A stretch of 64,000 bases of DNA from Dermabacter indicis (GTDB lineage: Bacteria; Actinomycetota; Actinomycetes; Actinomycetales; Dermabacteraceae): the NCBI GenBank assembly GCA_001403775.1, contig CYUG01000013.1, positions 1,300 through 65,299 of the forward strand. Direction: 5' to 3'. Positions within the stretch are counted from its first letter, which is position 1; each line of letters starts with the position of its first letter. The notes under the pieces are model-generated. The model searched no databases and was not told the origin of the DNA. It was given only the letters and a program-made list of their open reading frames with translations. The position numbers were made by a program, and so were the translations under genes. Shown one piece after another: positions 1-64,000 of the stretch.

Positions 1-1
1 G

Positions 2-1336
2 AGCGACCCGAACGCCGTCGTCATCTCGACCGTGCATGCCGCGAAGGGCCTCGAATGGGACCATGTCGCGATTGCCTCGCTGACCGAAGGCAGCTTCCCC
101 TCCTACACGCGCCAAAGCGCCGCGAAGCCCGAGAGTGCAGGGGAATACCCCGCGCCGCGCGAACCGGGATGGATCAATGAGCTTTCGCTCGCGACCATTC
201 CCGTGGAACTTCGTGGCGACGAAGAGATCCTCGCCGAGCTTCGCTGGGCCGAGGCCGCGACCCAGGTGGACCTCGACGAAAAATTTGAGGAATTCCGCCT
301 CGAAAACGGCGCCGAGAGCCTCCGTGAAGAGCGGCGGCTCATGTACGTTGCGCTCACGCGCGCCAGAAAGAGCGCGCTCCTCACCCATGCCGCGTGGGTC
401 GAGGGCGCCACAAAGCCGCGCGGCCCCTCGCGTTTCGCGAATGAGATCGGCGCGCTTGACGGCGTGGAAATCGTGGATCTCGAAGGCGAGGTCGGCCTTG
501 AGAATCCGCTCGAATCCGCCCCCCGCCTCGCCTCATGGCCCGCCGAGGCTCACGCGCGCGAAATAGACATCGAGGAGGCGAAGGCTGCCGTCGGAACCGC
601 CCGCGAGAGCGCGGCCGACGCCCTCGCTGGTGACCTCGGTGACTTCGGTGACCAGGGTGTTGCCGACCTTGCCCTTTTCACTGAGGCCACGCGGCACGTG
701 ATCGCCAACCGGCGCGCCGAACACGAGGCGCGAAGCGTGCACGTGCCGGCGCGCCTCAGCCCCTCGGACCTCGTGGCACTCTCGGGTGCGAACGCGCTCG
801 AGCGCGTGCGTGAACTCGTGAGGCCCATGCCCCGAAAGCCCTCCGTGAGCGCGCGTCTCGGTACGCGCTTTCACGCGTGGGTCGAGGACACTCATGCGCA
901 CGGCGCGCTTCTCGACGTGGATGATCTCTCGCTCGACCAAGACGACGACGCTACACGCGAGAGCCTGCAGGAACTGAGGGCGAAGTTCGAACGATCGGTG
1001 TTTGCGCAGATGACACCCCTCGCCCTCGAGGTACCGGTCTCGCTTGCGCTCGAAGGAGCTTTCCTTTCGGGCGTGATCGACGCGGTCTACCGGAACCCTC
1101 ACGGCGAGGGCGTGTGGATCGTCGACTGGAAAACGGGCCGCGTCCCCTCAGGTGAGGAACTCGCGCGCAAGGCACTTCAGCTCACCGTGTACCGCCTCGC
1201 GTGGCACCAGAGGACGGGGGTGCCCCTCGAGAAAATCGAGACGAAATTTCACTACGTCGCCGTGGAACGCACGGTCGACATCACGGAGCACCCGAGCGAG
1301 GAGCAACTGAGGGAGATACTCGCGCAGCTCGGGTAG
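2..1336 (+). CDS. UvrD/RecB-type helicase-nuclease, C-terminal part (AdnB-like), cut by window edge
   Basis: The open frame runs in from the left edge, so only the last 444 residues or so are present. Near the start are the UvrD superfamily I motifs AAKGLEWDHV and ALTRAR, typical of the C-terminal half of the motor. The last 200 residues look like a PD-(D/E)XK nuclease of the RecB/Cas4 type: SPSDLVAL, then LGTRFHAWVE, then GVIDAVYR followed by VDWKTG, which supply the conserved Asp and the D-x-K pair. In mycobacteria such proteins (AdnA/AdnB) process double-strand breaks and sit close to nudC and uvrD2, as here. I infer the B subunit from position, since the partner would lie to the left. No four-Cys iron-sulfur motif is visible in this part. 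Confidence 0.8.
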   Translation, partial: SDPNAVVISTVHAAKGLEWDHVAIASLTEGSFPSYTRQSAAKPESAGEYPAPREPGWINELSLATIPVELRGDEEILAELRWAEAATQVDLDEKFEEFRLENGAESLREERRLMYVALTRARKSALLTHAAWVEGATKPRGPSRFANEIGALDGVEIVDLEGEVGLENPLESAPRLASWPAEAHAREIDIEEAKAAVGTARESAADALAGDLGDFGDQGVADLALFTEATRHVIANRRAEHEARSVHVPARLSPSDLVALSGANALERVRELVRPMPRKPSVSARLGTRFHAWVEDTHAHGALLDVDDLSLDQDDDATRESLQELRAKFERSVFAQMTPLALEVPVSLALEGAFLSGVIDAVYRNPHGEGVWIVDWKTGRVPSGEELARKALQLTVYRLAWHQRTGVPLEKIETKFHYVAVERTVDITEHPSEEQLREILAQLG

Positions 1337-1342
1337 AGGTGC

Positions 1343-2317
1343 CTAGAGTTTGGGCGTTGTTCCCGGGTCGTGCGAGGAGAGCTCGTCGAATTCGTGCTCG
1401 GCTTCGCGGCGCGCGAGTTCAGCGAGGTCCTCGTCCACATCGCGCAGCATCTCGAGGGCATCCGCAACGATCGCCTGATCGTTCGTGTCGCTTCCCGAGA
1501 GCAGCCACTCGAGTACGGCAAACTCGCCGACGAGCTGCGTGCGTTCCTCGAGACGAGCATCGGGGCGCACATCGAGGTTCGCGCAATACGCCGTGAAGAA
1601 GGAGTCGAACGCTTCGGGGTCGAGGCCGTGCAGCATCCACGTGAGATCGCGAGCCGGGTCGGCAACCTGCGCATTCTCCCAGCCGGTGAAGCCCGAAATC
1701 TTGGTGCCAACAGCGAGGGTTGTGTCCTCGTTGAGAGCGCCGTGGGTGAAACGCGGCGTGAACAGCCACAGAGCGTCATCGGCAAGCAGGTGATTCCAGC
1801 GCTGCGCCACTGCCGCGGGGATTGGGTGCTCCGCGAGCGCGCGCTCGACGCTCGCGCGATAGTTCGCGCGCACTTCCTCCGCCGTGAATTCCTCGGCACC
1901 CGAGGCCTGACACGCCGCCTTCGGCGTGTTGTGGATCGTGGCGACTGCGTGGCCGAGGCTCGCCGCGAGGCCGTGGTCGTGGCTGACCTCGTCAAGGTGC
2001 AGCGGGGCGCCCTCGAGCGCAAGAGCGATGGCGGCGCGACCGCCCTCGGGAATCGACGCGAAGCCCTGCGGGGCCTGCAGGTAAGGAGCGAGTTCGGTGC
2101 GTGAAAGCGCCTCGAGTACACCGATTTCTTTCGCGAGACGCGCGCCTGCCGTGGGCGTCGAGGGGGCGCTGACGACCCACAGTCGATCCTGCGTGTCGCG
2201 CACGAGCGCGGATTCGATCTCCTCGCCCTCGGGTGTCGTCGAGGAAGTGGCCACGGGAATCACACCGGGGATCCCGGCCGTGGCAAGGGCGGCCAGTGCA
2301 TAGGAATTTCGTCTCAC
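1343..2317 (-). CDS. Phosphotransferase-like (APH fold) protein, probable pseudokinase
   Basis: This 324-residue protein has the overall pattern of the aminoglycoside/macrolide phosphotransferase family: an N-lobe, then a Brenner-type loop, then a DPARDL helix start. The expected catalytic loop HGDxxxxN reads HGALNEDT, so the catalytic Asp is Ala. The expected metal-binding D in the next strand (IDF/W) reads ISGFTGWE, so that Asp also appears lost. Ordinary kinase chemistry is therefore doubtful and a binding or regulatory role is possible. It starts at a GTG and lies back to back with nudC. Its stop is a few bases from the helicase stop, so the two genes converge. Family assignment is fairly safe; function is unknown. 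Confidence 0.65.
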   Translation of the reverse strand: MRRNSYALAALATAGIPGVIPVATSSTTPEGEEIESALVRDTQDRLWVVSAPSTPTAGARLAKEIGVLEALSRTELAPYLQAPQGFASIPEGGRAAIALALEGAPLHLDEVSHDHGLAASLGHAVATIHNTPKAACQASGAEEFTAEEVRANYRASVERALAEHPIPAAVAQRWNHLLADDALWLFTPRFTHGALNEDTTLAVGTKISGFTGWENAQVADPARDLTWMLHGLDPEAFDSFFTAYCANLDVRPDARLEERTQLVGEFAVLEWLLSGSDTNDQAIVADALEMLRDVDEDLAELARREAEHEFDELSSHDPGTTPKL

Positions 2318-2347
2318 CCTCTAACCGTAACCATTTCGTGTGCGTTG

Positions 2348-2353
2348 GATACT
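2348..2353 (+). promoter_or_regulatory. -10 element for nudC (leaderless)
   Basis: GATACT ends nine bases before the ATG at 2363 (TACTGT at 2350 would leave seven). No ribosome-binding site precedes the ATG, so the transcript probably begins at or next to the start codon. Confidence 0.45.
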
Positions 2354-2362
2354 GTGGGACAC

Positions 2363-3262
2363 ATGCAAGCGCCCATGAATTTTCCTCACACGTACCTCAC
2401 TTCTCACTTCTCGGCACCGGGCGATGCGCGAGGAATCCCCGCGCCCACGGGGGCGGTCATCGAGCGGCGCGCGCTCGTGGTGCAAGCTGACTCCGTGGCA
2501 GTGCTCGAAGGGGCGGATGGGCGGCCGCGCCTGCGGGCGACCGAGCACGTGGGTACTGTTTTCCTTGGCACCTGGAAGGGCGGTGAGGTTTGGGCACTGG
2601 ACGCTGAAAGCGCAACGGGTGGTGCGGGGGTCGCACTTCCGGAAGGCGCCCGAATGCGCCCCCTGCGCGAGATCGCGCCCATGCTCGAGGCGCGTGAGCG
2701 AAGCCTCGCCCTTAGCGCCGTGGGGATGCTCACGTGGCATCGCGACTCTCGCGCGTGCGTGCGTTGCGCCGCACCCGTGAAAGCGACCCGCTATGGATGG
2801 TCGCAGACGTGCGAGGCCGGCCACGAGACGTTCCCTCGCACCGACCCAGCCGTCATCACCCTCGTGCGGGACTCGCGAGATCGGGTGCTCCTTGCGAGAA
2901 ATCACCGCTTCGCGGACGGCATGGTCTCCGCGCTCGCGGGCTTCGTGGAGCCCGGCGAAGACCTCGAGGATGCCCTCAAACGCGAAGTCCACGAAGAGAC
3001 TGGCCTCGTCGTCGGCGACCTTGACTACTTCGGCTCCCAGCCGTGGCCGTTCCCGCGCTCGATCATGGTGGCCTTCACCTCGCGGCTCGCGGAAGGCACG
3101 GACTGCGACATCACGCTTCAGCGCGAGGAACTCGCGAGTGCCCGCTGGTTCACGCGCGACGAACTCACCGAGGCGCTCGACAAGGGGGAGCTGCACTTGC
3201 CGCCACCCACGTCGATCGCCCATTCGATGATCACCTCGTGGAGGGAGGGGAAGCTCTCGTGA
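2363..3262 (+). CDS. nudC: NADH pyrophosphatase / NAD-cap hydrolase NudC
   Basis: NudC cleaves NAD(H) to NMN(H) and AMP, and in bacteria also removes NAD caps from RNA. The 299-residue protein has the three family hallmarks: a zinc ribbon (Cys132, Cys135, Cys150, with His154 where a fourth Cys often sits), the Nudix box GX5EX7REUXEEXGU at about residues 193-216, and the NudC signature SQPWPFP at 225-231. I chose the ATG at 2363 because a -10-like element sits just upstream, which suggests a leaderless mRNA. A TTG at 2345 is the alternative. Its stop overlaps the GTG of uvrD2, so the two are co-translated. The nudC-uvrD2 pairing matches mycobacterial gene order. Confidence 0.92.
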   Translation: MQAPMNFPHTYLTSHFSAPGDARGIPAPTGAVIERRALVVQADSVAVLEGADGRPRLRATEHVGTVFLGTWKGGEVWALDAESATGGAGVALPEGARMRPLREIAPMLEARERSLALSAVGMLTWHRDSRACVRCAAPVKATRYGWSQTCEAGHETFPRTDPAVITLVRDSRDRVLLARNHRFADGMVSALAGFVEPGEDLEDALKREVHEETGLVVGDLDYFGSQPWPFPRSIMVAFTSRLAEGTDCDITLQREELASARWFTRDELTEALDKGELHLPPPTSIAHSMITSWREGKLS

Positions 3263-5355
3263 GCACCGCACCGACGAGCGGCGCCGATCGCATCCTCGAA
3301 GGGCTCGATCCCGAACAGCGCCAGGTCGCCCAGTCGATCGGGGCGCCCCTGTGCGTTCTCGCGGGCGCGGGGACCGGCAAGACCCGTGCGATCACCCACC
3401 GCATCGCCTACGCGATCGCGAGCGGCGGTTATGCGCCGAACCACATTCTGGCGCTCACCTACACCACGAAGGCAGCGGCCGAGATGCGCTCGCGGCTTCG
3501 CGACCTCGGTGTGCCAGCCGTCCAGGCCCGCACTTTCCACTCCGCGGCCCTCAGGCAGCTCACCTACTTTTGGTCGTCTACCGTCGGAGGCCCCGCCCCC
3601 GACCTCGTGGACCGGACCCTCCCACTCGTGGGGCAGGCCATGAGCCGCCTGCACATGCGCGTGGATCCCGCCGCGCTTCGCGACATTTCCGCCGAGCTCG
3701 AATGGGCGAAGTCCTCGATGATCCTGCCCGAGGAGTACCCGCTCGCGGCGGCGCGCCTTTCACGCGCCGGCGTTGCCGGTTTCGAGCCGCGCACCCTCGC
3801 GCGGATCATGACCCAGTACGAGGACCTCAAGACCGAGCTGCACCTCATCGATTTCGCGGATGTTTTGCTGCTCACCGCCTCGATGATTCAGGAGCACCCG
3901 CACATGGCGCACGCCGTGCGCTCCCAGTACCGCCACTTCACGGTTGACGAATACCAGGACATCTCGCCGCTTCAGTTCCGTCTGCTGCGCGCGTGGCTCG
4001 GTCATGCGAGCGACGTGTGCGTCGTGGGCGACGCGGCGCAGACGATCTATTCCTACGCGGGAGCCGACTCGAGCTACCTGCTCGATTTCACGAAGGAGTT
4101 TCCTCGCGCGAGCGTGATTCGACTCGAACGCAACTACCGTTCGAGCCCGCAGATTGTGCAGGTCGCGAACGCCGTGCTCGCGAGGGCGAAGGAGGGCAGG
4201 GAATCGCACGTGGAACTGAGGGCGCAGCGGTCCGACGCCACCCGGCCCCTCGTCGTGGGCTATCCCGATGAAGCGGCGGAGGCGCGCGAGGTCGCGAAGT
4301 CGATCGCCGAGCTCCTTCGTGGTGGCAGGAGCGCGAGCGAGATCACGATTCTCTTGCGCGTCAATGCCCACAGCGAGCGGTTCGAGGATGCGCTCGACCG
4401 CGAAGGTGTGGCGTATCAGGTGCGCGGAGGCCAGAAGTTCTTCGAGCGGCGCGAGGTGCACGAGGCCATGAGTGCGCTTCGGGCCGCGCTCGGTGCTGGC
4501 GGCGGTAATGATCCGGACGTAGGACGCGTGGTGCGCGATGTGCTCTCCTCGCGCGGCTGGTCCGAGAAGGCGCCCGAGGCGCGCGGTGCGGTATTCGAGA
4601 GGTGGGCGTCCCTCAACGCACTCGTGCAGGTGGCTGATTCCATCGCGGAGCGCGAGGGTGCGAGCCTCAGGGACGTCGTTGCCGAGCTTGAGGAGCGCCG
4701 CGAAGCGCAAAGTGCTCCCGTGAGCGAAGCCGTGACGATTGCGACGGCGCACGCCGCGAAGGGCCTCGAGTGGCCCGTGGTGTTCGTGGTGGGCGCGAGC
4801 GAAGGCACATTCCCCATTTCGTACGCGAAAACGGAGAAGGAGATCGAGGAGGAACGTCGCCTGTTCTACGTGGCGATGACGCGTGCGAGCGACGTTCTTA
4901 CGGTGACCTGGGCTGCTGCGCGCAGCGAGGGCGCGAAGGCCTCGAGGAAAGCTTCGAGGTTCATTGCGGGTGCGTTCGACCACCGTGATGAGGGCGCTTC
5001 AGCGCGCACGGCGATGAAGCGGACGACCGGGAGGCGCGGCGCCCGCGTATTCACGACGTGCAAGGGCTGCGGCGAGGCGCTCACGTCTCCGGGTGAGCAA
5101 AAGGTTGGCCGCCACGCAGGATGCGGGGGAGAGGAGAGCGCCGAGCTCTTTGGAAAGCTGAGGGCCTGGCGGCGGGAGCGCGCGAGCGAATTGAAGCGCC
5201 CAGCCTTTGCGGTCTTCACCGATTCGACACTTCTCGCGATCGCGGATCGAGCCCCCGGAACCGTTGAGGAGCTTCATCAGGTCCCCGGGGTAGGGCAAGC
5301 GAAGCTCACGCAGTTTGGCGAGGAGGTCCTCGCGATCATTGCTGAGTCGCGCTAA
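3259..5355 (+). CDS. uvrD2: ATP-dependent DNA helicase UvrD2
   Basis: This is a superfamily IA 3'-5' helicase of about 698 residues, the size of mycobacterial UvrD2. Walker A (AGAGTGKT) is at residues 35-42, the DEYQD Walker B at about 230, NYRSS at about 295, and AAKGLEWPVV and AMTRAS in the second motor half. Near residue 600 a Cys cluster begins with CKGC and is followed by two more Cys, then a C-terminal HRDC domain (last 70 residues, with the helix-hairpin PGVGQAKL). Zinc motif plus HRDC is the UvrD2 layout. The GTG start at 3259 shares bases with the nudC stop and fits the family N-terminus; longer in-frame starts would lie inside nudC. The role is DNA repair or recombination. Confidence 0.92.
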   Translation: MSTAPTSGADRILEGLDPEQRQVAQSIGAPLCVLAGAGTGKTRAITHRIAYAIASGGYAPNHILALTYTTKAAAEMRSRLRDLGVPAVQARTFHSAALRQLTYFWSSTVGGPAPDLVDRTLPLVGQAMSRLHMRVDPAALRDISAELEWAKSSMILPEEYPLAAARLSRAGVAGFEPRTLARIMTQYEDLKTELHLIDFADVLLLTASMIQEHPHMAHAVRSQYRHFTVDEYQDISPLQFRLLRAWLGHASDVCVVGDAAQTIYSYAGADSSYLLDFTKEFPRASVIRLERNYRSSPQIVQVANAVLARAKEGRESHVELRAQRSDATRPLVVGYPDEAAEAREVAKSIAELLRGGRSASEITILLRVNAHSERFEDALDREGVAYQVRGGQKFFERREVHEAMSALRAALGAGGGNDPDVGRVVRDVLSSRGWSEKAPEARGAVFERWASLNALVQVADSIAEREGASLRDVVAELEERREAQSAPVSEAVTIATAHAAKGLEWPVVFVVGASEGTFPISYAKTEKEIEEERRLFYVAMTRASDVLTVTWAAARSEGAKASRKASRFIAGAFDHRDEGASARTAMKRTTGRRGARVFTTCKGCGEALTSPGEQKVGRHAGCGGEESAELFGKLRAWRRERASELKRPAFAVFTDSTLLAIADRAPGTVEELHQVPGVGQAKLTQFGEEVLAIIAESR

Positions 5356-5365
5356 AAGGACAAAG

Positions 5366-5396
5366 AAGAACCGGCGCCGTCGTGGCGCCGGTTCTT
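5366..5396. terminator. Bidirectional intrinsic terminator
   Basis: A perfect 13-bp stem, AAGAACCGGCGCC paired with GGCGCCGGTTCTT around a five-base loop, lies between the uvrD2 stop and the convergent small gene. It carries short A and T tracts on its two sides, so it can serve both strands. Confidence 0.85.
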
Positions 5397-5437
5397 TCAT
5401 GCGTATGTGAGGCGGGCGGTCATGCGCCCGCGTGCGC

Positions 5438-5599
5438 TCACTTGCTGGGGAGGAAGCGGTTGAGCTTCGTGCCGCACTTGGGGCACTCAGCCTTCGCCGC
5501 ACGGCGGCCCTTGTCGTTGACCTGGATGGTGCCGGTTGCTTCGTGCTTCGCGCGGCACTTCACGCAGTAGAACTCGCCCGTGTAGGTTTCGTCAGCCAT
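5438..5599 (-). CDS. Small zinc-ribbon protein, DUF5679-like
   Basis: This is a 53-residue protein with two CxxC knuckles, YCVKCRAKH near residue 10 and CPKCGTKLNRFL near the C-terminus, plus a basic KGRRAAKAE segment between them. This pattern matches the actinobacterial DUF5679 family of unknown function. The knuckles suggest one bound zinc and possibly nucleic-acid or ribosome contact, but that is inference. The start is the ATG at 5599, preceded by TAGGAG as ribosome-binding site. An in-frame start further upstream lacks such a site. A promoter with TATACA and an overlapping palindrome lies upstream. Confidence 0.8.
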   Translation of the reverse strand: MADETYTGEFYCVKCRAKHEATGTIQVNDKGRRAAKAECPKCGTKLNRFLPSK

Positions 5600-5642
5600 G
5601 GTTGCTCCTAGGGATTGTGGTGAACTCTTTGTTCGTGGCCAC

Positions 5643-5680
5643 TGTATAAGCAATTTTGAGTGCTTGAGAACTCAACACTC
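5643..5680 (-). promoter_or_regulatory. Promoter with palindromic operator for the DUF5679 gene
   Basis: On the minus strand a TATACA -10 box (5643-5648) is preceded, in the -35 region, by the near-perfect palindrome GAGTG(c)TTGAG-AA-CTCAACACTC at 5658-5680 (ten pairs, one bulged base). The placement suggests a repressor or activator site. It does not match the actinobacterial LexA box. Confidence 0.45.
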
Positions 5681-5799
5681 CGCGTAAGAGGCGAAGAAAC
5701 CCCACGTCAGAGACCTTTTTGGGAATGGTTCGCAAACATGGGTGCCCTAGGAGCGGCTTGGGGTCTGTTGGGGCTGCATCAAGGGGCGCAAAAAAAGGG

Positions 5800-5871
5800 G
5801 CGATCCTCCAGGGGCGCTTAACGCACGCGGGCCTTCCCCGCCCACGAGCGTCTGTTTTCCTGGAGGATCGC
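5800..5871. repeat. 13-bp inverted repeat, 46-base spacer
   Basis: GCGATCCTCCAGG at 5800-5812 is exactly complementary to CCTGGAGGATCGC at 5859-5871. The spacer is GC-rich and has no open frame I would trust. A long hairpin, a small RNA or a remnant of a mobile element are all possible; nothing decides between them. Confidence 0.6.
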
Positions 5872-5929
5872 TTCTCCATCGAATGTAGTGGCCTGCATCG
5901 CCCCGGTCAAAGCGGCGACGGGGAGCGAT

Positions 5930-6139
5930 TGTGGATAACAGCGGGGCTGTTGTGGACACCCCCTAAACCTGTGTGGAAAGTGTGTGTGGATAATTTGGCG
6001 TAGAACTCTAATGGTGTGCCTGACCAGGGGTTTCGGTGATGCGTGGTTGGGAATATTAATTTTTGATAACGCGTGTTGCACTTCTCAAGAGTGTGTCGCA
6101 TGCGGGACTCACGTCCTCGGTTCGCACGGCTTATCCACA
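5930..6139. other. Cluster of DnaA boxes with AT-rich patch
   Basis: Three exact copies of the DnaA box TTATCCACA occur: complement at 5930-5938 and 5985-5993, direct at 6131-6139. Two relaxed copies (TGTGGACAC at 5951, TGTGGAAAG at 5972) lie between the first two. At about 6048-6070 there is an unusually AT-rich run (GAATATTAATTTTTGATAA) in otherwise GC-rich DNA. The whole lies in the only long gene-free stretch of the window (5600-6182). There is no dnaA, dnaN or rpmH nearby, so it is not the usual actinobacterial oriC. A DnaA-titration site, DnaA-controlled promoter or secondary origin-like element are the options. Confidence 0.6.
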
Positions 6140-6182
6140 AGGGTGGCGTGCTTGTCAAGCTCGTCCGCATTACACTCGTTGC

Positions 6183-6725
6183 GTGCCCAATCGACCCTCT
6201 GAACGCGAACAGCTCCACCTCGATGGCATCCCTGAGCCCATCGAAATCGTGCGTTCCGCCCGTCGCCGAAAAACCATCACCGCACGTCGCAAAGGCGGAA
6301 CATTCGAATTGCTCGTCCCGGCGAGACTTTCCACACGCGAAACGCGCAAGTGGGCCCGAGACATGTACGCGAAGTACGGCAACCGCACCGAATCCGCGGT
6401 CGCGAGTGACGAGGACCTCATGTCGCTCGCGCTCGAAGTGAGAGAAAAGTACCTGCCGAGCGTGCCGCAGCCCTCGAGCGTGCGATGGGTGACGAACCAG
6501 GGGAAGCGCTGGGGATCATGCACGAGCGCCGATGGCTCGATTCGCCTCTCCCACGTCCTGAAAGACATGCCGCGCTACGTGGTCGAATCGGTTCTCGTGC
6601 ACGAACTCGCTCATCTCCTCGAGCCGAACCACTCGCGTGACTTTCGTCGGCTCGAAGCCTCGTATCCCGAGCTCGAGCGCGCCAACGGTTTCCTCGAGGG
6701 GTACTCGTTCGCGCAGGAAGACTAG
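6183..6725 (+). CDS. YgjP/WLM-like metallopeptidase (DUF45)
   Basis: This is a 180-residue cytoplasmic protein with the zincin motif HELAH in the context LVHELAHLLEPNHSRDF, and the family segment GKRWGSC before it. These mark the YgjP (DUF45, M48-related) group, whose physiological substrate is mostly unknown. I take the GTG at 6183, because upstream in-frame codons run back into the DnaA-box region and translate to non-conserved residues. No clear Shine-Dalgarno is seen. The nearest DnaA box ends 43 bases upstream of the start, so DnaA could in principle act on its promoter. Confidence 0.75.
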   Translation: MPNRPSEREQLHLDGIPEPIEIVRSARRRKTITARRKGGTFELLVPARLSTRETRKWARDMYAKYGNRTESAVASDEDLMSLALEVREKYLPSVPQPSSVRWVTNQGKRWGSCTSADGSIRLSHVLKDMPRYVVESVLVHELAHLLEPNHSRDFRRLEASYPELERANGFLEGYSFAQED

Positions 6726-6740
6726 CGTCGCGCGGCAGGC

Positions 6741-7277
6741 TCAGGCGCGCAGCCGTTCGAGCGTGGGAACGAGGTCGGGAACGACGCTTGCGGGGAGTTC
6801 ATCGAGCCTCCACCATCGCCCGTCGTGGCTCTCCTCGCTCAAGGTCAAAGCATCCGTGGGCTGCACGGGGGTGAGAGCCGCGCGCATGAGGTACTGCACG
6901 TCCCAGTGTTCGCTGCACACCGCAAAGTTCTTATTGAGAGTGTGCGCGTGAAGGGTGAGCGGTGAGGTGCCCGCAATCTCGAGGTCGGTAAGCCCCGCCT
7001 CCTCGGCAACCTCTCGCCGCGCGGCCTCCTCGAAACTCCCTTCGCCCTCCTCGATGTGTCCACCGAATTGGAGCCACGCACCGACCTTGCGGTGGTGGTG
7101 GAGGGCAACGAACTGGCCGGAGGCGTCAATCACGATGCCGCTTGCCGTGAAGTGCACGGGGCCGCTCGATTTAAGGTGCGCGTTGTCGCTCGAGGTCGCG
7201 AGCGCGAGGAAACGCTGCCTCTCGCGAGAGGGCGCACACGCCTCGAGCTCGGCGAGGAAACGTCCGGGGAGGCTCAC
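6741..7277 (-). CDS. Nudix hydrolase
   Basis: A 178-residue Nudix protein. The box reads GGHIEEGEGSFEEAARREV followed by AEEAGL, complete for GX5EX7REUXEEXGU, with the upstream strand KVGAWLQFGGH typical of mRNA-decapping or (d)NTP-type Nudix proteins. The substrate cannot be told. The GTG start shares bases with the stop of the DUF2342 gene upstream on the same strand, so the two form an operon. It is unrelated to NudC: it lacks the zinc ribbon and the SQPWPFP motif. Confidence 0.82.
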   Translation of the reverse strand: MSLPGRFLAELEACAPSRERQRFLALATSSDNAHLKSSGPVHFTASGIVIDASGQFVALHHHRKVGAWLQFGGHIEEGEGSFEEAARREVAEEAGLTDLEIAGTSPLTLHAHTLNKNFAVCSEHWDVQYLMRAALTPVQPTDALTLSEESHDGRWWRLDELPASVVPDLVPTLERLRA

Positions 7278-8824
7278 TGATCCTCGCCGGGCTTCTCGCC
7301 GTCGCCGTCGGGGGAGTCACCGGGCTCCTTACCGGGAGCGTCGAGCTCGCCATCGAGCAACTTGCGAAGCTCCTCGTCGAAATCGGGCGAGGCGGAGTTC
7401 ATCGCGCCAAACTCGGGAAGGTCGGGAAGCCCGTCACCGTCGGAATCCTCCGTGGGTACAGGTGCCTGAGGGGCCTGCGGTCGCCCGCTCAGCACCTCGG
7501 GGCTCGGGAGGAGGTCCGGGTGAGCCCACACCTTCTCGCGACCCTCCATGCCCTCGGTGGCGAGCACCGATTCCCACCACGCGTACGCTTCCTTGACCGA
7601 GCGCGGGTGCAGCTCGATGCCCACGAGATTCGTCAGGGTATCGAGGGCGCTCCCGCCCGTGGCGCGGCGCCGCTGGACGAGTTCGCGCATCGCATCGAGG
7701 CGGGGGAGCTTGTCTCGAAGAGCTTCGGTGACGACGAGGTCGACCCACGATTCGATGAGGGCGAGAGTCGTCGTCAGTTCCGTGAGGGCGCGTTCTTGCT
7801 CCTCGGAACGCGTGAACGTGAAAATGTCTTCGGGGTTCGTCGCGCTCATTGCCGCAGGATTATTGACGTCGAAGTCGCGGATTTTCTCCTCGAGCGCCCC
7901 CATGTCGAGCGTGATGCCTCGCGCGTACCCCTCGATGGCCGTAAAGAGATGCTCGGGGAGCCACGGCGCGCTCTTGAACAGGCTCTGGTGCGCGATCTCG
8001 CGTGCAGTGAAGAAGATGCGCGCCGCATCGACATCGAGATCGGTCCCCTCGAGAACGTCGGTGAGATTCGCGGGCACGATCACGGGCGCGTAGAACGTCC
8101 ACAGGGGGAGCGAAAGGTCGGTGACGCCGATGGCTTCGCGTGCGATCGACCCGATCGCATGGCCAAACTGCAAGCCGAACATCGTGCCACCCATTTTCTT
8201 CATCATCGAGCTCGGGTCTGTGAGGGCTCCGCCCATAGCGCCGAGCGCTCCCGCGCCACCAAGTTGCTCGAGCCCACCGAGCTCGTCGAGCTGTTTGGCG
8301 AACGCATCGCCGATCGCCTCGGCCATGTATTGCGCGACCGGCTCCACGATCTTTTGCCAGCGCGGCAGGGTGCGGTTGACCCACGTTCCGCGGCTCCAGC
8401 ACTCGACAGCGTCGCTCACGACAGCGAAATCGGTCTTCTCGGCGAGCCACATCGCCGCCACGTTGCCAGCCTCGCGTAGAGCGTGCTCGTCGGCCTCGCT
8501 CACGTTGGGATCGCCGGCCGTGCCGATCGACGTGCCGCCAATCTGAGGGAGGGCCCCCGTGGGCAGAAGCGTGACGTTGCCCGACGCGACCTGGCGCGCG
8601 AGATCGTGCCCGAGCTTCCAGTTCACGGGACCGTCACCCCCGGCGGCAAAGAGGGACTGCATTTGGAGCGCCGCCATGCGCAACATCGCCGGATCGCTCG
8701 GAAGGCCCGCGCCCTTCGCGAGCTCGGAAAGATCGAGACCCTCGAGTGCGCCCGGGGGGATTTGCCCCTGGAAAATCTCCTCGAGGAACTTGCGGAGGTT
8801 TTCTTCGTTGGACTCGTCGCTCAT
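7274..8824 (-). CDS. DUF2342 (zincin_2-like) protein, incomplete metalloprotease motif
   Basis: About 516 residues. It has the DUF2342/TIGR03624 pattern: an acidic N-terminus with EENLRKFLEEIF, a Gly/Met-rich middle (GGAGALGAMGG), LQFGHAIGSIAREA, then APWLPEHLFTAIEGYARG, and a C-terminal tail rich in Pro, Asp and Gly. Family members are called zinc-dependent metalloproteases, but the expected HExxH reads REIAH at about residue 272, so the first His is missing. Proteolytic activity is therefore doubtful. The ATG at 8824 gives the conserved start; upstream in-frame sequence is not conserved in character. It is divergent from the PDZ-Lon gene, the same pairing I recall from mycobacteria (Rv3195/Rv3194c). 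Confidence 0.8.
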   Translation of the reverse strand: MSDESNEENLRKFLEEIFQGQIPPGALEGLDLSELAKGAGLPSDPAMLRMAALQMQSLFAAGGDGPVNWKLGHDLARQVASGNVTLLPTGALPQIGGTSIGTAGDPNVSEADEHALREAGNVAAMWLAEKTDFAVVSDAVECWSRGTWVNRTLPRWQKIVEPVAQYMAEAIGDAFAKQLDELGGLEQLGGAGALGAMGGALTDPSSMMKKMGGTMFGLQFGHAIGSIAREAIGVTDLSLPLWTFYAPVIVPANLTDVLEGTDLDVDAARIFFTAREIAHQSLFKSAPWLPEHLFTAIEGYARGITLDMGALEEKIRDFDVNNPAAMSATNPEDIFTFTRSEEQERALTELTTTLALIESWVDLVVTEALRDKLPRLDAMRELVQRRRATGGSALDTLTNLVGIELHPRSVKEAYAWWESVLATEGMEGREKVWAHPDLLPSPEVLSGRPQAPQAPVPTEDSDGDGLPDLPEFGAMNSASPDFDEELRKLLDGELDAPGKEPGDSPDGDGEKPGEDQ

Positions 8825-8956
8825 GCGCGCTCCTGTCGATTGAGGCGGCACTGGCCGCCGATCACGGGTTCCCCAAGCGTATCGAGCGGGAGAAGCATGA
8901 GGGAGACGTTTCGCTTCCCGCGAAGGCGGCTGTGAGCGGCAGACGTGATTCTCTGG

Positions 8957-8962
8957 GACAAT
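8957..8962 (+). promoter_or_regulatory. -10 element of PDZ-Lon gene (leaderless)
   Basis: GACAAT ends six bases before the GTG at 8969 and no ribosome-binding site is present, so the mRNA probably starts on the GTG. Confidence 0.45.
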
Positions 8963-8968
8963 AGCCAC

Positions 8969-10072
8969 GTGAAAAATGCCCTCAAGAAACTCGCGGTCGT
9001 ACCCGAGAGCGTCACGAAGCCGCGCCTGTACACATCTCGGCTCTGGACGGTGACCGTCTCGGCCCTCGCGCTCGTGGTGCTCACCGTGGTAGCCGCCGTG
9101 CTCCCCGCGCCATACGTTGTCGAATCGCCGGGGCCCTCGCTCAACGTGCTCGGGAAGTACGACGGCCAAGACATCGTGAGTGTCGAAAACCGCGATGACG
9201 CCCCGAGCGAAGGCGAGTTGCGGATGACGACCGTCTCGGTCCAGGGCTCACCGGGCTACGACATTCCGCTCGCGGGGGTGATGACCGCGTGGTTCGATCG
9301 GGATCGCTCGATCATTCCCGTTGAGGCGCTCTACCCCGATCACACGGACGCGGAAGATAACTCGCTCATGAACACCGTCGAGATGAACGGCTCGCAGCAA
9401 GAGGCGATCGCGGCGGCGCTTTCGAAGCAGGGCATTTCCTATTCGACGACGACGATCGTCGCGGGTGTGCGCAGCGATGGCGGCGCCGCCGGTCAGCTCG
9501 AGCCCGGTGACGTTCTGCTCGAGGTTAACGGCCAGAAGGTCGAGAACGTCGCGGCGGCAGGCGAAGCGATTGGTGCCACCCCCCGCGGAGAAAAAGTCGA
9601 GGTCACCGTGCGGCGCGACGGAGCGGAAAAGTTCTTCGCCCTCACCCCCCGCTACGAAGGAGAGCGAGCGCTCCTCGGGATCGTTCTCTCCCGCGGCTTC
9701 GACTTCCCGGTCAAGGTGAACTTCGCGCTCGACGGGATTGGCGGCCCGAGCGCAGGCATGATTTTCGCCCTCGCAATCTACGACGAGATGACACCGGGTG
9801 ACCTCACGGGCGGCAAAAAGATCGCCGGCACCGGCACGATTGACGAACAGGGAACGGTGGGCCCGATCGGCGGGATCCGCCAGAAAATGATCGGGGCACG
9901 GTCCGACGGTGCCGAGTTCTTCCTCGCTCCCGGATTGAACTGCGAGGACGTCCCTGGACACATCCCCGATGGCCTCAAGGTCGTTCGTGTTGACTCCCTC
10001 ACCGAGGCCATCGCGGCCGTCGAACACATCGCCACGCAAGGCTCGATCGAGGGCCTTTCCACGTGCGGCTAG
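8969..10072 (+). CDS. Membrane-anchored PDZ and Lon-type serine protease
   Basis: The 367-residue protein has one N-terminal transmembrane helix (WTVTVSALALVVLTVVAAVL), then an extracytoplasmic part with a PDZ domain (GGAAGQLEPGDVLLEVNGQKV) and a C-terminal Lon-type proteolytic domain. The catalytic Ser lies in GIGGPSAGM (about residue 261) and the Lys in GGIRQKMIGA (about 306), the Ser-Lys dyad of family S16. There is no ATPase, so it must act on accessible or stressed envelope proteins; that is family inference. The chosen GTG at 8969 has a -10-like element immediately upstream; a GTG at 8945 is the longer alternative. It ends just before the HAD gene. Confidence 0.85.
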   Translation: MKNALKKLAVVPESVTKPRLYTSRLWTVTVSALALVVLTVVAAVLPAPYVVESPGPSLNVLGKYDGQDIVSVENRDDAPSEGELRMTTVSVQGSPGYDIPLAGVMTAWFDRDRSIIPVEALYPDHTDAEDNSLMNTVEMNGSQQEAIAAALSKQGISYSTTTIVAGVRSDGGAAGQLEPGDVLLEVNGQKVENVAAAGEAIGATPRGEKVEVTVRRDGAEKFFALTPRYEGERALLGIVLSRGFDFPVKVNFALDGIGGPSAGMIFALAIYDEMTPGDLTGGKKIAGTGTIDEQGTVGPIGGIRQKMIGARSDGAEFFLAPGLNCEDVPGHIPDGLKVVRVDSLTEAIAAVEHIATQGSIEGLSTCG

Positions 10073-10125
10073 GCCGCGACCACACGATTGACCCGCTTGC
10101 GACACTAAGGAACAGAGGAGAAGTC

Positions 10126-10830
10126 ATGGCACGCGCGAGGCGCGGGGCGCACGACCCGGTCACCCAGCTCACGGTGGTGTTCGATTTTGGTGGTGTGCTC
10201 GCCGCGCACCACGATCCCGTCCCCGTGATCCACCGCGAGGTGGGCGGTGATGACGAGGCCGTTCGCAAGGTCTACTGGGGCGAGCGGAAAAAGCTCGACG
10301 GCGGTGAGATTTCGCTCGAAGACTACTGGCGAGCAGTGTGCGAGGCGGGCGCGATAGGCGATCCAACGCCCGACGAAATTGCCGACCTTGCCGATCTTGA
10401 CGATCGCTACTGGGGGGAAATCGCGCAGGGGAGCCGCGAGCTCATCCATGACCTCGCCCGCAACGAGGTTCGCCTTGTGATCCTGTCGAACACCAACGCC
10501 CCGTTCGGTGACTACCTGCGAAAGCAAGAGTGGTTCGAGGCGTTTGAATTCGCGATCATTAGCGCCGAGGAGAAGGTGCAAAAGCCCGAGCGGGAGATCT
10601 TCGAGATCCTGCTGGACGCTATCGCCCACGAAACCGGAGGGGTCGCGCGGCCCGGCAACGTGATTTTCTTCGACGATCTGCAGGCGAACGTCGATGCCGC
10701 ACGGGCGCTTGGAATCGATGCGCACTACTGGCCTCGCAATGACCGCACGGTGGCGTCGGAACCGGAAGCCCGACCGGGCTGGGACATCGCCCGCGAGGTC
10801 CTCGCGGAGCGCGGGGTCCCGCTCGGCTGA
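10126..10830 (+). CDS. HAD-family hydrolase
   Basis: A 234-residue haloacid dehalogenase-like hydrolase. Motif I is DFGGVLA (nucleophile Asp20), motif II is LSNTN, the motif III Lys lies in KVQKPEREIF, and motif IV is FFDDLQANVDAA. This belongs to the subgroup containing YihX-type sugar phosphatases and epoxide-hydrolase N-terminal domains, and the substrate cannot be told from sequence. The ATG at 10126 has a strong GAGGAGA ribosome-binding site, which decides the start over an upstream GTG/ATG. It is followed by a promoter for ettA rather than by immediate coupling. Confidence 0.85.
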   Translation: MARARRGAHDPVTQLTVVFDFGGVLAAHHDPVPVIHREVGGDDEAVRKVYWGERKKLDGGEISLEDYWRAVCEAGAIGDPTPDEIADLADLDDRYWGEIAQGSRELIHDLARNEVRLVILSNTNAPFGDYLRKQEWFEAFEFAIISAEEKVQKPEREIFEILLDAIAHETGGVARPGNVIFFDDLQANVDAARALGIDAHYWPRNDRTVASEPEARPGWDIAREVLAERGVPLG

Positions 10831-10847
10831 GGTGCAGGGGCCGACGC

Positions 10848-10931
10848 TAGACTAAAACCATTGTGCCCACCGCTTCCGGCTCGATGCCGATGAGCGGTGG
10901 GGGAACAACCCACGAACCAATTGGAGAGACA
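10848..10931 (+). promoter_or_regulatory. ettA promoter and structured 5' leader
   Basis: TAGACT at 10848-10853 resembles a -10 box, which puts the RNA start near 10860 and leaves a leader of about 70 bases. The leader contains an 8-bp stem, CCACCGCT paired with AGCGGTGG (10866-10899 region), followed by the GGAGAG ribosome-binding site at 10923. A GTG within the leader opens an in-frame extension of ettA that is not conserved. Confidence 0.45.
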
Positions 10932-12614
10932 TTGGCAGAGTTCATCTACACCATGTACAAGGCGCGCAAGCAGGTGGGCGACAAGGTCATCCTTGACGAC
11001 GTCACCATGAGCTTCTTCCCGGGTGCCAAGATCGGCATGGTCGGCCCGAACGGCGCCGGTAAGTCGACGATCCTCAAGATCATGGCGGGCCTCGATGAGC
11101 CGAGCAACGGCGAAGCGCGCCTCAGCCCCGGCTACAGCGTGGGCATCCTCATGCAGGAGCCGCCCCTTAACGAAGAAAAGACCGTTCTCGAGAACGTCCA
11201 GGAAGGCATGGGCGATCTTTACTCGAAGGTGCAGCGCTTCAACGAGATCGGCGAGCTCATGGGCGAGCCCGATGCGGACTTCGACGCGCTTATGGCCGAG
11301 ATGGGCACTCTCCAGACCGAGATCGACGCCGCGAATGGCTGGGATCTCGACTCGCAGCTCGAGCAGGCAATGGACGCTCTTCGATGCCCTCCCGGTGACG
11401 AGCCCGTGACCCACCTTTCCGGTGGTGAGCGTCGCCGCGTTGCGCTGTGCAAGCTCCTCCTCCAGAAGCCCGATCTGCTTCTTCTCGACGAGCCCACGAA
11501 CCACCTCGATGCCGAATCGGTCCTGTGGCTCGAGAAGCATCTCCAGAGCTACGAGGGCGCCGTCATTGCGATTACCCACGATCGCTACTTCCTCGATCAC
11601 GTCGCCGAATGGATCGCCGAGGTCGACCGCGGTCACCTTTACCCGTACGAGGGCAACTACTCGACCTACCTTCAGAAGAAGCAGGAGCGCCTCGAGGTCC
11701 AGGGGAAGAAGGACCAGAAGCTCCAAAAGCGTCTTAAGGAAGAACTCGAATGGGTGCGTTCAAGCGCCAAGGGCCGTCAGGCGAAGTCGAAGGCGCGTCT
11801 TGCACGCTACGAGGAGATGGCGAAGGAAGCTGAGTCGATGCGCAAGCTCGACTTCGAAGAGATCACGATTCCGCCGGGCCCGCGGCTCGGCAATGTCGTG
11901 ATCGACGCGAAGAACCTCAAGAAGGGCTTCGGGGATCGCACGCTCATCGACGGCCTCAGCTTCTCGCTTCCGCCGAACGGCATCGTCGGCGTGATCGGTC
12001 CGAACGGTGTCGGTAAAACCACGCTTTTCAAGACTCTCGTGGGTCTCGAACCTCTCGACGGCGGCGAGCTCAAGGTCGGCGAGACCGTCAAGATCAGCTA
12101 CGTCGACCAGAACCGCGAGAACATCGACCCGGAGAAGAACCTCTGGGAGGTCGTGAGCGATGGCCTCGACTTCATCGAGGTTGGCAAGGTGGAGATTCCT
12201 TCGCGCGCATACGTGTCGCAGTTCGGCTTCAAGGGCCCGGATCAGCAGAAGAAGGCTGGTGTGCTCTCGGGCGGTGAGCGCAACCGTTTGAACCTCGCGC
12301 TTACGCTCAAGCAGGGTGGCAACCTCCTGCTCCTCGACGAGCCGACCAACGACCTCGACGTCCAGACCCTGAGCTCGCTCGAGAACGCACTCCTCAACTT
12401 CCCCGGCTGTGCCGTGGTTGTCTCGCACGATCGCTGGTTCCTTGACCGCGTTGCGACCCACATCCTCGCCTACGAAGGCACCGAGGAGAACCCGTCGCAG
12501 TGGTACTGGTTCGAAGGCAACTTCGAGTCGTACGAAAAGAACAAGGTTGAGCGCCTCGGTGAAGATGCGGCACGCCCGCACCGCGTGACCCACCGCCGCC
12601 TGACCAGGGACTAA
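10932..12614 (+). CDS. ettA: Energy-dependent translational throttle protein EttA (ABC-F)
   Basis: This 560-residue soluble protein has two ABC ATPase domains and no membrane segments. Walker A motifs are GPNGAGKST (about residue 38) and GPNGVGKTT (about 355), with signature LSGGE in both halves and DEPTNHLD and DEPTNDLD Walker B regions. Between them are the arm and linker rich in Lys and Glu. EttA binds the ribosomal E site and gates the first elongation cycle according to ATP/ADP. The N-terminus AEFIYTMYKARK is nearly invariant in the family and fixes the unusual TTG start at 10932, preceded by GGAGAG. Length is close to E. coli EttA (555). Confidence 0.95.
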   Translation: MAEFIYTMYKARKQVGDKVILDDVTMSFFPGAKIGMVGPNGAGKSTILKIMAGLDEPSNGEARLSPGYSVGILMQEPPLNEEKTVLENVQEGMGDLYSKVQRFNEIGELMGEPDADFDALMAEMGTLQTEIDAANGWDLDSQLEQAMDALRCPPGDEPVTHLSGGERRRVALCKLLLQKPDLLLLDEPTNHLDAESVLWLEKHLQSYEGAVIAITHDRYFLDHVAEWIAEVDRGHLYPYEGNYSTYLQKKQERLEVQGKKDQKLQKRLKEELEWVRSSAKGRQAKSKARLARYEEMAKEAESMRKLDFEEITIPPGPRLGNVVIDAKNLKKGFGDRTLIDGLSFSLPPNGIVGVIGPNGVGKTTLFKTLVGLEPLDGGELKVGETVKISYVDQNRENIDPEKNLWEVVSDGLDFIEVGKVEIPSRAYVSQFGFKGPDQQKKAGVLSGGERNRLNLALTLKQGGNLLLLDEPTNDLDVQTLSSLENALLNFPGCAVVVSHDRWFLDRVATHILAYEGTEENPSQWYWFEGNFESYEKNKVERLGEDAARPHRVTHRRLTRD

Positions 12615-12627
12615 CCAGCCCCAAGGT

Positions 12628-12702
12628 CGAGCCCGCCGCGAACCCCGAGCGAACTCCGCAAGAACATTTCATGCGGAAGGCGCATGGTGAGCGGCGGGCT
12701 CG
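12628..12702. repeat. Nested inverted repeats between ettA and glgP
   Basis: CGAGCCCGCCGC (12628-12639) is exactly complementary to GCGGCGGGCTCG (12691-12702). Inside, TCCGCA (12655) pairs with TGCGGA (12672). It could end the ettA transcript, although there is no U tract. It could also be a regulatory structure whose second arm abuts the glgP -10 box. Confidence 0.55.
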
Positions 12703-12704
12703 GC

Positions 12705-12710
12705 TACCTT
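12705..12710 (+). promoter_or_regulatory. -10 element of glgP (leaderless)
   Basis: TACCTT ends seven bases before the ATG at 12718. The AAGGGG between them is too close to the ATG to act as a normal ribosome-binding site, so a leaderless mRNA is likely. Confidence 0.45.
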
Positions 12711-12717
12711 AAGGGGT

Positions 12718-15246
12718 ATGAAGGCACTACGTACCCTTTCCGTCACGTCCGAACTTCCCGCTGAGCTCGAGGGTCTTCGCACTCTCGCCTACAACCTTCG
12801 GTGGACCTGGAACGCCGAAACCCGCGATCTTTTCGAAGCGCTCGATCCGCGCGCGTTCGAGGAGAGCAACCGCAACCCCGTTGTACAACTCGGGATGGTT
12901 CCCGCGCGCCGCTATCGCGAGGTCGCCGCCGATCCGGAATTCCGCGCGGCTCTCGACGCGCGTCTTGCGGATCTCGAGAACTACATGAGCTCCGAGCGCT
13001 GGTTCCAGAAGGAAGCGCCGGGCTCACCCGCGATCGCGTACTACTCGATGGAGTTTGGTATCTCGCCGACCCTCCCGATCTACTCCGGTGGCCTTGGCAT
13101 CCTCGCGGGTGACCACCTCAAGTCGGCTTCCGATCTCGGCGTTGACCTCATCGGCATCGGCCTTCTCTACCAGTGGGGCTACTTTTCGCAGTCGCTTAAC
13201 CGCGAGGGCTGGCAGCAGGAGAATTACAAGCAGAACGTCACCGAGGAACTCGCGGTGACGCCAGTGGTCGATGCCGACGGTGACCAGGTGTGCGTAAACG
13301 TCACGTTCCCCGGTGAACGCATCGTCACGATCGCCCTGTGGAAGGCCCAGGTAGGCCGCATCTCGCTTCTCCTTCTCGACACGAATGTCGAGGGTAACGA
13401 CGAGGGCGCTCGACAGATCACCGACCGCCTCTACGGCGGCGACCACTTCCATCGCATCGAGCAGGAAATTGTGCTCGGCATCGGCGGCGTGCGCGCCGTC
13501 GAGCGCTTTGCCGAGCTCGAGGGCCGTAGGCAACGCGACGTGTTCCACCTCAACGAAGGCCACGCCGGGTTTCTCGGCCTCGAACGCATTGGCCAACTCA
13601 TGGGCAAGGGCTTGAGCTTCGATGCCGCCCTCACGCAAACACGCGCGGGTTCGGTGTTCACGACCCACACGCCCGTGCCCGCCGGTATTGACCGCTTCGA
13701 CGCCGGCCAGTTGCGCCACTTCCTCGATGCCGATGGCAATGGGATTTCGCGGCTCGTGCCGAACCTCCCGGTCGAAGCTGCGCTCGCGCTCGGTGTCGAA
13801 GATGGCGGCCAGGTGTTCAACATGGCGCACATGGGCTTCCGCCTTTCGCAACGGTCGAACGGCGTGGCGAAGCTTCACGGCGAGACGAGCCGCCGCATGT
13901 TCAAAGATCTCTACCCGGGCTTTGACGAAGCGGAAGTGCCGATTACGTCGATTACGAACGGTGTGCATCGTCGCACGTGGATTTCACGCCCCATGGATGC
14001 GCTCTACAAGAGTGTTTTCGGTGATATCGACCTGTCCGCGCTCAGCGATTGGTCTGCGCTCGGAACTTTGAGCGATGAGTCACTGCTGGAGGTGCGCAAC
14101 ACGCTTCGCACAAATCTGGTCGAGCGTGCGCGCGAAGACGTGCGTCGCTCGTGGGTGCGCCGTGGTGCCCACCCGGGTGAGCTCGGCTGGGTTGATGCGG
14201 TTCTCGACCCGAACGTGCTCACGATCGGCTTCGCACGCCGTGTCTCGACCTACAAGCGCCTCACGCTCATGCTGAGCCAGCCCGAGCGCCTTCGCGAGAT
14301 CCTCCTCAACGAGGAGCGTCCGGTACAGATCGTCGTGGCCGGCAAGGCTCACCCCGCGGACTACCCGGGCAAGGAGTTCATGCAGCGTCTCGTGCAGTTC
14401 GCGGATGATCACGGTGTGCGTCACCGCATCGTGTTCCTTGCGGACTATGACATCCGCATGGCTCAGTACCTCGTATCTGGATCGGATGTGTGGCTGAACA
14501 ACCCGATCCGTCCCGAGGAGGCTTCGGGCACCTCGGGCATGAAGGTGGCGCTCAACGGCGGGCTGACGTTCTCCATTTCCGACGGTTGGTGGGATGAAAT
14601 GGCGACCGACGCCGCGGGGTGGACCATCGACACGGTCGACATCGAGAACCGCGGTGAGCGTGACCGCCTCGAAGCGGAGAGCCTCTACAACATCCTCGAA
14701 AACCGCATCGTCCCGCTGTTCTATGACCGAGACGAGAACGGTGTGCCCGTGAAGTGGCTCCAGATGGTGCGCAATTCCCTCGTGGAAATCGCCCCGAAAG
14801 TCACCGCGACCCGCATGGTTCGCGACTACGTCACTGAGCTGTATGCGCCGGCGTCAAAGGCGGTTGCGCAGTTCGCGAACGAACCGGGCCTCTCGAACGA
14901 GTTCGCCGAGTACAAGCAGCGTCTTGCACAGGGCTGGGGCGGCGTGAATATCCACGACGTTGAGGACTCGGTCGAAGGCGACACGCTCGCCGTGAGCGCG
15001 AGCGTCGAGCTCGACTCGATCCACGCCGAGGACATCGAGGTGCAGCTCATCGTGGGCACCGTGAACGATGAGGGCGAGCTTGCCGACACGATCGTGGCCC
15101 CCATGACCCAGGGCATCGACGGTCGCTATGCGGCCTCGCGCCAGCTTGAGAGCCTCGGTGCAGTTGGCTACACCGTGCGCGTTGTGCCCGCACATCGCGT
15201 TCTTGCTCACACCGCTGAGCTTGGCCTTGTACGTGTTGCCCAGTGA
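12718..15246 (+). CDS. glgP: Alpha-glucan (glycogen/maltodextrin) phosphorylase
   Basis: This 842-residue GT35 enzyme releases glucose-1-phosphate from alpha-1,4-glucans. The N-terminal region (LRTLAYNLRWTWNAET) is the DUF3417 segment of the TIGR02094 phosphorylase branch common in actinobacteria. Further motifs are SGGLGILAGDHLKSASDLG, HLNEGHAGFLGLERI, RRVSTYKR, GKAHPADYPGKEF and the PLP-binding loop GTSGMKVALNGG (Lys at about residue 610). It is longer at the N-terminus than E. coli GlgP-type enzymes lack of DUF3417 would predict, which fits this branch. It lies directly upstream of a sugar ABC importer, so the two may cooperate in oligosaccharide use, although they probably have separate promoters. 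Confidence 0.93.
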   Translation: MKALRTLSVTSELPAELEGLRTLAYNLRWTWNAETRDLFEALDPRAFEESNRNPVVQLGMVPARRYREVAADPEFRAALDARLADLENYMSSERWFQKEAPGSPAIAYYSMEFGISPTLPIYSGGLGILAGDHLKSASDLGVDLIGIGLLYQWGYFSQSLNREGWQQENYKQNVTEELAVTPVVDADGDQVCVNVTFPGERIVTIALWKAQVGRISLLLLDTNVEGNDEGARQITDRLYGGDHFHRIEQEIVLGIGGVRAVERFAELEGRRQRDVFHLNEGHAGFLGLERIGQLMGKGLSFDAALTQTRAGSVFTTHTPVPAGIDRFDAGQLRHFLDADGNGISRLVPNLPVEAALALGVEDGGQVFNMAHMGFRLSQRSNGVAKLHGETSRRMFKDLYPGFDEAEVPITSITNGVHRRTWISRPMDALYKSVFGDIDLSALSDWSALGTLSDESLLEVRNTLRTNLVERAREDVRRSWVRRGAHPGELGWVDAVLDPNVLTIGFARRVSTYKRLTLMLSQPERLREILLNEERPVQIVVAGKAHPADYPGKEFMQRLVQFADDHGVRHRIVFLADYDIRMAQYLVSGSDVWLNNPIRPEEASGTSGMKVALNGGLTFSISDGWWDEMATDAAGWTIDTVDIENRGERDRLEAESLYNILENRIVPLFYDRDENGVPVKWLQMVRNSLVEIAPKVTATRMVRDYVTELYAPASKAVAQFANEPGLSNEFAEYKQRLAQGWGGVNIHDVEDSVEGDTLAVSASVELDSIHAEDIEVQLIVGTVNDEGELADTIVAPMTQGIDGRYAASRQLESLGAVGYTVRVVPAHRVLAHTAELGLVRVAQ

Positions 15247-15335
15247 GTGGGGTGTACGCTGGCATAGCTCATCGTTAGGCCGGGCATAAGCTCTGGCCTT
15301 AGTCAGGACAGAATCGGGTGGAAGGAGTCGAATTC

Positions 15336-16202
15336 ATGATGCGGCTTCGCCACCCGATTCTTTCGTGGCTTTTCGTGCTTCCCGCGGCGATCGGTGTGTT
15401 CGCCTTCATTCTCCTCCCGGTTGTCGTAGCTTTCGGGCTTTCATTGACGAACTGGGAGATCGTGGGCTCGCGCGACTTCATCGGTCTCGAGAACTACCAA
15501 ATCCTGTTCAGCGGCAATGCGCTGTGGAATTCGCTCTTCGTGACGCTTCTGTTCACGCTCATGAGCGTGCCCTTGGGTATTGCCCTCGGGCTGCTCCTCG
15601 CGATTCAGCTCAACAAGATGTTCCCGGGGTCAACTCTGTTCAGGATCATCATCGTGATCCCGTGGGTCTGCGCCCCCGTGGCGATCGGCGTCGTGTGGAA
15701 GTGGATCTACCAGCCGACCTACGGTGCCCTCAACGCGCTGCTCGGAACGCGAATCGAGTGGCTCACGTCGCACACGCTCGCCCTTCCCGCTGTGGCCTTC
15801 GTTGCGGTGTGGCAAGCCGTCGGATACAACGCCCTTTTCTACCAAGCCGGCCTTCAGAAGATCCCACCGTCGATCTATGAGGCAGCGGAGCTTGATGGTG
15901 CGGGTAGCGTGCGCCGTTTCTTCGCGATCACCCTTCCCCTTTTGAATCCCACGACGTTTTTCGTAGCCCTCACGCAAATGGTCGCGAGCTTCCAGGTGTT
16001 TGACACCGTGTATTCACTGACCGAGGGAGGCCCCGGTAATAGCACCCAGGTCGTGGCCTCGCTCATCTACAACGAGGCTTTCGGTGCGGGCCGCCTCGGC
16101 CGCGCGGGTGCTGTCGCAGTGATTCTGTTCGTGATCCTTGCGGCCCTGTCCTTTGCCCAGCAGCGGTTCTTCTCGAGCCGCATGACCTACGACATGTCCT
16201 GA
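15336..16202 (+). CDS. Sugar ABC transporter permease (MalF/UgpA type)
   Basis: A 288-residue inner-membrane protein with six predicted helices and the ATPase-docking EAA loop EAAELDGAGSVRRFFAITLPLL near residue 190. It belongs to the CUT1 carbohydrate family. The ATG at 15336 has AAGGAG eight bases upstream. It is the first gene of a three-gene operon (permease, permease, binding protein). No ATPase gene is present here, so the ATP-binding subunit must come from elsewhere (an MsiK-like shared ATPase is usual in actinobacteria; inference). Upstream (15247-15335) two imperfect copies of GGCATA(A)GCTC may be regulatory. Confidence 0.88.
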   Translation: MMRLRHPILSWLFVLPAAIGVFAFILLPVVVAFGLSLTNWEIVGSRDFIGLENYQILFSGNALWNSLFVTLLFTLMSVPLGIALGLLLAIQLNKMFPGSTLFRIIIVIPWVCAPVAIGVVWKWIYQPTYGALNALLGTRIEWLTSHTLALPAVAFVAVWQAVGYNALFYQAGLQKIPPSIYEAAELDGAGSVRRFFAITLPLLNPTTFFVALTQMVASFQVFDTVYSLTEGGPGNSTQVVASLIYNEAFGAGRLGRAGAVAVILFVILAALSFAQQRFFSSRMTYDMS

Positions 16203-16215
16203 GGGGTGGGTGCTC

Positions 16216-17046
16216 ATGAAGAAGAAATCAGTTCTTTCCGCGGTCGTCGCGTACACGATCCTGATCACCGCCGCTGTGCTCACTCTCGCGCCGTTTTCGC
16301 TTTCGATCATGACGGCGCTGCGTGAGCCGAGTGACTTCCTTCGCCAGGGCCCCATTCACCTCCCCGATCCCGCAACGTTTGAGAACTTCGCCGCGCTGTT
16401 TACTGGGCCTCACAGCTTCGTGACGCCTTTCGCGGTGACTGCGCAGATGGTCGCGGTGATCCTCGTAGGGCAGATCGTGTTTTCGATCCTCGCCGCGTAT
16501 GCATTCGCGTATCTGCAGTTCCCGGGTCGTGACCTGCTGTTCTGGGCTTTTATCGCGACCCTGCTGGTGCCGCAGGTTGTCGTCGTGGTACCGCTGTTCC
16601 TGGCCTTCCAGGAAATGGGGCTTCGCAACACGTTTTGGGCGCTCGTGCTGCCGTTTATGTTCGGCAGCCCCTACGCGGTGTTCCTTCTGCGCGAGAACTT
16701 CCGAAGCGTGCCGCAAGAGCTTCTCGATGCGATGCGTGTGGATGGCGCGGGTCATTTGCGTCTGATTCGCAACCTCGTGGTGCCCCTCAACCGTCCGATC
16801 ATCGTGACCCTCGTGGTGATCACCGTGGTGACCCACTGGAACTCGTTCCTGTGGCCGCTCATCATTACGACGGGTGACACGTGGCAGACCCTCACGGTCG
16901 CGACCTCGGCGCTCAGCACGCAGTACAACAACAACTGGACGATGGTCATGGCGGCGACGACCCTCGCGATGATCCCGCTGATTCTTCTGTACCTCGTGTT
17001 CCAGAAGCAGGTCGCGCAATCGATCGGCGGAACCGAACTGCGATAA
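16216..17046 (+). CDS. Sugar ABC transporter permease (MalG/UgpE type)
   Basis: A 276-residue multi-helix membrane protein, the second permease of the importer. It shows the MalG pattern: MTALREPSDF near the N-terminus, a pair of central helices, and the EAA-type loop ELLDAMRVDGAGHLRLIRNLVVPL at about residue 180. It follows the first permease by 13 bases. The ATG at 16216 is preferred; a GTG two codons upstream is possible. The substrate cannot be read from the sequence, but glgP next door makes a maltodextrin-like glucan a reasonable guess. Confidence 0.88.
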   Translation: MKKKSVLSAVVAYTILITAAVLTLAPFSLSIMTALREPSDFLRQGPIHLPDPATFENFAALFTGPHSFVTPFAVTAQMVAVILVGQIVFSILAAYAFAYLQFPGRDLLFWAFIATLLVPQVVVVVPLFLAFQEMGLRNTFWALVLPFMFGSPYAVFLLRENFRSVPQELLDAMRVDGAGHLRLIRNLVVPLNRPIIVTLVVITVVTHWNSFLWPLIITTGDTWQTLTVATSALSTQYNNNWTMVMAATTLAMIPLILLYLVFQKQVAQSIGGTELR

Positions 17047-17053
17047 AGGTCGC

Positions 17054-17068
17054 TTATGGCCCCCATAA
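17054..17068. promoter_or_regulatory. Palindrome upstream of the sugar-binding protein gene
   Basis: TTATGG-CCC-CCATAA is a perfect 6-bp inverted repeat between the second permease and the binding protein. It could be a repressor site for a separate binding-protein promoter or a small intra-operon hairpin. Confidence 0.35.
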
Positions 17069-17144
17069 ATATCGTGTAGGCTGGGGCTCAAGACTTCGCG
17101 TGGCACGAGTGCGCCCCGCTTGACCGCTGAAGAAAGGTCTCCCC

Positions 17145-18437
17145 ATGGTTTCACGTCGCTCAGTTCTGACCGGTGGCCTCGCGGCCTCCGCAGCAGCGGC
17201 ACTTGCCGCATGCTCGCCTTCTGGTTCGGGTTCGTCCGGCAAGAAGGGTTCGGGTTCCGACGGTGCCCCGCTGAAGTTCCGCATTTGGGATGACACGGCG
17301 AAGGCAGCCTACGAGGAATCGCTCACAAAGTTCACCGAGGAATCGGGGATCGACGTCACGGTTGAGGTTGTGCCGTGGGATGACTACTGGACGAAGCTCC
17401 CGCTCGACCTTTCCGATGGCGCCTCCGACAGCGCGCCCGATGTTTTTTGGCTGAACTCGGCGAGCTTCACGCAGTTCCAGCAGGCCGGCTCACTCGTGAA
17501 CATCACGGAGAATCTCGGCGATGACGTCAAGAACTGGGAGAAGGCCGTCGTTGACCTCTACACGCGTGACGGCGCCCTGTGGGGTGTTCCGCAGATCTGG
17601 GACTCGATCGCCCTTTACTACAACAAGAACCTCACGGATGCCGCGGGCGTGGATCCCACGACCCTCGCGTTCGACCCGACTGCCGGTTCGGACGCTCTCC
17701 GCGATGCCGCTACGAAGCTCACGAAGGACGGCGTGTTCGGCTTTAACGCGGCATGCGACCGCCAGGCGATCATCGGTCCGTTCCTGAGCTCGAACGGCGC
17801 CGAGTGGCAGGACAGTAACGACCAGTACGCCTTCGACACCGAGCAGGGTGTGCAGGCGTTCTCCTACCTCGCCGCGCTCGTCAACGACCTCAAGGTCGCA
17901 CCGTCGGCTGCGGACACGAACGCCAACGGCGACTTCGCGCGCGACCTGTTCATTCAGGGCAAGCTCGGTCTTTTCCAGAGCGGCCCGTACAGCCTCAAGA
18001 CGGTCCACGACTCCGTGGATGGCGCCTTCGAGTGGGCCATTGCTCCCATGGTGGCGGGCCCCGCGGGCGCGAAGTCGCTCGTGCACGGCGTCGTCGCCGC
18101 AGGCAACGCGAAGCGCGAGGATCAGGAGTCCGTGACGAAGCTTCTCGAATGGCTCGGCTCGAAGGAAGGCCAGCTGCCCCTCGGCGAGCAGGGCATTTCC
18201 TTCCCCGGTCACGTCGATGCGCAGCAGTCCTTCGTGGACTTCTGGAAGGATCAGGGCGTCGACGTCGAGCAGTTCATCGAGGCTGCCAAGAACCCGGCCC
18301 CGGCCGACACGGGCGCGAAGTCACTCGCTGGCCTCAACGCCGTGATCCCCGTGTTCCAGGAGATCTTCGCGGGCAACATTTCCGCTGAAGACGGCGTGAA
18401 GAAGGCGCAGGAAGAGGGCAACGCCGCGATGGCCTAA
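17145..18437 (+). CDS. Sugar ABC transporter substrate-binding lipoprotein
   Basis: A 430-residue extracellular solute-binding protein (family 1). The N-terminus MVSRRSVLTGG is twin-arginine-like and is followed by a hydrophobic Ala-rich stretch and the lipobox LAAC, so it is probably a lipoprotein anchored at Cys22. A Ser/Gly-rich linker precedes the mature domain, which has the usual family features (PDVFWLNSASF, YYNKNLTDAAG, GKLGLFQSGPYSL). It delivers a sugar or oligosaccharide to the two permeases upstream. A GAAAGG ribosome-binding site supports the ATG. The specific ligand is unknown. Confidence 0.9.
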   Translation: MVSRRSVLTGGLAASAAAALAACSPSGSGSSGKKGSGSDGAPLKFRIWDDTAKAAYEESLTKFTEESGIDVTVEVVPWDDYWTKLPLDLSDGASDSAPDVFWLNSASFTQFQQAGSLVNITENLGDDVKNWEKAVVDLYTRDGALWGVPQIWDSIALYYNKNLTDAAGVDPTTLAFDPTAGSDALRDAATKLTKDGVFGFNAACDRQAIIGPFLSSNGAEWQDSNDQYAFDTEQGVQAFSYLAALVNDLKVAPSAADTNANGDFARDLFIQGKLGLFQSGPYSLKTVHDSVDGAFEWAIAPMVAGPAGAKSLVHGVVAAGNAKREDQESVTKLLEWLGSKEGQLPLGEQGISFPGHVDAQQSFVDFWKDQGVDVEQFIEAAKNPAPADTGAKSLAGLNAVIPVFQEIFAGNISAEDGVKKAQEEGNAAMA

Positions 18438-18447
18438 ACCCCGCGGT

Positions 18448-19356
18448 CTAGGAGAAGATCGCCTCACTCCACCTCGTTGACTCGAGGCCGTGCTCTTTGG
18501 TGAGCGCTCCGGGAGCGAGGCGAGAGGGCGAGTCCCACAGGTACCGTTGCTGAGAAAGCGAACGGAGTGTGGGGCTCGCCATCCCCGTTAAAGAGAGTGC
18601 CCATGCTGGGATCGTGCGAATCTTCGGCTCGCTCACGTGCGCGCGAGTGGAGACGATGCGTGCCAGTTCGCGGAAGGTGATCGGTGTGGGCGAGGGGGCG
18701 TTGAGTGTCACGCTCGAGTCTTTCGCGAATACGCGCGTGCGCTCTCGAGCCACATGGATCATGGCTTCGGCGAGATCCGACACGAACGTCATGGCGTGAG
18801 GGGTATCGGGGCTTCCGAATGCCCAGCATGTTTTTCCCGTGAGGGTGGGGTTCACGATGCTCATCGTTGGCACTGAAGCCTTGGGGGAGGCGCCTTTGCC
18901 TACGAGGTCGGCGGCGACGATGCTGGCGGTTTTTGCCGTGTGCTCTTCGCGTGCGGTGAGGAGTTCGGCGCGTACGTCGCCGAGGGGCGAGAGCGGGTTT
19001 ATCGGCGCCCCTTCGTGCAGGTCGTGCGCCTGTGCTCCGAATGCGTAGACGGATTCGGGGAAGATGACGGGGATGCCGAGGCTTGCGGCGACGTCCATGA
19101 CCGTTTGCTCGCGGTGGGGTAGTTCTTCGTGCCAGGCCTTTGCGGTGTAGGGCGCGTGGATGCAGTGCATGATCGCGTCCGTGCCGCGCGCTTCGCGTTC
19201 GAGCAGAGCGCGCTCGCCTGCGTCGCCCGCAATAACGCGCGCACCTTCGATGGGTTGCGTGCTGCGCCGGATGACGGTCACATCGTCGCCCGTTGCGCGC
19301 AGTGACCTGGCGATTGCGTTGCCGATTTGCCCGGCCCCCGTGATGAGAATCTTCAT
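18448..19356 (-). CDS. NAD(P)-dependent epimerase/reductase-like protein
   Basis: A 302-residue Rossmann-fold protein beginning MKILITGAGQIGNAIA, with the GxGxxG dinucleotide motif at residues 7-12 and a following Arg pair (VIRRS) that suggests NADP preference. It resembles extended or atypical SDR proteins; the usual YxxxK is not obvious, since the region FPESVYAFGAQ holds Tyr without a clear Lys four on. Start is the ATG at 19356 with GGAGGGG before it. It is divergent from a TetR regulator and likely controlled by it through the shared 120-bp region. The substrate is unknown. Confidence 0.75.
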   Translation of the reverse strand: MKILITGAGQIGNAIARSLRATGDDVTVIRRSTQPIEGARVIAGDAGERALLEREARGTDAIMHCIHAPYTAKAWHEELPHREQTVMDVAASLGIPVIFPESVYAFGAQAHDLHEGAPINPLSPLGDVRAELLTAREEHTAKTASIVAADLVGKGASPKASVPTMSIVNPTLTGKTCWAFGSPDTPHAMTFVSDLAEAMIHVARERTRVFAKDSSVTLNAPSPTPITFRELARIVSTRAHVSEPKIRTIPAWALSLTGMASPTLRSLSQQRYLWDSPSRLAPGALTKEHGLESTRWSEAIFS

Positions 19357-19378
19357 GACGCCCCTCCGAAATGTGATC

Positions 19379-19436
19379 AGTGCTCTCGTTTGAGAAATAT
19401 AGGTGTTCGCGCCCGTAAAAGCAAGAGCGCTGCTCT
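19379..19436. promoter_or_regulatory. Candidate TetR operator region
   Basis: Between the divergent genes are a palindrome AGAGC-GCT-GCTCT (19424-19436) and two copies of TGCTCTCG (19381-19388 and 19431-19438). A minus-strand TATATT -10 box for the reductase gene lies near 19398. This is a plausible site for the adjacent TetR protein. Confidence 0.4.
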
Positions 19437-19476
19437 CGCTGTCCATTTCGAGCGAGCCAAGTGCGAGGATAGACGC

Positions 19477-20262
19477 ATGAATGAACGCCGAAGCCGCGCC
19501 GAGAATCGGCGACGCATGGAAGCTGAAATCCTGCGCCTTGCCAAACAGCAGCTCGAGGAGAAGGGCCCCGCGGACCTCTCATTGCGGGAGATTGCCCGCG
19601 ACATGTCGGTCGCGTCATCGGCCCTGTACCGTTACGTGCGCGATCGCGATGCGCTACTCACGCTACTCGTCGTCGACGCCTACACCGACCTTGCTGATGC
19701 GGTTGACGATGCCTTGGGGCTGGCCCCAGGCGAGCGATGCGGAGCAGAAAGCCCAGAGGATCTCGGAACGTTCGCGCGCGCCATGCGCTCATGGGCGCTC
19801 GCAAACACAGCGCGATGGGGTCTCGTCTATGGCACCCCCGTTCCCGGCTATGCCGCGCCAGCCGATCAAACAGTCGCATCGGGCACGCGTGTACTCGCCC
19901 GCCTCGCGCACATCGTGGCTGCCGGCAACCTCATCGGCGCCAGCCCCAGCGGCTCGTATGCTGCGTTCCTCGAGGACGGGTTGGCGGACGTGTTCGGGGC
20001 CATTGACCGGAGCGCTCTCGACACCGTGGGGGCAGAAGCAGGAAAAGCCTGCGCAATAAACCGCGGCGAGGCCACTCGACGCGCGGCGACCACGATCGAT
20101 CTCTGGTGCGCGCTACTCGGCACCATCAGCGCCGAGGTTTTCGGCCAGCTCGGGCCCGGGCTCGAGAAAACGAACGGTGAGATTCTTGAGCGGCTGCTCG
20201 AAGCGTGGACGGCGAAGCTTTTCCCGAGCACTGAAGCGGATACCGAGAAGGAGCGCCGTTAG
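19477..20262 (+). CDS. TetR-family transcriptional regulator
   Basis: A 261-residue regulator. The N-terminal helix-turn-helix (residues about 10-60) reads AENRRRMEAEILRLAKQQL, then GPADLSLREIARDMSVASSALYRYVRDRDALL, the standard TetR_N pattern. The C-terminal ligand domain looks like the WHG/TetR_C_13 type and its ligand is unknown. The ATG at 19477 lies six bases after GAGGAT, which resembles a -10 box, so it may be leaderless. It probably represses the divergent reductase gene and perhaps itself. Its end overlaps the end of the convergent SMP-30 gene by four bases. Confidence 0.88.
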   Translation: MNERRSRAENRRRMEAEILRLAKQQLEEKGPADLSLREIARDMSVASSALYRYVRDRDALLTLLVVDAYTDLADAVDDALGLAPGERCGAESPEDLGTFARAMRSWALANTARWGLVYGTPVPGYAAPADQTVASGTRVLARLAHIVAAGNLIGASPSGSYAAFLEDGLADVFGAIDRSALDTVGAEAGKACAINRGEATRRAATTIDLWCALLGTISAEVFGQLGPGLEKTNGEILERLLEAWTAKLFPSTEADTEKERR

Positions 20263-21191
20263 GTGAAGCTCCAGGGCTCGCGCGTGTTCGTGCGCAGTCG
20301 ATACAGGCTCGTCGTTGCCGTCATGAACAGATCTTGTCCGTCTTCGCCACCGAAGCAGAGATTCGACACGACTTCGGGCACGGGCGCATGGGCGATCAGG
20401 GAACCGTCGGAACCAAAAACGCTCACGCCGTCCCCGCCGGAGCACCACACGCGGTCCTCCTCGTCCACGGTGATCCCATCGGGTATTCCCGCGGCGGGGC
20501 TCGCGATTGGGCGGCCGCTTCCCTTCTTCACGGTGTTGTCGGTATCGAGGTCGAAGGCCCAAATATGGCGGCGGCCCTCGGCATCCGTGACCGATTCGGG
20601 CGCGTTGTGCTCGGGCTGATCGGGGAGTTCAGCAGTATTCGTGACGTAGAGGCGCTTACCGCCGCGGCTAAAGGCAATGCCGTTCGGGCGGCTGAGTTCC
20701 GTCACGACGGCGGCGAGGTCGCCGTGGTGGTCGAGCTTGAACACGTAGGAACGCCCGTACTCCATTTCGCCCGGCTTCCCCTGGCCCTCCATCAGGATCC
20801 CGTAGGGCGGGTCGGTGAACCAAATGGTGTGCTCGACCGGGTGCACGGCAACGTCGTTCGGGGAGTTGAGGCGCCCACCTTCGAAGAAGTCGATGAGCAT
20901 TTCCGCGTCCATGAATGGCACGAGCGGTGCCTTATCGAGGGAACGTGTGCCGTGGTTGCATTCCACGACTCCCAAATCGGGGTGGTGCGCGCGGCCATTC
21001 GTGTAGTTGACGTTGCTTTTCCACACGACGGTTTCGCCCGTTGCGGGATCGAGCTGGAGGATGCGGTTGTTCGTAATGTCGCTAAAGCGCACGACCTTCT
21101 CGCGTGGATACCACAGCGGGCCTTCGGCCCAGCCTGCACCGGTCGCGACCTTCTCCACGCGTGCGTTCGGGTCAAAGGGCGGGATGGTCAC
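20259..21191 (-). CDS. SMP-30/gluconolactonase-family protein
   Basis: A 310-residue beta-propeller hydrolase. The calcium/active-site motifs of the SMP-30 family are visible: GWAEGPLW (Glu about residue 23), RLNSPNDVAVH, LSRPNGIAFS and AAGIPDGITVDE. Such enzymes open sugar lactones such as gluconolactone; the presence of a gluconokinase 2 kb away makes this substrate plausible. There is no signal peptide, so it is cytoplasmic. Its GTG start lies 20 bases inside the end of the thioesterase gene, so the two are translated from one mRNA. Confidence 0.85.
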   Translation of the reverse strand: MTIPPFDPNARVEKVATGAGWAEGPLWYPREKVVRFSDITNNRILQLDPATGETVVWKSNVNYTNGRAHHPDLGVVECNHGTRSLDKAPLVPFMDAEMLIDFFEGGRLNSPNDVAVHPVEHTIWFTDPPYGILMEGQGKPGEMEYGRSYVFKLDHHGDLAAVVTELSRPNGIAFSRGGKRLYVTNTAELPDQPEHNAPESVTDAEGRRHIWAFDLDTDNTVKKGSGRPIASPAAGIPDGITVDEEDRVWCSGGDGVSVFGSDGSLIAHAPVPEVVSNLCFGGEDGQDLFMTATTSLYRLRTNTREPWSFT

Positions 21192-22077
21192 TGTCTTTGA
21201 CCTCCTTGCGGATACGGAACATCCCTTCTTGGTTCACGGTCGCCACGAGCTTCCCCTCGCGCGTGTAGATCTGGCCGACGCTGAGTGAGCGCCCTCCTGT
21301 TGCCGCGGGGGAGCGCTGCACGTACAGCAGCCAATCGTCGACGTTGACCTCCGAATGGAACCACATCGAATGATTGAGAGTCGCGACGCGCAGGCCCGGC
21401 GTGAGCCACGTGAGGCCCTGGCGGCGGATCGTCGGTTCGAACGGCGTGTAATCACTTGCGTACGTGAGAAACGCTTCGTGGGTGAGGGGGTCGCTTGTCC
21501 CCGTGGGGGTGAGCGCGCGCATCCACACGGCCTGCTCGGCGCGCTTGTCGGGGTCGGGAGTGAAGTACAGCGAGCCGGTGGCGTTACGGATGTCCACGGG
21601 CCGCTGGTACGCCATGAACTGCGCGAGCGGGTGGTTGACCTGGCCCAGTTCGTCGCGCGTGCTCGGGAGCTGTTCGGGCGCGCTTTCCGACGCCACCTCG
21701 TCCACATGGTGCACACCTTCTTGGCGTTCCTGGAACGAGCCATTCACGATGAGCACGAGGTTTCCGCGCTGCGTGACGTCCACGGTGCGACTTGAGAACG
21801 AGCCGCCATCGCGAAGGGTGCGCACTGTGAAGTGCAGCGGTTCATTCGCGCGAGCTGGCTCGAGGAACGTCGCGTACGTCGAGTGCACGCGGCGCCCTTC
21901 TGGCACGGTGCGCGCCATGGCGATGAGCGCTTGCGCCATCATCTGCCCGCCGAACACGTGCCCACCGGGCTGGGGGAGCGATGAACCCTCAAAGGTTCTC
22001 TCAGGACCCTCGACCTCCCGAATCTCAAAGAGGTCGAGGAGGCTTCGGGTTACGGCTTCTGGCTCTGGAGTCGACAT
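21172..22077 (-). CDS. tesB: Acyl-CoA thioesterase II (TesB type)
   Basis: A 301-residue double-hotdog thioesterase that hydrolyses acyl-CoA to free acid and CoA. Motifs include LFEIREVEG, the GGHVFGGQMMAQALIA helix, VHSTYATFLEP, and in the second half HEAFLTYASDYTPFEPT and the LNHSMWFHSE region that carries catalytic residues in this family. It is transcribed from its own promoter (TAAGAT six bases before the ATG) and overlaps the SMP-30 gene downstream. Function in fatty-acid or branched-chain metabolism is a family expectation only. Confidence 0.9.
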   Translation of the reverse strand: MSTPEPEAVTRSLLDLFEIREVEGPERTFEGSSLPQPGGHVFGGQMMAQALIAMARTVPEGRRVHSTYATFLEPARANEPLHFTVRTLRDGGSFSSRTVDVTQRGNLVLIVNGSFQERQEGVHHVDEVASESAPEQLPSTRDELGQVNHPLAQFMAYQRPVDIRNATGSLYFTPDPDKRAEQAVWMRALTPTGTSDPLTHEAFLTYASDYTPFEPTIRRQGLTWLTPGLRVATLNHSMWFHSEVNVDDWLLYVQRSPAATGGRSLSVGQIYTREGKLVATVNQEGMFRIRKEVKDSDHPAL

Positions 22078-22083
22078 GCGCCC

Positions 22084-22089
22084 ATCTTA
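22084..22089 (-). promoter_or_regulatory. -10 element of tesB (leaderless)
   Basis: TAAGAT on the minus strand is separated from the ATG at 22077 by exactly six bases. No ribosome-binding site is present. Confidence 0.5.
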
Positions 22090-22091
22090 AC

Positions 22092-22112
22092 GAAGGGCGT
22101 ATGAACGCCTTC
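22092..22112 (-). terminator. Weak hairpin after the hydroxyacid dehydrogenase gene
   Basis: GAAGG and CGT pair with ACG and CCTTC around a four-base loop, with one bulged G. The hairpin begins right at the stop codon and has no U tract, so termination may be partial, with tesB restarting from its own promoter. Confidence 0.4.
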
Positions 22113-23177
22113 CTAATAAAAATTGAGGGTGTCGACCACGTTCGTGAGTGGCTCGCCGTCGAGGAGCGCCGTCGCGTTGCGTGACACGATCGTCGCGATG
22201 CGCCTGCCTTCTTGCGCACTCAGTGCCGCGGAGTGGGGGCTGAGGAGAACTCTCTCGTGGTCCCACAGGGGGCTATGATCCGGCAGCGGCTCTCGTTCCG
22301 TGACATCGAGCGCTGCGAAATCGACCGTGCCGTTATCGAGGGCTTCGAGCAGCGCTTCTTCATCAATCACGCTTCCGCGCCCCACATTTGCGAGGATTGC
22401 GCCCTTCTTCATCGCGTCGAAAGTCTCGCGGTCGAACATATGCCGAGTTTCGTCGGTCCCCGGCAACGTGATGACGACGGCATCGACTTCGGCGAGGGCC
22501 TCGTGGAGATTGGCGAGAGGGACGATGCGATCCACGTTGTCGACTGCACGGCCCGAGCGTGAGATTCCCCAGACCTCGGTACCGAAGGCCTTGAGTCTCG
22601 AGGCAACGGCTTTGCCGATGCCGCCGAGGCCGAGCACGAGCACCGTCATCTCGTCGAGGTGGCGCGGATGCACGCGAATGATCGGCCACTCATGTGCGCG
22701 CTGATCGCGTTCGAGGCCACGAAGATTCTTCGCCCCAGCGAGCAGTCCAAAAATCGCGAACTCTGCAAGGGTGCTGCCGTGCACGCCCGCCGACGTCGTG
22801 AACGTGACGCGTGCGAGTTCCTCCTCGCTCAGGTTTGCGGCCTTGACCTGGGCACCCCCGCCTGCGGCCATCGTGTGAACCCAGCGAAGTTTCGGATTGG
22901 CGCGCACGATTTCAGCGAGGAGCGCGGGACTATCGTCGGGAACGCCCATCACGGCATCGGCGCTCTCGAGGATTTCGTGGTAGCGGTGTTCGTCGCTCTC
23001 GGAGCGCGTGAAGCCTGGATCGCCCACCCAGTCGGAATTGTAGCGGCGCGGACGTGCAAGAGGGCCCGTGGGAACGACGTTGACGCGAGGCTCGCATTCG
23101 CGAATGAAGGCGCACTCTTCTTCGGGAAGGTCAACGGCGATCGCAAGGGTGAGAGTGTTGTTGCTCGAGGCTGGCAT
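22113..23177 (-). CDS. D-isomer specific 2-hydroxyacid dehydrogenase
   Basis: A 354-residue NAD(P)-dependent dehydrogenase. The Rossmann motif is GLGGIGKAV (about residue 183), preceded by the lid helix TLAEFAIFGLLAG. The catalytic triad can be placed: Arg in NVGRGSVID, Glu in TEREPLP, and His in LSPHSAAL. It reduces or oxidises a 2-keto/2-hydroxy acid; glyoxylate or hydroxypyruvate are common substrates in this subgroup, but the specificity is not readable. The ATG is preceded by GAAAGGA. It is divergent from gluconokinase, so a sugar-acid role is possible. Confidence 0.88.
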   Translation of the reverse strand: MPASSNNTLTLAIAVDLPEEECAFIRECEPRVNVVPTGPLARPRRYNSDWVGDPGFTRSESDEHRYHEILESADAVMGVPDDSPALLAEIVRANPKLRWVHTMAAGGGAQVKAANLSEEELARVTFTTSAGVHGSTLAEFAIFGLLAGAKNLRGLERDQRAHEWPIIRVHPRHLDEMTVLVLGLGGIGKAVASRLKAFGTEVWGISRSGRAVDNVDRIVPLANLHEALAEVDAVVITLPGTDETRHMFDRETFDAMKKGAILANVGRGSVIDEEALLEALDNGTVDFAALDVTEREPLPDHSPLWDHERVLLSPHSAALSAQEGRRIATIVSRNATALLDGEPLTNVVDTLNFY

Positions 23178-23277
23178 GGCGTTCCTTTCGTTCTTTTAAT
23201 CCTAGAGGGATGCATCCGGGGGATCCTCTAGAGTGGAAGGCAGATTTTGCAGCTGCACAGTCGTAAGGAGACCTGTC

Positions 23278-23796
23278 GTGAGCCAAACCCCGCTCATCAT
23301 CATGGGCGTGCAGGGCACGGGGAAGTCCACCGTTGGAAGAGCCCTCGCCGATCGGCTGGGTCTCTCGTTTATCGATGGGGACGATCTGCACCCGGCCGCG
23401 AATAAGGAGAAGATGGCCTCCGGCACGCCGCTCACGGATGAGGATCGTGAGCCGTGGCTCGACGCGATCGGCCGCACGATCGCGAGTGAACGCGAGAAGG
23501 GCGTGACGTGCGCGATTGTGTGCTCGGCTCTCAAGCGCCGCTACCGCGATCAGCTCCGCACCTACGTCCCCGATGTGAAATTCGTGCACCTTTCGGGGAG
23601 CCAGGATTTGATCGCGAAGCGTATCGCCCATCGCCACCACGAGTACATGCCCGCCTCGCTTCTCGACTCGCAATTTGCGACCCTCGAGCAGCTCGGCGAC
23701 GACGAGTCAGGGATCATCGCGAGCATCGAACCGCCCGTGCACGACGTTGTGCAGAATATTCTTCGCAGCCTCGAAGAAGATACACGCACGTGCTAA
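23278..23796 (+). CDS. Gluconokinase
   Basis: A 172-residue P-loop kinase of the GntK type, converting gluconate to 6-phosphogluconate. Walker A is GVQGTGKST (residues 10-18), followed by the family segments DGDDLHP, NKEKMASGTPLTDEDREPWL, CSALKRRYRDQLR and HYMPA-like HEYMPASLLDSQF. The GTG start has a strong AAGGAG nine bases upstream and replaces a longer non-conserved alternative. With the SMP-30 lactonase and the hydroxyacid dehydrogenase nearby, a small sugar-acid catabolic group is suggested. No dedicated gluconate permease is recognised here. Confidence 0.9.
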   Translation: MSQTPLIIMGVQGTGKSTVGRALADRLGLSFIDGDDLHPAANKEKMASGTPLTDEDREPWLDAIGRTIASEREKGVTCAIVCSALKRRYRDQLRTYVPDVKFVHLSGSQDLIAKRIAHRHHEYMPASLLDSQFATLEQLGDDESGIIASIEPPVHDVVQNILRSLEEDTRTC

Positions 23797-23829
23797 AGGT
23801 GCGGTAAGAGCGCACGCAGCTTCGAGCGC

Positions 23830-23835
23830 TACGGT
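23830..23835 (+). promoter_or_regulatory. -10 element of monooxygenase gene (leaderless)
   Basis: TACGGT is followed by six bases and the ATG at 23842. No Shine-Dalgarno sequence is seen. Confidence 0.5.
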
Positions 23836-23841
23836 AAAGCC

Positions 23842-24162
23842 ATGATTTTCATCAATGTGAAATACCAGGTCAAGCCCGAAGAAACCGCAACCTTCCTCGA
23901 CAAGCTCGAGGAGTACACGAAGGCGTGCCGCGCAGAGGAGGGCTGCCTCTTTTTCGAGTGGTACCGCAGCACCGAACGCGAGAACGAATTCCTCCTCGTG
24001 GAGATGTACCGTGACGGCGAAGCTGGCGAGAAGCACGTCAACTACCCGCACTTCCAGGCCGGCCTCGACACCATGCGCCCGCTCGTTGCTGAAACCCCCG
24101 AAATCATCTCGAAGGAAATCGAGGGTGAAGGCTGGGGCCCCATGGGAGAACTCGCGGACTAA
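23842..24162 (+). CDS. ABM-domain (YgiN-like) quinol monooxygenase
   Basis: A 106-residue single-domain protein of the antibiotic biosynthesis monooxygenase (ABM) fold: an N-terminal strand MIFINVKYQVKPE, the helix ETATFLDKLEEYTKACRAEEGC, then FFEWYRSTERENEFLLVEMYRD and a conserved HVNYPHFQAG. These are ferredoxin-like dimeric proteins that oxidise quinols or aromatic substrates without cofactor, or act as accessory proteins. The substrate is unknown. It has its own leaderless promoter and appears monocistronic. Confidence 0.82.
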   Translation: MIFINVKYQVKPEETATFLDKLEEYTKACRAEEGCLFFEWYRSTERENEFLLVEMYRDGEAGEKHVNYPHFQAGLDTMRPLVAETPEIISKEIEGEGWGPMGELAD

Positions 24163-24184
24163 GTCCCGTTCGGTGCTCCCCGTT

Positions 24185-24228
24185 ACCTGAACGTGACTCA
24201 GGTGCCTTCGCGCGTGGTACCGTGACTC
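24185..24228 (+). promoter_or_regulatory. Promoter and operator-like repeats upstream of the ESS transporter
   Basis: A perfect inverted repeat ACCTGA-N7-TCAGGT (24185-24203) lies in the -35 region of a possible TACCGT -10 box (24218-24223). CGTGACTC occurs twice (24192 and 24221). This suggests a regulated promoter. Confidence 0.35.
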
Positions 24229-24268
24229 GTTTCCTTCTATCACCGAGACGAGTCAAAGGATGTGAACC

Positions 24269-25645
24269 GTGAGCGCGTGGGATGTCTTTACCGACCTTGG
24301 CTGGATGGGCCTCTTGATCCTCATCGGCGTGCTGCTGCGCGCCTGGGTCAAGCCCATCCAGTCTCTCTTTTTGCCGGCCGGCCTGATCGCCGGCCTTCTT
24401 GGCCTGATTTTGGGTCCCAACGTCCTGAACATTATTCCGTTCAGCAGTTCCGTCCCGATCTACTCGTCGATTCTCATTGCTGTCGTCTTCGCGGCGCTGC
24501 CGTTCACCTCGAAGATCGCGGGGCTCGGCAACGTCTTTCGCGCCGTGCGCACCATGTGGTCCGTCTCCCAGGCCATCTCGCTATTGCAGTGGGGCTTCGG
24601 CCTCCTTTTCGCGCTCGGGATCCTGAGCCTTTTCTTTAACGATCTGCCGGACGGCTTCGGTCTTCTCCTCGCGGCCGGCTTCATGGGTGGGCACGGCATC
24701 GCAGCCGCCATCGCCGACGGTTTCGGGGACACATGGCCAGAGGCGCTTTCCCTTGGCATGACCTCCGCCACCATCGGCATCGTCCTCTCAGTTGTGGGCG
24801 GCATTGCGATCATCAAAGTCGAATCGATGCGCGGCAACACCGCCTATCTCAAGGACTTCAAGTCGCTTCCGAAAGACCTGCGCACCGGCATCATCGCCGA
24901 GGAGAACCGCGAATCGATCGGCGTTTCCCCCGTGTCCGCGACGAGCCTTGACCCGATCACCTACCACCTGGGCCTGCTCTTCATGATCGCGGCCTTCGCG
25001 TACATGTTCACATCGTGGGCGAATAGCCAGGTCGAGTGGCTCTCGGTCCCCACCTTCAGCGTGTCCTTCCTCCTTGGCTACGTTGTGCTCTTCATTCTCA
25101 AGGCCTTCAAAGCCGAGAATGCGTTTGAAGGGAAGATCTTCGAGCGCGGAAGCGGCATGTCCACCGACCTCCTCGTGGCATTCGGCGTTGCTTCGATCGA
25201 TCCGAAGGTCGTTGCGTCCTACTGGCAGCCGCTTCTCATCCTCATTGCCGCGGGTGCACTGTTCGTGCTTGCCTACTACGTCTTCGTATCGAAGCAGCTC
25301 TTCGCCGAACACAAGGTTGAGCAGGGCATTTTCACATGGGGCTGGAACACCGGCACTGCCGGCATGGGCATGGCGCTCCTTCGCATCGTCGACCCCGACA
25401 TGAAGTCGAAGACCCTCGACTACTACGGAATCGCGTATATCCCAATTGGATTCGTCGATATCCTCACGATCGCGACCCTCCCCGCGCTCGTGCTGGCAGG
25501 GGCATCGTGGTGGGTCGCGCTCGCGCTCACACTTGCGGGAGCGGTCATCATCGCCCTTGCCTTCCGCCACCGCGAACCAAACCCCACGACCGGCGTGATC
25601 CAAAGCGTCGGCGTTCACGGCGCGTTCGATCACAGGACCGACTAG
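24269..25645 (+). CDS. ESS-family sodium/glutamate symporter-like protein (GltS type)
   Basis: A 458-residue membrane protein with about ten or more hydrophobic helices in two repeat-like halves. The segment GGHGIAAAIADGFG matches the GltS re-entrant-loop signature GGHG, and a second such element (GWNTGTAGMGMALLRIVDPD) lies in the C-terminal half. E. coli GltS imports glutamate with sodium; this protein is about 55 residues longer and its ligand could be another dicarboxylate or amino acid. The GTG start has AAAGGA upstream. It is followed within ten bases by a thioesterase gene, possibly co-transcribed. Confidence 0.78.
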   Translation: MSAWDVFTDLGWMGLLILIGVLLRAWVKPIQSLFLPAGLIAGLLGLILGPNVLNIIPFSSSVPIYSSILIAVVFAALPFTSKIAGLGNVFRAVRTMWSVSQAISLLQWGFGLLFALGILSLFFNDLPDGFGLLLAAGFMGGHGIAAAIADGFGDTWPEALSLGMTSATIGIVLSVVGGIAIIKVESMRGNTAYLKDFKSLPKDLRTGIIAEENRESIGVSPVSATSLDPITYHLGLLFMIAAFAYMFTSWANSQVEWLSVPTFSVSFLLGYVVLFILKAFKAENAFEGKIFERGSGMSTDLLVAFGVASIDPKVVASYWQPLLILIAAGALFVLAYYVFVSKQLFAEHKVEQGIFTWGWNTGTAGMGMALLRIVDPDMKSKTLDYYGIAYIPIGFVDILTIATLPALVLAGASWWVALALTLAGAVIIALAFRHREPNPTTGVIQSVGVHGAFDHRTD

Positions 25646-25655
25646 CGGCCAGCAC

Positions 25656-26135
25656 GTGGCGTATCTCGACATCCCCGTACCCGTCAGGTGGAGTGACCTT
25701 GACGGGTACGGGCACGTGAACAACACGGCGTACCTGCGGCTCCTCGAAGAAGCCCGCACGAGGGCTTTTTGGCAACCGTCGGAAACTGAACTCGCGAACG
25801 GTGCGCCTGCCTACCCAACGGCGCTCGAGGAGCTCTCTCCGGGCGGACCGTTCAAGACACTCGTGGCGGCCCACACAATCGAGTACATGCGCCCACTTGG
25901 CTATCGCCGTGATGGTGTCATCGTGCGCATGTGGGTATCGAAGATCGGCGGTGCGTCCCTCGACCTCGACTACGAGATTCACACGGCCGAGGAGCCCGAG
26001 CACCCTTACGCCAAGGCACGCACCGTGATCGTGATCGTCGAGGCGCCAACGGGAAAGGCCGTGCGCATGCCGGAACAGCTGCGCACGGCCCTCGAGAGCA
26101 TCACGGGTGCAGCGTCCACCTTCAGGCGCACATAA
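25656..26135 (+). CDS. Acyl-CoA thioesterase, single hotdog (4HBT/YbgC type)
   Basis: A 159-residue hotdog-fold protein. The N-terminal motif VRWSDLDGYGHVNNTAYLRLLEEAR carries the Asp (SDLDGYGHVNN) used for catalysis in 4-hydroxybenzoyl-CoA thioesterase-like enzymes, and a central HTIEYMRPL strand follows. The acyl substrate is unknown. The start is a GTG ten bases after the transporter stop, without a clear ribosome-binding site, so translation may depend on coupling. It converges with the MscS gene, with six bases between the stops. Confidence 0.8.
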   Translation: MAYLDIPVPVRWSDLDGYGHVNNTAYLRLLEEARTRAFWQPSETELANGAPAYPTALEELSPGGPFKTLVAAHTIEYMRPLGYRRDGVIVRMWVSKIGGASLDLDYEIHTAEEPEHPYAKARTVIVIVEAPTGKAVRMPEQLRTALESITGAASTFRRT

Positions 26136-26141
26136 AGTCGT

Positions 26142-27068
26142 TTATGCCGACTCCTGGAAGCGGGGGAGCGCAAACTCGATCCCGCGCTTGTTGAACTCCC
26201 CGCGCAAGCGCTTGCGAATCTCGCGTTCGACATCCCATTGCTTGCCCGGGATCGTATCGGCAGTGATGCGACGCTGGTAGCGGGCGCCATCCACCGTGAG
26301 GATGCCACTCGCCTCAGGTGTGCCCACGATGAGTGTCGCCCATTTTTGATCGGACTTGAGGGCGTCGAACACGGCATGAATGGCCTCCGTGACCTTTTCA
26401 TCATTCGCCGCCGAATCGATATCGAGCTCCACAAACGCCGTACCAAGGCCACGCGAATAATTGCCGAGCGTAATGACCTCGCCGTTGCGCACGGTCCATA
26501 GAACGCCATTGAGCCCGCGCACCTGGGTGACGCGCAAATTGACGTTCTCGACCGTGCCTTCCGCAAACTGGAGATCCACGTAGTCGCCAACGGCCACGAG
26601 GTCCTCGAACAGCATGATCACGCCCGCGAGGACGTCCTTGATGAGTGTTTGGGCACCGATACCGGCAGCGAGGCCGGCAACACCGAGCGAGGCGATGATA
26701 GGCGCGATATTGACGCCCACTTGTGAGAGGATCATGACGAAGGCGATCGACCAGATGATCACGCTCGCGACGTTTTTCGACGCGGTTGCGAGGGTGTCGG
26801 CGCGCTGCTTGCGCCGTTCCTCATTGGCGGCTGCCATCCCCGCATCGGGGTTCTTCTTCACCACCACGTTGGTCATGCGGGAAATGCGTGAGCCCGATTG
26901 ATACATCGTCGTGAACACGCGATTGATGAGCGCACCCACCACAAACCGCACGATGAGGGCCACGAGAATGATCACGAGGATCGTGATCCCGTTTGAAAGT
27001 AGCCACTCACCAACGCGATCCACGAGCGAGAAGGCTTCTTCGGTCGTCGTCTCTGCCAAAAGGTTCAT
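26142..27068 (-). CDS. mscS: MscS-family mechanosensitive channel
   Basis: A 308-residue small-conductance mechanosensitive channel. The N-terminal half has three hydrophobic helices (WLLSNGITILVIILVALIVRF; VASVIIWSIAFVMILSQVGV; then the pore helix APIIASLGVAGLAAGIGAQTLIKD with the Gly/Ala packing typical of MscS TM3). The beta domain follows (VGDYVDLQFAEGTVENVNLRVT, LWTVRNGEVI). A charged KKNPDAGMAAANEERRKQRAD insert lies between TM1 and TM2. It releases solutes on hypo-osmotic shock. A minus-strand TACGGT six bases upstream of the ATG indicates a leaderless promoter. Confidence 0.9.
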   Translation of the reverse strand: MNLLAETTTEEAFSLVDRVGEWLLSNGITILVIILVALIVRFVVGALINRVFTTMYQSGSRISRMTNVVVKKNPDAGMAAANEERRKQRADTLATASKNVASVIIWSIAFVMILSQVGVNIAPIIASLGVAGLAAGIGAQTLIKDVLAGVIMLFEDLVAVGDYVDLQFAEGTVENVNLRVTQVRGLNGVLWTVRNGEVITLGNYSRGLGTAFVELDIDSAANDEKVTEAIHAVFDALKSDQKWATLIVGTPEASGILTVDGARYQRRITADTIPGKQWDVEREIRKRLRGEFNKRGIEFALPRFQESA

Positions 27069-27074
27069 GCCCCA

Positions 27075-27080
27075 ACCGTA
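27075..27080 (-). promoter_or_regulatory. -10 element of mscS (leaderless)
   Basis: TACGGT on the minus strand, six bases before the ATG at 27068. Confidence 0.5.
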
Positions 27081-27105
27081 GGCCCGTGACCTTGAGTGTG
27101 CATAA

Positions 27106-27138
27106 AGAAGACGGCCTCACGCGAGGTGAGGCCGCCTT
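27106..27138 (-). terminator. Intrinsic terminator of aminopeptidase N gene
   Basis: A 14-bp stem with one G-U pair (core GGCCTCAC paired with GTGAGGCC, loop of five) is followed on the minus strand by TTTAT. It lies 46 bases downstream of the pepN stop. Confidence 0.8.
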
Positions 27139-27183
27139 CATTTCCGACGGTTGCCGCGCGCTCAGCGCAGCCCCGTAAGCCGA

Positions 27184-29739
27184 TTACTTATCGGCGTTTT
27201 GCACGCGCACCGCGCGGGCCACCGAATCGCGACCCTCGAGGACGGGACGACGCATGCCGTAGATCGCGTCTTCATGAGAGGCGAGCCATTCATCGGCCTT
27301 CCGGACGATCTCTTCGCTCGGGTACTGACCCGGGAAGTAGCCCTGGATAAGGCGGTTCGCGATCTCGCTCGAACGCGAGGCCCATGCCTTCTCGATCATC
27401 TCGAAGTACGGCTCAATGTACGGCGCGCGGAGTTCTTCGCTCGCGCGGTTGAAGCCTACGATCGCCGAGGTGAGGTGCTCGTTCGCGAGCGTGTCTTCCT
27501 CGACGGTCTTCTTCCACGCGGCGTCCTTCGCCTCGGCGGTCGGGATCGCCGCCTTCGCCGTGAGGGCGCTCTTGCGTCCGTTTTGCGTATCGTCGCTCTT
27601 GAGAACCTCGTCGATGCCGGCCTCATCGATGCCGCCGAGCGCGGCAAGGGCGATCGTGATCTGCCACGTGAGGTCGGTGTCGATCTCGCGGTCCTTGAGC
27701 GTGACCGAGCCGTCGAAGAGGCCCTTCACGGTGTCGAGGTCGGCCTTGCCGGCGAACTGCAGGTACGACTCGAGGAACTGGAGCTGCTGATCGCTGCCAC
27801 CGTCGGCCCCCTGCGTGAGCTCCCACAGTGCCGAGGCGACTTTCTTCTCGCGCTCTTCGCGATCCTCAGGAGCCGCGTAACGCGTGCCGACCGCATCGAG
27901 GCGACCGAGCAGCGTGCGCAGAACCGAGGAGTCCTTTTCGCGGTCGATGTTCTTGAGCAAAAGCTCGAGGTAGCGGCGGCTCGGAAGCTCCGCGTCGCGC
28001 GTCATGTCCCACGTTGCGCTCCACACGAGCGTGCGAGCGAGTTCGTCGTCGATGTCGCGAAGGTGCTCGAGAGCGAAGGCGAGCGAGTCATCGTCGAGGC
28101 GCACCTTGGCGTAGGTGAGGTCCTCGTCATTGATGAGCCACAGGTCGGCTTTCGTGCCCGCGAGTTCGGCGATCTCGGTGCGCTCGCCGTCGATGTCAGT
28201 TTCGACGCTCACGGTGCGCTTCACTGTGCCGCCCTCGAGGCTGTAGCCGCCAACCTTGAGGCGGTGCGGGCGGATCGTCGGGTAGTCCTGTGCCGCGGAC
28301 TGCAGGACGGCGAACGAGGTGACGGTGCCGTCGGCGTCGCGCTTGATCTCCGGGCGCAGCGTGTTGACGCCCGCCGTCTCGAGCCACAGCTTGCTCCACG
28401 AGCGAAGGTCGCGGCCGCTCGTTGCCTCGAGTTCGTCGAGGAGATCGGTCAGCTCGGTGTTCTGCCACGCATACTTCTTGAAGTAGGCGCGCAGCCCCTT
28501 GAAGAAGGACTCTTCGCCCACGTAGGCAACGAGCTGGCGCAGGACCGAGGCGCCCTTCGCGTACGTGATGCCGTCGAAGTTCGTTTCGACAGCATCGAAG
28601 TCCACCATGTCGGCAACGATCGGGTGCGTCGAGGGGAGTTGGTCCTGGCTGTAGGCCCATGCCTTTTCAGAGCCTGCGAAGGTCGTCCACGCGTTCGTCC
28701 AGCGGGTTGCTCGCGCCGAGGAAAGGGTCGAGGCGAACTCGGCGAAGGACTCGTTGAGCCACAGGTCATCCCACCACTTCATCGTCACGAGGTCGCCGAA
28801 CCACATGTGGGCGAGCTCGTGGAGAATAGTGAGATCACGGCGCTCGCGGATGGCGTCGGAAACGGCACTGCGGAATACGTAGCGCTCCACGAATGTCACC
28901 GCGCCCGGATGCTCCATTGCGCCCATGTTGTATTCGGGCACGAAAATCTGGTCGTAGGTCGGGAACGGGTAGTCGTAGTCGAAGAGGTTTTCGTAGAACT
29001 CGAAGCCTTGCTGCGCGACCGAGACGATGTACTCGCCATCGAGGTGCTCGGCGAGCGAGGCGCGCGCGTACACGCCCGCGGGGATCTCGCGGCCGTTGCG
29101 GGACTTGATCGTGCCGTCGTAGCCCTCGTACTTACCGGCGATGAGCGCCGTGAGATAGGTCGAGATCTTCGGTGTTTTCTCGAAGCTCCACGTGGCGATC
29201 GGCTGGCCGTCGGAATCCTCTCCGGCCGGGACTGGCTCGGGGCTCGGGGCAATCGAGATGACGCGCCAGTGGGCCGGGGCCGTGATCGTGAAGGCGAACG
29301 TGGCCTTGAGGTCGGGTTGCTCGAAGTTCGCGTACATGCGGCGTGCGTCGGATACCTCGAACTGGGTGTAGAGGTACACCTCGTCGTCGACGGGGTCGAC
29401 CATGCGGTGCAGGCCTTCGCCCGTGTTCATGTAGGCGCCGTTCGCGCGGATGGTGATGATGTTTTCGCCGACCTTGAGGGCCGGCAGTTGGACGCGAGCG
29501 CCGTCGAAGCGCTCCGCGGGGTTGTCGAGAGTCTCCCCGTTGAGGGTGATCTCGAGGACCTCGGGGGCGATGAGGTCCACGAAGGTTTCACGTTCCGCGG
29601 TCGAGTTCACGTAAATGGTGGATTCGGTGAGGAATGTCTTGGGGCCTTGCGTGAGGTCGAGTCGCACGTCGTAGTGCGTGGTCTCGAGGAACGAGGAGCG
29701 TTCCTGTGCCTCGGCGCGCGTGAGATTTTCGGAGGTCAT
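27184..29739 (-). CDS. pepN: Aminopeptidase N (M1 family)
   Basis: An 851-residue cytoplasmic zinc aminopeptidase that removes N-terminal residues from peptides. The zinc motif HELAH is at about residues 307-311, with the third ligand Glu in WLNESFAEF about 20 residues on. The exopeptidase motif normally GAMEN reads GAMEH (His at about 277), followed by PGAVTF, so the Asn that usually helps bind the substrate amino group is replaced. The C-terminal ERAP1-like helical domain is complete. Start is the ATG at 29739 with GGAGA upstream; longer in-frame sequence is Arg/Pro-rich and unlikely. Confidence 0.92.
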   Translation of the reverse strand: MTSENLTRAEAQERSSFLETTHYDVRLDLTQGPKTFLTESTIYVNSTAERETFVDLIAPEVLEITLNGETLDNPAERFDGARVQLPALKVGENIITIRANGAYMNTGEGLHRMVDPVDDEVYLYTQFEVSDARRMYANFEQPDLKATFAFTITAPAHWRVISIAPSPEPVPAGEDSDGQPIATWSFEKTPKISTYLTALIAGKYEGYDGTIKSRNGREIPAGVYARASLAEHLDGEYIVSVAQQGFEFYENLFDYDYPFPTYDQIFVPEYNMGAMEHPGAVTFVERYVFRSAVSDAIRERRDLTILHELAHMWFGDLVTMKWWDDLWLNESFAEFASTLSSARATRWTNAWTTFAGSEKAWAYSQDQLPSTHPIVADMVDFDAVETNFDGITYAKGASVLRQLVAYVGEESFFKGLRAYFKKYAWQNTELTDLLDELEATSGRDLRSWSKLWLETAGVNTLRPEIKRDADGTVTSFAVLQSAAQDYPTIRPHRLKVGGYSLEGGTVKRTVSVETDIDGERTEIAELAGTKADLWLINDEDLTYAKVRLDDDSLAFALEHLRDIDDELARTLVWSATWDMTRDAELPSRRYLELLLKNIDREKDSSVLRTLLGRLDAVGTRYAAPEDREEREKKVASALWELTQGADGGSDQQLQFLESYLQFAGKADLDTVKGLFDGSVTLKDREIDTDLTWQITIALAALGGIDEAGIDEVLKSDDTQNGRKSALTAKAAIPTAEAKDAAWKKTVEEDTLANEHLTSAIVGFNRASEELRAPYIEPYFEMIEKAWASRSSEIANRLIQGYFPGQYPSEEIVRKADEWLASHEDAIYGMRRPVLEGRDSVARAVRVQNADK

Positions 29740-29935
29740 TCTCGAAGTCTCCTTGGGTTGAGGGTCCGCTTCGTGCGCGGGTCTCTTCCATCTTCGCACT
29801 CGAGTGCGGGAGTGCGCGGGGGAGTGGGGAGAGCGGAGGGGCGAGCGAGCCGGGCGTGTCCGGGCGGCCGGGTGGCTGCCGGGGTCCGACACCTGCCGGT
29901 TTTTGCAACGATGAAGTTTCGAAAAGTGGGCTGTG

Positions 29936-29970
29936 ACCAGGGTTTCTTTTACTGCGCACCCTGGTAAGGT
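29936..29970 (+). promoter_or_regulatory. Promoter and operator of the formate dehydrogenase operon
   Basis: TAAGGT (29965-29970) ends six bases before the ATG at 29977, which suggests a leaderless mRNA. A perfect inverted repeat ACCAGGGT-N14-ACCCTGGT (29936-29943 and 29958-29965) spans the -35 to -10 region, as expected for a repressor or redox/formate-sensing regulator. Confidence 0.5.
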
Positions 29971-29976
29971 TGTGCC

Positions 29977-32900
29977 ATGGCATCACTAAATCCTCTTAAT
30001 TGGCCTGTGCTGAGGCAGGCCAAGTCTCGCGATGTGTTGGGGCTCGGCCCCACCTCCCAGTCGCCCACGTATCAAGACCTCAAGGCGCGCACCACCACCG
30101 CCGACAAGGTCGTCGAGAGCGTGTGCCCCTACTGTGCTGTTGGCTGTGGCCAGCGCATTTACGTCAAAGACAATAAAGTCATTCAGATCGAAGGCGATCC
30201 AAATTCGCCAGTCTCGCGTGGCCGCCTGTGCCCGAAGGGATCGGCGAGCGAGCAGCTCGTCAACGCACCTGGCCGAGTGACCGACATCCTCTATCGCGCT
30301 CCCAAGTCGAAAGAGTGGGTCAAGCTCGATCGCGAGACCGCGATGTCGATGATCACCGAGCGCTACCTCGAGGCTCGCAAGAAGCACTGGCAGGATACCG
30401 ACGAGCACGGCCGCCCCGTGCGCCGCACGCTCGGTATCGCCTCGCTCGGCGGCGCGACCATCGATAACGAGGAAAACTACCTCATCAAGAAGCTGTTTAC
30501 CGCCACGGGCGCTATTCAGATCGAGAATCAAGCCCGCATATGACACAGCGCCACGGTTCCCAGTTTGGGATCCTCGTTTGGGCGCGGCGGAGCCACGCAG
30601 CCGGTGCAGGACCTCGCGAATGCAGACTGCATCATCATCCAAGGCTCCAACATGGCCGAGTGTCACCCGGTTGCTTTCCAGTGGGTTATTGAAGCAAAGC
30701 TTCGTGGAGCGCGCGTGATTCACGTGGATCCACGCTTCTCGCGCACCTCGGCCCTCGCGGACAAGTACGTTTCCACTCGCGCGGGTGGCGACATCGTTCT
30801 GCTCGGTGCTCTCATCAACCACGTCCTCGAGAACAACCTGTTCTTCGAGGAGTACGTGAAGCACTACACCAACGCGTCAACCCTCATTAGTGAGGACTAT
30901 CAGGATCCCGAGGATCTCGATGGCTTCTTCTCGGGCTTCGATCCCGAGACTGGCGCGTACGATCCGTCGAGCTGGCAGTACGAAATGGACGAGGAGAAGA
31001 ACCTCCCCGTTCGCGACGAAACCCTGCAGCACCCGCGTACCGTCTTCCAAATCCTCAAGCGCCACTTCAAGCGCTACACCCCCGAGGTTGTGGAGAAGGT
31101 TTGTGGCGTGAGCCAGGAAGACTTCGCGTACATCGCCGAGTCGATTGTGAAGAACTCGGGTCGCGACAAGACGACCGCGTTCTGCTACGCCGTGGGCTGG
31201 ACCCAGCACACAGGCGGCGCGCAGTTCATCCGCACAGCCTCGATTCTCCAGCTGCTCATGGGCAACGTGGGCCGTCCAGGCTCGGGTATTCTCGCGCTTC
31301 GCGGACACGCCAATATTCAGGGCTCGACCGACATCCCGGCCCTCTTCCATATCCTTCCCGGCTACCTTCCGATGCCGAAGGCAGGCGTGACGGACACGTG
31401 GGAGACCTATCTCGACTCGGTCGGCACGAAGAAGCAAAAGGGCTTCTGGGCGAAATCGGAGGAGTTCACCGCGAGCCTTCTCAAGGCGTGGTGGGGCGAG
31501 AGTGCAACGAAGGAGAACAACTTCCACTTCGACTACCTGCCGCGACTCACCGGTGCGCACGGCACCTACCAGACCCTGCAGCTTATGCTCCAGGACAAGG
31601 TGGACGGCTACTTTGTGCTCGGTCAGAACCCCGCGGTCGGGAGCTCGAACGGTCGCTTGCACCGCAAGGCGCTGAGCCACCTCAAGTGGCTCGTCGTTCG
31701 CGACTTCAACATGATCGAAACGGCCACGTTCTGGAAGAACGGTCCCGAGATCGAAACGGGCGAGCTGAAGACTGAAGACATCGACACCGAAGTGTTCTTC
31801 ATGCCCGCCGCGAACCACACGGAGAAAGCCGGTTCGTTCACGCAAACCCAGCGCATGGTGCAGTGGCGCCATCAGGCCGTCACCCCGCCGGGCGATGCCG
31901 AAAGCGAGCTGCAGTTCTTCTTCGATCTCGGCAACCGCATTCGCGAGGCCCTCAAGGACTCGGACGATCCCCGCGATCGGCCCGTGCTTGACATGACGTG
32001 GGACTACCCGCTGGACGAACACGGCGAGGTTGACGCCGAGGCTGTGATTCGCGAGATCAACGGGTATTACACCGAGGGTGAGAACAAGGGCAAGCCCCTT
32101 GCGAAGTTCGTCGATATGAAGGCTGACGGTTCCACCGCCGGTGGCTGCTGGATCTACGCCGGTGTGTATGCCGACGGCATCAACCATGCGGCGGTGCGCG
32201 AGCCCGCCGATGGCCGCCCCTACACCGAAAGGGAATGGGGCTGGGTGTGGCCGGCCAACCGCAAGATCCTTTACAACCGCGCTTCCGCGGACCCCGAGGG
32301 CAAGCCTTGGAGCCCGGAGAAGGCATGGATCTGGTGGGACGAAGACCAGGAGAAGTGGGTCGGCCACGACGTTCCCGACTTCCCCGTGGGCCTCAACCCG
32401 AAGGCACGCCCCGATGCGACCGTGGGTGGCCCCGCGGCGCTTGCCGGCGATGACGCGTTCATCATGCAGCCCGACGGTAAGGGCTGGCTGTTCGCACCGA
32501 AGGGCATGATCGATGGCCCGATCCCGACTCACTACGAGCCCGTGGAATCGAAGCTGCCGAACATCATGTACCCGCAGCAGAACCAGCCCACCCGCGTGGT
32601 CATGCCTCGTGAGGAGAACCTCACCGCGCCCGGTTACGGCGAGCCTCTGCAAGAGGTGTACCCGTACGTGTTCACGACCTACCGCCTCACCGAGCACCAC
32701 ACGGCGGGCGGCATGAGCCGCTGGCTTCCCTACCTCGCCGAGCTCCAGCCCGAGATGTTCGCGGAGATTTCTCCCGAACTCGCTGATGAGGTTGGGGTGA
32801 AGAACGGTGAGTGGGCAACCCTCATCTCGCCGCGTGCCGCGATCGAAGCGCGCGTGCTTGTGACGAAGCGCTTCAAGCCGCTCAACGTCAACGGTCACAC

Positions 32901-33408
32901 CGTGCATCAGATCGGCCTCCCGTACCACTGGGGTGTCGGTGAAGACGCAGTGATTTCCGGCGACGGTGCCAACGATCTTCTGGGCATCACGATGGACCCG
33001 AACACCGGCATCCAGGATTCGAAGTACTCCTCGGTGGCGATGGTTCCGGGCCGCAGGCCCCGCGGGCCCGAACTCGTGGACCTCGTGGAGAAGTATCAGC
33101 GCGAGGCAGGCATCACTCTCGACACGGGCATGCAGCGCGTCACAGTTCCGGCGAAAGACGCGGGCATCGAAGAGACGAGCCCCGAGCAGGATGCGAAGGT
33201 CGCCGAAGAGACGACCCGCGGCTCGAACAGCCCGGGCTTCACGGGAATCGCCGCATCGAAGCCCGGCTCGAAGGAAGCTCAGCGCCGCGCCGACAAGGTC
33301 GACGAGGACACGGACACCGGGTCCGACGGTCAAGACGGCGAGACCGGCCGCACGAGCATGGTTAATGACAACTCGCAAGCGTCCCACGATGAGAATGGAG
33401 GTGTGTGA
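29977..33408 (+). CDS. Formate dehydrogenase catalytic subunit, selenocysteine-containing (FDH-N type)
   Basis: One gene of 1143 residues is read through an in-frame TGA at 30541-30543, decoded as selenocysteine 189. Before the TGA lie the 4Fe-4S motif CPYCAVGC (Cys50, 53, 57) and Cys85 in RLCPKG; after it come His190 and GSSFGRGG, exactly the U-H context of molybdopterin formate dehydrogenases. The frame continues without stops through the bis-MGD domains (WTQHTGGAQFIRT, GHANIQGSTD, LTEHHTAGG, HQIGLPYHWG). Overall it resembles E. coli FdnG, oxidising formate to CO2. Oddities: no twin-arginine signal is seen at the N-terminus, and about 110 polar, low-complexity residues are added at the C-terminus. 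The stop overlaps the next gene by one base. An ordinary gene caller would split it in two. Confidence 0.93.
30541..30573 (+). promoter_or_regulatory. SECIS-like element with the Sec UGA codon
   Basis: The UGA (30541-30543) is followed eleven bases later by a hairpin: GGTTCCC (30555-30561) pairs with GGGATCC (30567-30573) around the loop AGTTT, leaving one U-U mismatch or bulge. In E. coli fdhF the apical stem starts at the same distance from UGA and also carries a bulged U. SelB would bind here. Confidence 0.75.
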
Positions 33409-34391
33409 TGAGTCTTCTCAATACGACCGCTGACCCCATTTCCGTTTCGGGGTGGGAGCACACGCACGACCGCAAGGGGTTCTTCACCGACACGTCGATC
33501 TGCATTGGCTGTAAGGCCTGCGAGGTCGCGTGTAAGGAATGGAACCGCAATCCTCAAGACGGCAACTTCGAGCTGCTCGGCTCGTCGTTCGACAACACGG
33601 GCTCGCTCGGTGCGAACACGTGGCGTCACGTGGCCTTTATCGAGCAGTCCGAAAAGCGCATCGAGCAGGCCCGCGAGTCGGGTCGCCAGCTCGTGAACCT
33701 CGGCATGCCGAAGATCGGTCAAAAACCGCCGAGCGAGCAGCAGCCAAAGCACACGGAAGAATTCCGTTGGCTTATGGCTTCGGACGTGTGCAAGCACTGC
33801 ACGCGCGCGGGTTGCCTCGATGCGTGCCCCACCGGTGCGCTGTTCCGCACGGAATTCGGCACTGTCGTGGTGCAGGCCGACGTCTGCAACGGCTGTGGCA
33901 CGTGCGTGTACACGTGCCCCTTTGGCGTGATCGAGCGTCGTGACGACGGCACGGTCTCCCCAAAGACCGATCGTGATGACCGCCCGCACATCGAGCAGGA
34001 CATCCCGAACAAGGGCACGGCGAACAAGTGCACGCTCTGCTACGACCGCCTCAAGGACGGCCAGCAGCCCGCGTGTGCGCAGACCTGCCCCACAACCTCG
34101 ATCAAGTTCGGCGATCGCGACGACATGGTCGCGAAGGCCAAGGAGCGAGTGAAGAAGCTCCACGAGGAGGGCATGACCGAAGCTCGCCTCTACGGCGCGA
34201 ACGCGAACGACGGCGTTGGCGGTCTCGGCTCGGTGTTCCTGCTCCTCGACGAGCCCGAGGTGTACGGCCTGCCGCCGGACCCCCGCGTGGGCACGATGGA
34301 TCTGCCGAAGATGTATGGCCGTGCCGCTCTCGCGGCGGGGGCGATGGTCGCGACGACCGCCCTCATGTTCGTGGGAGGTAAGAGGAAATGA
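33408..34391 (+). CDS. Formate dehydrogenase iron-sulfur subunit (FdnH/FdoH-like)
   Basis: A 327-residue electron-transfer subunit with four cysteine clusters for 4Fe-4S centres: CIGCKACEVACKEWN near residue 27, CKHCTRAGCLDACPTGAL near 127, CNGCGTCVYTCPFGV near 163, and CTLCYDRLKDGQQPACAQTCPT near 208. A hydrophobic helix near the C-terminus (LAAGAMVATTALMFVGG) matches the membrane anchor of FdnH. It passes electrons from the catalytic subunit to the membrane subunit. The ATG overlaps the preceding stop (TGATG); a GTG one codon upstream is also possible. It ends overlapping the NrfD gene. Confidence 0.92.
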   Translation: MSLLNTTADPISVSGWEHTHDRKGFFTDTSICIGCKACEVACKEWNRNPQDGNFELLGSSFDNTGSLGANTWRHVAFIEQSEKRIEQARESGRQLVNLGMPKIGQKPPSEQQPKHTEEFRWLMASDVCKHCTRAGCLDACPTGALFRTEFGTVVVQADVCNGCGTCVYTCPFGVIERRDDGTVSPKTDRDDRPHIEQDIPNKGTANKCTLCYDRLKDGQQPACAQTCPTTSIKFGDRDDMVAKAKERVKKLHEEGMTEARLYGANANDGVGGLGSVFLLLDEPEVYGLPPDPRVGTMDLPKMYGRAALAAGAMVATTALMFVGGKRK

Positions 34392-35491
34392 GCCAGAACG
34401 AGTTCGATAGCTACCGCCCGCCGCAACCGATGCGTCGCAAGCGTCGGCCCGAAGCGACCAAATATGACGGTGCCCGTAAACGCGGCCAGAACCGCATGGG
34501 CGAAGTGTCGATGGTCGAGGACGTCCAGTTCACGAGCTATTACGGTCGCCAGATCGTGAAGGCGCCGCCGTGGGAGTATCCGATTGGCGTGTACCTGTTC
34601 CTCGGTGGTGTTGCCGGCTCTTCGGGCCTCATCGCGCTTGCCGCTGGGGCGACGGGCCGCGAGACGCTGCGCCGCAACGCACGTGTCGGCTCGATCGCGG
34701 CGCTCGGCATCGGTACGGTCAGCCTCATTGCGGACCTCGGCCGCCCGGAGCGCTTCCTCAACATGATGCGCACGTTCAAGCCTACGAGCCCCATGAACCT
34801 CGGCACGTGGATCATCTCTGCGTACGGTGTGAACGCCGGTGTGACGTTTGCGAACGAGTTCGACCGGATGACGGGGGAGAAGCTTCCCCTCGGGCCGCTG
34901 CGTAAGCTCGCGCGTGCGATGGAGAAGCCAGCCGCGGTTGGCCAGGCGGCAACGGGCGCCCCTCTCGCCGTGTACACCGCGGTCTTGCTCGGCGATTCCG
35001 CGCTTCCCGCGTGGAACGGCGGAAAGTTCTCGCTTCCGTTCCTGTTCGCGTCTTCAGCGAGCCTCGCCGCTTCGGGCACCGCGATGCTGTCGACCCCGCT
35101 GGATGAGATCGGTCCGGTTCAGCGTCTCGCCCTCGCGGGCGTGGCAGGCGACATGCTGTCGCTTCGCGCGATGAAGAAGGAAATGCACCCGCTTGAAGCC
35201 GAGCCGCTCGAGATCGGTGATGGCGGCAAGAAGATGCACATCGCGGAGAAGCTTCTTATCGCGGGTGCCGTTACGGGCCTGTTTGCGAAGAAGCATCGCG
35301 CGATTGCGTTTGCGTCGGGTGCGTGCCTTGCCGCAGCGAGTGCGTTTACGCGTTTCGGTATTCTCGACGCCGGCTTCCAGTCGGCTCGCGATCCGAAGTA
35401 CACGGTGATCCCGCAGAAGGAGCGCCTTGAGCGTCGCCGCAAGCACGGCATCGTCGATGATTCGATCGTGACGGGTCCCGAAGCCGACTAG
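34388..35491 (+). CDS. Formate dehydrogenase membrane subunit, NrfD/PsrC-like
   Basis: A 367-residue membrane protein starting with a long charged cytoplasmic segment (PMRRKRRPEATKYDGARKRG), then helices typical of the NrfD/polysulfide-reductase family: PIGVYLFLGGVAGSSGLIAL, SIAALGIGTVSLIADLGRPERF, MNLGTWIISAYGV and others. The LGRPERF motif after the second helix is a family mark. NrfD subunits pass electrons to quinone and bind no haem, unlike FdnI, the cytochrome b of E. coli FDH-N. So this enzyme pairs FdnG/FdnH-like subunits with a different membrane partner. The ATG overlaps the previous stop (ATGA). It is the last gene of the operon. Confidence 0.88.
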   Translation: MSQNEFDSYRPPQPMRRKRRPEATKYDGARKRGQNRMGEVSMVEDVQFTSYYGRQIVKAPPWEYPIGVYLFLGGVAGSSGLIALAAGATGRETLRRNARVGSIAALGIGTVSLIADLGRPERFLNMMRTFKPTSPMNLGTWIISAYGVNAGVTFANEFDRMTGEKLPLGPLRKLARAMEKPAAVGQAATGAPLAVYTAVLLGDSALPAWNGGKFSLPFLFASSASLAASGTAMLSTPLDEIGPVQRLALAGVAGDMLSLRAMKKEMHPLEAEPLEIGDGGKKMHIAEKLLIAGAVTGLFAKKHRAIAFASGACLAAASAFTRFGILDAGFQSARDPKYTVIPQKERLERRRKHGIVDDSIVTGPEAD

Positions 35492-35514
35492 TCTCCTCGA
35501 ATTCCATAGAAGAT

Positions 35515-35562
35515 GTGGGGGTTATGGCCGAGTGCCATAACCCCCACTCTCTTGCTTTTTGA
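35515..35562 (+). terminator. Intrinsic terminator of the formate dehydrogenase operon
   Basis: A perfect 14-bp stem, GTGGGGGTTATGGC with GCCATAACCCCCAC, loop CGAGT, is followed by TCTCTTGCTTTTT. It lies 24 bases after the last stop of the operon. The following 130 bases up to selD hold nothing recognisable. Confidence 0.9.
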
Positions 35563-35691
35563 CGTCAGTGGCCGCGAGAAACAGCTCAAACCCCCACAAC
35601 CCCTATGCAATTCACGGGAGGGGATGAGGGGAATGTCGAGGGCTTGTTTCACCGTGTGTGCCTTTCGTGCAGTCTCTTTTTCCGACGGTGC

Positions 35692-36735
35692 CTAGCGCAC
35701 CTGGACGCTGCCCGCGGGCGAATCCTCGCTTGCCGCCACGATTTCGCCGATCACGGGGTAACCGGGAACCTCACCCACAACGAGAAGGCCGCCCGAGGTC
35801 TGCGCATCGGCGAGGAACAGCAGGTCCTCTTCCGTGATGCCAGAGCCCGCGCGAAGTGCGGGGCGCACCCAGTCGAGGTTGCGCCGCGTGCCACCCGAAA
35901 TGAAGCCACCCGCGAGCGCGTCGAGCGCATCGCCCATCGCGGGCACGGCCGCGCGCTCAAGAACCGCGCTCACGCCCGAGGCACGCGCCATCTTGTGCAA
36001 ATGCCCAAGCAGACCAAAACCGGTCACGTCGGTCGCGGCTTTCGCGCCGATCTCTAGAGCCTTCTTCGAGGCTTCGGCGTTGAGGGTCGTCATCCATTTC
36101 ACGGCTTCGTCGATGCTCGAGCCCGTTGCTTTGTGGCGGTTATTCAAAAGACCCACGCCAATGGGTTTCGTGAGCGTGAGCGGAAGTCCCACCTCGGCCG
36201 CGTCGTTGCGCAAGAGAGCGTCGGGCTTCGCAATGCCTGTGACGGCCTGGCCGTACTTTGGTTCGGGATCATCCACGCTGTGACCGCCGATCACGGGAAC
36301 GCCTGCTTCGCGGCCCACGTCGAGCCCTCCGCGCAGCACTTCCGAGAGCATCTCCATGGGGAGCTTTTCGCGGGGCCAGCCCACGAGGTTGATCGCGACG
36401 ACCGGCTCGCCGCCCATCGCGTAAATATCCGAGAGCGCGTTCGCGGCGGCGATGCGACCCCAGTCGTAGGGGTCATCGACGACGGGAGTGAAGAAGTCGG
36501 CGGTCGAGAGCACCGCGAGGTCCCCGCGCACGCGCACGGCGGCGGCGTCATCGCCATCGTCGAGCCCCACGATCACCGAGTCGAATTTCTGACCGGTGAG
36601 AGCCTTCACGGCATCTTCGAGTTCCCCGGGCGGGATCTTGCACGCGCAACCGCCGCCGTGCGCCATCGTTGTAAGGCGCGGATAGTTGCTGAAGTCGGGT
36701 TTGTCGGTGCTCTGGGGATCTTCGTTGATGTTCAT
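35692..36735 (-). CDS. selD: Selenide, water dikinase SelD
   Basis: A 347-residue enzyme that makes selenophosphate from selenide and ATP, the selenium donor for Sec-tRNA synthesis. The catalytic segment GGGCACK contains Cys30, Cys32 and Lys33, matching Cys17 and Lys20 of the E. coli enzyme; here it is Cys and not selenocysteine. Further family motifs are GLDDGDDAAAV, STADFFTPVVDDPYDWGRIAAANALSD and DVTGFGLLGHL. The ATG at 36735 follows a TAAAGT box by seven bases, so it is probably leaderless. A longer frame upstream would run antisense through the tRNA-Sec gene and is rejected. It is divergent from the tRNA gene. Confidence 0.94.
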   Translation of the reverse strand: MNINEDPQSTDKPDFSNYPRLTTMAHGGGCACKIPPGELEDAVKALTGQKFDSVIVGLDDGDDAAAVRVRGDLAVLSTADFFTPVVDDPYDWGRIAAANALSDIYAMGGEPVVAINLVGWPREKLPMEMLSEVLRGGLDVGREAGVPVIGGHSVDDPEPKYGQAVTGIAKPDALLRNDAAEVGLPLTLTKPIGVGLLNNRHKATGSSIDEAVKWMTTLNAEASKKALEIGAKAATDVTGFGLLGHLHKMARASGVSAVLERAAVPAMGDALDALAGGFISGGTRRNLDWVRPALRAGSGITEEDLLFLADAQTSGGLLVVGEVPGYPVIGEIVAASEDSPAGSVQVR

Positions 36736-36775
36736 GCTTTCCACTTTAAGCGTTTTCACTGGTAGATTCGTGCGC
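36736..36775. promoter_or_regulatory. Divergent promoters for selD and tRNA-Sec
   Basis: In 40 bases lie TAAAGT on the minus strand (36743-36748, seven bases before the selD ATG) and TAGATT on the plus strand (36763-36768, seven bases before the tRNA 5' end). The two selenium genes therefore share one compact control region. Confidence 0.45.
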
Positions 36776-36870
36776 GGAGGCGTACGTGTCCTGGTGGGCG
36801 CCCCGGTCTTCAAAACCGGTGATACCGAGTAGCTCGGTATGGTGGGTTCGATTCCCATCCGCCTCCGCCA
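36776..36870 (+). tRNA. selC: tRNA-Sec (anticodon UCA)
   Basis: A 95-base tRNA with the features unique to bacterial selenocysteine tRNA. The acceptor starts GGAGGCG and pairs with CGCCTCC, stacking on the T arm for a total of 13 base pairs. The D stem has 6 bp (GTGTCC with GGGCGC) and a four-base loop. The anticodon loop is CTTCAAA with UCA at 36810-36812, and a long variable arm has a 7-bp stem (TACCGAG/CTCGGTA). GTTCGATTC forms the T loop region, then discriminator G and encoded CCA. It reads the UGA in the formate dehydrogenase gene. Confidence 0.97.
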
Positions 36871-36981
36871 AGCTTTTGCGCCTCACTCTTTCGGGTGGGG
36901 CGCGCGTGGCACGTGGGGTTTTCTTTCCGACGCTTGTCACGCATCCGCGATCCCGAGTTTTGAGCGAAGGTGCCCCGCGAC

Positions 36982-38337
36982 ATGTCACGAACCGCGTCCC
37001 CGGCGTTAGGCGACGATCCGCGACGGCGGATCCCGCGCACGGATGCCCTGCTCGCGCTTGAAAAAGTCGAAGCGGCGAAGGAGCGCCTCGGTGAGGAGCG
37101 CGTGCGCGAGGTTGTGCGCGAGGCGCAAGGGCGTGCGCGGGCGGGGGAGATCGCGCCGGAAGAGGTCGAAGGTACCGTCATTGCCGCGCTCGAGAATGAG
37201 CGCGTGAGTGCCTTCACGCCCGTGCTGAACGCGACGGGCGTCATCGTCCACACGAACCTTGGGCGCGCACCGCTCTCACCTCAGGCTATCGAAGCCCTAG
37301 AGGCAGCCGCGGGCTACGTGGATGTCGAGTTCGATCTCGAGACTGGTCTGCGAGGCAAGCGCGGCGTCTCCACGCGCGAGGCACTCCTCAAGGCGTGCCC
37401 CGCGGCGGAAGATGCACTCGCGGTCAACAACGGTGCTGCGGCGCTCTCGCTCATCGCTACGACCCTTGCGGGCCCCGGGGCGGGGGAGCGGCGCGAGATC
37501 GTGCTGAGCCGCGGCGAGATGATCGAGATCGGCGCGGGGTTCCGCCTGACCGAGCTCATCGAATCCACGGGACCACGAATTCGCGAGGTCGGCACGACGA
37601 ACCGCACGCACCTCGCCGACTACGAGAACGCCCTCGGTGATTGCACCGCCGCGATCCTCAAGATCCACGCGAGCAATTACGTCATTAAAGGCTTCACGAG
37701 CGCCGTAAGCGTCGCCGAGCTCGGCGAACTCGCCCACGCCAATGACCTCCCGCTCGTGGTCGACATCGGTTCGGGGCTCTTTTCTCAGGAGCCGCTGCTA
37801 CCGAACGAACCGACCCTCACCGAAGCTCTCGACCAGGGTGCAGATCTCGTGCTCGCGAGCGGCGACAAACTCGTGGGTGGCCCGCAAGCCGGGCTCATCC
37901 TCGGGAAGAAAGAATGGGTCGAGCGCGTGGCCCGCCACCCCCTCGCGCGGGCGATGCGCGCCGATAAGCTCTTGCTCGCCGCGCTCGAAGCCACCGTCGG
38001 CGGTCCCACGCCACCCGTGCTCGAAGCGCTCCACACTAACCCCGACGCGCTCAAAGCGCGCACGGAAGCACTCGCGGGAGCACTCCGCGCACGCACTCAC
38101 GAACCGTGCGAGGTCGTGCCACACGATGGCCGTGTGGGCGGAGGCGGCGGCGCTGAAGTCCCCATCCCCGGGTGGGCGCTGCAGCTACCCGAGCGCCTCG
38201 CCACCGAACTTAGAGGCCATGAGCGGCCGATCATCGCGACGACGCGCGACGGTGCTTGCCTCATCGACCTGCGCTGCATTCCCGAAGATGAGGACGACGA
38301 GCTTGTGAGCGCGATCGCCGCGCTCCTCCAACGCTAG
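36982..38337 (+). CDS. selA: L-seryl-tRNA(Sec) selenium transferase SelA
   Basis: A 451-residue PLP enzyme that converts Ser-tRNA(Sec) to Sec-tRNA(Sec) with selenophosphate. Family motifs are NATGVIVHTNLGRAPL, VNNGAAAL, SRGEMIEIG, EVGTTNRTH, and the PLP-Lys loop ASGDKLVGGPQAG (Lys about residue 296, as Lys295 in E. coli). The ATG at 36982 is chosen; a GTG four codons upstream is possible. It lies 111 bases behind tRNA-Sec, with a 9-bp hairpin between (GCGCCTCAC/GTGGGGCGC near 36879-36905) that may separate tRNA from mRNA. It is followed closely by selB. Confidence 0.94.
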   Translation: MSRTASPALGDDPRRRIPRTDALLALEKVEAAKERLGEERVREVVREAQGRARAGEIAPEEVEGTVIAALENERVSAFTPVLNATGVIVHTNLGRAPLSPQAIEALEAAAGYVDVEFDLETGLRGKRGVSTREALLKACPAAEDALAVNNGAAALSLIATTLAGPGAGERREIVLSRGEMIEIGAGFRLTELIESTGPRIREVGTTNRTHLADYENALGDCTAAILKIHASNYVIKGFTSAVSVAELGELAHANDLPLVVDIGSGLFSQEPLLPNEPTLTEALDQGADLVLASGDKLVGGPQAGLILGKKEWVERVARHPLARAMRADKLLLAALEATVGGPTPPVLEALHTNPDALKARTEALAGALRARTHEPCEVVPHDGRVGGGGGAEVPIPGWALQLPERLATELRGHERPIIATTRDGACLIDLRCIPEDEDDELVSAIAALLQR

Positions 38338-38347
38338 GAAGGACGCC

Positions 38348-40153
38348 ATGCACGTCATCGCGACCGCCGGGCACGTTGACCACGGCAAAAGCACCCTCAT
38401 TCGCGCCCTCACGGGCATCGAGACGGACCGCTGGGAGGAAGAACAGCGCCGCGGTCTCACGATCGACCTCGGCTTCGCGTGGTGCACGCTCCCCTCCGGG
38501 CGGGGCGTGAGTTTTGTGGATGTTCCCGGCCACGAGCGCTTCATTGGCAATATGCTCGCGGGGCTCGGGCCAGTGCCCATTGTGCTGTTCGTCGTCGCCG
38601 CCGATGAGGGGTGGAGCGCACAATCGAGCGACCACCGCGACGCCGTGAAGGCCCTCGGCATTTCTCACGGCATCATCGTCGTGACGCGCGCCGATCGCGC
38701 CCCCGAACGCGTCACGACCGTGATCGCCGACGCGCGGCGCGAACTGGCCGACACAGGCCTCGCGGATGCGCCCGCATGCGGCGTCTCGGGCGTTACTGGT
38801 GAAGGCATCGACGAACTACGGCACGAGCTCGATGAACTCGTGGCAACCGTCGGAACCCCCTCGCCGCACGACAACGTGCGACTGTGGATTGATAGGTCCT
38901 TCACGATCGACGGAGCAGGCACGGTCGTGACGGGGACCCTCGGGGCTGGGAGCGTGCGCGCGGGCGATGAGCTTGCACTCGTGAGCACCCGCCACGGCGG
39001 AAACGAGCCGCGAGAAGTGAGTGTGCGCGGCGTGCAGTCTCGCGGTGCGAGCGAAGAGGTCGTCGAGCCCGTGAGCCGCGCGGCTCTCAACCTTCGCCAA
39101 GTTGCCGCGAGCGAGATCCACCGCGGTGACGTGCTCCTTACGCCCGGCGCGTTCCACCTCACGCGCGTCGTGGACGTCCGCAGCGTGAGCGGCGACAGCC
39201 TCGTCGACGTGCCGCGCGAGACCACGATCCACGTGGGCAGCGCGGCCGTGACCGCACGCGTGCGCCCCCTCGGCGCTGACCACGCGCGCCTGACGTTCGA
39301 TGTCCCCCTCCCACTCGTGATCGGCGATCGCCTCGTGATGCGTGGAACGGGCGAGCGTGCTGTTCTCGGGGGCGTGCGCGTTCTCGATGTGGACCCGCCG
39401 GAATTGCGCAGGCGCGGCGCGGGAAGCGCGCGTGAAAGCGAGCTCGAGCACATGAGTGAGCGCGGGGATGTGCGGCGCGAGATCGAGCGTCGTGGAGCCA
39501 CGCGCGAAACGGATCTCAGAAAAATGGGCTTTGAGGTGGCAGGCACGCTCGAAGGGTGTGTGTCCGACGGCGGCTGGCTTGTGAGCGCCGCTTTCCTTAA
39601 CCGCAGTGCCCGTGCGCTTCACGAGCGCGTCGCGGCTGCCGCGAAGGCAAATCCCCTTCGCCCTGGGCTTTCCCGCAAAGAAGCGGTCGAAGTTCTTTCG
39701 CTTCCGGCTCTCGGGCTCTTGCCGATGGTCGTGAAGAAGGCGGCGCTCATCGAGCGCGACGGGCTCATCGTCAACCCGGCGATCGAAGCCGGGCTCGGCG
39801 AGGCCGAAGCGAGCGTTGCCGCGCTCGAAGCGAGGCTCAGGAACGACCCGTTCAACGCCCCCGAACTCGGCGATCTCGCAAACCTTAGTCTCGGCGCGAA
39901 AGAGCTCGCGGCCGCGGCGAAACAAGGACGGCTCCTGAGGATCGGCCTGCCGAGCGACAACCTCGTGCTTCTGCCCACCGCGCCCGCGCTCGCGATGCGC
40001 GAGCTCGCAGCGCTACCTCAGCCATTTACGACCTCGGAGGCTCGTCGGGCGCTGGGGACCACAAGACGCACCGTCATCCCGCTCCTCGAGCACCTCGACA
40101 AAAAGGGGTGGACGCGCCGCATCGACGCGGGACATCGCGAGATCGTGCGCTAA
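38348..40153 (+). CDS. selB: Selenocysteine-specific elongation factor SelB
   Basis: A 601-residue GTPase that brings Sec-tRNA(Sec) to the ribosome at UGA codons next to a SECIS hairpin. G1 is GHVDHGKS (residues 8-15), G3 is DVPGHE, and G4 reads TRAD in place of NKxD, a variation that occurs in SelB proteins. Domains II and III follow (FTIDGAGTVVTGTLGAGSVRAGDE), then a C-terminal series of winged helices that in the family bind the SECIS (FTTSEARRALGTTRRTVIPLLEHLDKKGWTRR at the end). The ATG has GGAAGG upstream and lies ten bases after selA, so the two are one operon. Confidence 0.94.
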   Translation: MHVIATAGHVDHGKSTLIRALTGIETDRWEEEQRRGLTIDLGFAWCTLPSGRGVSFVDVPGHERFIGNMLAGLGPVPIVLFVVAADEGWSAQSSDHRDAVKALGISHGIIVVTRADRAPERVTTVIADARRELADTGLADAPACGVSGVTGEGIDELRHELDELVATVGTPSPHDNVRLWIDRSFTIDGAGTVVTGTLGAGSVRAGDELALVSTRHGGNEPREVSVRGVQSRGASEEVVEPVSRAALNLRQVAASEIHRGDVLLTPGAFHLTRVVDVRSVSGDSLVDVPRETTIHVGSAAVTARVRPLGADHARLTFDVPLPLVIGDRLVMRGTGERAVLGGVRVLDVDPPELRRRGAGSARESELEHMSERGDVRREIERRGATRETDLRKMGFEVAGTLEGCVSDGGWLVSAAFLNRSARALHERVAAAAKANPLRPGLSRKEAVEVLSLPALGLLPMVVKKAALIERDGLIVNPAIEAGLGEAEASVAALEARLRNDPFNAPELGDLANLSLGAKELAAAAKQGRLLRIGLPSDNLVLLPTAPALAMRELAALPQPFTTSEARRALGTTRRTVIPLLEHLDKKGWTRRIDAGHREIVR

Positions 40154-40159
40154 AAGGGC

Positions 40160-40193
40160 TCTCCCCGCACCGAGACTGGCCCGGGCGGGGAGA
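40160..40193. terminator. Terminator hairpin after selB / nagE
   Basis: TCTCCCCGC (40160-40168) pairs with GCGGGGAGA (40185-40193). It stands between the converging selB and PTS genes and may serve both; U tracts are weak. Confidence 0.6.
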
Positions 40194-40217
40194 ACGATGT
40201 TGAGGAAAGAGGCGTGC

Positions 40218-42215
40218 TTAGACGAACTCGATTGTCGAATCCGCGTGGCCGAGGATCACGACAGGTGTGATCGCCTTGTAGCCCGCGGCTTCAATCTTCG
40301 CGCGATCGAAGTCGACGAGCGGCTGGCCCGCAACCACCCGATCACCGTTCTTCACGTGGAGCGTGAAGCCCTCACCGTTCATCTTCACGGTGTCGAGGCC
40401 CACGTGGATGAGCACCTCGGCGCCATCATCAAGCGTGAGCGCCACGGCATGGCCTGTCGGGAATGCCTGCGAGACTACACCGGCAGCGGGGGCCACGACC
40501 TGGTTGCCGCTCGGATCGATCGCGGAGCCTCCGCCGAGGAGGCGATCGGCAAACGTCGAATCGGGAACATCCTCAAGCGGGACCACAGAACCCTCGAGGG
40601 GCTGGCGCATACGCACGAGCGCGAACTCGGGCTTCTCAGCAACGGCAGTCGCGACAGCGGCCTCCGCCGGCTGTGCGGTAGCGGCGGTCGAGCCATCGGT
40701 CGTTCCGACGGTAGCCGGCTCAGCAATGTCTTCCGCATCCGCGGGCGCGGGAGGCTCGATCGAGCCGTCCATGAGGCCGTCCATCGCGTCCTTCACGAAC
40801 TGCACGTTGAGGCCGTAGATCACCTGGTAGAGGTTTCCTCCCGGCTTCATGACACCCGTGGCGCCGGCGGCTTTGAGGGCCTCCTCGTTAGCGAGAGACA
40901 CGTCGTTGAGGCTGAGGCGAAGACGAGTTGCGCAGTTCTCGACCTCGTCGATGTTTGCCTTGCCGCCAAGACCCTTGATGAAGCGATCGGCAGTGACGAT
41001 GTACTTTTCTGCACCCGCGACCCGGGAGGAGCTTGCTTCATCATCCTCGTCTTCGTCGGCACCGCGGCCCGGCGTCTTGAGGTCCCACTTGAGGATCACG
41101 AAACGGAAGACGAGGAAGTAGATCACGAACCAGATGGCGCCCATGACGAAGATCGCCCACGGGTTCATCGCGAGCGGGTTCACCCACTGCAGCACGAGGT
41201 CAATAAAACCGCCCGAGAAGCCGAAACCCGAACGCACGGGCAGCGCCGCCGTGATGCCCATCGAGATACCCATGAAGATGGCGTGGATCAGGTAGAGACC
41301 AGGTGCGAGGAACATGAAGAGGAACTCGAGCGGCTCGGTGATGCCCACGAGGAACGCAGCGAAAGCAGCGCCGATGAGGATGCCGCCCGTGGCTTTTTTC
41401 TTCGACGGCTTCGAAGTGACATACATCGCGAGCGCGGCGCCCGGGAGACCCATCATCATGATCGGGAAGAAGCCCGTCATGTATTGCCCGGTCACGCCGC
41501 GCGTGCCGTTGCCCGCGAGGAAGTTGTTGAGGTCGTTCACGCCCGCGATATCGAACCAGAACACGGCGTTGAGCGCGTGATGGAGGCCGAGCGGGATGAG
41601 GAGGCGGTTGAAGAAGCCGTAGAGGCCAGCGCCGACCGGGCCGAGCGTGAGCATCCACTCGCCGAAGGCCACGAGGCCACCGAACACAAGAGGCCACACG
41701 AACATGAGCATGAGCGCTGCGGCTAGCGACAAGAGCGCCGACATGATGGCGACCGAGCGCTTACCCGAGAAGAACGCGAGGAAGTCAGGAAGCTCGGTGT
41801 CTTTGAATTTTTCGAAGCTCCACGCAGCGATGAGGCCGCAGATGAGGGCCACAAAAACATTATTGACCTTGCTGAACGCAGGGTCGACCTGGGCGGCATC
41901 GCTGAGTCCCTGGAATTTCATGATCGTCTCGGGCTTGAGCAGGGAGGTCACCGTAAGCCACGAGGTGAGACCAGCGAGGGCGGCAACGCCGTCCGCCTTC
42001 TTCGGCATACCGATCGCGACACCGATCGCAAAAAGGAGCGGGATGTTATCGATCAGCGCGCCGCCCGCTGCTGCGAGGAAGGCACCGATGACGTTGTTGG
42101 GGTCGCCCGTGGCACCCGCAATCCAGTAACCAAGGCCCGAGAAAATCGAGGCAACGGGAAGCACGGCGACCGGCAGCATGAGGGACCTGCCGAGCCGCTG
42201 GAAGAATTTCATCAC
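40218..42215 (-). CDS. nagE: PTS system EIICBA, N-acetylglucosamine type
   Basis: A 665-residue permease of the glucose/GlcNAc PTS superfamily, with domains in the order C-B-A. The EIIC part (residues 1 to about 385) has many helices and the motifs LGLHHALNAVFWFD, NNFLAGNGTRG and GFFPIMMMGLPGAALAMY, closer to NagE than to PtsG. EIIB has the phospho-Cys in VENCATRLRL (about residue 427), and EIIA the phospho-His in VLIHVGLDTVKMNGEG (about 600) after an Ala/Pro linker. It imports and phosphorylates GlcNAc, giving GlcNAc-6-phosphate. The first or second of two adjacent ATG codons is used. HPr and EI are not in the window. Confidence 0.85.
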   Translation of the reverse strand: MMKFFQRLGRSLMLPVAVLPVASIFSGLGYWIAGATGDPNNVIGAFLAAAGGALIDNIPLLFAIGVAIGMPKKADGVAALAGLTSWLTVTSLLKPETIMKFQGLSDAAQVDPAFSKVNNVFVALICGLIAAWSFEKFKDTELPDFLAFFSGKRSVAIMSALLSLAAALMLMFVWPLVFGGLVAFGEWMLTLGPVGAGLYGFFNRLLIPLGLHHALNAVFWFDIAGVNDLNNFLAGNGTRGVTGQYMTGFFPIMMMGLPGAALAMYVTSKPSKKKATGGILIGAAFAAFLVGITEPLEFLFMFLAPGLYLIHAIFMGISMGITAALPVRSGFGFSGGFIDLVLQWVNPLAMNPWAIFVMGAIWFVIYFLVFRFVILKWDLKTPGRGADEDEDDEASSSRVAGAEKYIVTADRFIKGLGGKANIDEVENCATRLRLSLNDVSLANEEALKAAGATGVMKPGGNLYQVIYGLNVQFVKDAMDGLMDGSIEPPAPADAEDIAEPATVGTTDGSTAATAQPAEAAVATAVAEKPEFALVRMRQPLEGSVVPLEDVPDSTFADRLLGGGSAIDPSGNQVVAPAAGVVSQAFPTGHAVALTLDDGAEVLIHVGLDTVKMNGEGFTLHVKNGDRVVAGQPLVDFDRAKIEAAGYKAITPVVILGHADSTIEFV

Positions 42216-42270
42216 GAGATCATCACTCCAAGGGGGAAAGTACGCGCGTCCTCGCGCGGCTGAATGCGGA

Positions 42271-42300
42271 CGTAATTACGCCCGGGTGAGGAATATACTA
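42271..42300 (-). promoter_or_regulatory. nagE promoter region with 10-bp palindrome
   Basis: CGTAATTACG (42271-42280) is a perfect palindrome. Just upstream on the minus strand is TAGTATATT, a good -10 box, so the palindrome lies at or after the RNA start as a repressor site would. I do not recognise it as a DasR/NagR site. Confidence 0.4.
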
Positions 42301-42323
42301 CGGGGCTTCGCCAGAAGGGGTGA

Positions 42324-42986
42324 TCAGCGGCGGCGTGCGTGAGTAAGGTCCATATCCCACGAATAGTGCTCGGGGAGCTTCGGCAGATCCCACGAGGGGT
42401 TCGGGAAGAAATACTCAAAGCCCGCATTGAAGGGGTAGCCCCAGGCTTCGATGTCGCGCTCGGCCTCGCGCCCCCACGCCCGGATCTGCTCCGCCATGTC
42501 CCGACTAAAGTAGCCAATCCGCTCTGCGCCTTCGAGCTCGTCCTCATCCTTGTAGTGGTAGTCGTGGCGGGGGAGTACCACGAGGTCGAGAACGAGATCG
42601 CGCGAGCGCACACCTTCTTCTGTGCGTTCGAGCGTGGTCTCGAGGTTGACGTAATAGCAGCCGAGCGTGCCGTCGTCCTTGTAGAAAAGCCACACGGAAT
42701 AGGGCTTATCGGGAAGCCCAATCATGAGGATGCCGTTGCCGGTCCACAGCTGTTTCGACTGCGTGCGGGGGGCGGTGAACATGCCCTCGTCGCCGGCGCG
42801 CCTGAGAGGGGCGCCCGATTCGAGGACGGGGAGGAGAACCTCCGTGCCCGGTGCGATCCACACGACGATGCCGCGGTCGTCATCAATGACGACGGTTCCC
42901 GGCCGCACGGTGATGGTCTCGTGCGCGTGCGTGTAGTACGTCCAGGTCACGTGGTCCCCAGCGGACCAACGCTTCTGGGTATTCAT
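42324..42986 (-). CDS. DUF402-domain protein
   Basis: A 220-residue soluble protein with the DUF402 core: GCYYVNLETTLERTEEGVRSRDLVLDLVVLPR, then DEDELEGAERIGYFS with clustered Asp/Glu that bind metal in characterised relatives (FomD-type and nucleoside di/triphosphate hydrolases). The N-terminal part (WTYYTHAHETITVRPGTVVIDDDRGIVVW) is a beta barrel in those structures. A phosphatase activity on nucleotides is plausible but not shown. It ends 108 bases before nagE on the same strand, and the nagE promoter lies between, so they are probably separate units. The 209 bases before its start hold nothing I recognise. Confidence 0.75.
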   Translation of the reverse strand: MNTQKRWSAGDHVTWTYYTHAHETITVRPGTVVIDDDRGIVVWIAPGTEVLLPVLESGAPLRRAGDEGMFTAPRTQSKQLWTGNGILMIGLPDKPYSVWLFYKDDGTLGCYYVNLETTLERTEEGVRSRDLVLDLVVLPRHDYHYKDEDELEGAERIGYFSRDMAEQIRAWGREAERDIEAWGYPFNAGFEYFFPNPSWDLPKLPEHYSWDMDLTHARRR

Positions 42987-43195
42987 GACTCTTCCGTGGC
43001 CCGATCAGCCTCCCGGGTGCTTAGCGACGGGCCGATTCCGCGAAGTCACATGGTTTCCGGAAGGGGAAACGAGTATGGCTCGAGCCTACCGGAGTTACGG
43101 CACCTCGCGCGAGTGTGCTCGTTCACGGCGCGTCACGAGAGCGGTGCCATCGTGGGCATGACGATGGCGAGAAACAGGGTTCTGTCCCGGTGTTC

Positions 43196-45043
43196 CTAGC
43201 GTGACCAGGCACTCCATAGCTCGGCGTACCGTCCGTCAAGCGCCACGAGTTCGTCGTGGCTTCCCGACTCCACGATCGCGCCGTCGTCCATGACAAAAAT
43301 CCGGTCGGCTTCCTTCGCCTGAGTGAGGCGGTGCGCGACGATGACCGTCGTGCGCCCGCGCGCAACCTCGAGCGCCGCACGTTCGAGCACTCGCGCTCCC
43401 GAACTGCCTTCATCGGCCGTGGCCTCATCCATGATGAGAATTGCCGGGTCTTGAAGCACGATGCGCGCGAGTGCAAGCTGCTGGCCTTGTTCAGCGGTGA
43501 GCTTCGCGCCTTTCTCTCCAACCTCGGTGTCAAGTCCCTTGGGGAGGAGCCTTGCCCAATCCTCAGCGCCGACGCGCGCGAGGGCGCTCCATAGGTCGGC
43601 GTCGCTCGCCTCGTCGATCGCGAGACTCAGGTCCTCGCGTAGGGTCCCGTGGAACACGTGCACGTCCTGGGAGACGATCGAGGCGTGGGCGCGCACGGCC
43701 TCGAGATCTGCGTGCGCGAGGTTTGCGCCTCCGTGGAGCACGCGTCCCCAGCGCGGTGTGAGCGTGCCGGCCATGATTGAGGCGAGGGTTGATTTCCCTG
43801 CTCCCGAGGCTCCCACAAGCGCGACGGTCTCGCCCTCCTCGATCGTGAGATCGATCGGGGCAAGCACAATGCGGCCCTCCTCGCTATAGGCGTGAGAGAC
43901 ACCGTCAAGGCGAATCGAGCCGTCCTCCGGTACTTCGCGTCCGGGTGATTGAGCAGGGTCGATCGAGGTGATGACCCCCACCATGCGCGTGAGGCTTGCC
44001 GCCGCGGATTGCACGTCATCGAGCGAGAAGATGAGGGACTGGAGGGGCCAAAAGAGCGTCACGATGTAGATGCACGCCGAGGCCACGAGCCCCACCGGCA
44101 TGAGCCCCGCCTGGACGGTCGCGTACCCGATGAGCAGCACAAGAATGACGGCGAGGGTTTCGGGGATCATCATGATCCACACGACTTGCACGATGAGGCG
44201 GAAGATCCTCAGCACGAGCGCGTAGGCGGCGGCGCTCAGCGAGCCAACGTGCCGCGTCTCGCGCTCTTCGATGCCGTAGGCGTGCACGGTCGGGGCACCA
44301 TTGATTGCGGCAAGGAGACCCTGCGCACGCGCGCCTTTCGCGATGCGTTCGACGCGGTAGATGCGGTTCGTGCGCGGAAGGTAAAAGCGCAGTGCCCATA
44401 CATAAAAGGGAATGATCGCGACAACCAGAATGAGAAGCCACGGGCTGATCACGACGAGCGCGATGAACGTCACCGTGATCTGGAAGGTCACCGTGACGAG
44501 CCACGGAACGATGTTGTTGACGGCCTTCGCGGTGACGTCGACGTCGTCGGCGACTCTCGAGAGTGCGTCGCCGATGCCCGCCCGCTCCATCGTTTGCGTG
44601 GGCAGATCGAGGGCGCGGTCAATGACGTCCTCGCGCATGCCCGCAAGCACACGCTGGCCGAGTCCCGAGATGAGGGCGCGTGAAAGAGCCGAGGCGAGCG
44701 CTTGTACGGCGCCCGCTGCGACGATCATCCCGGCGATGGTCCAGAGCGCCTGAGTAGTTCCTCCGGCAGTTACCACGTCTACCGCGCGTCCCATGAAGTA
44801 GGGGCCGAGCGCTCCCGCGAGCGCAGCGATGACGGTTGCGGCGAGCATTCCGAGCGCGAGCGGAGTGAAGTCGCGAAGGCGTGTGAGCACGAATCGTCCC
44901 GTCTCACCGAAGGAGGCGATAGGGAGAAGCTCGGCGTGGCGCGAAAGCTGGCGCGCCACGTCGCCTTCGGCCTCCATCGAGGCGATCAGGTCGCGTTCGG
45001 CTTCGCTCGCAGTGTTTGCTACGTGCGTGCTGTTTTCGCTCAT
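43196..45043 (-). CDS. ABC exporter subunit with degenerate signature motif
   Basis: A 615-residue half transporter: six membrane helices followed by an ATPase domain. Walker A GASGAGKS (about residue 412), Walker B with catalytic Glu (ILIMDEATAD, about 535) and the H-loop His (IVAHRLT, about 567) are intact. The signature normally LSGGQ reads LTAEQGQQ (about 515). The upstream gene supplies the complementary half. Its ATG overlaps the stop of that gene (ATGA), so the two form a coupled heterodimer, probably a drug, lipid or peptide exporter of the B family. The substrate is unknown. Confidence 0.88.
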   Translation of the reverse strand: MSENSTHVANTASEAERDLIASMEAEGDVARQLSRHAELLPIASFGETGRFVLTRLRDFTPLALGMLAATVIAALAGALGPYFMGRAVDVVTAGGTTQALWTIAGMIVAAGAVQALASALSRALISGLGQRVLAGMREDVIDRALDLPTQTMERAGIGDALSRVADDVDVTAKAVNNIVPWLVTVTFQITVTFIALVVISPWLLILVVAIIPFYVWALRFYLPRTNRIYRVERIAKGARAQGLLAAINGAPTVHAYGIEERETRHVGSLSAAAYALVLRIFRLIVQVVWIMMIPETLAVILVLLIGYATVQAGLMPVGLVASACIYIVTLFWPLQSLIFSLDDVQSAAASLTRMVGVITSIDPAQSPGREVPEDGSIRLDGVSHAYSEEGRIVLAPIDLTIEEGETVALVGASGAGKSTLASIMAGTLTPRWGRVLHGGANLAHADLEAVRAHASIVSQDVHVFHGTLREDLSLAIDEASDADLWSALARVGAEDWARLLPKGLDTEVGEKGAKLTAEQGQQLALARIVLQDPAILIMDEATADEGSSGARVLERAALEVARGRTTVIVAHRLTQAKEADRIFVMDDGAIVESGSHDELVALDGRYAELWSAWSR

Positions 45044-46824
45044 CGTTGCACCATCTTCCGGTATGCCTCGGTGTGCATGAGCTCGTGGTGGGGGCCTTCG
45101 GCGCTTACCTCGCCGCCTCGAACGAAGAGCACGTGGTCGGCCTGATCGAGAAGCGCCGGAGCCTTCGCGATGAGGACCGTGATACGGTCCTCAACCTTGC
45201 GCGCCTCGCGCACCCCTTGGGCGATTTTGTGTTCCGTCACGGCGTCGACCGCGGTCGTCGGGTCGTTGAGCACAAGCACGGGAACATCCGCCGCAAGTGC
45301 GCGTGCAAGAGCCAGGCGCTGGCGCTGGCCACCAGAGAGGTTCGCGCCGCGGTCAAGGATGCGCGTGTCGAGCCCCTCGGGCAGGATCCTCAAAAGATCA
45401 TCTGCGCCTGCGGATTCGAGAGCCGCGTGCGCCCAGGTATCGGGATCGTTCGTCGTGCCGGGTGAAGCGCCCGGAGCGGGGCGCTTTGTGTCGAGTTGCT
45501 CGCGCAGCGTGCCATCGAAAAGGTCGACCGCGTGCGGCTCGATAAGGAGGCTTTCGCGCGGAATGCCGAGCGAAGAAAGTTCGTTGAGGGCGAGGCGGGC
45601 GTCGGAAGCGGATTCCGGAACGAGGGCGACGATCTGAGAATCGCGCACGGTGCCGAGAAGAGGGGTGGAGATTTCACCGAGGCCCGGAAGACGTGGGGGA
45701 GCAGTGGGCTCCGTGCGTGCCGAAAGGGCCTCGGGCGAGCCGGCCCTGACGAGGGAATTGAGTGCGGGCTCGGTGATGCTTCGCCCCATTTCGCTCAGGA
45801 GCTGGCGGATGCGGCGCGCCGAGGTCGAGAAGCTTGCCCACCACACGGGCACGCCGGCGAGGCCCGCCATCATGCCCGAAAGGTTGCGCACGAGACCCGC
45901 AATCGAGATGAACACGCCTACCGACATCGCGCCCTCGAGCGTGAGCGTACCCGAGGCGACGACGACCGCGGCAATCATGATCGAAGAGGTAAAGAGCATG
46001 AGGCCGTCGGAAAGGCCGGAGAAGCGCGCGTTCGTGAGGGCAGCGTCGAGTGCCATGCGTGAGCGCGCCCGGTAGGTCGAGCGCGCGCGGGTTTGCACCC
46101 CCAGCCCCTGAAGTACGCGAAGGCCGTGCACGAGATCCGTTGCGGTCGAAGCGGCGTCGGCAGCGCGTGACTGCTGGTTGTCGTACTTTTCCGAAAGGAT
46201 CGGTGTGACAACCCGCAAGATGACAACTTGCAGGGCGAGGCTCGCAAAAACGATGAGCCCCACGACTGGATTCATGACCGTGAGCCACACACCTGCCCCC
46301 ACGACGGCGATTGACGCGGGCACGGCCCACGTCATCATGTCGAAGACATCGGGAGCGCGATCAGCATCCGAGGTCGCGATTGAAAGGATTTCGCCTGCGG
46401 GGCGATCAATCTGTCGGGACGCGGGGTCGAGGGCAGCCGCGGTGACGGCGAGGCGCAGATTGTGCTGCTCGCGCGCTCGGATCTCCATGATCGGTTCGAA
46501 AAATCGCGCCCAGCACCAGTTGGAGAGAAGCAGGAGTCCTGCAAGACCCGCGGCACCGCCCACGGTGGGCCACAGATTGGCTTTAAAGATGCCGTGATCG
46601 ATCACGAGGCCGATCCCGATAGGGATGAACATATTGATCGCTTCGCTTGCCATCGCGAGCACCATGAACCACGTGAGTGGGCGGGAGTTGCGCCGCAGAA
46701 TCGCGCGCATGACCGACCGCTCGCGCAGCTCGCTTTTGCTGAGGTGCGCTTCCGCGGCATGGCGCTTCGCGCGCTTCTTTGCGCGGGTGTTTTCGGTGCT
46801 CACGGGCGCTTCGCTCATCCCCAT
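45040..46824 (-). CDS. ABC exporter subunit with lost Walker A, partner of the next gene
   Basis: A 594-residue half transporter with six helices and an ATPase domain. The region where Walker A should be reads VALVPESASDARL (about residue 396), without the GxxGxGKS/T loop. Walker B reads VLVLNDPTTAVD, so both the Asp and the catalytic Glu are changed, and the H-loop region reads LIAKAPALL without His. In contrast, the signature LSGGQRQRLALARAL is perfect. It can therefore complete only the ATP site whose Walker motifs come from the partner. Start is the ATG at 46824, or the one two codons on. An N-terminal basic segment (RAKKRAKRHAAEAH) precedes the first helix. Confidence 0.87.
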   Translation of the reverse strand: MGMSEAPVSTENTRAKKRAKRHAAEAHLSKSELRERSVMRAILRRNSRPLTWFMVLAMASEAINMFIPIGIGLVIDHGIFKANLWPTVGGAAGLAGLLLLSNWCWARFFEPIMEIRAREQHNLRLAVTAAALDPASRQIDRPAGEILSIATSDADRAPDVFDMMTWAVPASIAVVGAGVWLTVMNPVVGLIVFASLALQVVILRVVTPILSEKYDNQQSRAADAASTATDLVHGLRVLQGLGVQTRARSTYRARSRMALDAALTNARFSGLSDGLMLFTSSIMIAAVVVASGTLTLEGAMSVGVFISIAGLVRNLSGMMAGLAGVPVWWASFSTSARRIRQLLSEMGRSITEPALNSLVRAGSPEALSARTEPTAPPRLPGLGEISTPLLGTVRDSQIVALVPESASDARLALNELSSLGIPRESLLIEPHAVDLFDGTLREQLDTKRPAPGASPGTTNDPDTWAHAALESAGADDLLRILPEGLDTRILDRGANLSGGQRQRLALARALAADVPVLVLNDPTTAVDAVTEHKIAQGVREARKVEDRITVLIAKAPALLDQADHVLFVRGGEVSAEGPHHELMHTEAYRKMVQR

Positions 46825-46927
46825 TAGTTAACGAAGAAATACGAGGTGTCGCAATCGCTTCTCGGAAAACGGACGGTGGCGTCTGACACAATGGCCCGGT
46901 AATGATTCGCGACGAAAGGATCTTCAC

Positions 46928-47548
46928 GTGAGCGCCACGAAACGAGACGTTCTCCTCTACATCGACCCCACGTGCCCGTTCGCGTGGGTCACGAGTCGCT
47001 GGCTCCTTCACGCCGTGAAAGAGCGCCCCGAATATACCCCGCGCTTCTCCATCATGTCGCTGTATGTGCTCAACGAGGGCCGCGATCTCGACCCGAACTA
47101 CCGCGCCCTCATTGACCAGACCCTGAGCCCCGCTCACCTGTTCATGGCCGTGCAGCGCGAGCTCGGCCAGGAGGCGTTCTCGAAGCTCTACACGGCGTGG
47201 GGCGAGCGCTTCCACGTGCAGGACCGCAAGGACGACTACCTCGAGGTCGCGCGTGAATCGCTCGAAGAAGCGGGGATCGATGCTTCCTACCTCGAGCACT
47301 GGGAAGGCCGCACCTACGAGGCCGAGCTGCGCGAGGAACAGGCGAAGGTTCAGAAGATGGTTGGTGACGACGTGGGCACGCCCGTGATCTCTTTCGGTTC
47401 CGGCACCGCGTACTTCGGTCCCGTTTTGACGCGTGCCCCGCGAGGCGAGGAAGCCGGCGCCTTGCTCGATGGTCTCGCCGCGATGACGACCGTGCGTGGC
47501 TTCTCCGAACTCAAACGTGCCCGCACCGGCGGTCTCGACTTCTCCTGA
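46928..47548 (+). CDS. DsbA-like mycothiol-dependent nitroreductase (Rv2466c type), monothiol variant
   Basis: A 206-residue thioredoxin-fold protein with a helical insert, closely following the pattern of M. tuberculosis Rv2466c: SLYVLNEGRDL, DVGTPVISFGSGTAYFGPVLTRAPRGEEAG and FSELKRART. The active site, CPxC in the mycobacterial enzyme, here reads CPFA: Cys16 is kept and the resolving Cys is Ala19. The enzyme may still form a mixed disulfide with mycothiol. It is followed by rpiB and nei2, the same neighbours as in mycobacteria. The GTG start has GAAAGGA upstream. It is divergent from the ABC exporter. Confidence 0.82.
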   Translation: MSATKRDVLLYIDPTCPFAWVTSRWLLHAVKERPEYTPRFSIMSLYVLNEGRDLDPNYRALIDQTLSPAHLFMAVQRELGQEAFSKLYTAWGERFHVQDRKDDYLEVARESLEEAGIDASYLEHWEGRTYEAELREEQAKVQKMVGDDVGTPVISFGSGTAYFGPVLTRAPRGEEAGALLDGLAAMTTVRGFSELKRARTGGLDFS

Positions 47549-47586
47549 AGCTTCCTCTATTTCGATTACAGAAGAAAGGGCCGCTC

Positions 47587-48051
47587 ATGCGCCTTCACAT
47601 CGCTACCGATCATGCCGGCTTTGACCTCAAAAACCGGCTCATCACCATCTTTGAGGGCAAGGGCCACGAGGTCATCGACCACGGTGCGTTCGAGGTCGAC
47701 CCGCTCGATGACTACCCGCCTTTCTGCTCGGACTGCGGCGAGGCCGTGGTCGCGGATCCGGGGAGCCTCGGCATCGTGATCGGCGGCTCGGGCAACGGCG
47801 AGCAGATCGCCGCAAACAAGGTCAAGGGCGTGCGCGCGGCCCTCGTGTGGAACGAGGCGACCGCGAAGCTTGCACGTGAGCACAACGACGCGAATGTGAT
47901 CGCCGTTGGTGCGCGCCAGCACAGCGAGGAAGAACTCATCGGCCTCATCGAGACGTTCGTCAACGAGCCCTTCTCGGGCGACGAACGCCACGTGCGGCGA
48001 ATCGCCAAGATCGCCGAATACGAAAAGACGGGCACGTACGCCAAGCGCTAA
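47587..48051 (+). CDS. rpiB: Ribose-5-phosphate isomerase B
   Basis: A 154-residue RpiB/LacAB isomerase, interconverting ribose-5-phosphate and ribulose-5-phosphate. The N-terminus MRLHIATDHAGFDLK carries the conserved DHAG, and GIVIGGSGNGEQIAANKVKGVRAALVW holds the anion-binding GSGNGE loop; here a Ser stands where E. coli RpiB has the catalytic Cys, as in mycobacterial RpiB, which uses Glu. RHVRRIAKI near the end binds phosphate. It is downstream of the nitroreductase and upstream of nei2, likely one operon. Confidence 0.93.
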   Translation: MRLHIATDHAGFDLKNRLITIFEGKGHEVIDHGAFEVDPLDDYPPFCSDCGEAVVADPGSLGIVIGGSGNGEQIAANKVKGVRAALVWNEATAKLAREHNDANVIAVGARQHSEEELIGLIETFVNEPFSGDERHVRRIAKIAEYEKTGTYAKR

Positions 48052-48068
48052 CGAAAGGGCGGTGAGCG

Positions 48069-49076
48069 ATGCCCGAAGGGAACACGATTCACCGGCTCGC
48101 ACGCGCGATGAACGCCGCATTCGGGAGCACCCGGGTGCGGCTTTCCTCACCGCAGGGCCGGTTCGAGCAAGGGGCCGCGGAACTTGACGGCTGGATTATG
48201 GCGCGCGCGGAGGCGGCCGGGAAGCACCTCTTTTTGGGCTTCGCCCCACATGAGGATTCTGCCCCGCTGCGGTTTATCCACATTCACCTGGGACTGTACG
48301 GTTCGTGGGCCTTCGCAGGGAGCGAGAGTTTCCACCGGGTGCGCGCGATTGGAGCACCCCGAAGGGGACTTGAAGTGGGGGCCGACGGCACCTGGGCCTC
48401 GATCGTGCCGGGGGCAAACGTCAGACTCCGCATTCGCGGGGCAGAGGGGCTTGCTGACCTGACCGGCCCCAACCAGTGTCGCGTGATTGACGAAGCTGAG
48501 CGAGAGGCGGTGCTCGAGCGACTTGGGCCCGATCCGCTTCGCGATGACGCGGACCCGGGCGAGTTCGTTCGGCGCATCAAAAAATCCCGCCAGAGCATAG
48601 GTCAGCTTCTTATGGATCAGCGCGTATGCGCGGGCATCGGCAACATTTACCGCGCCGAGCTGCTGTTTCGTGCGCGACTCGACCCTTACGTGCCCGGCAA
48701 TGAGCTCACGGCCCCGCTCATCGTGGCCATGTGGGAGGATCTCGTGCCGCTCATGGCCTACGGTGAACGCACAGGTCGCATCGTCACGACCCAGCCCGGG
48801 CATCGCAAGATCCACCGCGAGCTCAACGAGCGCACCGTGCCCGTGTATCAAAACGGCGACGATGACCCCGCGGCCGTTCCACGCGAGGAATCGTTCTACG
48901 TGTACCACCGTCAGGGTTTCCCGTGCCGCGTGTGCGAAGCGCACATCCGCGATGCCGACCTCGCGGGGCGCGCGCTCTACTGGTGCCCCCGCTGCCAACG
49001 ACGCCGCGTGCGCAAAGCGGGGTGGACGGACGTGAACAGCGCAGCGAGCTGGGCCTACACTCGGGAAGGTGAATGA
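48069..49076 (+). CDS. nei2: DNA glycosylase/AP lyase of the Fpg/Nei family (Nei2)
   Basis: A 335-residue base-excision repair enzyme. The mature N-terminus PEGNTIHRLAR provides the catalytic Pro and the Glu of this family. The helix-two-turn-helix reads LLMDQRVCAGIGNIYRAELLFRARLDPY. A C-terminal zinc finger has CRVCEAH and CPRCQRR. It resembles mycobacterial Nei2 (Rv2464c) in context and in having a segment (GERTGRIVTTQ) before the finger. It cuts oxidised pyrimidines. An acceptor for the following GNAT gene: its stop lies two bases before that ATG. Confidence 0.92.
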   Translation: MPEGNTIHRLARAMNAAFGSTRVRLSSPQGRFEQGAAELDGWIMARAEAAGKHLFLGFAPHEDSAPLRFIHIHLGLYGSWAFAGSESFHRVRAIGAPRRGLEVGADGTWASIVPGANVRLRIRGAEGLADLTGPNQCRVIDEAEREAVLERLGPDPLRDDADPGEFVRRIKKSRQSIGQLLMDQRVCAGIGNIYRAELLFRARLDPYVPGNELTAPLIVAMWEDLVPLMAYGERTGRIVTTQPGHRKIHRELNERTVPVYQNGDDDPAAVPREESFYVYHRQGFPCRVCEAHIRDADLAGRALYWCPRCQRRRVRKAGWTDVNSAASWAYTREGE

Positions 49077-49077
49077 G

Positions 49078-49578
49078 ATGAACCGGCACCCCAAGTATGA
49101 GATGCGGACCCTTGAAACACGGCCCGACGGCGCCCGACTCAAGGCCGCCCATCTCAGCTTCATGGACCCCGAAATCGTGTACTCGCTGTGCATGCTGCGC
49201 CAAGACGTGTTTATCCTCGAGCAGCAGGTGACGAGCGAGCAGGAGCTTGACGGGCTCGATCGCGAGGATTCGACGATCACGCTCTGGTGGGAAAAAGACG
49301 GCGATGTGATTGGCACGATTCGCGTGTTCCCCGGCGACGGCTGCATGAGAATCGGGCGCCTCGCGTGCGCCAAGAGTGCGCGCCGCGGCGGCTTTGGCGG
49401 CGCTCTCATGGCCGCGGCGATTGACCTGTGCAAGGAACGTGAGAGCACACAAAAAATCGTGATTCACGGGCAGTCGTACCTCAAGGGCTGGTATGAGTCG
49501 CTCGGCTACGTGACCGTGAGCGACGAATTCGAGGAAGCCGGCATTGCGCACTACACGATGGAGTACCACCACCCGTAG
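49078..49578 (+). CDS. GNAT acetyltransferase (ElaA-like)
   Basis: A 166-residue N-acetyltransferase. The N-terminal motif LCMLRQDVFILEQQV and the following DGLDREDST match ElaA-type GNAT proteins, and RIGRLACAKSARRGGFGGALMAAAI is the acetyl-CoA binding loop (the usual R/QxxGxG/A reads RGGFGGA). HGQSYLKGWYESLGYV is the C-terminal family motif. The acceptor molecule is unknown. The ATG at 49078 has GGGAAGG upstream; a GTG three codons earlier is possible. It is part of the nitroreductase-rpiB-nei2 transcription unit. Confidence 0.82.
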   Translation: MNRHPKYEMRTLETRPDGARLKAAHLSFMDPEIVYSLCMLRQDVFILEQQVTSEQELDGLDREDSTITLWWEKDGDVIGTIRVFPGDGCMRIGRLACAKSARRGGFGGALMAAAIDLCKERESTQKIVIHGQSYLKGWYESLGYVTVSDEFEEAGIAHYTMEYHHP

Positions 49579-49599
49579 GTGTTTCGAGGAGGAGCGACG

Positions 49600-50568
49600 A
49601 TGAGCACAAACGTGTCTGCCGCGCGCACAGCCGGCGAGGAGAACGTCCAGCCACCAGCCACCCTTACGCTTCACCGGGCGAGCGCCGAGCCGTGGGCGCT
49701 CGCGATTCACGGCGGTGCCGGCGGTCGCATCCTTGAGCTCGGTGAACAGGCGGACTACGAGAGCGGGCTTCGCGAGGCACACGCGGCCGGTGAAGCGGTA
49801 CTGTCGGGCGGCGGAAACGCGCTCGAGGCGTGCTGCGCTGCTGTGCAATCGCTCGAGGATAACCCGCTGTTCAATGCCGGACGTGGCGCGGCGCTCGCGA
49901 AAGACGGCCGTGCCGAGCTTGACGCGTCGGTCATGGACGGCACGAGTGGCCTCGCCGGCGCCGTTCTTGCGAGCCGGCACGCGAAGAGCCCGGTGCGCGC
50001 GGCGCGCGCCGTCATGGAGCGCACCGACCACGTCATGATCGTGGACCCACCCGCCGACCTCGTCCGCGAGTGGGGCCTCGAGGTTGCGGACCCCGCATGG
50101 TTTGTCACCGAGCGCCGCCTCGCCCAGTTGCGAAGGCTTCTCGAGAAAAAGGAGACCGGCCCGAGGCATGGCACCGTCGGAGCAGTGGCCCTTGATAGCG
50201 AGGGGCATCTTGCCGCCGCCACTTCGACGGGTGGGATCAGCGCGCAGGATGTCGGTCGCATCGGCGATACGCCCGTGATTGGGGCAGGCACCTATGCACG
50301 CGACGGTCTCGTAGCGCTCTCGTGCACGGGAGAGGGCGAGGCATTTCTGCGCGGCGTGGTCGCGTACGACGTCGCGGCACGCGTGCGTTACGCCCACAGT
50401 GAGCTCCCGAGCGCCGTCGAAGCCACGATTGAGGAAACCCTCACGCAGAAGGGTTCGAGCGGTGGCCTCATTGCGATCGACCCCTCGGGCGCGATGGTGA
50501 TCGCGCACAACTCGCCCATGATGTTCTCGGCGTACCGCGACGGCGACGAGGTGCGCGTGCACCTCTAA
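49600..50568 (+). CDS. Isoaspartyl peptidase / L-asparaginase (family T2)
   Basis: A 322-residue N-terminal nucleophile hydrolase. Family motifs are WALAIHGGAGG near the start, ALEACCAAVQSLEDNPLFNAGRGA, and the autocleavage site HGTVGAVALD, with Thr192 becoming the nucleophile after self-processing. Then follow STGGISAQDVGRIGDTPVIGAGTYA (Thr/Gly substrate loop) and CTGEGEAFLRG. It hydrolyses isoaspartyl dipeptides and asparagine. A GAGGAG ribosome-binding site fixes the ATG at 49600. It may be the last gene of the plus-strand unit that starts at the nitroreductase. Confidence 0.92.
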   Translation: MSTNVSAARTAGEENVQPPATLTLHRASAEPWALAIHGGAGGRILELGEQADYESGLREAHAAGEAVLSGGGNALEACCAAVQSLEDNPLFNAGRGAALAKDGRAELDASVMDGTSGLAGAVLASRHAKSPVRAARAVMERTDHVMIVDPPADLVREWGLEVADPAWFVTERRLAQLRRLLEKKETGPRHGTVGAVALDSEGHLAAATSTGGISAQDVGRIGDTPVIGAGTYARDGLVALSCTGEGEAFLRGVVAYDVAARVRYAHSELPSAVEATIEETLTQKGSSGGLIAIDPSGAMVIAHNSPMMFSAYRDGDEVRVHL

Positions 50569-50598
50569 GGGCGAACGCGCACCGAGAGCATCGCGTTC

Positions 50599-52179
50599 TT
50601 AGCGCACGCGCTTTGCCTTCGACGGCTCGGACTCGTTCCACAAGCGATCCAGTGCCGTCACGGCGATCCACTCGCCGCGCTCGAGCCCCTCGACCTGCAC
50701 CCGCTGGCGCACCGACAGTTCATCGGCGCGTACGCATGCGAGGAGGTTGCGTCCGTCCTCGAGCTCGGCAGGATCGAACTGCGCGCCCGAGACGCGATAG
50801 ATCGCGAAGCTCGTCGCCTCCGAATGCGGGTGGCGATTGAAGGCAACCTCGGCGACTCCACGCGAGGAGTGTGCCTTGAGGCCCTTCGGCGTGCGTGGAG
50901 CCGTGCCACCCATGTGCGCGATCACGGGCACGATTGCGGGATGGGCGTAGTGGCGCTCATAGACCTCACCCATGGCGCCCTCACGCTCGTCGCGCACCGA
51001 GGCAGCCGAGAAATACACGTCGCCCTCCACGCGCGGGTAGTCGCGGTTGAAGTCGAGGTGGCGCGCCGTCTCACCTGCCTCCTCAAAGGCGCCCGAAACC
51101 TGCTTGTACATCGCCTGACCGATGTAGAGTGCGACATCGGTGCCCTCGACGACATCGTTCCACCACGGCACGAGCGCCGCGTAGTCGGCGACCTCAAGCC
51201 CGATCGGCCAGTAGATCTGCGGGTTGATGTAGTCGACGAGGCCGTCCTTGACCCACGCGCGCGAATCGGCGCAAATGATCTCGTAGCTTTCCGAGCCGCT
51301 CGTCGCCGACCCCGCGGGGTCGCTCGTGTCGTTGCGCCAAATCCCGAACGGGCTGATGCCGAACTTCACCCACGGCTTGCACGCGCGAATACGATCGCGC
51401 ATCTCGCGGATGAAGAGCGTGATGTTCTCTCGGCGCCAATCGTCGAGGGCACGCGTGCCGTCCGAGTACCGTTCAAAGGTCGCGTGATCTGGATAGTCTT
51501 CGCCTTCGACCTTGTAGGGATAGAAGTAGTCGTCGAAGTGCACCGCATCGATATCGTAGTTCTCCACTGAATGCATGATCGCGCGCAACGAGTGCTCGCG
51601 GACCTCGGGAATACCCGGATCGAAATAGGTCTTCGTGCCGTAGGCCCAGGCCCAGCCCTCGTTGACGAGCGCGGGGTGGTCGGGAGCGAGATGGTCAACC
51701 GACTCGGTCATCGAGACGCGGAAGGGGTTGTACCACGCGTGGAACTCGAGGTTGCGCTTGTGGGCCTCCTCAATTTGGAACGCGAGAGGATCGAAGCCCG
51801 GATCCTTCCCCTGCTCGCCCGTGAGGAAATGTGACCACGGCTCATACGGCGAAGGCCAGAACGCATCGGCCGAGGGGCGAATTTGCGAGATCACGGCATT
51901 GAGGTTGAGGTCTTGTGCGAGGTCCAGCCAAGCGCGAAACTCAGCTTTCGATTCCTCAGCGCTGAGCCCCATGCGGCTCGGGTAGTCGATGTTCGTGGTG
52001 GAGGCGATCCACATCGCTCGAAATTCGCGGGCACGCGGTGCCGAGGGGGCGTCGGGCCCCTTGCCCTCACGTTGTGAAGGCGATGCGACGGCTGGAGCTG
52101 CCCCAATCGCGACGGCGAAGGCCCCCGTTGTGGCCGCGCCCGAGAGGGTAACGAAAGAACGGCGTGAAAGGTCAGTCAT
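50599..52179 (-). CDS. Secreted glycosyl-hydrolase-like GHL10 (DUF187) protein
   Basis: A 526-residue protein with a twin-arginine signal: MTDLSRRSFVTLSG, then a hydrophobic Ala/Gly stretch ending near AVASPS. The mature part is a TIM-barrel GHL10/DUF187 domain: EFRAMWIASTTNIDYPS, NAVISQIRPSADAFWPS, EFHAWYNPFRVS, YDIDAVHFDDYFYPY (acidic active-site pair) and GISPFGIWRN, followed by a C-terminal beta domain. GHL10 proteins are thought to cut glycans, but few have been characterised. Position next to MurQ, AnmK and NagZ genes suggests a peptidoglycan substrate outside the cell (inference). A GAGGAG ribosome-binding site supports the ATG. Confidence 0.82.
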   Translation of the reverse strand: MTDLSRRSFVTLSGAATTGAFAVAIGAAPAVASPSQREGKGPDAPSAPRAREFRAMWIASTTNIDYPSRMGLSAEESKAEFRAWLDLAQDLNLNAVISQIRPSADAFWPSPYEPWSHFLTGEQGKDPGFDPLAFQIEEAHKRNLEFHAWYNPFRVSMTESVDHLAPDHPALVNEGWAWAYGTKTYFDPGIPEVREHSLRAIMHSVENYDIDAVHFDDYFYPYKVEGEDYPDHATFERYSDGTRALDDWRRENITLFIREMRDRIRACKPWVKFGISPFGIWRNDTSDPAGSATSGSESYEIICADSRAWVKDGLVDYINPQIYWPIGLEVADYAALVPWWNDVVEGTDVALYIGQAMYKQVSGAFEEAGETARHLDFNRDYPRVEGDVYFSAASVRDEREGAMGEVYERHYAHPAIVPVIAHMGGTAPRTPKGLKAHSSRGVAEVAFNRHPHSEATSFAIYRVSGAQFDPAELEDGRNLLACVRADELSVRQRVQVEGLERGEWIAVTALDRLWNESEPSKAKRVR

Positions 52180-52254
52180 GAAAAATCTCCTCGTTGAGAA
52201 TGGCATGAAGGTGGAGAAAAACGACGTCGGCGCCCGTTGTGAACCTTGCCCATG

Positions 52255-52277
52255 CACTTTTCTTCATCGTGAAAGTG
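52255..52277. promoter_or_regulatory. Inverted repeat upstream of the GHL10 gene
   Basis: CACTTT-N11-AAAGTG, part of a region with TTTC and GAAA half-sites as seen for some RpiR-family regulators, lies in the 127-base gap between the regulator stop and the GHL10 start. It is a candidate operator for a separate GHL10 promoter. Confidence 0.35.
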
Positions 52278-52306
52278 GCAAGGGAGGGCGTGGAAGAAAA
52301 GCGGGG

Positions 52307-53221
52307 CTATCGCCTCCTTGCCGAAACCGCGGAATAGGTGCGCGCGAGGGCCTCGTGTGCCTCGCTCATACGCGTTTGCGCGATCGCTACGAAAAGAAAG
52401 TCGACGACGGTCAGCTGCGCGATCCTCGAGGCCGTGGCGCCCGAGCGCAACTCCGATTCATATGCGTGGGTGAGCAGCGTGATGTCGGCAAGGCGCGCGA
52501 TCTCACTCGACGGTGCATTCGTAATCGCGATCGTGGCTGCGCCCGCATCCTGCGCAATCGCGAGCGAATCAAGAATGTCGAGCGTTTCGCCGGAGTGCGA
52601 AATACCGACCGCGACATCGCCCTCGCCCATGAGCGACGCCGCAGGCAAAGCCTGGTGCGCATCCACGTAGCTCGTCGCACGCATACCGATGCGCGCGAGC
52701 TTCTGCTCGAGGTCCATTGCGGCAAACGCCGAGGCTCCCACGCCGAACGTCACCACCTGGCGGGCTCTCGTGCACAGCTCGCGTGCACGTTCAAGCTCGG
52801 TGATGCTCACGGCATCGGCCGTATCGGCAACGGCGCGCGAATCCGCGAATGCCACTTTCTTTACGACAGACTCGAGGGAATCCGCGGGATCGATGTCGGC
52901 CGCGAGTGCGCTCGCGGCGCCCTCGTCGCCTCCCGCGATCGTGGTCGCACGTCCGCGCGAGAAAGCGAGATCCTCGCGGAAAGCCGCGCGCAGTTCGCGA
53001 AAACCGCTGAAGCCAAGGCTCGTCGCGAGGCGAACGATGCTCGCGGGCGAAGTGCGTGAAGCCGAGGCGATCTCAGCAATGGGCTGCGTGAGTGCCTCAT
53101 CGGGGTTGTCGAGGAGGTAGCGGCTCGCGCGGGCAAGCGTGCGCGACTCACTCTTCGCGGCGTCCTCGAGGGCGTCGAGTACTCGCTCCGGCGGGCGTAG
53201 GGCAGCTTCGCTCGTCATCAC
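52307..53221 (-). CDS. RpiR-family regulator with SIS domain (MurR-like)
   Basis: A 304-residue regulator. The N-terminal helix-turn-helix includes QPIAEIASASRTSPASIVRLATSLGFSGFRELRAAFRED, the RpiR pattern. The C-terminal SIS domain (VVTFGVGASAFAAMDLEQKLARIGM, AVGISHSGETLDIL) binds phosphosugars; in E. coli MurR the ligand is MurNAc-6-phosphate. Lying right after murQ, it is the probable regulator of this island, responding to the MurQ substrate (inference). Six bases separate it from the murQ stop. Confidence 0.87.
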   Translation of the reverse strand: MMTSEAALRPPERVLDALEDAAKSESRTLARASRYLLDNPDEALTQPIAEIASASRTSPASIVRLATSLGFSGFRELRAAFREDLAFSRGRATTIAGGDEGAASALAADIDPADSLESVVKKVAFADSRAVADTADAVSITELERARELCTRARQVVTFGVGASAFAAMDLEQKLARIGMRATSYVDAHQALPAASLMGEGDVAVGISHSGETLDILDSLAIAQDAGAATIAITNAPSSEIARLADITLLTHAYESELRSGATASRIAQLTVVDFLFVAIAQTRMSEAHEALARTYSAVSARRR

Positions 53222-53227
53222 ACGCCT

Positions 53228-54226
53228 CTATCGTTCCACGGCAGCCGTCGGACTCTTCACACGCTCACGCAGGGCCGCGCTTGCCGAGCGGATGCCCGAG
53301 GCATCTCCCGGTCGGTTCGCCGAAGGCGGGAACTGCGCGAGGACGTCGAGCGCTTCGGTTGCGCTCTCGAGCGGTGCACCCGCGAGCACGAGCACGAGGG
53401 CCGCGCGCAGATTGTGGCCGGTTGCGTTGAGCGCCGCGCGTGCCTCCTCTTCACCCACTCCCGTCGCCTCACGCACAATCCTCACCGTGCGGGCCACGAG
53501 CTTCTCGTTCGTCGCGCGCACGTCGATCATGAGGTTCTCGAACGTCTTGCCGAGGCGCACCATGACCGACGTTGAAAGCGCATTGAGCAGCACCTTCTGC
53601 GCAGTCGCGGCCTTCATGCGGGTCGAACCCGTGACCACCTCGGGGCCCGTGTTCACGAGCAGCGGCACATCCGCGAGAGAGGCGAGAGGCGCGTGGGGAT
53701 TGGCGCTCACGAGGGCCGTGGGAAGTTCGCGTTCACGTGCTGCCGCGAGGGCACCCTTGACGTACGGGGTGCGGCCACTCGCGGCGAGGCCCACGATGAC
53801 GTCGTGCTCGCCCGCATTGTCCTCAACGACCTGTGCGCCGAGCTCCTCGCTATCCTCCGCTCCTTCGACGGCTTTCATCATCGCCCCGTCGCCGCCCGCG
53901 AGGTGCGCGACAAACATATTCGAGCCCGCGTTGTACGTGGGAAGAAGCTCGACCGCGTCAAGAACACCGAGACGCCCCGAAGTTCCCGCGCCCACGTAAT
54001 GCACGCGCCCCCCGTTCGAGAGTGCCTCGACGCAGAGGTCCGCGAGGCGCGCGATTTCGGGCGTGAGCGCCTGCACGGCTTGGACTACCGTGGCATCCTC
54101 CGCAAGAATCCGCTCGACGACCTGCTCGGAGGAAAGCGTGTCGATGTCGTACGAGCGCGGGTTGCGCTCTTCGGTAGGCGAGTGCACCTTCACGAGCGGC
54201 GTGAGCGGGCTGGTCGAATCAGTCAC
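53228..54226 (-). CDS. murQ: N-acetylmuramic acid 6-phosphate etherase MurQ
   Basis: A 332-residue SIS-domain lyase that removes the lactyl ether from MurNAc-6-phosphate, giving GlcNAc-6-phosphate and D-lactate. The family signature GAGTSGRLGVLDAVELLPTY contains the catalytic Glu equivalent to Glu83 of E. coli, and AVEGAEDS the second one (Glu114). GLAASGRTPYVKGAL, TGSTRMKAATAQKVLLNALST follow. Start is the GTG at 54226, preceded by GGAGG and overlapping the end of anmK by eight bases. Longer in-frame sequence lies inside anmK and is rejected. Confidence 0.95.
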   Translation of the reverse strand: MTDSTSPLTPLVKVHSPTEERNPRSYDIDTLSSEQVVERILAEDATVVQAVQALTPEIARLADLCVEALSNGGRVHYVGAGTSGRLGVLDAVELLPTYNAGSNMFVAHLAGGDGAMMKAVEGAEDSEELGAQVVEDNAGEHDVIVGLAASGRTPYVKGALAAARERELPTALVSANPHAPLASLADVPLLVNTGPEVVTGSTRMKAATAQKVLLNALSTSVMVRLGKTFENLMIDVRATNEKLVARTVRIVREATGVGEEEARAALNATGHNLRAALVLVLAGAPLESATEALDVLAQFPPSANRPGDASGIRSASAALRERVKSPTAAVER

Positions 54227-55436
54227 GGGAATCCTCCACGAGAAGTTGACGGGGTGCGGCGTATGAAAGCGGGACGTTTCGCAGGGCATGCGGGGGCGTG
54301 AGCTGGCCGAGCACAGCGGGGGAGTGCGCACCGGTCGCGTCGGGCAGGGCGCCGGGAAGGCCGTGCGCCGAGAAATAGCCGATGAGAGCCATGAGGAACG
54401 CTTCTTTGATGTCGGGATCGAGGCCACCAACTGGGCCCGTTTCCACCGTACATGCAGGTAGAAGAGATTTTATGCGCGCCATGAGGGTGGGGTTGTGGGC
54501 CCCGCCACCGGTGACGTGAAGGCGCGCTTGCGGTTCGTGGCCTGCCTCGCGCGTGAGCGTGTCGGCGAGAGCCCGTACGGTCAGTTCCGTGAGGGTCGCG
54601 AGAAGATCCTCGGTGCAAAGCGAGCCAAGATCCACGTGCGCGCCTCCGGCACGAGCGGCGAGCCACGCGGGAGAAAAGTACTCCCGACCCGTGGACTTCG
54701 GGAACGGTAGCGCGAAATAGGGGTCGGAGAGAAGAGCCGCGAGCAGGGGTGCGTGCACCTGCCCGGCGGCCGCAAGGGCCCCGTCCGTATCGCACGCGGT
54801 TCCGGTGCGTTCGGCCGCGGCCGCGTCAATCAGCCCGTTTCCGGGGCCCGTGTCACCCGCGCGGAGGGCAGGCTCTTTTCGGGTTCCGACGGTTTGCGGG
54901 ATGCACATCGTCGCGTTAGCGATACCGCCGATGTTGATCGCGCATCCACCTTCGGGGCCGAGGAGGAGACGATCGAGGAGGGGAGCGAGCGGCGCGCCCG
55001 TGCCGCCGCGCGCGATGTCGGCGCTTCGCACGGTGCCGAGCGTGGGAATCCCTGTTGTCGCGTGAATGCGTGAGGAGTCGCCGATGGCGAGAGTCGCGAG
55101 GGTGCGCCCTTGATCAACGTTGTGGAAGAGCGTTTGCCCGGGGGAGACGACGAGGTCGATGGGAGCGCCAGCCCTCGCGTGGCTCATTCGAACATCGTTG
55201 ACGACGCTACCGAGGAACTCTCCCACCTCCGCGTCGAGGAGAGTGAGCGCCGCGAGCGAAGGGACGTCCGCTCGTGTGACCGCCTCGAGGACGCGGAGCC
55301 GAAGCGCGCTCGGCCAGGGTCTTTCACCCGAAGCGGCGATTCGGGCATGGAGCGTATCGCCGTCCCTCGTGAAGTCGACGAGTGCGAAGTCGGCAGAATC
55401 CACCGACGTTCCCGTCATGAGCCCGAGAATCCTCAT
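54219..55436 (-). CDS. anmK: Anhydro-N-acetylmuramic acid kinase AnmK
   Basis: A 405-residue kinase that opens the 1,6-anhydro ring of anhMurNAc and phosphorylates it to MurNAc-6-phosphate. Motifs: GLMTGTSVDSADFALVDF (ATP-binding loop), SPGQTLFHNVDQGRTLATLAIGD, SADIARGGTGAPLAP, INIGGIANAT and GDTGPGNGLIDAAA, and VTGGGAHNPTLMARI near the end. The ATG at 55436 overlaps the nagZ stop (ATGA). AnmK implies that the imported material carries the anhydro ends made by lytic transglycosylases. It feeds MurQ directly downstream. Confidence 0.94.
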   Translation of the reverse strand: MRILGLMTGTSVDSADFALVDFTRDGDTLHARIAASGERPWPSALRLRVLEAVTRADVPSLAALTLLDAEVGEFLGSVVNDVRMSHARAGAPIDLVVSPGQTLFHNVDQGRTLATLAIGDSSRIHATTGIPTLGTVRSADIARGGTGAPLAPLLDRLLLGPEGGCAINIGGIANATMCIPQTVGTRKEPALRAGDTGPGNGLIDAAAAERTGTACDTDGALAAAGQVHAPLLAALLSDPYFALPFPKSTGREYFSPAWLAARAGGAHVDLGSLCTEDLLATLTELTVRALADTLTREAGHEPQARLHVTGGGAHNPTLMARIKSLLPACTVETGPVGGLDPDIKEAFLMALIGYFSAHGLPGALPDATGAHSPAVLGQLTPPHALRNVPLSYAAPRQLLVEDSRD

Positions 55437-56932
55437 GGCTGCTTCCTCCCGAAGAGGAGGTCTGCCGCGGCGTTCATGACGCCTCGGCTCGCACCGTAGG
55501 TGAACAGAACGGTTGCGGGGGAGGCACACGCGTTTGCGCGGGGCATCGTTTCCGGTACCCCCGTGTGGAGAACGATGAGGTGCGAGCCCGTCTCGTGGGC
55601 GTTCCTCGCTGCCTCGTCGAGTCGCACCATTTCATTTTCACTCGCCGAGCCGAGACGAGTGAGCACGAAGGTGAGGTCTGGACTTTCGTAGCCGGGAGGC
55701 GGATCGGATGGAAGAAGCCTGATGCCGCGGCTTTCGAGCGCGGGCACGAGGAAGGTTTTACCCTTGCCCGCCGCGTAATCGTGCGCCAAGCGCGCATCGA
55801 CAATGGCCGCGGTGCGAGCCGACTCGCGTGGAGGACTCGGCTCGCCGGCAAAGCCTACGGCCTTGGCGCAGACCCGGGCCCCGACGTTTTCGAGATGCGC
55901 TTCTGCCTCGGCGAGTGCCTCGGGGGTGCGCGCGGTGGGAGAAGCGACATGCGAGAGCTTGGCCCTGACCTTTCTCGCGCGCTCGCGAAGCACCTCCCGG
56001 TCGAGGCGGCCGGACCCGAGGGCCTCGGCAATCGCGTCGTGAGCTTCCGCAAGCATATTTTCTCCGTCGCGGCGGATCGAGGTACCGAGGCACAGGAGAT
56101 GCGCGCCCGCTTCGAGCGCGCGCACGGAAGCTTCCGCGAAGCCCACGGACTCGGTGATCGCCCCCATGTCGAGGGCATCGGTCACGATCAGAGCCTCCGG
56201 GTTCGTGCGAGCGGCGAGCGCACTGGCCCACGGCGAGATCGTTGCCGGGCCCTCACCGAGCGACGGGACGCATATATGAGCCGTCATAAGGGCATCTGAG
56301 GCGTTGCCGAGCCGACGGAAGGCCTCGACGTGCTGGGAGAGGGCTTCCTCGCGCGTTAAGGCAACCGTCGGAAGCCCCACGTGCGAATCCACCGCAGTAT
56401 CCCCGTGACCGGGAAAGTGCTTCGCGCAGCTGAGAACACCCGTGCGGCGCAGGCCCTCGCAGACCGCGCTCGCGTGCCGGGCGACCATCTCGGGGGTCGT
56501 GCCGTAACTACGCGCGCCGATCACGGGATTGCGAGGGTTCGTGTTGACGTCGGCAACGGGGGCGAAATTCATGTTCACGCCGATCGCGGTCAGCACGCGA
56601 CCAATGGCCACGCCGTAATCGCGCGAGAGACCCGGATCATCGATATCCCCGAGCCCTCGGGCCGCGGGAAAGGCACCCCCTCGTGACGCGTAGAGCCGCG
56701 TGACATCGCCACCTTCCTCATCGATCGTGACGACGAGATCGTGAACAGCAGCGGCGCGGAGCTTCGCGACGAGCCCCTGAGCCTCGCGCGCACTCGGCGT
56801 GTTGTAGCCGAAAAGGCACACGCCGCCGAGACCGCGCTCGAGGGCGCCCTCGAGCCATGCCGGTACATCCGTGCCCGAGAATGAGGCGAGAAGCGGCGCG
56901 AGCGCATCGGGGTCAAAGCGTGAAGTGTGCAT
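55433..56932 (-). CDS. nagZ: Beta-N-acetylglucosaminidase NagZ (GH3), cytoplasmic
   Basis: A 499-residue GH3 enzyme that splits GlcNAc from (anhydro)MurNAc or muropeptides. The Asp-His dyad segment KHFPGHGDTAVDSH is complete, and the nucleophile Asp lies in VTDALDMGAI. The N-terminal TIM barrel (LVVTIDEEGGDVTRL, NFAPVADVNTNPRNPVIGARS) is followed by a second alpha/beta domain, so it is longer than the single-domain E. coli NagZ (341) and resembles two-domain Gram-positive forms, which are often secreted. Here no signal peptide is seen, so it should act inside the cell on imported disaccharides. It overlaps anmK and follows the ABC permease by nine bases. Confidence 0.93.
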   Translation of the reverse strand: MHTSRFDPDALAPLLASFSGTDVPAWLEGALERGLGGVCLFGYNTPSAREAQGLVAKLRAAAVHDLVVTIDEEGGDVTRLYASRGGAFPAARGLGDIDDPGLSRDYGVAIGRVLTAIGVNMNFAPVADVNTNPRNPVIGARSYGTTPEMVARHASAVCEGLRRTGVLSCAKHFPGHGDTAVDSHVGLPTVALTREEALSQHVEAFRRLGNASDALMTAHICVPSLGEGPATISPWASALAARTNPEALIVTDALDMGAITESVGFAEASVRALEAGAHLLCLGTSIRRDGENMLAEAHDAIAEALGSGRLDREVLRERARKVRAKLSHVASPTARTPEALAEAEAHLENVGARVCAKAVGFAGEPSPPRESARTAAIVDARLAHDYAAGKGKTFLVPALESRGIRLLPSDPPPGYESPDLTFVLTRLGSASENEMVRLDEAARNAHETGSHLIVLHTGVPETMPRANACASPATVLFTYGASRGVMNAAADLLFGRKQP

Positions 56933-56941
56933 GCGCCGACC

Positions 56942-57811
56942 CTAGCCCTTGACCGCCCCGGCAGTGAGGCCAGAGGAGAGCTGACGCTGCACGAGCACGA
57001 AGAACACGACGACGGGAAGCGCGATGATCGTGGAGGCAGCCATGATCGGGCCCCAATCGGCCGTATTTTGCGTGAAGAACGTGCGAAGACCCACGCCGAC
57101 CGTGTACTTCGACGAATCCGTCATGAACGTGAGCGCGAAGATGAACTCGTTCCACGCAGTGATGAACGCGAACACGCTCGTAGCAACGAGGCCCGGGGCA
57201 ACGAGCGGGAGCAAGATTGAAAAGAACATGCGGAACCAGCCGGCGCCGTCAATGTAGGCGGCCTCTTCGAGTTCCTTCGGCACGGCCGCGACGAAACCCT
57301 TGAGGTTCCAGATCGCGAAGGGAAGCGAGAATGCGAGGTACACGATCACGAGGCCGAGCAGTGAGTTGAGCATGCCGAGCGTGCGCGCCTGGAGGAACAG
57401 CGGAATCACGAGTGCCTCGAGAGGCACCATTTGCACCATGAGCACAAGAATGAGCACGACCGTGCGCATGCGGAAGCGGTAGCGGGCCACGCCGATTGCG
57501 GCGAAGAGCGCGATCGCGCCCGAAAGGAGCACCGTGCCCGCCGCGACGATGAGCGAGACCTTGATGTAGTCGAAGAACTTTGCGTCGACGAGGACGGTTT
57601 TAAAATGATCGAGCGTGAACCCCGTGGGCAAGATCCCCGCGCCGCGCGAGTTCGCGTGGGTATCGACGGCGGTCGTGAGCATCCAGTAGAACGGGAAGAG
57701 CGCGTAGATGAGAAGAACGACGATGCCGAGTGCTTTCGCGATGTTCGCGGGGCGCAAGACATTTTTCTTGTTCGCCGCGGGTGCGGTGCGGGGCGAAACG
57801 GGCGAGCTCAC
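56942..57811 (-). CDS. Sugar ABC permease of the salvage island (MalG type)
   Basis: A 289-residue membrane protein with six predicted helices and the EAA loop KELEEAAYIDGAGWFRMFFSILLPL near residue 190. The first helix (ALGIVVLLIYALFPFYWMLTTAV) is typical of MalG-type CUT1 permeases. It pairs with the permease encoded upstream; its GTG start overlaps that gene's stop. In this setting it probably passes a peptidoglycan amino sugar or disaccharide. No ATPase gene is in the island. Confidence 0.88.
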   Translation of the reverse strand: MSSPVSPRTAPAANKKNVLRPANIAKALGIVVLLIYALFPFYWMLTTAVDTHANSRGAGILPTGFTLDHFKTVLVDAKFFDYIKVSLIVAAGTVLLSGAIALFAAIGVARYRFRMRTVVLILVLMVQMVPLEALVIPLFLQARTLGMLNSLLGLVIVYLAFSLPFAIWNLKGFVAAVPKELEEAAYIDGAGWFRMFFSILLPLVAPGLVATSVFAFITAWNEFIFALTFMTDSSKYTVGVGLRTFFTQNTADWGPIMAASTIIALPVVVFFVLVQRQLSSGLTAGAVKG

Positions 57812-58776
57812 AGTTCATCCTCCTTCATGAGGGCGCGCATATAGACCACGGAAATGGCGAGAAGGACGAGGGTGAGGAGAACGGCGATCGCGGAGCCCAT
57901 GCCGTACTTTCCCTGGCCAAACGACTCCGTGTACGACCATACGCCGAGGTTCATCATGTTGCGGTTCGAGCCGTCGCCGCCCGGCATAAGGTAGATCTGC
58001 GTAAAGACTTTGAAGTCCCAGATCGTCGAAAGGATGATGCACACCGCGAGGATCGGGCGAATCATCGGGAGGGTGACGTTCGTCAAGCGCTTCCACGCGC
58101 TTGCGCCGTCGACCTTCGCCGCCTCATAGAGCGACTCGGGGATGGTGAGTAGCCCCGCGAGCGTGGTCACGGCGATAAAGGGGAAGCCGTGGTACACGAC
58201 GTTGAGGGCAGCGATTCCGTAAAACGTGAGGCGCGAATCCCACCAGTTCGCGCTCCCGGGGGTGAAAAGGCCGAGCGTGTCAAGAACGCTCGCAACGAAC
58301 CCGCTCGTGGGGTCGAAAAGCCACACGAAAACGTATGTGCCCGTGAGTGCGGGAACGGCCCACGCGACCATGATCGCGCCGATGCAGATGTTGCGCCAGG
58401 TGAGCGAGAGCGTATTGAGGAAGAGCGCCACGGCAACGCCCACGAGCATCGTGAGCACCACGCACACGGCGGCAAATCCGACGGTGTTCGGAAGCACGGT
58501 CTTCCACAGGTGCGGATCGGCGAGGATCGCCGAGTAGTTATCGAAGCCAACGTAGTTTGTTGTGCCCTTGAGGAGATTGCGCAGGCCGTACTCCTGGAGG
58601 GAGAGGTCGACGACGCGGAAAAGCGGAAGAATCAGCAATACACCGAGCGTGATGAGGCCGGGGGCGAGAAGCAGCCACGGTGGTACGTGGCGTCTCGCCC
58701 ACATCGTGAGGCGCGCGGTCGTGCTCGTATCGGCTGGAGGGAGCGCGCCTTGGTGCGCGTCGTGCTGTGCAGTCAT
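57808..58776 (-). CDS. Sugar ABC permease of the salvage island (MalF type)
   Basis: A 322-residue membrane protein. After a polar N-terminus come six helices (LLLAPGLITLGVLLILPLF; FAAVCVVLTMLVGVAVALFL and others) and the EAA loop ESLYEAAKVDGASAWKRLTNVTLPMI. It is the first permease of the importer. The ATG at 58776 is preferred over longer frames that run through a strong hairpin. The two permease genes lie downstream of the binding-protein gene and are probably expressed less, owing to that hairpin. Confidence 0.88.
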   Translation of the reverse strand: MTAQHDAHQGALPPADTSTTARLTMWARRHVPPWLLLAPGLITLGVLLILPLFRVVDLSLQEYGLRNLLKGTTNYVGFDNYSAILADPHLWKTVLPNTVGFAAVCVVLTMLVGVAVALFLNTLSLTWRNICIGAIMVAWAVPALTGTYVFVWLFDPTSGFVASVLDTLGLFTPGSANWWDSRLTFYGIAALNVVYHGFPFIAVTTLAGLLTIPESLYEAAKVDGASAWKRLTNVTLPMIRPILAVCIILSTIWDFKVFTQIYLMPGGDGSNRNMMNLGVWSYTESFGQGKYGMGSAIAVLLTLVLLAISVVYMRALMKEDEL

Positions 58777-58805
58777 CGAGGAAGCTTTCGAACTCAAGTT
58801 GAGTG

Positions 58806-58840
58806 GCTCGGGGGCCCGATCCGTGAGCGGGCCCCCGAGC
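58806..58840 (-). terminator. Strong hairpin between binding-protein and permease genes
   Basis: A perfect 13-bp GC-rich stem (GCTCGGGGGCCCG with CGGGCCCCCGAGC, loop of nine) follows the binding-protein stop by 28 bases and has no U tract. Such intra-operon hairpins often protect the binding-protein mRNA from 3' decay or stop part of the transcripts. Confidence 0.7.
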
Positions 58841-58868
58841 TCCGGCGTACAGAGGGCGGCGAGGCGCG

Positions 58869-60173
58869 TTATGCGCCGAAAATGCCGTCCATCTCCTTCG
58901 CGGCCGCATCGGCGGCCGCCTGCGGATCCTGGCCTCCCGCGAGCACGTTGCTCAGGAGGTTCGGGAGGGTCTTCTTCCCCTCGATCTGGCCCCACATAGG
59001 GGTCACGGGAACCGACTTCCCGGCTTCCGTCATCTGCGAGGCGAACACCTTCGTGAGCTCGCTTCCGTTCTTGATCGTCTCGTCAAGCGCCGATTTCGTA
59101 CCGGGGAAGTAATTGGTGTCCTCGCTCCAGCGGTTCGCGAAATCACCGGTCGCCATGAGCTTGATGAGCTCGAATGCGAGCTCGGGCTCTTCGGTGTCGG
59201 TGAAACGGCACAGGTGCGAGCCGCCCACGAAGCTCGGGGCGATAGCCGAGTCTTTCGCGGGAATCGTGAAGGCCGTGAGCTTTTTGAAGAGCTCTTCATC
59301 GCTCGCCTTCACGGTTGCGGGCACCCACGAACCGGTGATGAACATCGCGACCTTCCCCTCTTGGAACTGCTTGAGGGAATCGGTTTCCTTCCACGTCGAG
59401 GCGGCTTGAGTCGAAGCATCATGCTTGAGAGCGAGATCCGTGTACCACGTGAGGCCCTCAACCGCGGGGGCCTCGTTGATCGTGGCCTTCCACTGATCGC
59501 CCGAGCCCTCGGCGATTTCGCCACCAGCCCCCCAAATGAAGGGGATGAGGGCGAAGAGGGAACCGCCGTTCACGGGGAAGGGAATGATGTCGGGATTCGA
59601 AGCCTTGAGTTTTTCGATCATGGCGAGCAGGTCGTCCCACGACTGCGGCTGCGAGTTCACACCCGCCGCTTCGAGAATCTCGTTGTTTGCGAGGATCGAG
59701 CGAATGCCCGCGTACCACGGCATGCCGTAGAGCTTGCCGTCGAGGGTCCCGGCCTCCTTGAGGGCGTCGACGAGATCGGCCTCGAGCCCGGCTTCCTTCA
59801 CGTCGTCAGTGAGGTCGTCGAGGCCACCGGCATCAGCGAACTCGGGGGTCCAGGTTGTGCCCACCTCGGCGACATCGGGCCCGGTTCCGCCGGCCATGGC
59901 GGTCACGAACTTGTCGTGCGCGCCGTCCCAGGGCTGAACTTCAACCTTGAGGGTTGCGCCGGTCTTGTTCGTGAATTCTTCCTGGAGGGCCTTGACGTAT
60001 TCGTCGGACTTGGCGTTCGTGCCCTCCATAATCCACAGGGTGACGGTCTTGTCGCCGTTCGCCTTTTTGTCGGTGGGATCGGTGGAGGAGCCGCTCGAAT
60101 TTCCGCATGCGGCGAGGCCGACGGTAGCTGCCCCGAGGGCGCCGGTGGCAATGAGATTCCTGCGGGTGATCAT
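58869..60173 (-). CDS. ABC substrate-binding lipoprotein of the salvage island
   Basis: A 434-residue family 1 solute-binding protein. The N-terminus MITRRNLIATGALGAATVGLAAC has a twin arginine and the lipobox LAAC (Cys23), followed by a Ser/Gly/Thr linker. The mature fold shows TVTLWIMEGTN, GTGPDVAEVGTTWTPEFA, YGMPWYAGIRSILANNEIL and FPVNGGSLFALIPFIWGAGGE. It would capture the extracellular ligand; from the genes around it, a (GlcNAc-)MurNAc type compound is likely, but no residue I can see proves it. It is the first gene of the minus-strand salvage operon. Confidence 0.9.
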   Translation of the reverse strand: MITRRNLIATGALGAATVGLAACGNSSGSSTDPTDKKANGDKTVTLWIMEGTNAKSDEYVKALQEEFTNKTGATLKVEVQPWDGAHDKFVTAMAGGTGPDVAEVGTTWTPEFADAGGLDDLTDDVKEAGLEADLVDALKEAGTLDGKLYGMPWYAGIRSILANNEILEAAGVNSQPQSWDDLLAMIEKLKASNPDIIPFPVNGGSLFALIPFIWGAGGEIAEGSGDQWKATINEAPAVEGLTWYTDLALKHDASTQAASTWKETDSLKQFQEGKVAMFITGSWVPATVKASDEELFKKLTAFTIPAKDSAIAPSFVGGSHLCRFTDTEEPELAFELIKLMATGDFANRWSEDTNYFPGTKSALDETIKNGSELTKVFASQMTEAGKSVPVTPMWGQIEGKKTLPNLLSNVLAGGQDPQAAADAAAKEMDGIFGA

Positions 60174-60283
60174 AGTTTCTCCTTTGAGCTATGGGGCGGG
60201 CACATTGGTGGAAAAAGATTTCACGAAGGTGCCTCAAGATGAAACTTACCACAAGCTGTGGTCTGGGTGACATACTGAAGGGC
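60174..60283. promoter_or_regulatory. Divergent control region of the salvage island
   Basis: This 110-base region separates the binding-protein and kinase genes. CATACT (60271-60276) ends seven bases before the kinase ATG at 60284 (leaderless). The partly symmetric GTGGAAAAAGATTTCAC (60208-60224) has GAAA/TTTC half-sites like the element before the GHL10 gene and is a candidate site for the RpiR regulator. Confidence 0.4.
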
Positions 60284-61339
60284 ATGGAAAGTGCCTCGTC
60301 GACCTCGAAAACGTTCCTCCTCGCCGCAGATGTGGGGGCCACGCATACCCGCCTCCAGCTCACCCCGGTGGAGCAAAGGGCTTCACGCGCGGTAGCGCCC
60401 GGGGAGGGTCTCAACAGCGAGGCATCCATGCGCATAGACGGCCCTGGATTCAACGTGCGGTCCTCGGGCCCCGACGCCCGAGCGCACTTCGAGGAAACCC
60501 TCGATCGCGCTTTCGCCGAGCTGGATCGCGGCAGCAGCGTTGCGCACGCTGTGTTCGGGATCTCCGGGGCGGGCCCCGCGCGGCACGACCGCATCGAGGA
60601 GCTCGTGCGTCATGCCGTGACCTCGAGGGCTGCTGCACACGACGTGAGGGTGGGGGCTCAAAGCGTGCGCGTCGTCGACGATCTCTGCACGGCCTTCGTG
60701 AGCGCTTTTGCTTCCACAACATCGACCCCCACGGGCGTTCTCGTTCTTGCCGGAACGGGAGCGGCAAGCGTGAGCTACGTGGATGGTGAAGAGTCGGTGC
60801 GCCGCGATGGCATGGGGTGGATTCTCGGCGATGTTGGCTCGGCGGTGTGGCTCGGCAAACGCGCTCTCGAAGCCGTCGCGGCGGATCTCGATGCGCGAGG
60901 CCCGGCCACGGCGCTCACGGCCCGCGTATGCGGGGAGCTAGGTTTCAACCCCTCGGAAGCCCACCCGCGCCTCGACCCGCGCCAAGCGCTCATTCGGGAG
61001 GTCTACGACCTCACTCCGGCCGAGTACGGACGCTTCGCGCCGATCGTGACGGAACTCGGGGAGATTGCCAACGAAAGCGGCGATCAGGTTGCGCGCGAAA
61101 TCGTTGCCGAGGCCGTCGAGTGCCTCCTCGAAGGGGCACTCGCACTCGCGGAGCCGCTTCGTGGTGGAGCCCCCACCAGCATTGTTCTCGCGGGAAGCGT
61201 TCTCACTGCCCGCGGGCCAATCGGAGACCTCGTGCGCTACGCACTCGAGCGCGAGGGCTTCGAGGTACACGAGGCCGCGTCGCCGCTCGCCGGGGCACTC
61301 ACACTCGCGCGCGCGGACCTCGAGCGCTACAACGAGTAG
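60284..61339 (+). CDS. BadF/BcrA-type amino-sugar kinase (NagK/MurK-like)
   Basis: A 351-residue ASKHA-fold kinase of the BadF/BadG/BcrA/BcrD family, which includes eukaryotic GlcNAc kinase and clostridial MurK, which phosphorylates both MurNAc and GlcNAc. Motifs: LLAADVGATHTRLQL (phosphate 1), GISGAGPARH, VVDDLCTAFVSAF, VLVLAGTGAASVSYV (phosphate 2), GMGWILGDVGSAVWLGKRAL, and IVLAGSVL (adenosine). In the island it would phosphorylate GlcNAc released by NagZ and perhaps free MurNAc. It is divergent from the importer operon and overlaps the end of the ankyrin gene by 13 bases. Confidence 0.85.
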   Translation: MESASSTSKTFLLAADVGATHTRLQLTPVEQRASRAVAPGEGLNSEASMRIDGPGFNVRSSGPDARAHFEETLDRAFAELDRGSSVAHAVFGISGAGPARHDRIEELVRHAVTSRAAAHDVRVGAQSVRVVDDLCTAFVSAFASTTSTPTGVLVLAGTGAASVSYVDGEESVRRDGMGWILGDVGSAVWLGKRALEAVAADLDARGPATALTARVCGELGFNPSEAHPRLDPRQALIREVYDLTPAEYGRFAPIVTELGEIANESGDQVAREIVAEAVECLLEGALALAEPLRGGAPTSIVLAGSVLTARGPIGDLVRYALEREGFEVHEAASPLAGALTLARADLERYNE

Positions 61340-61728
61340 CTACGCCCAAAGAACTGCGCACTCTCACGCGCGCTCGGGGTGCCCGCGTCCGGGTCGGCAC
61401 CGGCCGCCACGAGAACCGAGACCACGTCGTCGAATCCCTTGAACACCGCACCCGCGAGCGAGCTCTGGCCACGGTCGTTGAGGAGGTCGACCTTCGCCCC
61501 CTGCGCGGCGAGGAACTCTACGAGCGGTGCATGCCCGTGGTATGCCGCAAGCATGAGCATCGTGTTGCCGTCGGCATCCTGCATATTGAGCGGGATCCCC
61601 GCTTCGATGATGGGGCGGAGGGTATCGAGGTCCCCCGCTCGAGCCGCGTCCATGAGTGCGCGGGCGAGCGCGGCCGCCTCATCGCCGTTGTGGGCTGCTG
61701 CGGGTTCCGTCGCGGTATTTTCACTCAT
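61327..61728 (-). CDS. Ankyrin-repeat protein
   Basis: A 133-residue protein with about three ankyrin repeats: LMDAARAGDLDTLRPIIEAGIPLNMQD, GNTMLMLAAYHGHAPLVEFLAAQGAKVDLLND, and GQSSLAGAVFKGFDDVVSVLVAAGADPDAG, after an Ala-rich start. It is probably cytoplasmic and binds another protein, but no partner can be named. The ATG at 61728 overlaps the stop of the ECF transporter gene by four bases (ATGA), so it is translated with it. Its end overlaps the convergent kinase gene. Confidence 0.85.
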   Translation of the reverse strand: MSENTATEPAAAHNGDEAAALARALMDAARAGDLDTLRPIIEAGIPLNMQDADGNTMLMLAAYHGHAPLVEFLAAQGAKVDLLNDRGQSSLAGAVFKGFDDVVSVLVAAGADPDAGTPSARESAQFFGRSYSL

Positions 61729-63890
61729 GCTACAAGCGTAGCGACGAACGGCGCGGCGAGCAGCACGAGCCCGAGAGTGAAGCCCCATGCATCGTGCCAG
61801 GTGAAGCGCACATCGTGCACCCACGTACGCTTGCGCGCCGTCGCAAATCCGCGCGCGTCCATCGCGAGGGCTTGAACCTCGGCGCCGCGAAGCGTCGAGA
61901 CAAGAAGGGCGAACGTCGCCCCCGCGTAAAGCGCGAAGGAATTGCGCTGCTGAATACCGCGAATGCGCCGCGTGAACACGATGTCGCGCCACTCAGCGAA
62001 CACGTGCCCGAGCCGCGCAAGGCCCGAACTCATCGCCGCGGCGAATCGCGCTGGAACGTGGCACCTTTGCGCAAGAGCCTGACCGAAGCGCGTGGGATCG
62101 AGCCCCTCGAGCAGAATCGCGCCCGGCCCCACCATTGCGAAGACTCTGAGCCCCTCCACGCCTGCGCTTTGCCACGTCGAAGGCTCACCAAGGGGCTTTC
62201 CCGAGAGGATCGCCGCCGACCACGCGATCGTGAGCGCCGCGAGCACAATCGGCGCAAGGCGCGCCATGAGGCGTGCGGGCGTGCGCCACGCGAGGGGGAT
62301 GAGCGCAAGCGTGAGCAGGCTTCCCGCGAGCGTGGGCGCGAGAGTGTGCATCCCAAACGCGCCGATGAACGCGAGCGCAGCGATCGCGAGGATCGTGAGC
62401 GGATTGAGCCTATCGGCCGCGACGGGGCGCGGCGGGTGCGGAACGCGCGGGATGGGGGGTGCGGGTGAGGGGTCCGACGCCTCCTTGCGCTCGTCGATGT
62501 CGCGGAGGTCGCTGCGCACGGGCGCAGCCTCAAGGGCGATGACGCGGTCGCACGCGTTCACGAATCGCACGTCGTGTGTGGCGGCGAGAACGGCGCGGCC
62601 GCTAGCAAGGGCCTGAGCGATGAGTTCGGTGACCGCGGTGAAAGCGTCGTGATCGAGGCCCACGGTCGGCTCATCGAGGACGATGATGTCACGCCCCGAC
62701 GCGAGCGCCGTCGCGAACGCGAGCCGCCGTTGCTCGCCTCCCGAAAGCGTGAAGGGACCCGCCGATTCGAGATGGCGAAGTCCCGTGGCCTCGAGCCACG
62801 CGAGTGCGGCGTCGTCATCGCTCGGGTCCGCCGCACCGGTTTTGACTTCCTCGAGAACGGTGCGTGCCACGAAGCTCTTCTCAGGGTTTTGGGGGAGCCA
62901 CGCGGCTCGAAACGGTGCCTTTTTCGCGGCCCGCTTGCGAGTGCCTACTGTCGCGCGTGTGTTCTCGAGGACGTAGCGGATGAGGGTCGATTTGCCGATC
63001 CCGCTCGGTCCCGTGAGCGCCGCGAGTTCTCCTCGGCGCAGCGTGACGTGCACGGGGCCGGCAAAGAGCGTGCGCCCCTCGAGCGTCGCGGGAACCTCGA
63101 GGTCGATAAGCGGTGGATCGTCCGGGTTTGTTTCGCCACCCATACGGCTTTGCTCGAGCGGTGCCGCAAGCGAAGCCTCGGGGGCATCCCACTCGCTCGC
63201 GGGGGAGTCCTCGAGAATTCGGCCGCCCGAGCCAAGGCGAATCACGCGATCGACGTGGCCGCGCCACATACCCACCTGGTGATCCGCGATCACGAGCGTG
63301 AGATCCTCCGTCGCGGCACAAATCGCATCGCGAACCGCGATCGCCGTTTTCTCATCGAGCATCGCGAGCGGCTCGTCGAGGGCGTAGGCCCCTGCGCCGG
63401 TCGCGAGGAGACCCGCAAGCGAGAGGCGCTGCTGCTGACCGCCCGAGAGGTGATAGGGGTTTGCGGCAAGCGGTGAGGAAAATGCGGCAGCCGTGTGCGC
63501 GTCGCGCACGATCTCCGGCATGCGTGAGGGCTCCACGCACGCGTTCTCCGGACCAAAAGCCGTGTCAATGCCCGTGGTTGCCCCCACGAACGAGTGCACG
63601 GGGTTTTGCACCATGAGGGTCACGCCGGGCACGGGAGACGCCTCGGGAAGGGGAGTCGACGGATCGACACCTTCGGGCGGATCCTCCGGGATCAAACCAC
63701 TCAGGGCCTTCAGAATCGTCGACTTCCCGGAACCACTCGCACCCGTAAGGAGTACGTGCTCACCGGGTGCAATTGTGAGCGATACTCTGGCAAGCACCGG
63801 AGCGGTGCGCCCCGGCGGTGTATAGGTGAAGTCGTCGAGCCCCACACCCACGGCACCGCGGGTCGGGGCAAGCGTCGGACTCTCACTCAC
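61725..63890 (-). CDS. ECF transporter energising module: two ATPases fused to the T component
   Basis: One 721-residue polypeptide contains what are usually three subunits. The first ATPase (residues about 15-245) has Walker A GASGSGKST, signature LSGGQQQRLSLAGLL and Walker B YALDEPLAMLD. The second (about 260-470) has GPSGIGKST, LSGGEQRRLAFATAL and VLDEPTVGLD. The rest is a membrane T component (EcfT/CbiQ) with several helices, RLMARLAPIVLAALTIAWSA, LEGLDPTRFGQALAQRCHVP, and the coupling segment LAMDARGFATARKRTW (the A-R-G motif of EcfT). It powers vitamin or metal uptake. Its GTG overlaps the S-component stop. Confidence 0.88.
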   Translation of the reverse strand: MSESPTLAPTRGAVGVGLDDFTYTPPGRTAPVLARVSLTIAPGEHVLLTGASGSGKSTILKALSGLIPEDPPEGVDPSTPLPEASPVPGVTLMVQNPVHSFVGATTGIDTAFGPENACVEPSRMPEIVRDAHTAAAFSSPLAANPYHLSGGQQQRLSLAGLLATGAGAYALDEPLAMLDEKTAIAVRDAICAATEDLTLVIADHQVGMWRGHVDRVIRLGSGGRILEDSPASEWDAPEASLAAPLEQSRMGGETNPDDPPLIDLEVPATLEGRTLFAGPVHVTLRRGELAALTGPSGIGKSTLIRYVLENTRATVGTRKRAAKKAPFRAAWLPQNPEKSFVARTVLEEVKTGAADPSDDDAALAWLEATGLRHLESAGPFTLSGGEQRRLAFATALASGRDIIVLDEPTVGLDHDAFTAVTELIAQALASGRAVLAATHDVRFVNACDRVIALEAAPVRSDLRDIDERKEASDPSPAPPIPRVPHPPRPVAADRLNPLTILAIAALAFIGAFGMHTLAPTLAGSLLTLALIPLAWRTPARLMARLAPIVLAALTIAWSAAILSGKPLGEPSTWQSAGVEGLRVFAMVGPGAILLEGLDPTRFGQALAQRCHVPARFAAAMSSGLARLGHVFAEWRDIVFTRRIRGIQQRNSFALYAGATFALLVSTLRGAEVQALAMDARGFATARKRTWVHDVRFTWHDAWGFTLGLVLLAAPFVATLVA

Positions 63891-64000
63891 CGCGAAGCGG
63901 CCTCCTCTCGACCGGGCGCGAAGTTTCCAAGCGCACCAGCTTTCGCGAGCGCGCGCACAACCGCCGGTGCAGGCAGGGCGAGCAGGATGACGCCGGAAAC
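63887..64000 (-). CDS. ECF transporter S component, C-terminal end (YkoE-like), cut by window edge
   Basis: Only the last 37 residues are present. They form one hydrophobic helix (SGVILLALPAPAVVRALAKAG) and a short tail with NFAPGREE, a pattern I associate with YkoE-type S components that bind hydroxymethylpyrimidine/thiamine precursors. The stop codon shares bases with the GTG of the fused ATPase-T gene, so the two are co-translated. The substrate assignment is tentative. Confidence 0.5.
   Translation of the reverse strand, partial: VSGVILLALPAPAVVRALAKAGALGNFAPGREEAASR

Follow-up and report, generated by a model that had tools for sequence, protein, structure and literature searches.

A cluster of DnaA boxes in Dermabacter indicis probably belongs to a DnaA-controlled promoter of a small hairpin RNA, with class-I-type activation as the most likely mode; both DnaA binding and transcription are predicted. 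The boxes, their conservation and phasing, a promoter-like element, the covariation of the RNA and the synteny of its locus are seen in the sequence itself, and this arrangement suggests that the initiator of DNA replication may also switch a small RNA.

A DnaA-box cluster away from dnaA

The window analysed here is a stretch of 64,000 nucleotides from a genome of 2.23 Mb in 17 contigs. It holds 10 matches to TTATCCACA with at most one mismatch, against 3.27 expected and a maximum of 9 in 100 shuffles. An earlier note on this DNA had pointed to three perfect boxes and two near matches within 210 bases, all of which are present (Table 1), and the AT-rich patch it described between them is there as well, with 39% GC at 6040-6075 against 64% for the whole window. 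Perfect boxes number 28 in the genome, compared with a single match to the control pattern read backwards, and at this density simple arithmetic gives about 1e-4 expected triplets within 210 bp genome-wide. One other perfect-box triplet in the genome's box list is equally tight: a second dense cluster, L005:6758-6904 (G000:C12:476757-476903), carries three perfect TTATCCACA boxes and one TTTTCCACA on a single strand, with a DUF222/HNH gene on one side and a phosphoribosyltransferase gene on the other. Three further boxes near dnaA are scattered across 1.5 kb.

Table 1. Positions in the window of the boxes, the predicted RNA unit and the adjoining genes
Feature	Position	Strand	Remarks
DUF5679 zinc-ribbon gene	5441..5599	-	PF18930, 8.5e-13; downstream of the RNA
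Hairpin RNA gene, ~85 nt	about 5790..5875	-	both ends predicted
Sigma-70-like promoter of the RNA (predicted)	5882..5910	-	-35 TTGACC 5910-5905; 17-bp spacer; -10 TACATT 5887-5882
Perfect DnaA box TTATCCACA	5930..5938	-	28 bp before the -35 begins; centred ~-60 relative to the predicted start of the RNA
DnaA box variant GTGTCCACA	5951..5959	-	at -49 from the -35
Weak DnaA box CTTTCCACA	5972..5980	-	at ~-70; two mismatches to TTRTCCACA; left out of every statistic
Perfect DnaA box TTATCCACA	5985..5993	-	at -83 from the -35
AT-rich patch AATATTAATTTTTGATAA	6052..6069	.	comparable patch in the two closest relatives
Perfect DnaA box TTATCCACA	6131..6139	+	opposite orientation; ~48 bp ahead of the putative YgjP start
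YgjP-like metallopeptidase gene	6183..6725	+	PF01863, 3.5e-20; diverges from the RNA; putative GTG start

The note had also placed the cluster far from dnaA, correctly: dnaA-dnaN, together with boxes, lies on a different contig. This bears on its suggestion of a secondary origin-like element, which finds no support. A secondary or ancestral replication origin, in which the boxes would accompany an AT-rich unwinding patch, could draw on the patch beside the cluster and on the T-tracts that occur upstream of the array in relatives from several lineages (L058, L096, L337 and L343 among them). We nevertheless regard it as very improbable, given that no initiator gene adjoins the cluster, that the conserved core of the locus is the promoter and the RNA, and that 0.23-0.36 of the genome separates the locus from dnaA in the 11 single-contig relatives computed.

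A candidate hairpin RNA with its own predicted promoter

Beside the cluster, the minus strand encodes a candidate hairpin RNA with a basal stem of 13 bp (5800-5812/5859-5871), an internal loop GGAAAAC/GCGCC, an apical loop GGGGAAGG and a 3' end of seven U (5796-5790). Of 21 pairs compared in 17 family sequences, 13 show compensatory changes, and class-wide, with 26 sequences from many lineages, 11 of 15 pairs do so. Cells with G-U pairs outnumber those with A-C pairs by 34 to 11, which favours the modelled strand, on which the structure had itself been picked. T-tracts follow the hairpin on its 3' side in the AT-rich f44 loci; no U-tract was seen in the four GC-rich loci examined for one.

The hairpin looks like an intrinsic terminator, and TTATCCACA is overrepresented genome-wide, so a chance box cluster next to an ordinary terminator has to be weighed. 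We find this scarcely credible: boxes, register, loop and covariation recur class-wide, and only some 8 nt separate the end of the promoter from the hairpin match on the minus strand, which leaves nothing to terminate except the hairpin transcript itself.

In the window, the RNA element stayed below the gathering score of every Rfam 15 family. Relaxed Rfam searches of 24 loci, the window's included, returned at the element just one weak opposite-strand match, to mraW in L097 (24.8 bits against a gathering score of 50; E 0.54). The 6C RNA and other Rfam families are likewise short conserved actinobacterial RNAs, and differ in that none of them reaches gathering here. Among open-licence PMC papers we found no report of the hairpin RNA, and the parts of PMC2864571 that deal with Actinobacteria, DnaA or hairpins describe no RNA that we recognised as the present one. 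The best reading is a previously unlisted actinobacterial small RNA, with transcription and function predicted, which would presumably act as a regulator.

Distribution of the RNA

A covariance model of the family RNA (R1) matched 20 of 248 genomes of the order, 19 in the family and one outside it, and recovered few divergent members beyond the family. The broader model R2, built from 26 sequences and used with strict filters and rough E-values, gave a single match in each of 125 of the 394 class genomes, covering 58 of 138 genera. Under these filters families f17, f19, f22, f35 and f37 had no match; that R2 matched nothing in several of the class's large families is a possible reason for the absence of the RNA from catalogues. 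A pattern combining promoter and loop was found in 60 of the 394 class genomes (0/394 for the backwards control). Only 24 of 30 loci retrieved with it passed a structural hairpin filter, so some of its matches are due to chance; the filter itself overlooked two members recognised by eye, L010 and L089. A wider contig scan returned at least 114 stretches, and among the 80 listed 24 passed the filter: 22 of 28 from actinobacteria, 0 of 49 from other phyla and 2 of the remaining 3.

In the 30 family loci retrieved, a hairpin with the GGGGAAGG loop stands upstream of YgjP, with a box array in nearly all. When YgjP was sought in 30 genomes it was present in 24, with the strict promoter motif upstream in just 3 of 27 loci. 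The system is patchy across lineages. Frankia-type hairpin RNAs (L117, L119-L127, L136, L175, L224, L229 and L237) likewise carry the GGGGAAGG loop, with an internal loop like GAGTAGANAACG / CACCAAAG, and polA adjoins the one in L120; they are perhaps a sister RNA family. Genome G342 has one RNA similar to the Frankia type and one R2 match elsewhere.

DnaA boxes upstream of the RNA promoter

We then counted boxes in loci that had been picked by family membership or by the RNA and its promoter, not by their boxes. A sequence within 260 bp upstream of the -35 was scored as a box if it departed from TTRTCCACA at no more than one base. Only distinct promoters were used, each with at least 200 bp of preceding sequence; L250 was grouped with the Dermabacteraceae on its promoter and Frankia-type RNAs were treated separately from the other lineages. 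With related loci taken as independent, here and in the second set below, the 35 promoters of Dermabacteraceae carry a mean of 2.6 boxes per 260 bp (0.066 in shuffles), and 31 of them have two or more, as against 0 of 371 control windows. The 43 promoters of other lineages average 1.98 boxes (shuffles 0.092); two or more occur at 27 (control windows 1/722) and none at seven, including both f8 loci, L100 and L101. All ten Frankia-type promoters have zero boxes, and 0 of 80 control windows have two or more.

A second set of 63 loci, obtained from 70 R2 loci by removing seven with promoters already seen, contains relatives of the training sequences; a promoter with at most one mismatch was found in 57 (16/1260 at random positions in the same loci) and a perfect one in 40 (2/1260). 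At least one box is present in 49 of these 63 and at least two in 39; two or more were counted in 5 of 342 control windows. Of 18 f44 loci retrieved, 11 have no box within 260 bp and the boxes of the remaining seven are mostly off register; the -35 reads TTGATT or TTGATA in 17 of the 18. Because the RNA occurs without boxes in the Frankia type, in many f44 loci and in some others, DnaA control is not needed for it everywhere. Counts of k-mers with no preset motif also brought pieces of the DnaA box to the top, with GTCCACA in 73 of 125 loci against 5 of 125 control stretches. In 26 of the 125 loci an exact GCAGGTCA motif precedes the RNA promoter, 18 times at -130 to -133 from the -35; it is possibly the site of another regulator.

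Conservation of box positions in relatives had been proposed as a check, and the boxes do recur at fixed registers to the -35. Favoured positions are -28, -39, -49/-50, -71/-72, -82/-83, -94, -105, -117, -144, -159 and -170. The boxes lie mostly in a single orientation across lineages, facing the same way as the RNA. When 79 same-facing boxes of other lineages were measured to the -35, a period of 11 was the best among 12 tried (R=0.85), and in the new loci 115 of 128 boxes share the orientation of the RNA and 13 are reversed, with R=0.68 at period 11. The sites filled in the window follow this pattern: the register of the 5930 box (-26 to -29) is used repeatedly in family and class, the -49/-50 site is likewise filled in many Dermabacteraceae (CTGTCCACA and similar) and the -82/-83 register of the 5985 box is shared by other lineages. 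The box at 6131 has an identical position in two relatives (YgjP identity 85% and 83%) and variants in two further ones. Adjacent boxes are most often spaced by 12 bp, which is a 3-bp gap; the E. coli double DnaA box has gaps of 2-3 bp (PMC11317965), and the actinobacterial DnaA-box consensus is given as TTGTCCACA (PMC4285127). The locus thus combines consensus boxes upstream with a conserved distance to the promoter, as looked for in DnaA-regulated promoters.

These registers also bear on the possibility that the array is a datA-like sink, which would chiefly titrate DnaA or promote hydrolysis of DnaA-ATP, with the RNA promoter incidental or remodelling the locus by transcription. We consider this unlikely. 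In favour of this reading, and of the earlier suggestion of a DnaA-titrating locus, the boxes are dense and away from oriC, and the map position is fairly constant (nine of 11 single-contig relatives have it 0.33-0.36 of a genome length downstream of dnaA, and the remaining two at 0.23 and 0.70); we also count in its favour a passage concerning E. coli in PMC12371093. The registers, however, are locked to the -35 besides each other, which pure titration does not need and leaves unexplained, a conserved RNA is likewise unneeded, and at most five boxes were counted per locus.

Neighbouring genes and the likely target of the array

To the left of the array lie a UvrD-type helicase gene with an HRDC domain, read as uvrD2, and then DUF5679 (-); to the right are the YgjP-like metallopeptidase (+), NUDIX (-) and Zincin_2 (-) genes. 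YgjP is present in 46 of 47 family genomes; in the close relative L010 (G041:C1:841129-841683) its match contains one internal TAG stop. Elsewhere in the window, a selenocysteine locus at 35692-38337 comprises tRNA-Sec (36776-36866), SelA (36970-38337) and an AIR-synthase-like (SelD-type) ORF.

Synteny was surveyed in 70 of the 125 R2 loci, 30 of them returned and 40 chosen by hand. Many of the stretches are short, so that the neighbour counts are lower bounds: near the RNA we found YgjP in at least 53 loci, Zincin_2 in at least 40, DUF5679 in at least 32 and NUDIX in at least 21, and one or more of YgjP, NUDIX and Zincin_2 in at least 63. YgjP and DUF5679 flank the RNA also in L058, L089, L096-L098, L100 and L101. 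DUF5679 was tried as the conserved regulated gene and rejected: 11 loci have an ECH match near the RNA and no DUF5679 match, and the RNA is therefore not simply a DUF5679 leader. An array unit without YgjP in L058 was similarly rejected when tblastn found YgjP there, as it did in L089.

The earlier note had proposed a DnaA-regulated promoter for the metallopeptidase. Of its three suggestions the promoter is the best supported, but the metallopeptidase looks like the wrong target. The minus-strand promoter of the RNA, an element absent from that note, is faced by both near matches and by all perfect boxes except the one at 6131, and in relatives the boxes keep a fixed register with it. We accordingly weighed the joint alternative that DnaA represses the RNA promoter or chiefly regulates the divergent YgjP gene, and judge it quite improbable. 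YgjP is the most frequent neighbour, it lies near the array also in L058, L089 and L096-L098, and in Dermabacter the 6131 box is close to its start. Against this, the majority of boxes point toward the RNA, and in L058 a separate ORF (605-1264) parts the array from YgjP. In six loci (L293, L295, L296, L301, L302 and L303) the available stretch contains no YgjP match, and a NUDIX gene is oriented toward the array, leaving the RNA as the sole evident target there; L301 has no box, and the other five carry two to four between the RNA promoter and the inward-reading NUDIX gene. As for repression, the boxes do not overlap the -35 or -10.

Discussion

We favour a model in which the boxes form an upstream regulatory array and the promoter would transcribe, leftward on the minus strand, a self-terminating hairpin RNA. 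DnaA, perhaps as dimers on adjacent boxes, would bind upstream of the -35 on one helix face and most likely activate RNA polymerase as class I activators do. Helical positions near -60, -71 and -82 are typical of such activators. Counted from the first base of the -35, the predicted RNA start is some 36 bp downstream, which would centre boxes at -28, -39 and -50 near these positions, and such centres, with the 12-bp spacing, lead us to prefer DnaA-dependent activation; we infer activation rather than repression from box position alone. If DnaA drives the promoter, RNA output should vary with the amount of DnaA or its nucleotide state, and hence with the replication cycle. The box at 6131, which faces the other way, may also contribute to the control of YgjP, the divergent gene.

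More tentatively, and with less than even confidence, the RNA could be an ancestral actinobacterial cell-cycle small RNA, driven directly by DnaA. Its GGAUAAC-type internal loop and the invariant GGGGAAGG loop would then relay the initiation signal to other functions, with feedback on DnaA or an action on ribosomes as possibilities. The GGGAUAAC segment may resemble part of the 23S rRNA close to the peptidyl-transferase centre, and the GGGGAAGG loop is presumably complementary to a 23S rRNA stretch neighbouring it. The dnaA leader was tried as a target of the loop in L006, L282 and L283 and set aside, as its seven complementary stretches had no consistent place by eye. Should the model be correct, a widely conserved small RNA whose promoter has a DnaA array fixed to it would be a new output of the replication initiator and a handle on the coupling of replication to gene expression in actinobacteria.

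RNAs that act on cell-cycle control or on DnaA reportedly include EcpR1 of S. meliloti and the dnaA antisense RNA of B. subtilis. With these and with the ncRNAs of Caulobacter the present RNA would share a coupling to the replication cycle; in Caulobacter, DnaA sites have been predicted near some ncRNAs of that single species (PMC5988900). The terms sRNA, small RNA and non-coding RNA are absent from the main text of a review of transcription by DnaA (PMC8203912). The E. coli loci datA, DARS1 and DARS2 are, like the array, non-coding clusters of DnaA boxes away from oriC, but the boxes here keep register with a promoter and an RNA gene. DnaA is a known regulator of protein genes. Those with DnaA-regulated promoters in E. 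coli include nrdA, polA and purH (PMC11317965), which resemble the present locus in having boxes upstream of the promoter and close pairs with a 2-3 bp gap. They differ from it in their product, which here would be a structured RNA, and in that the array described here stands in register with its promoter over many lineages of the class.
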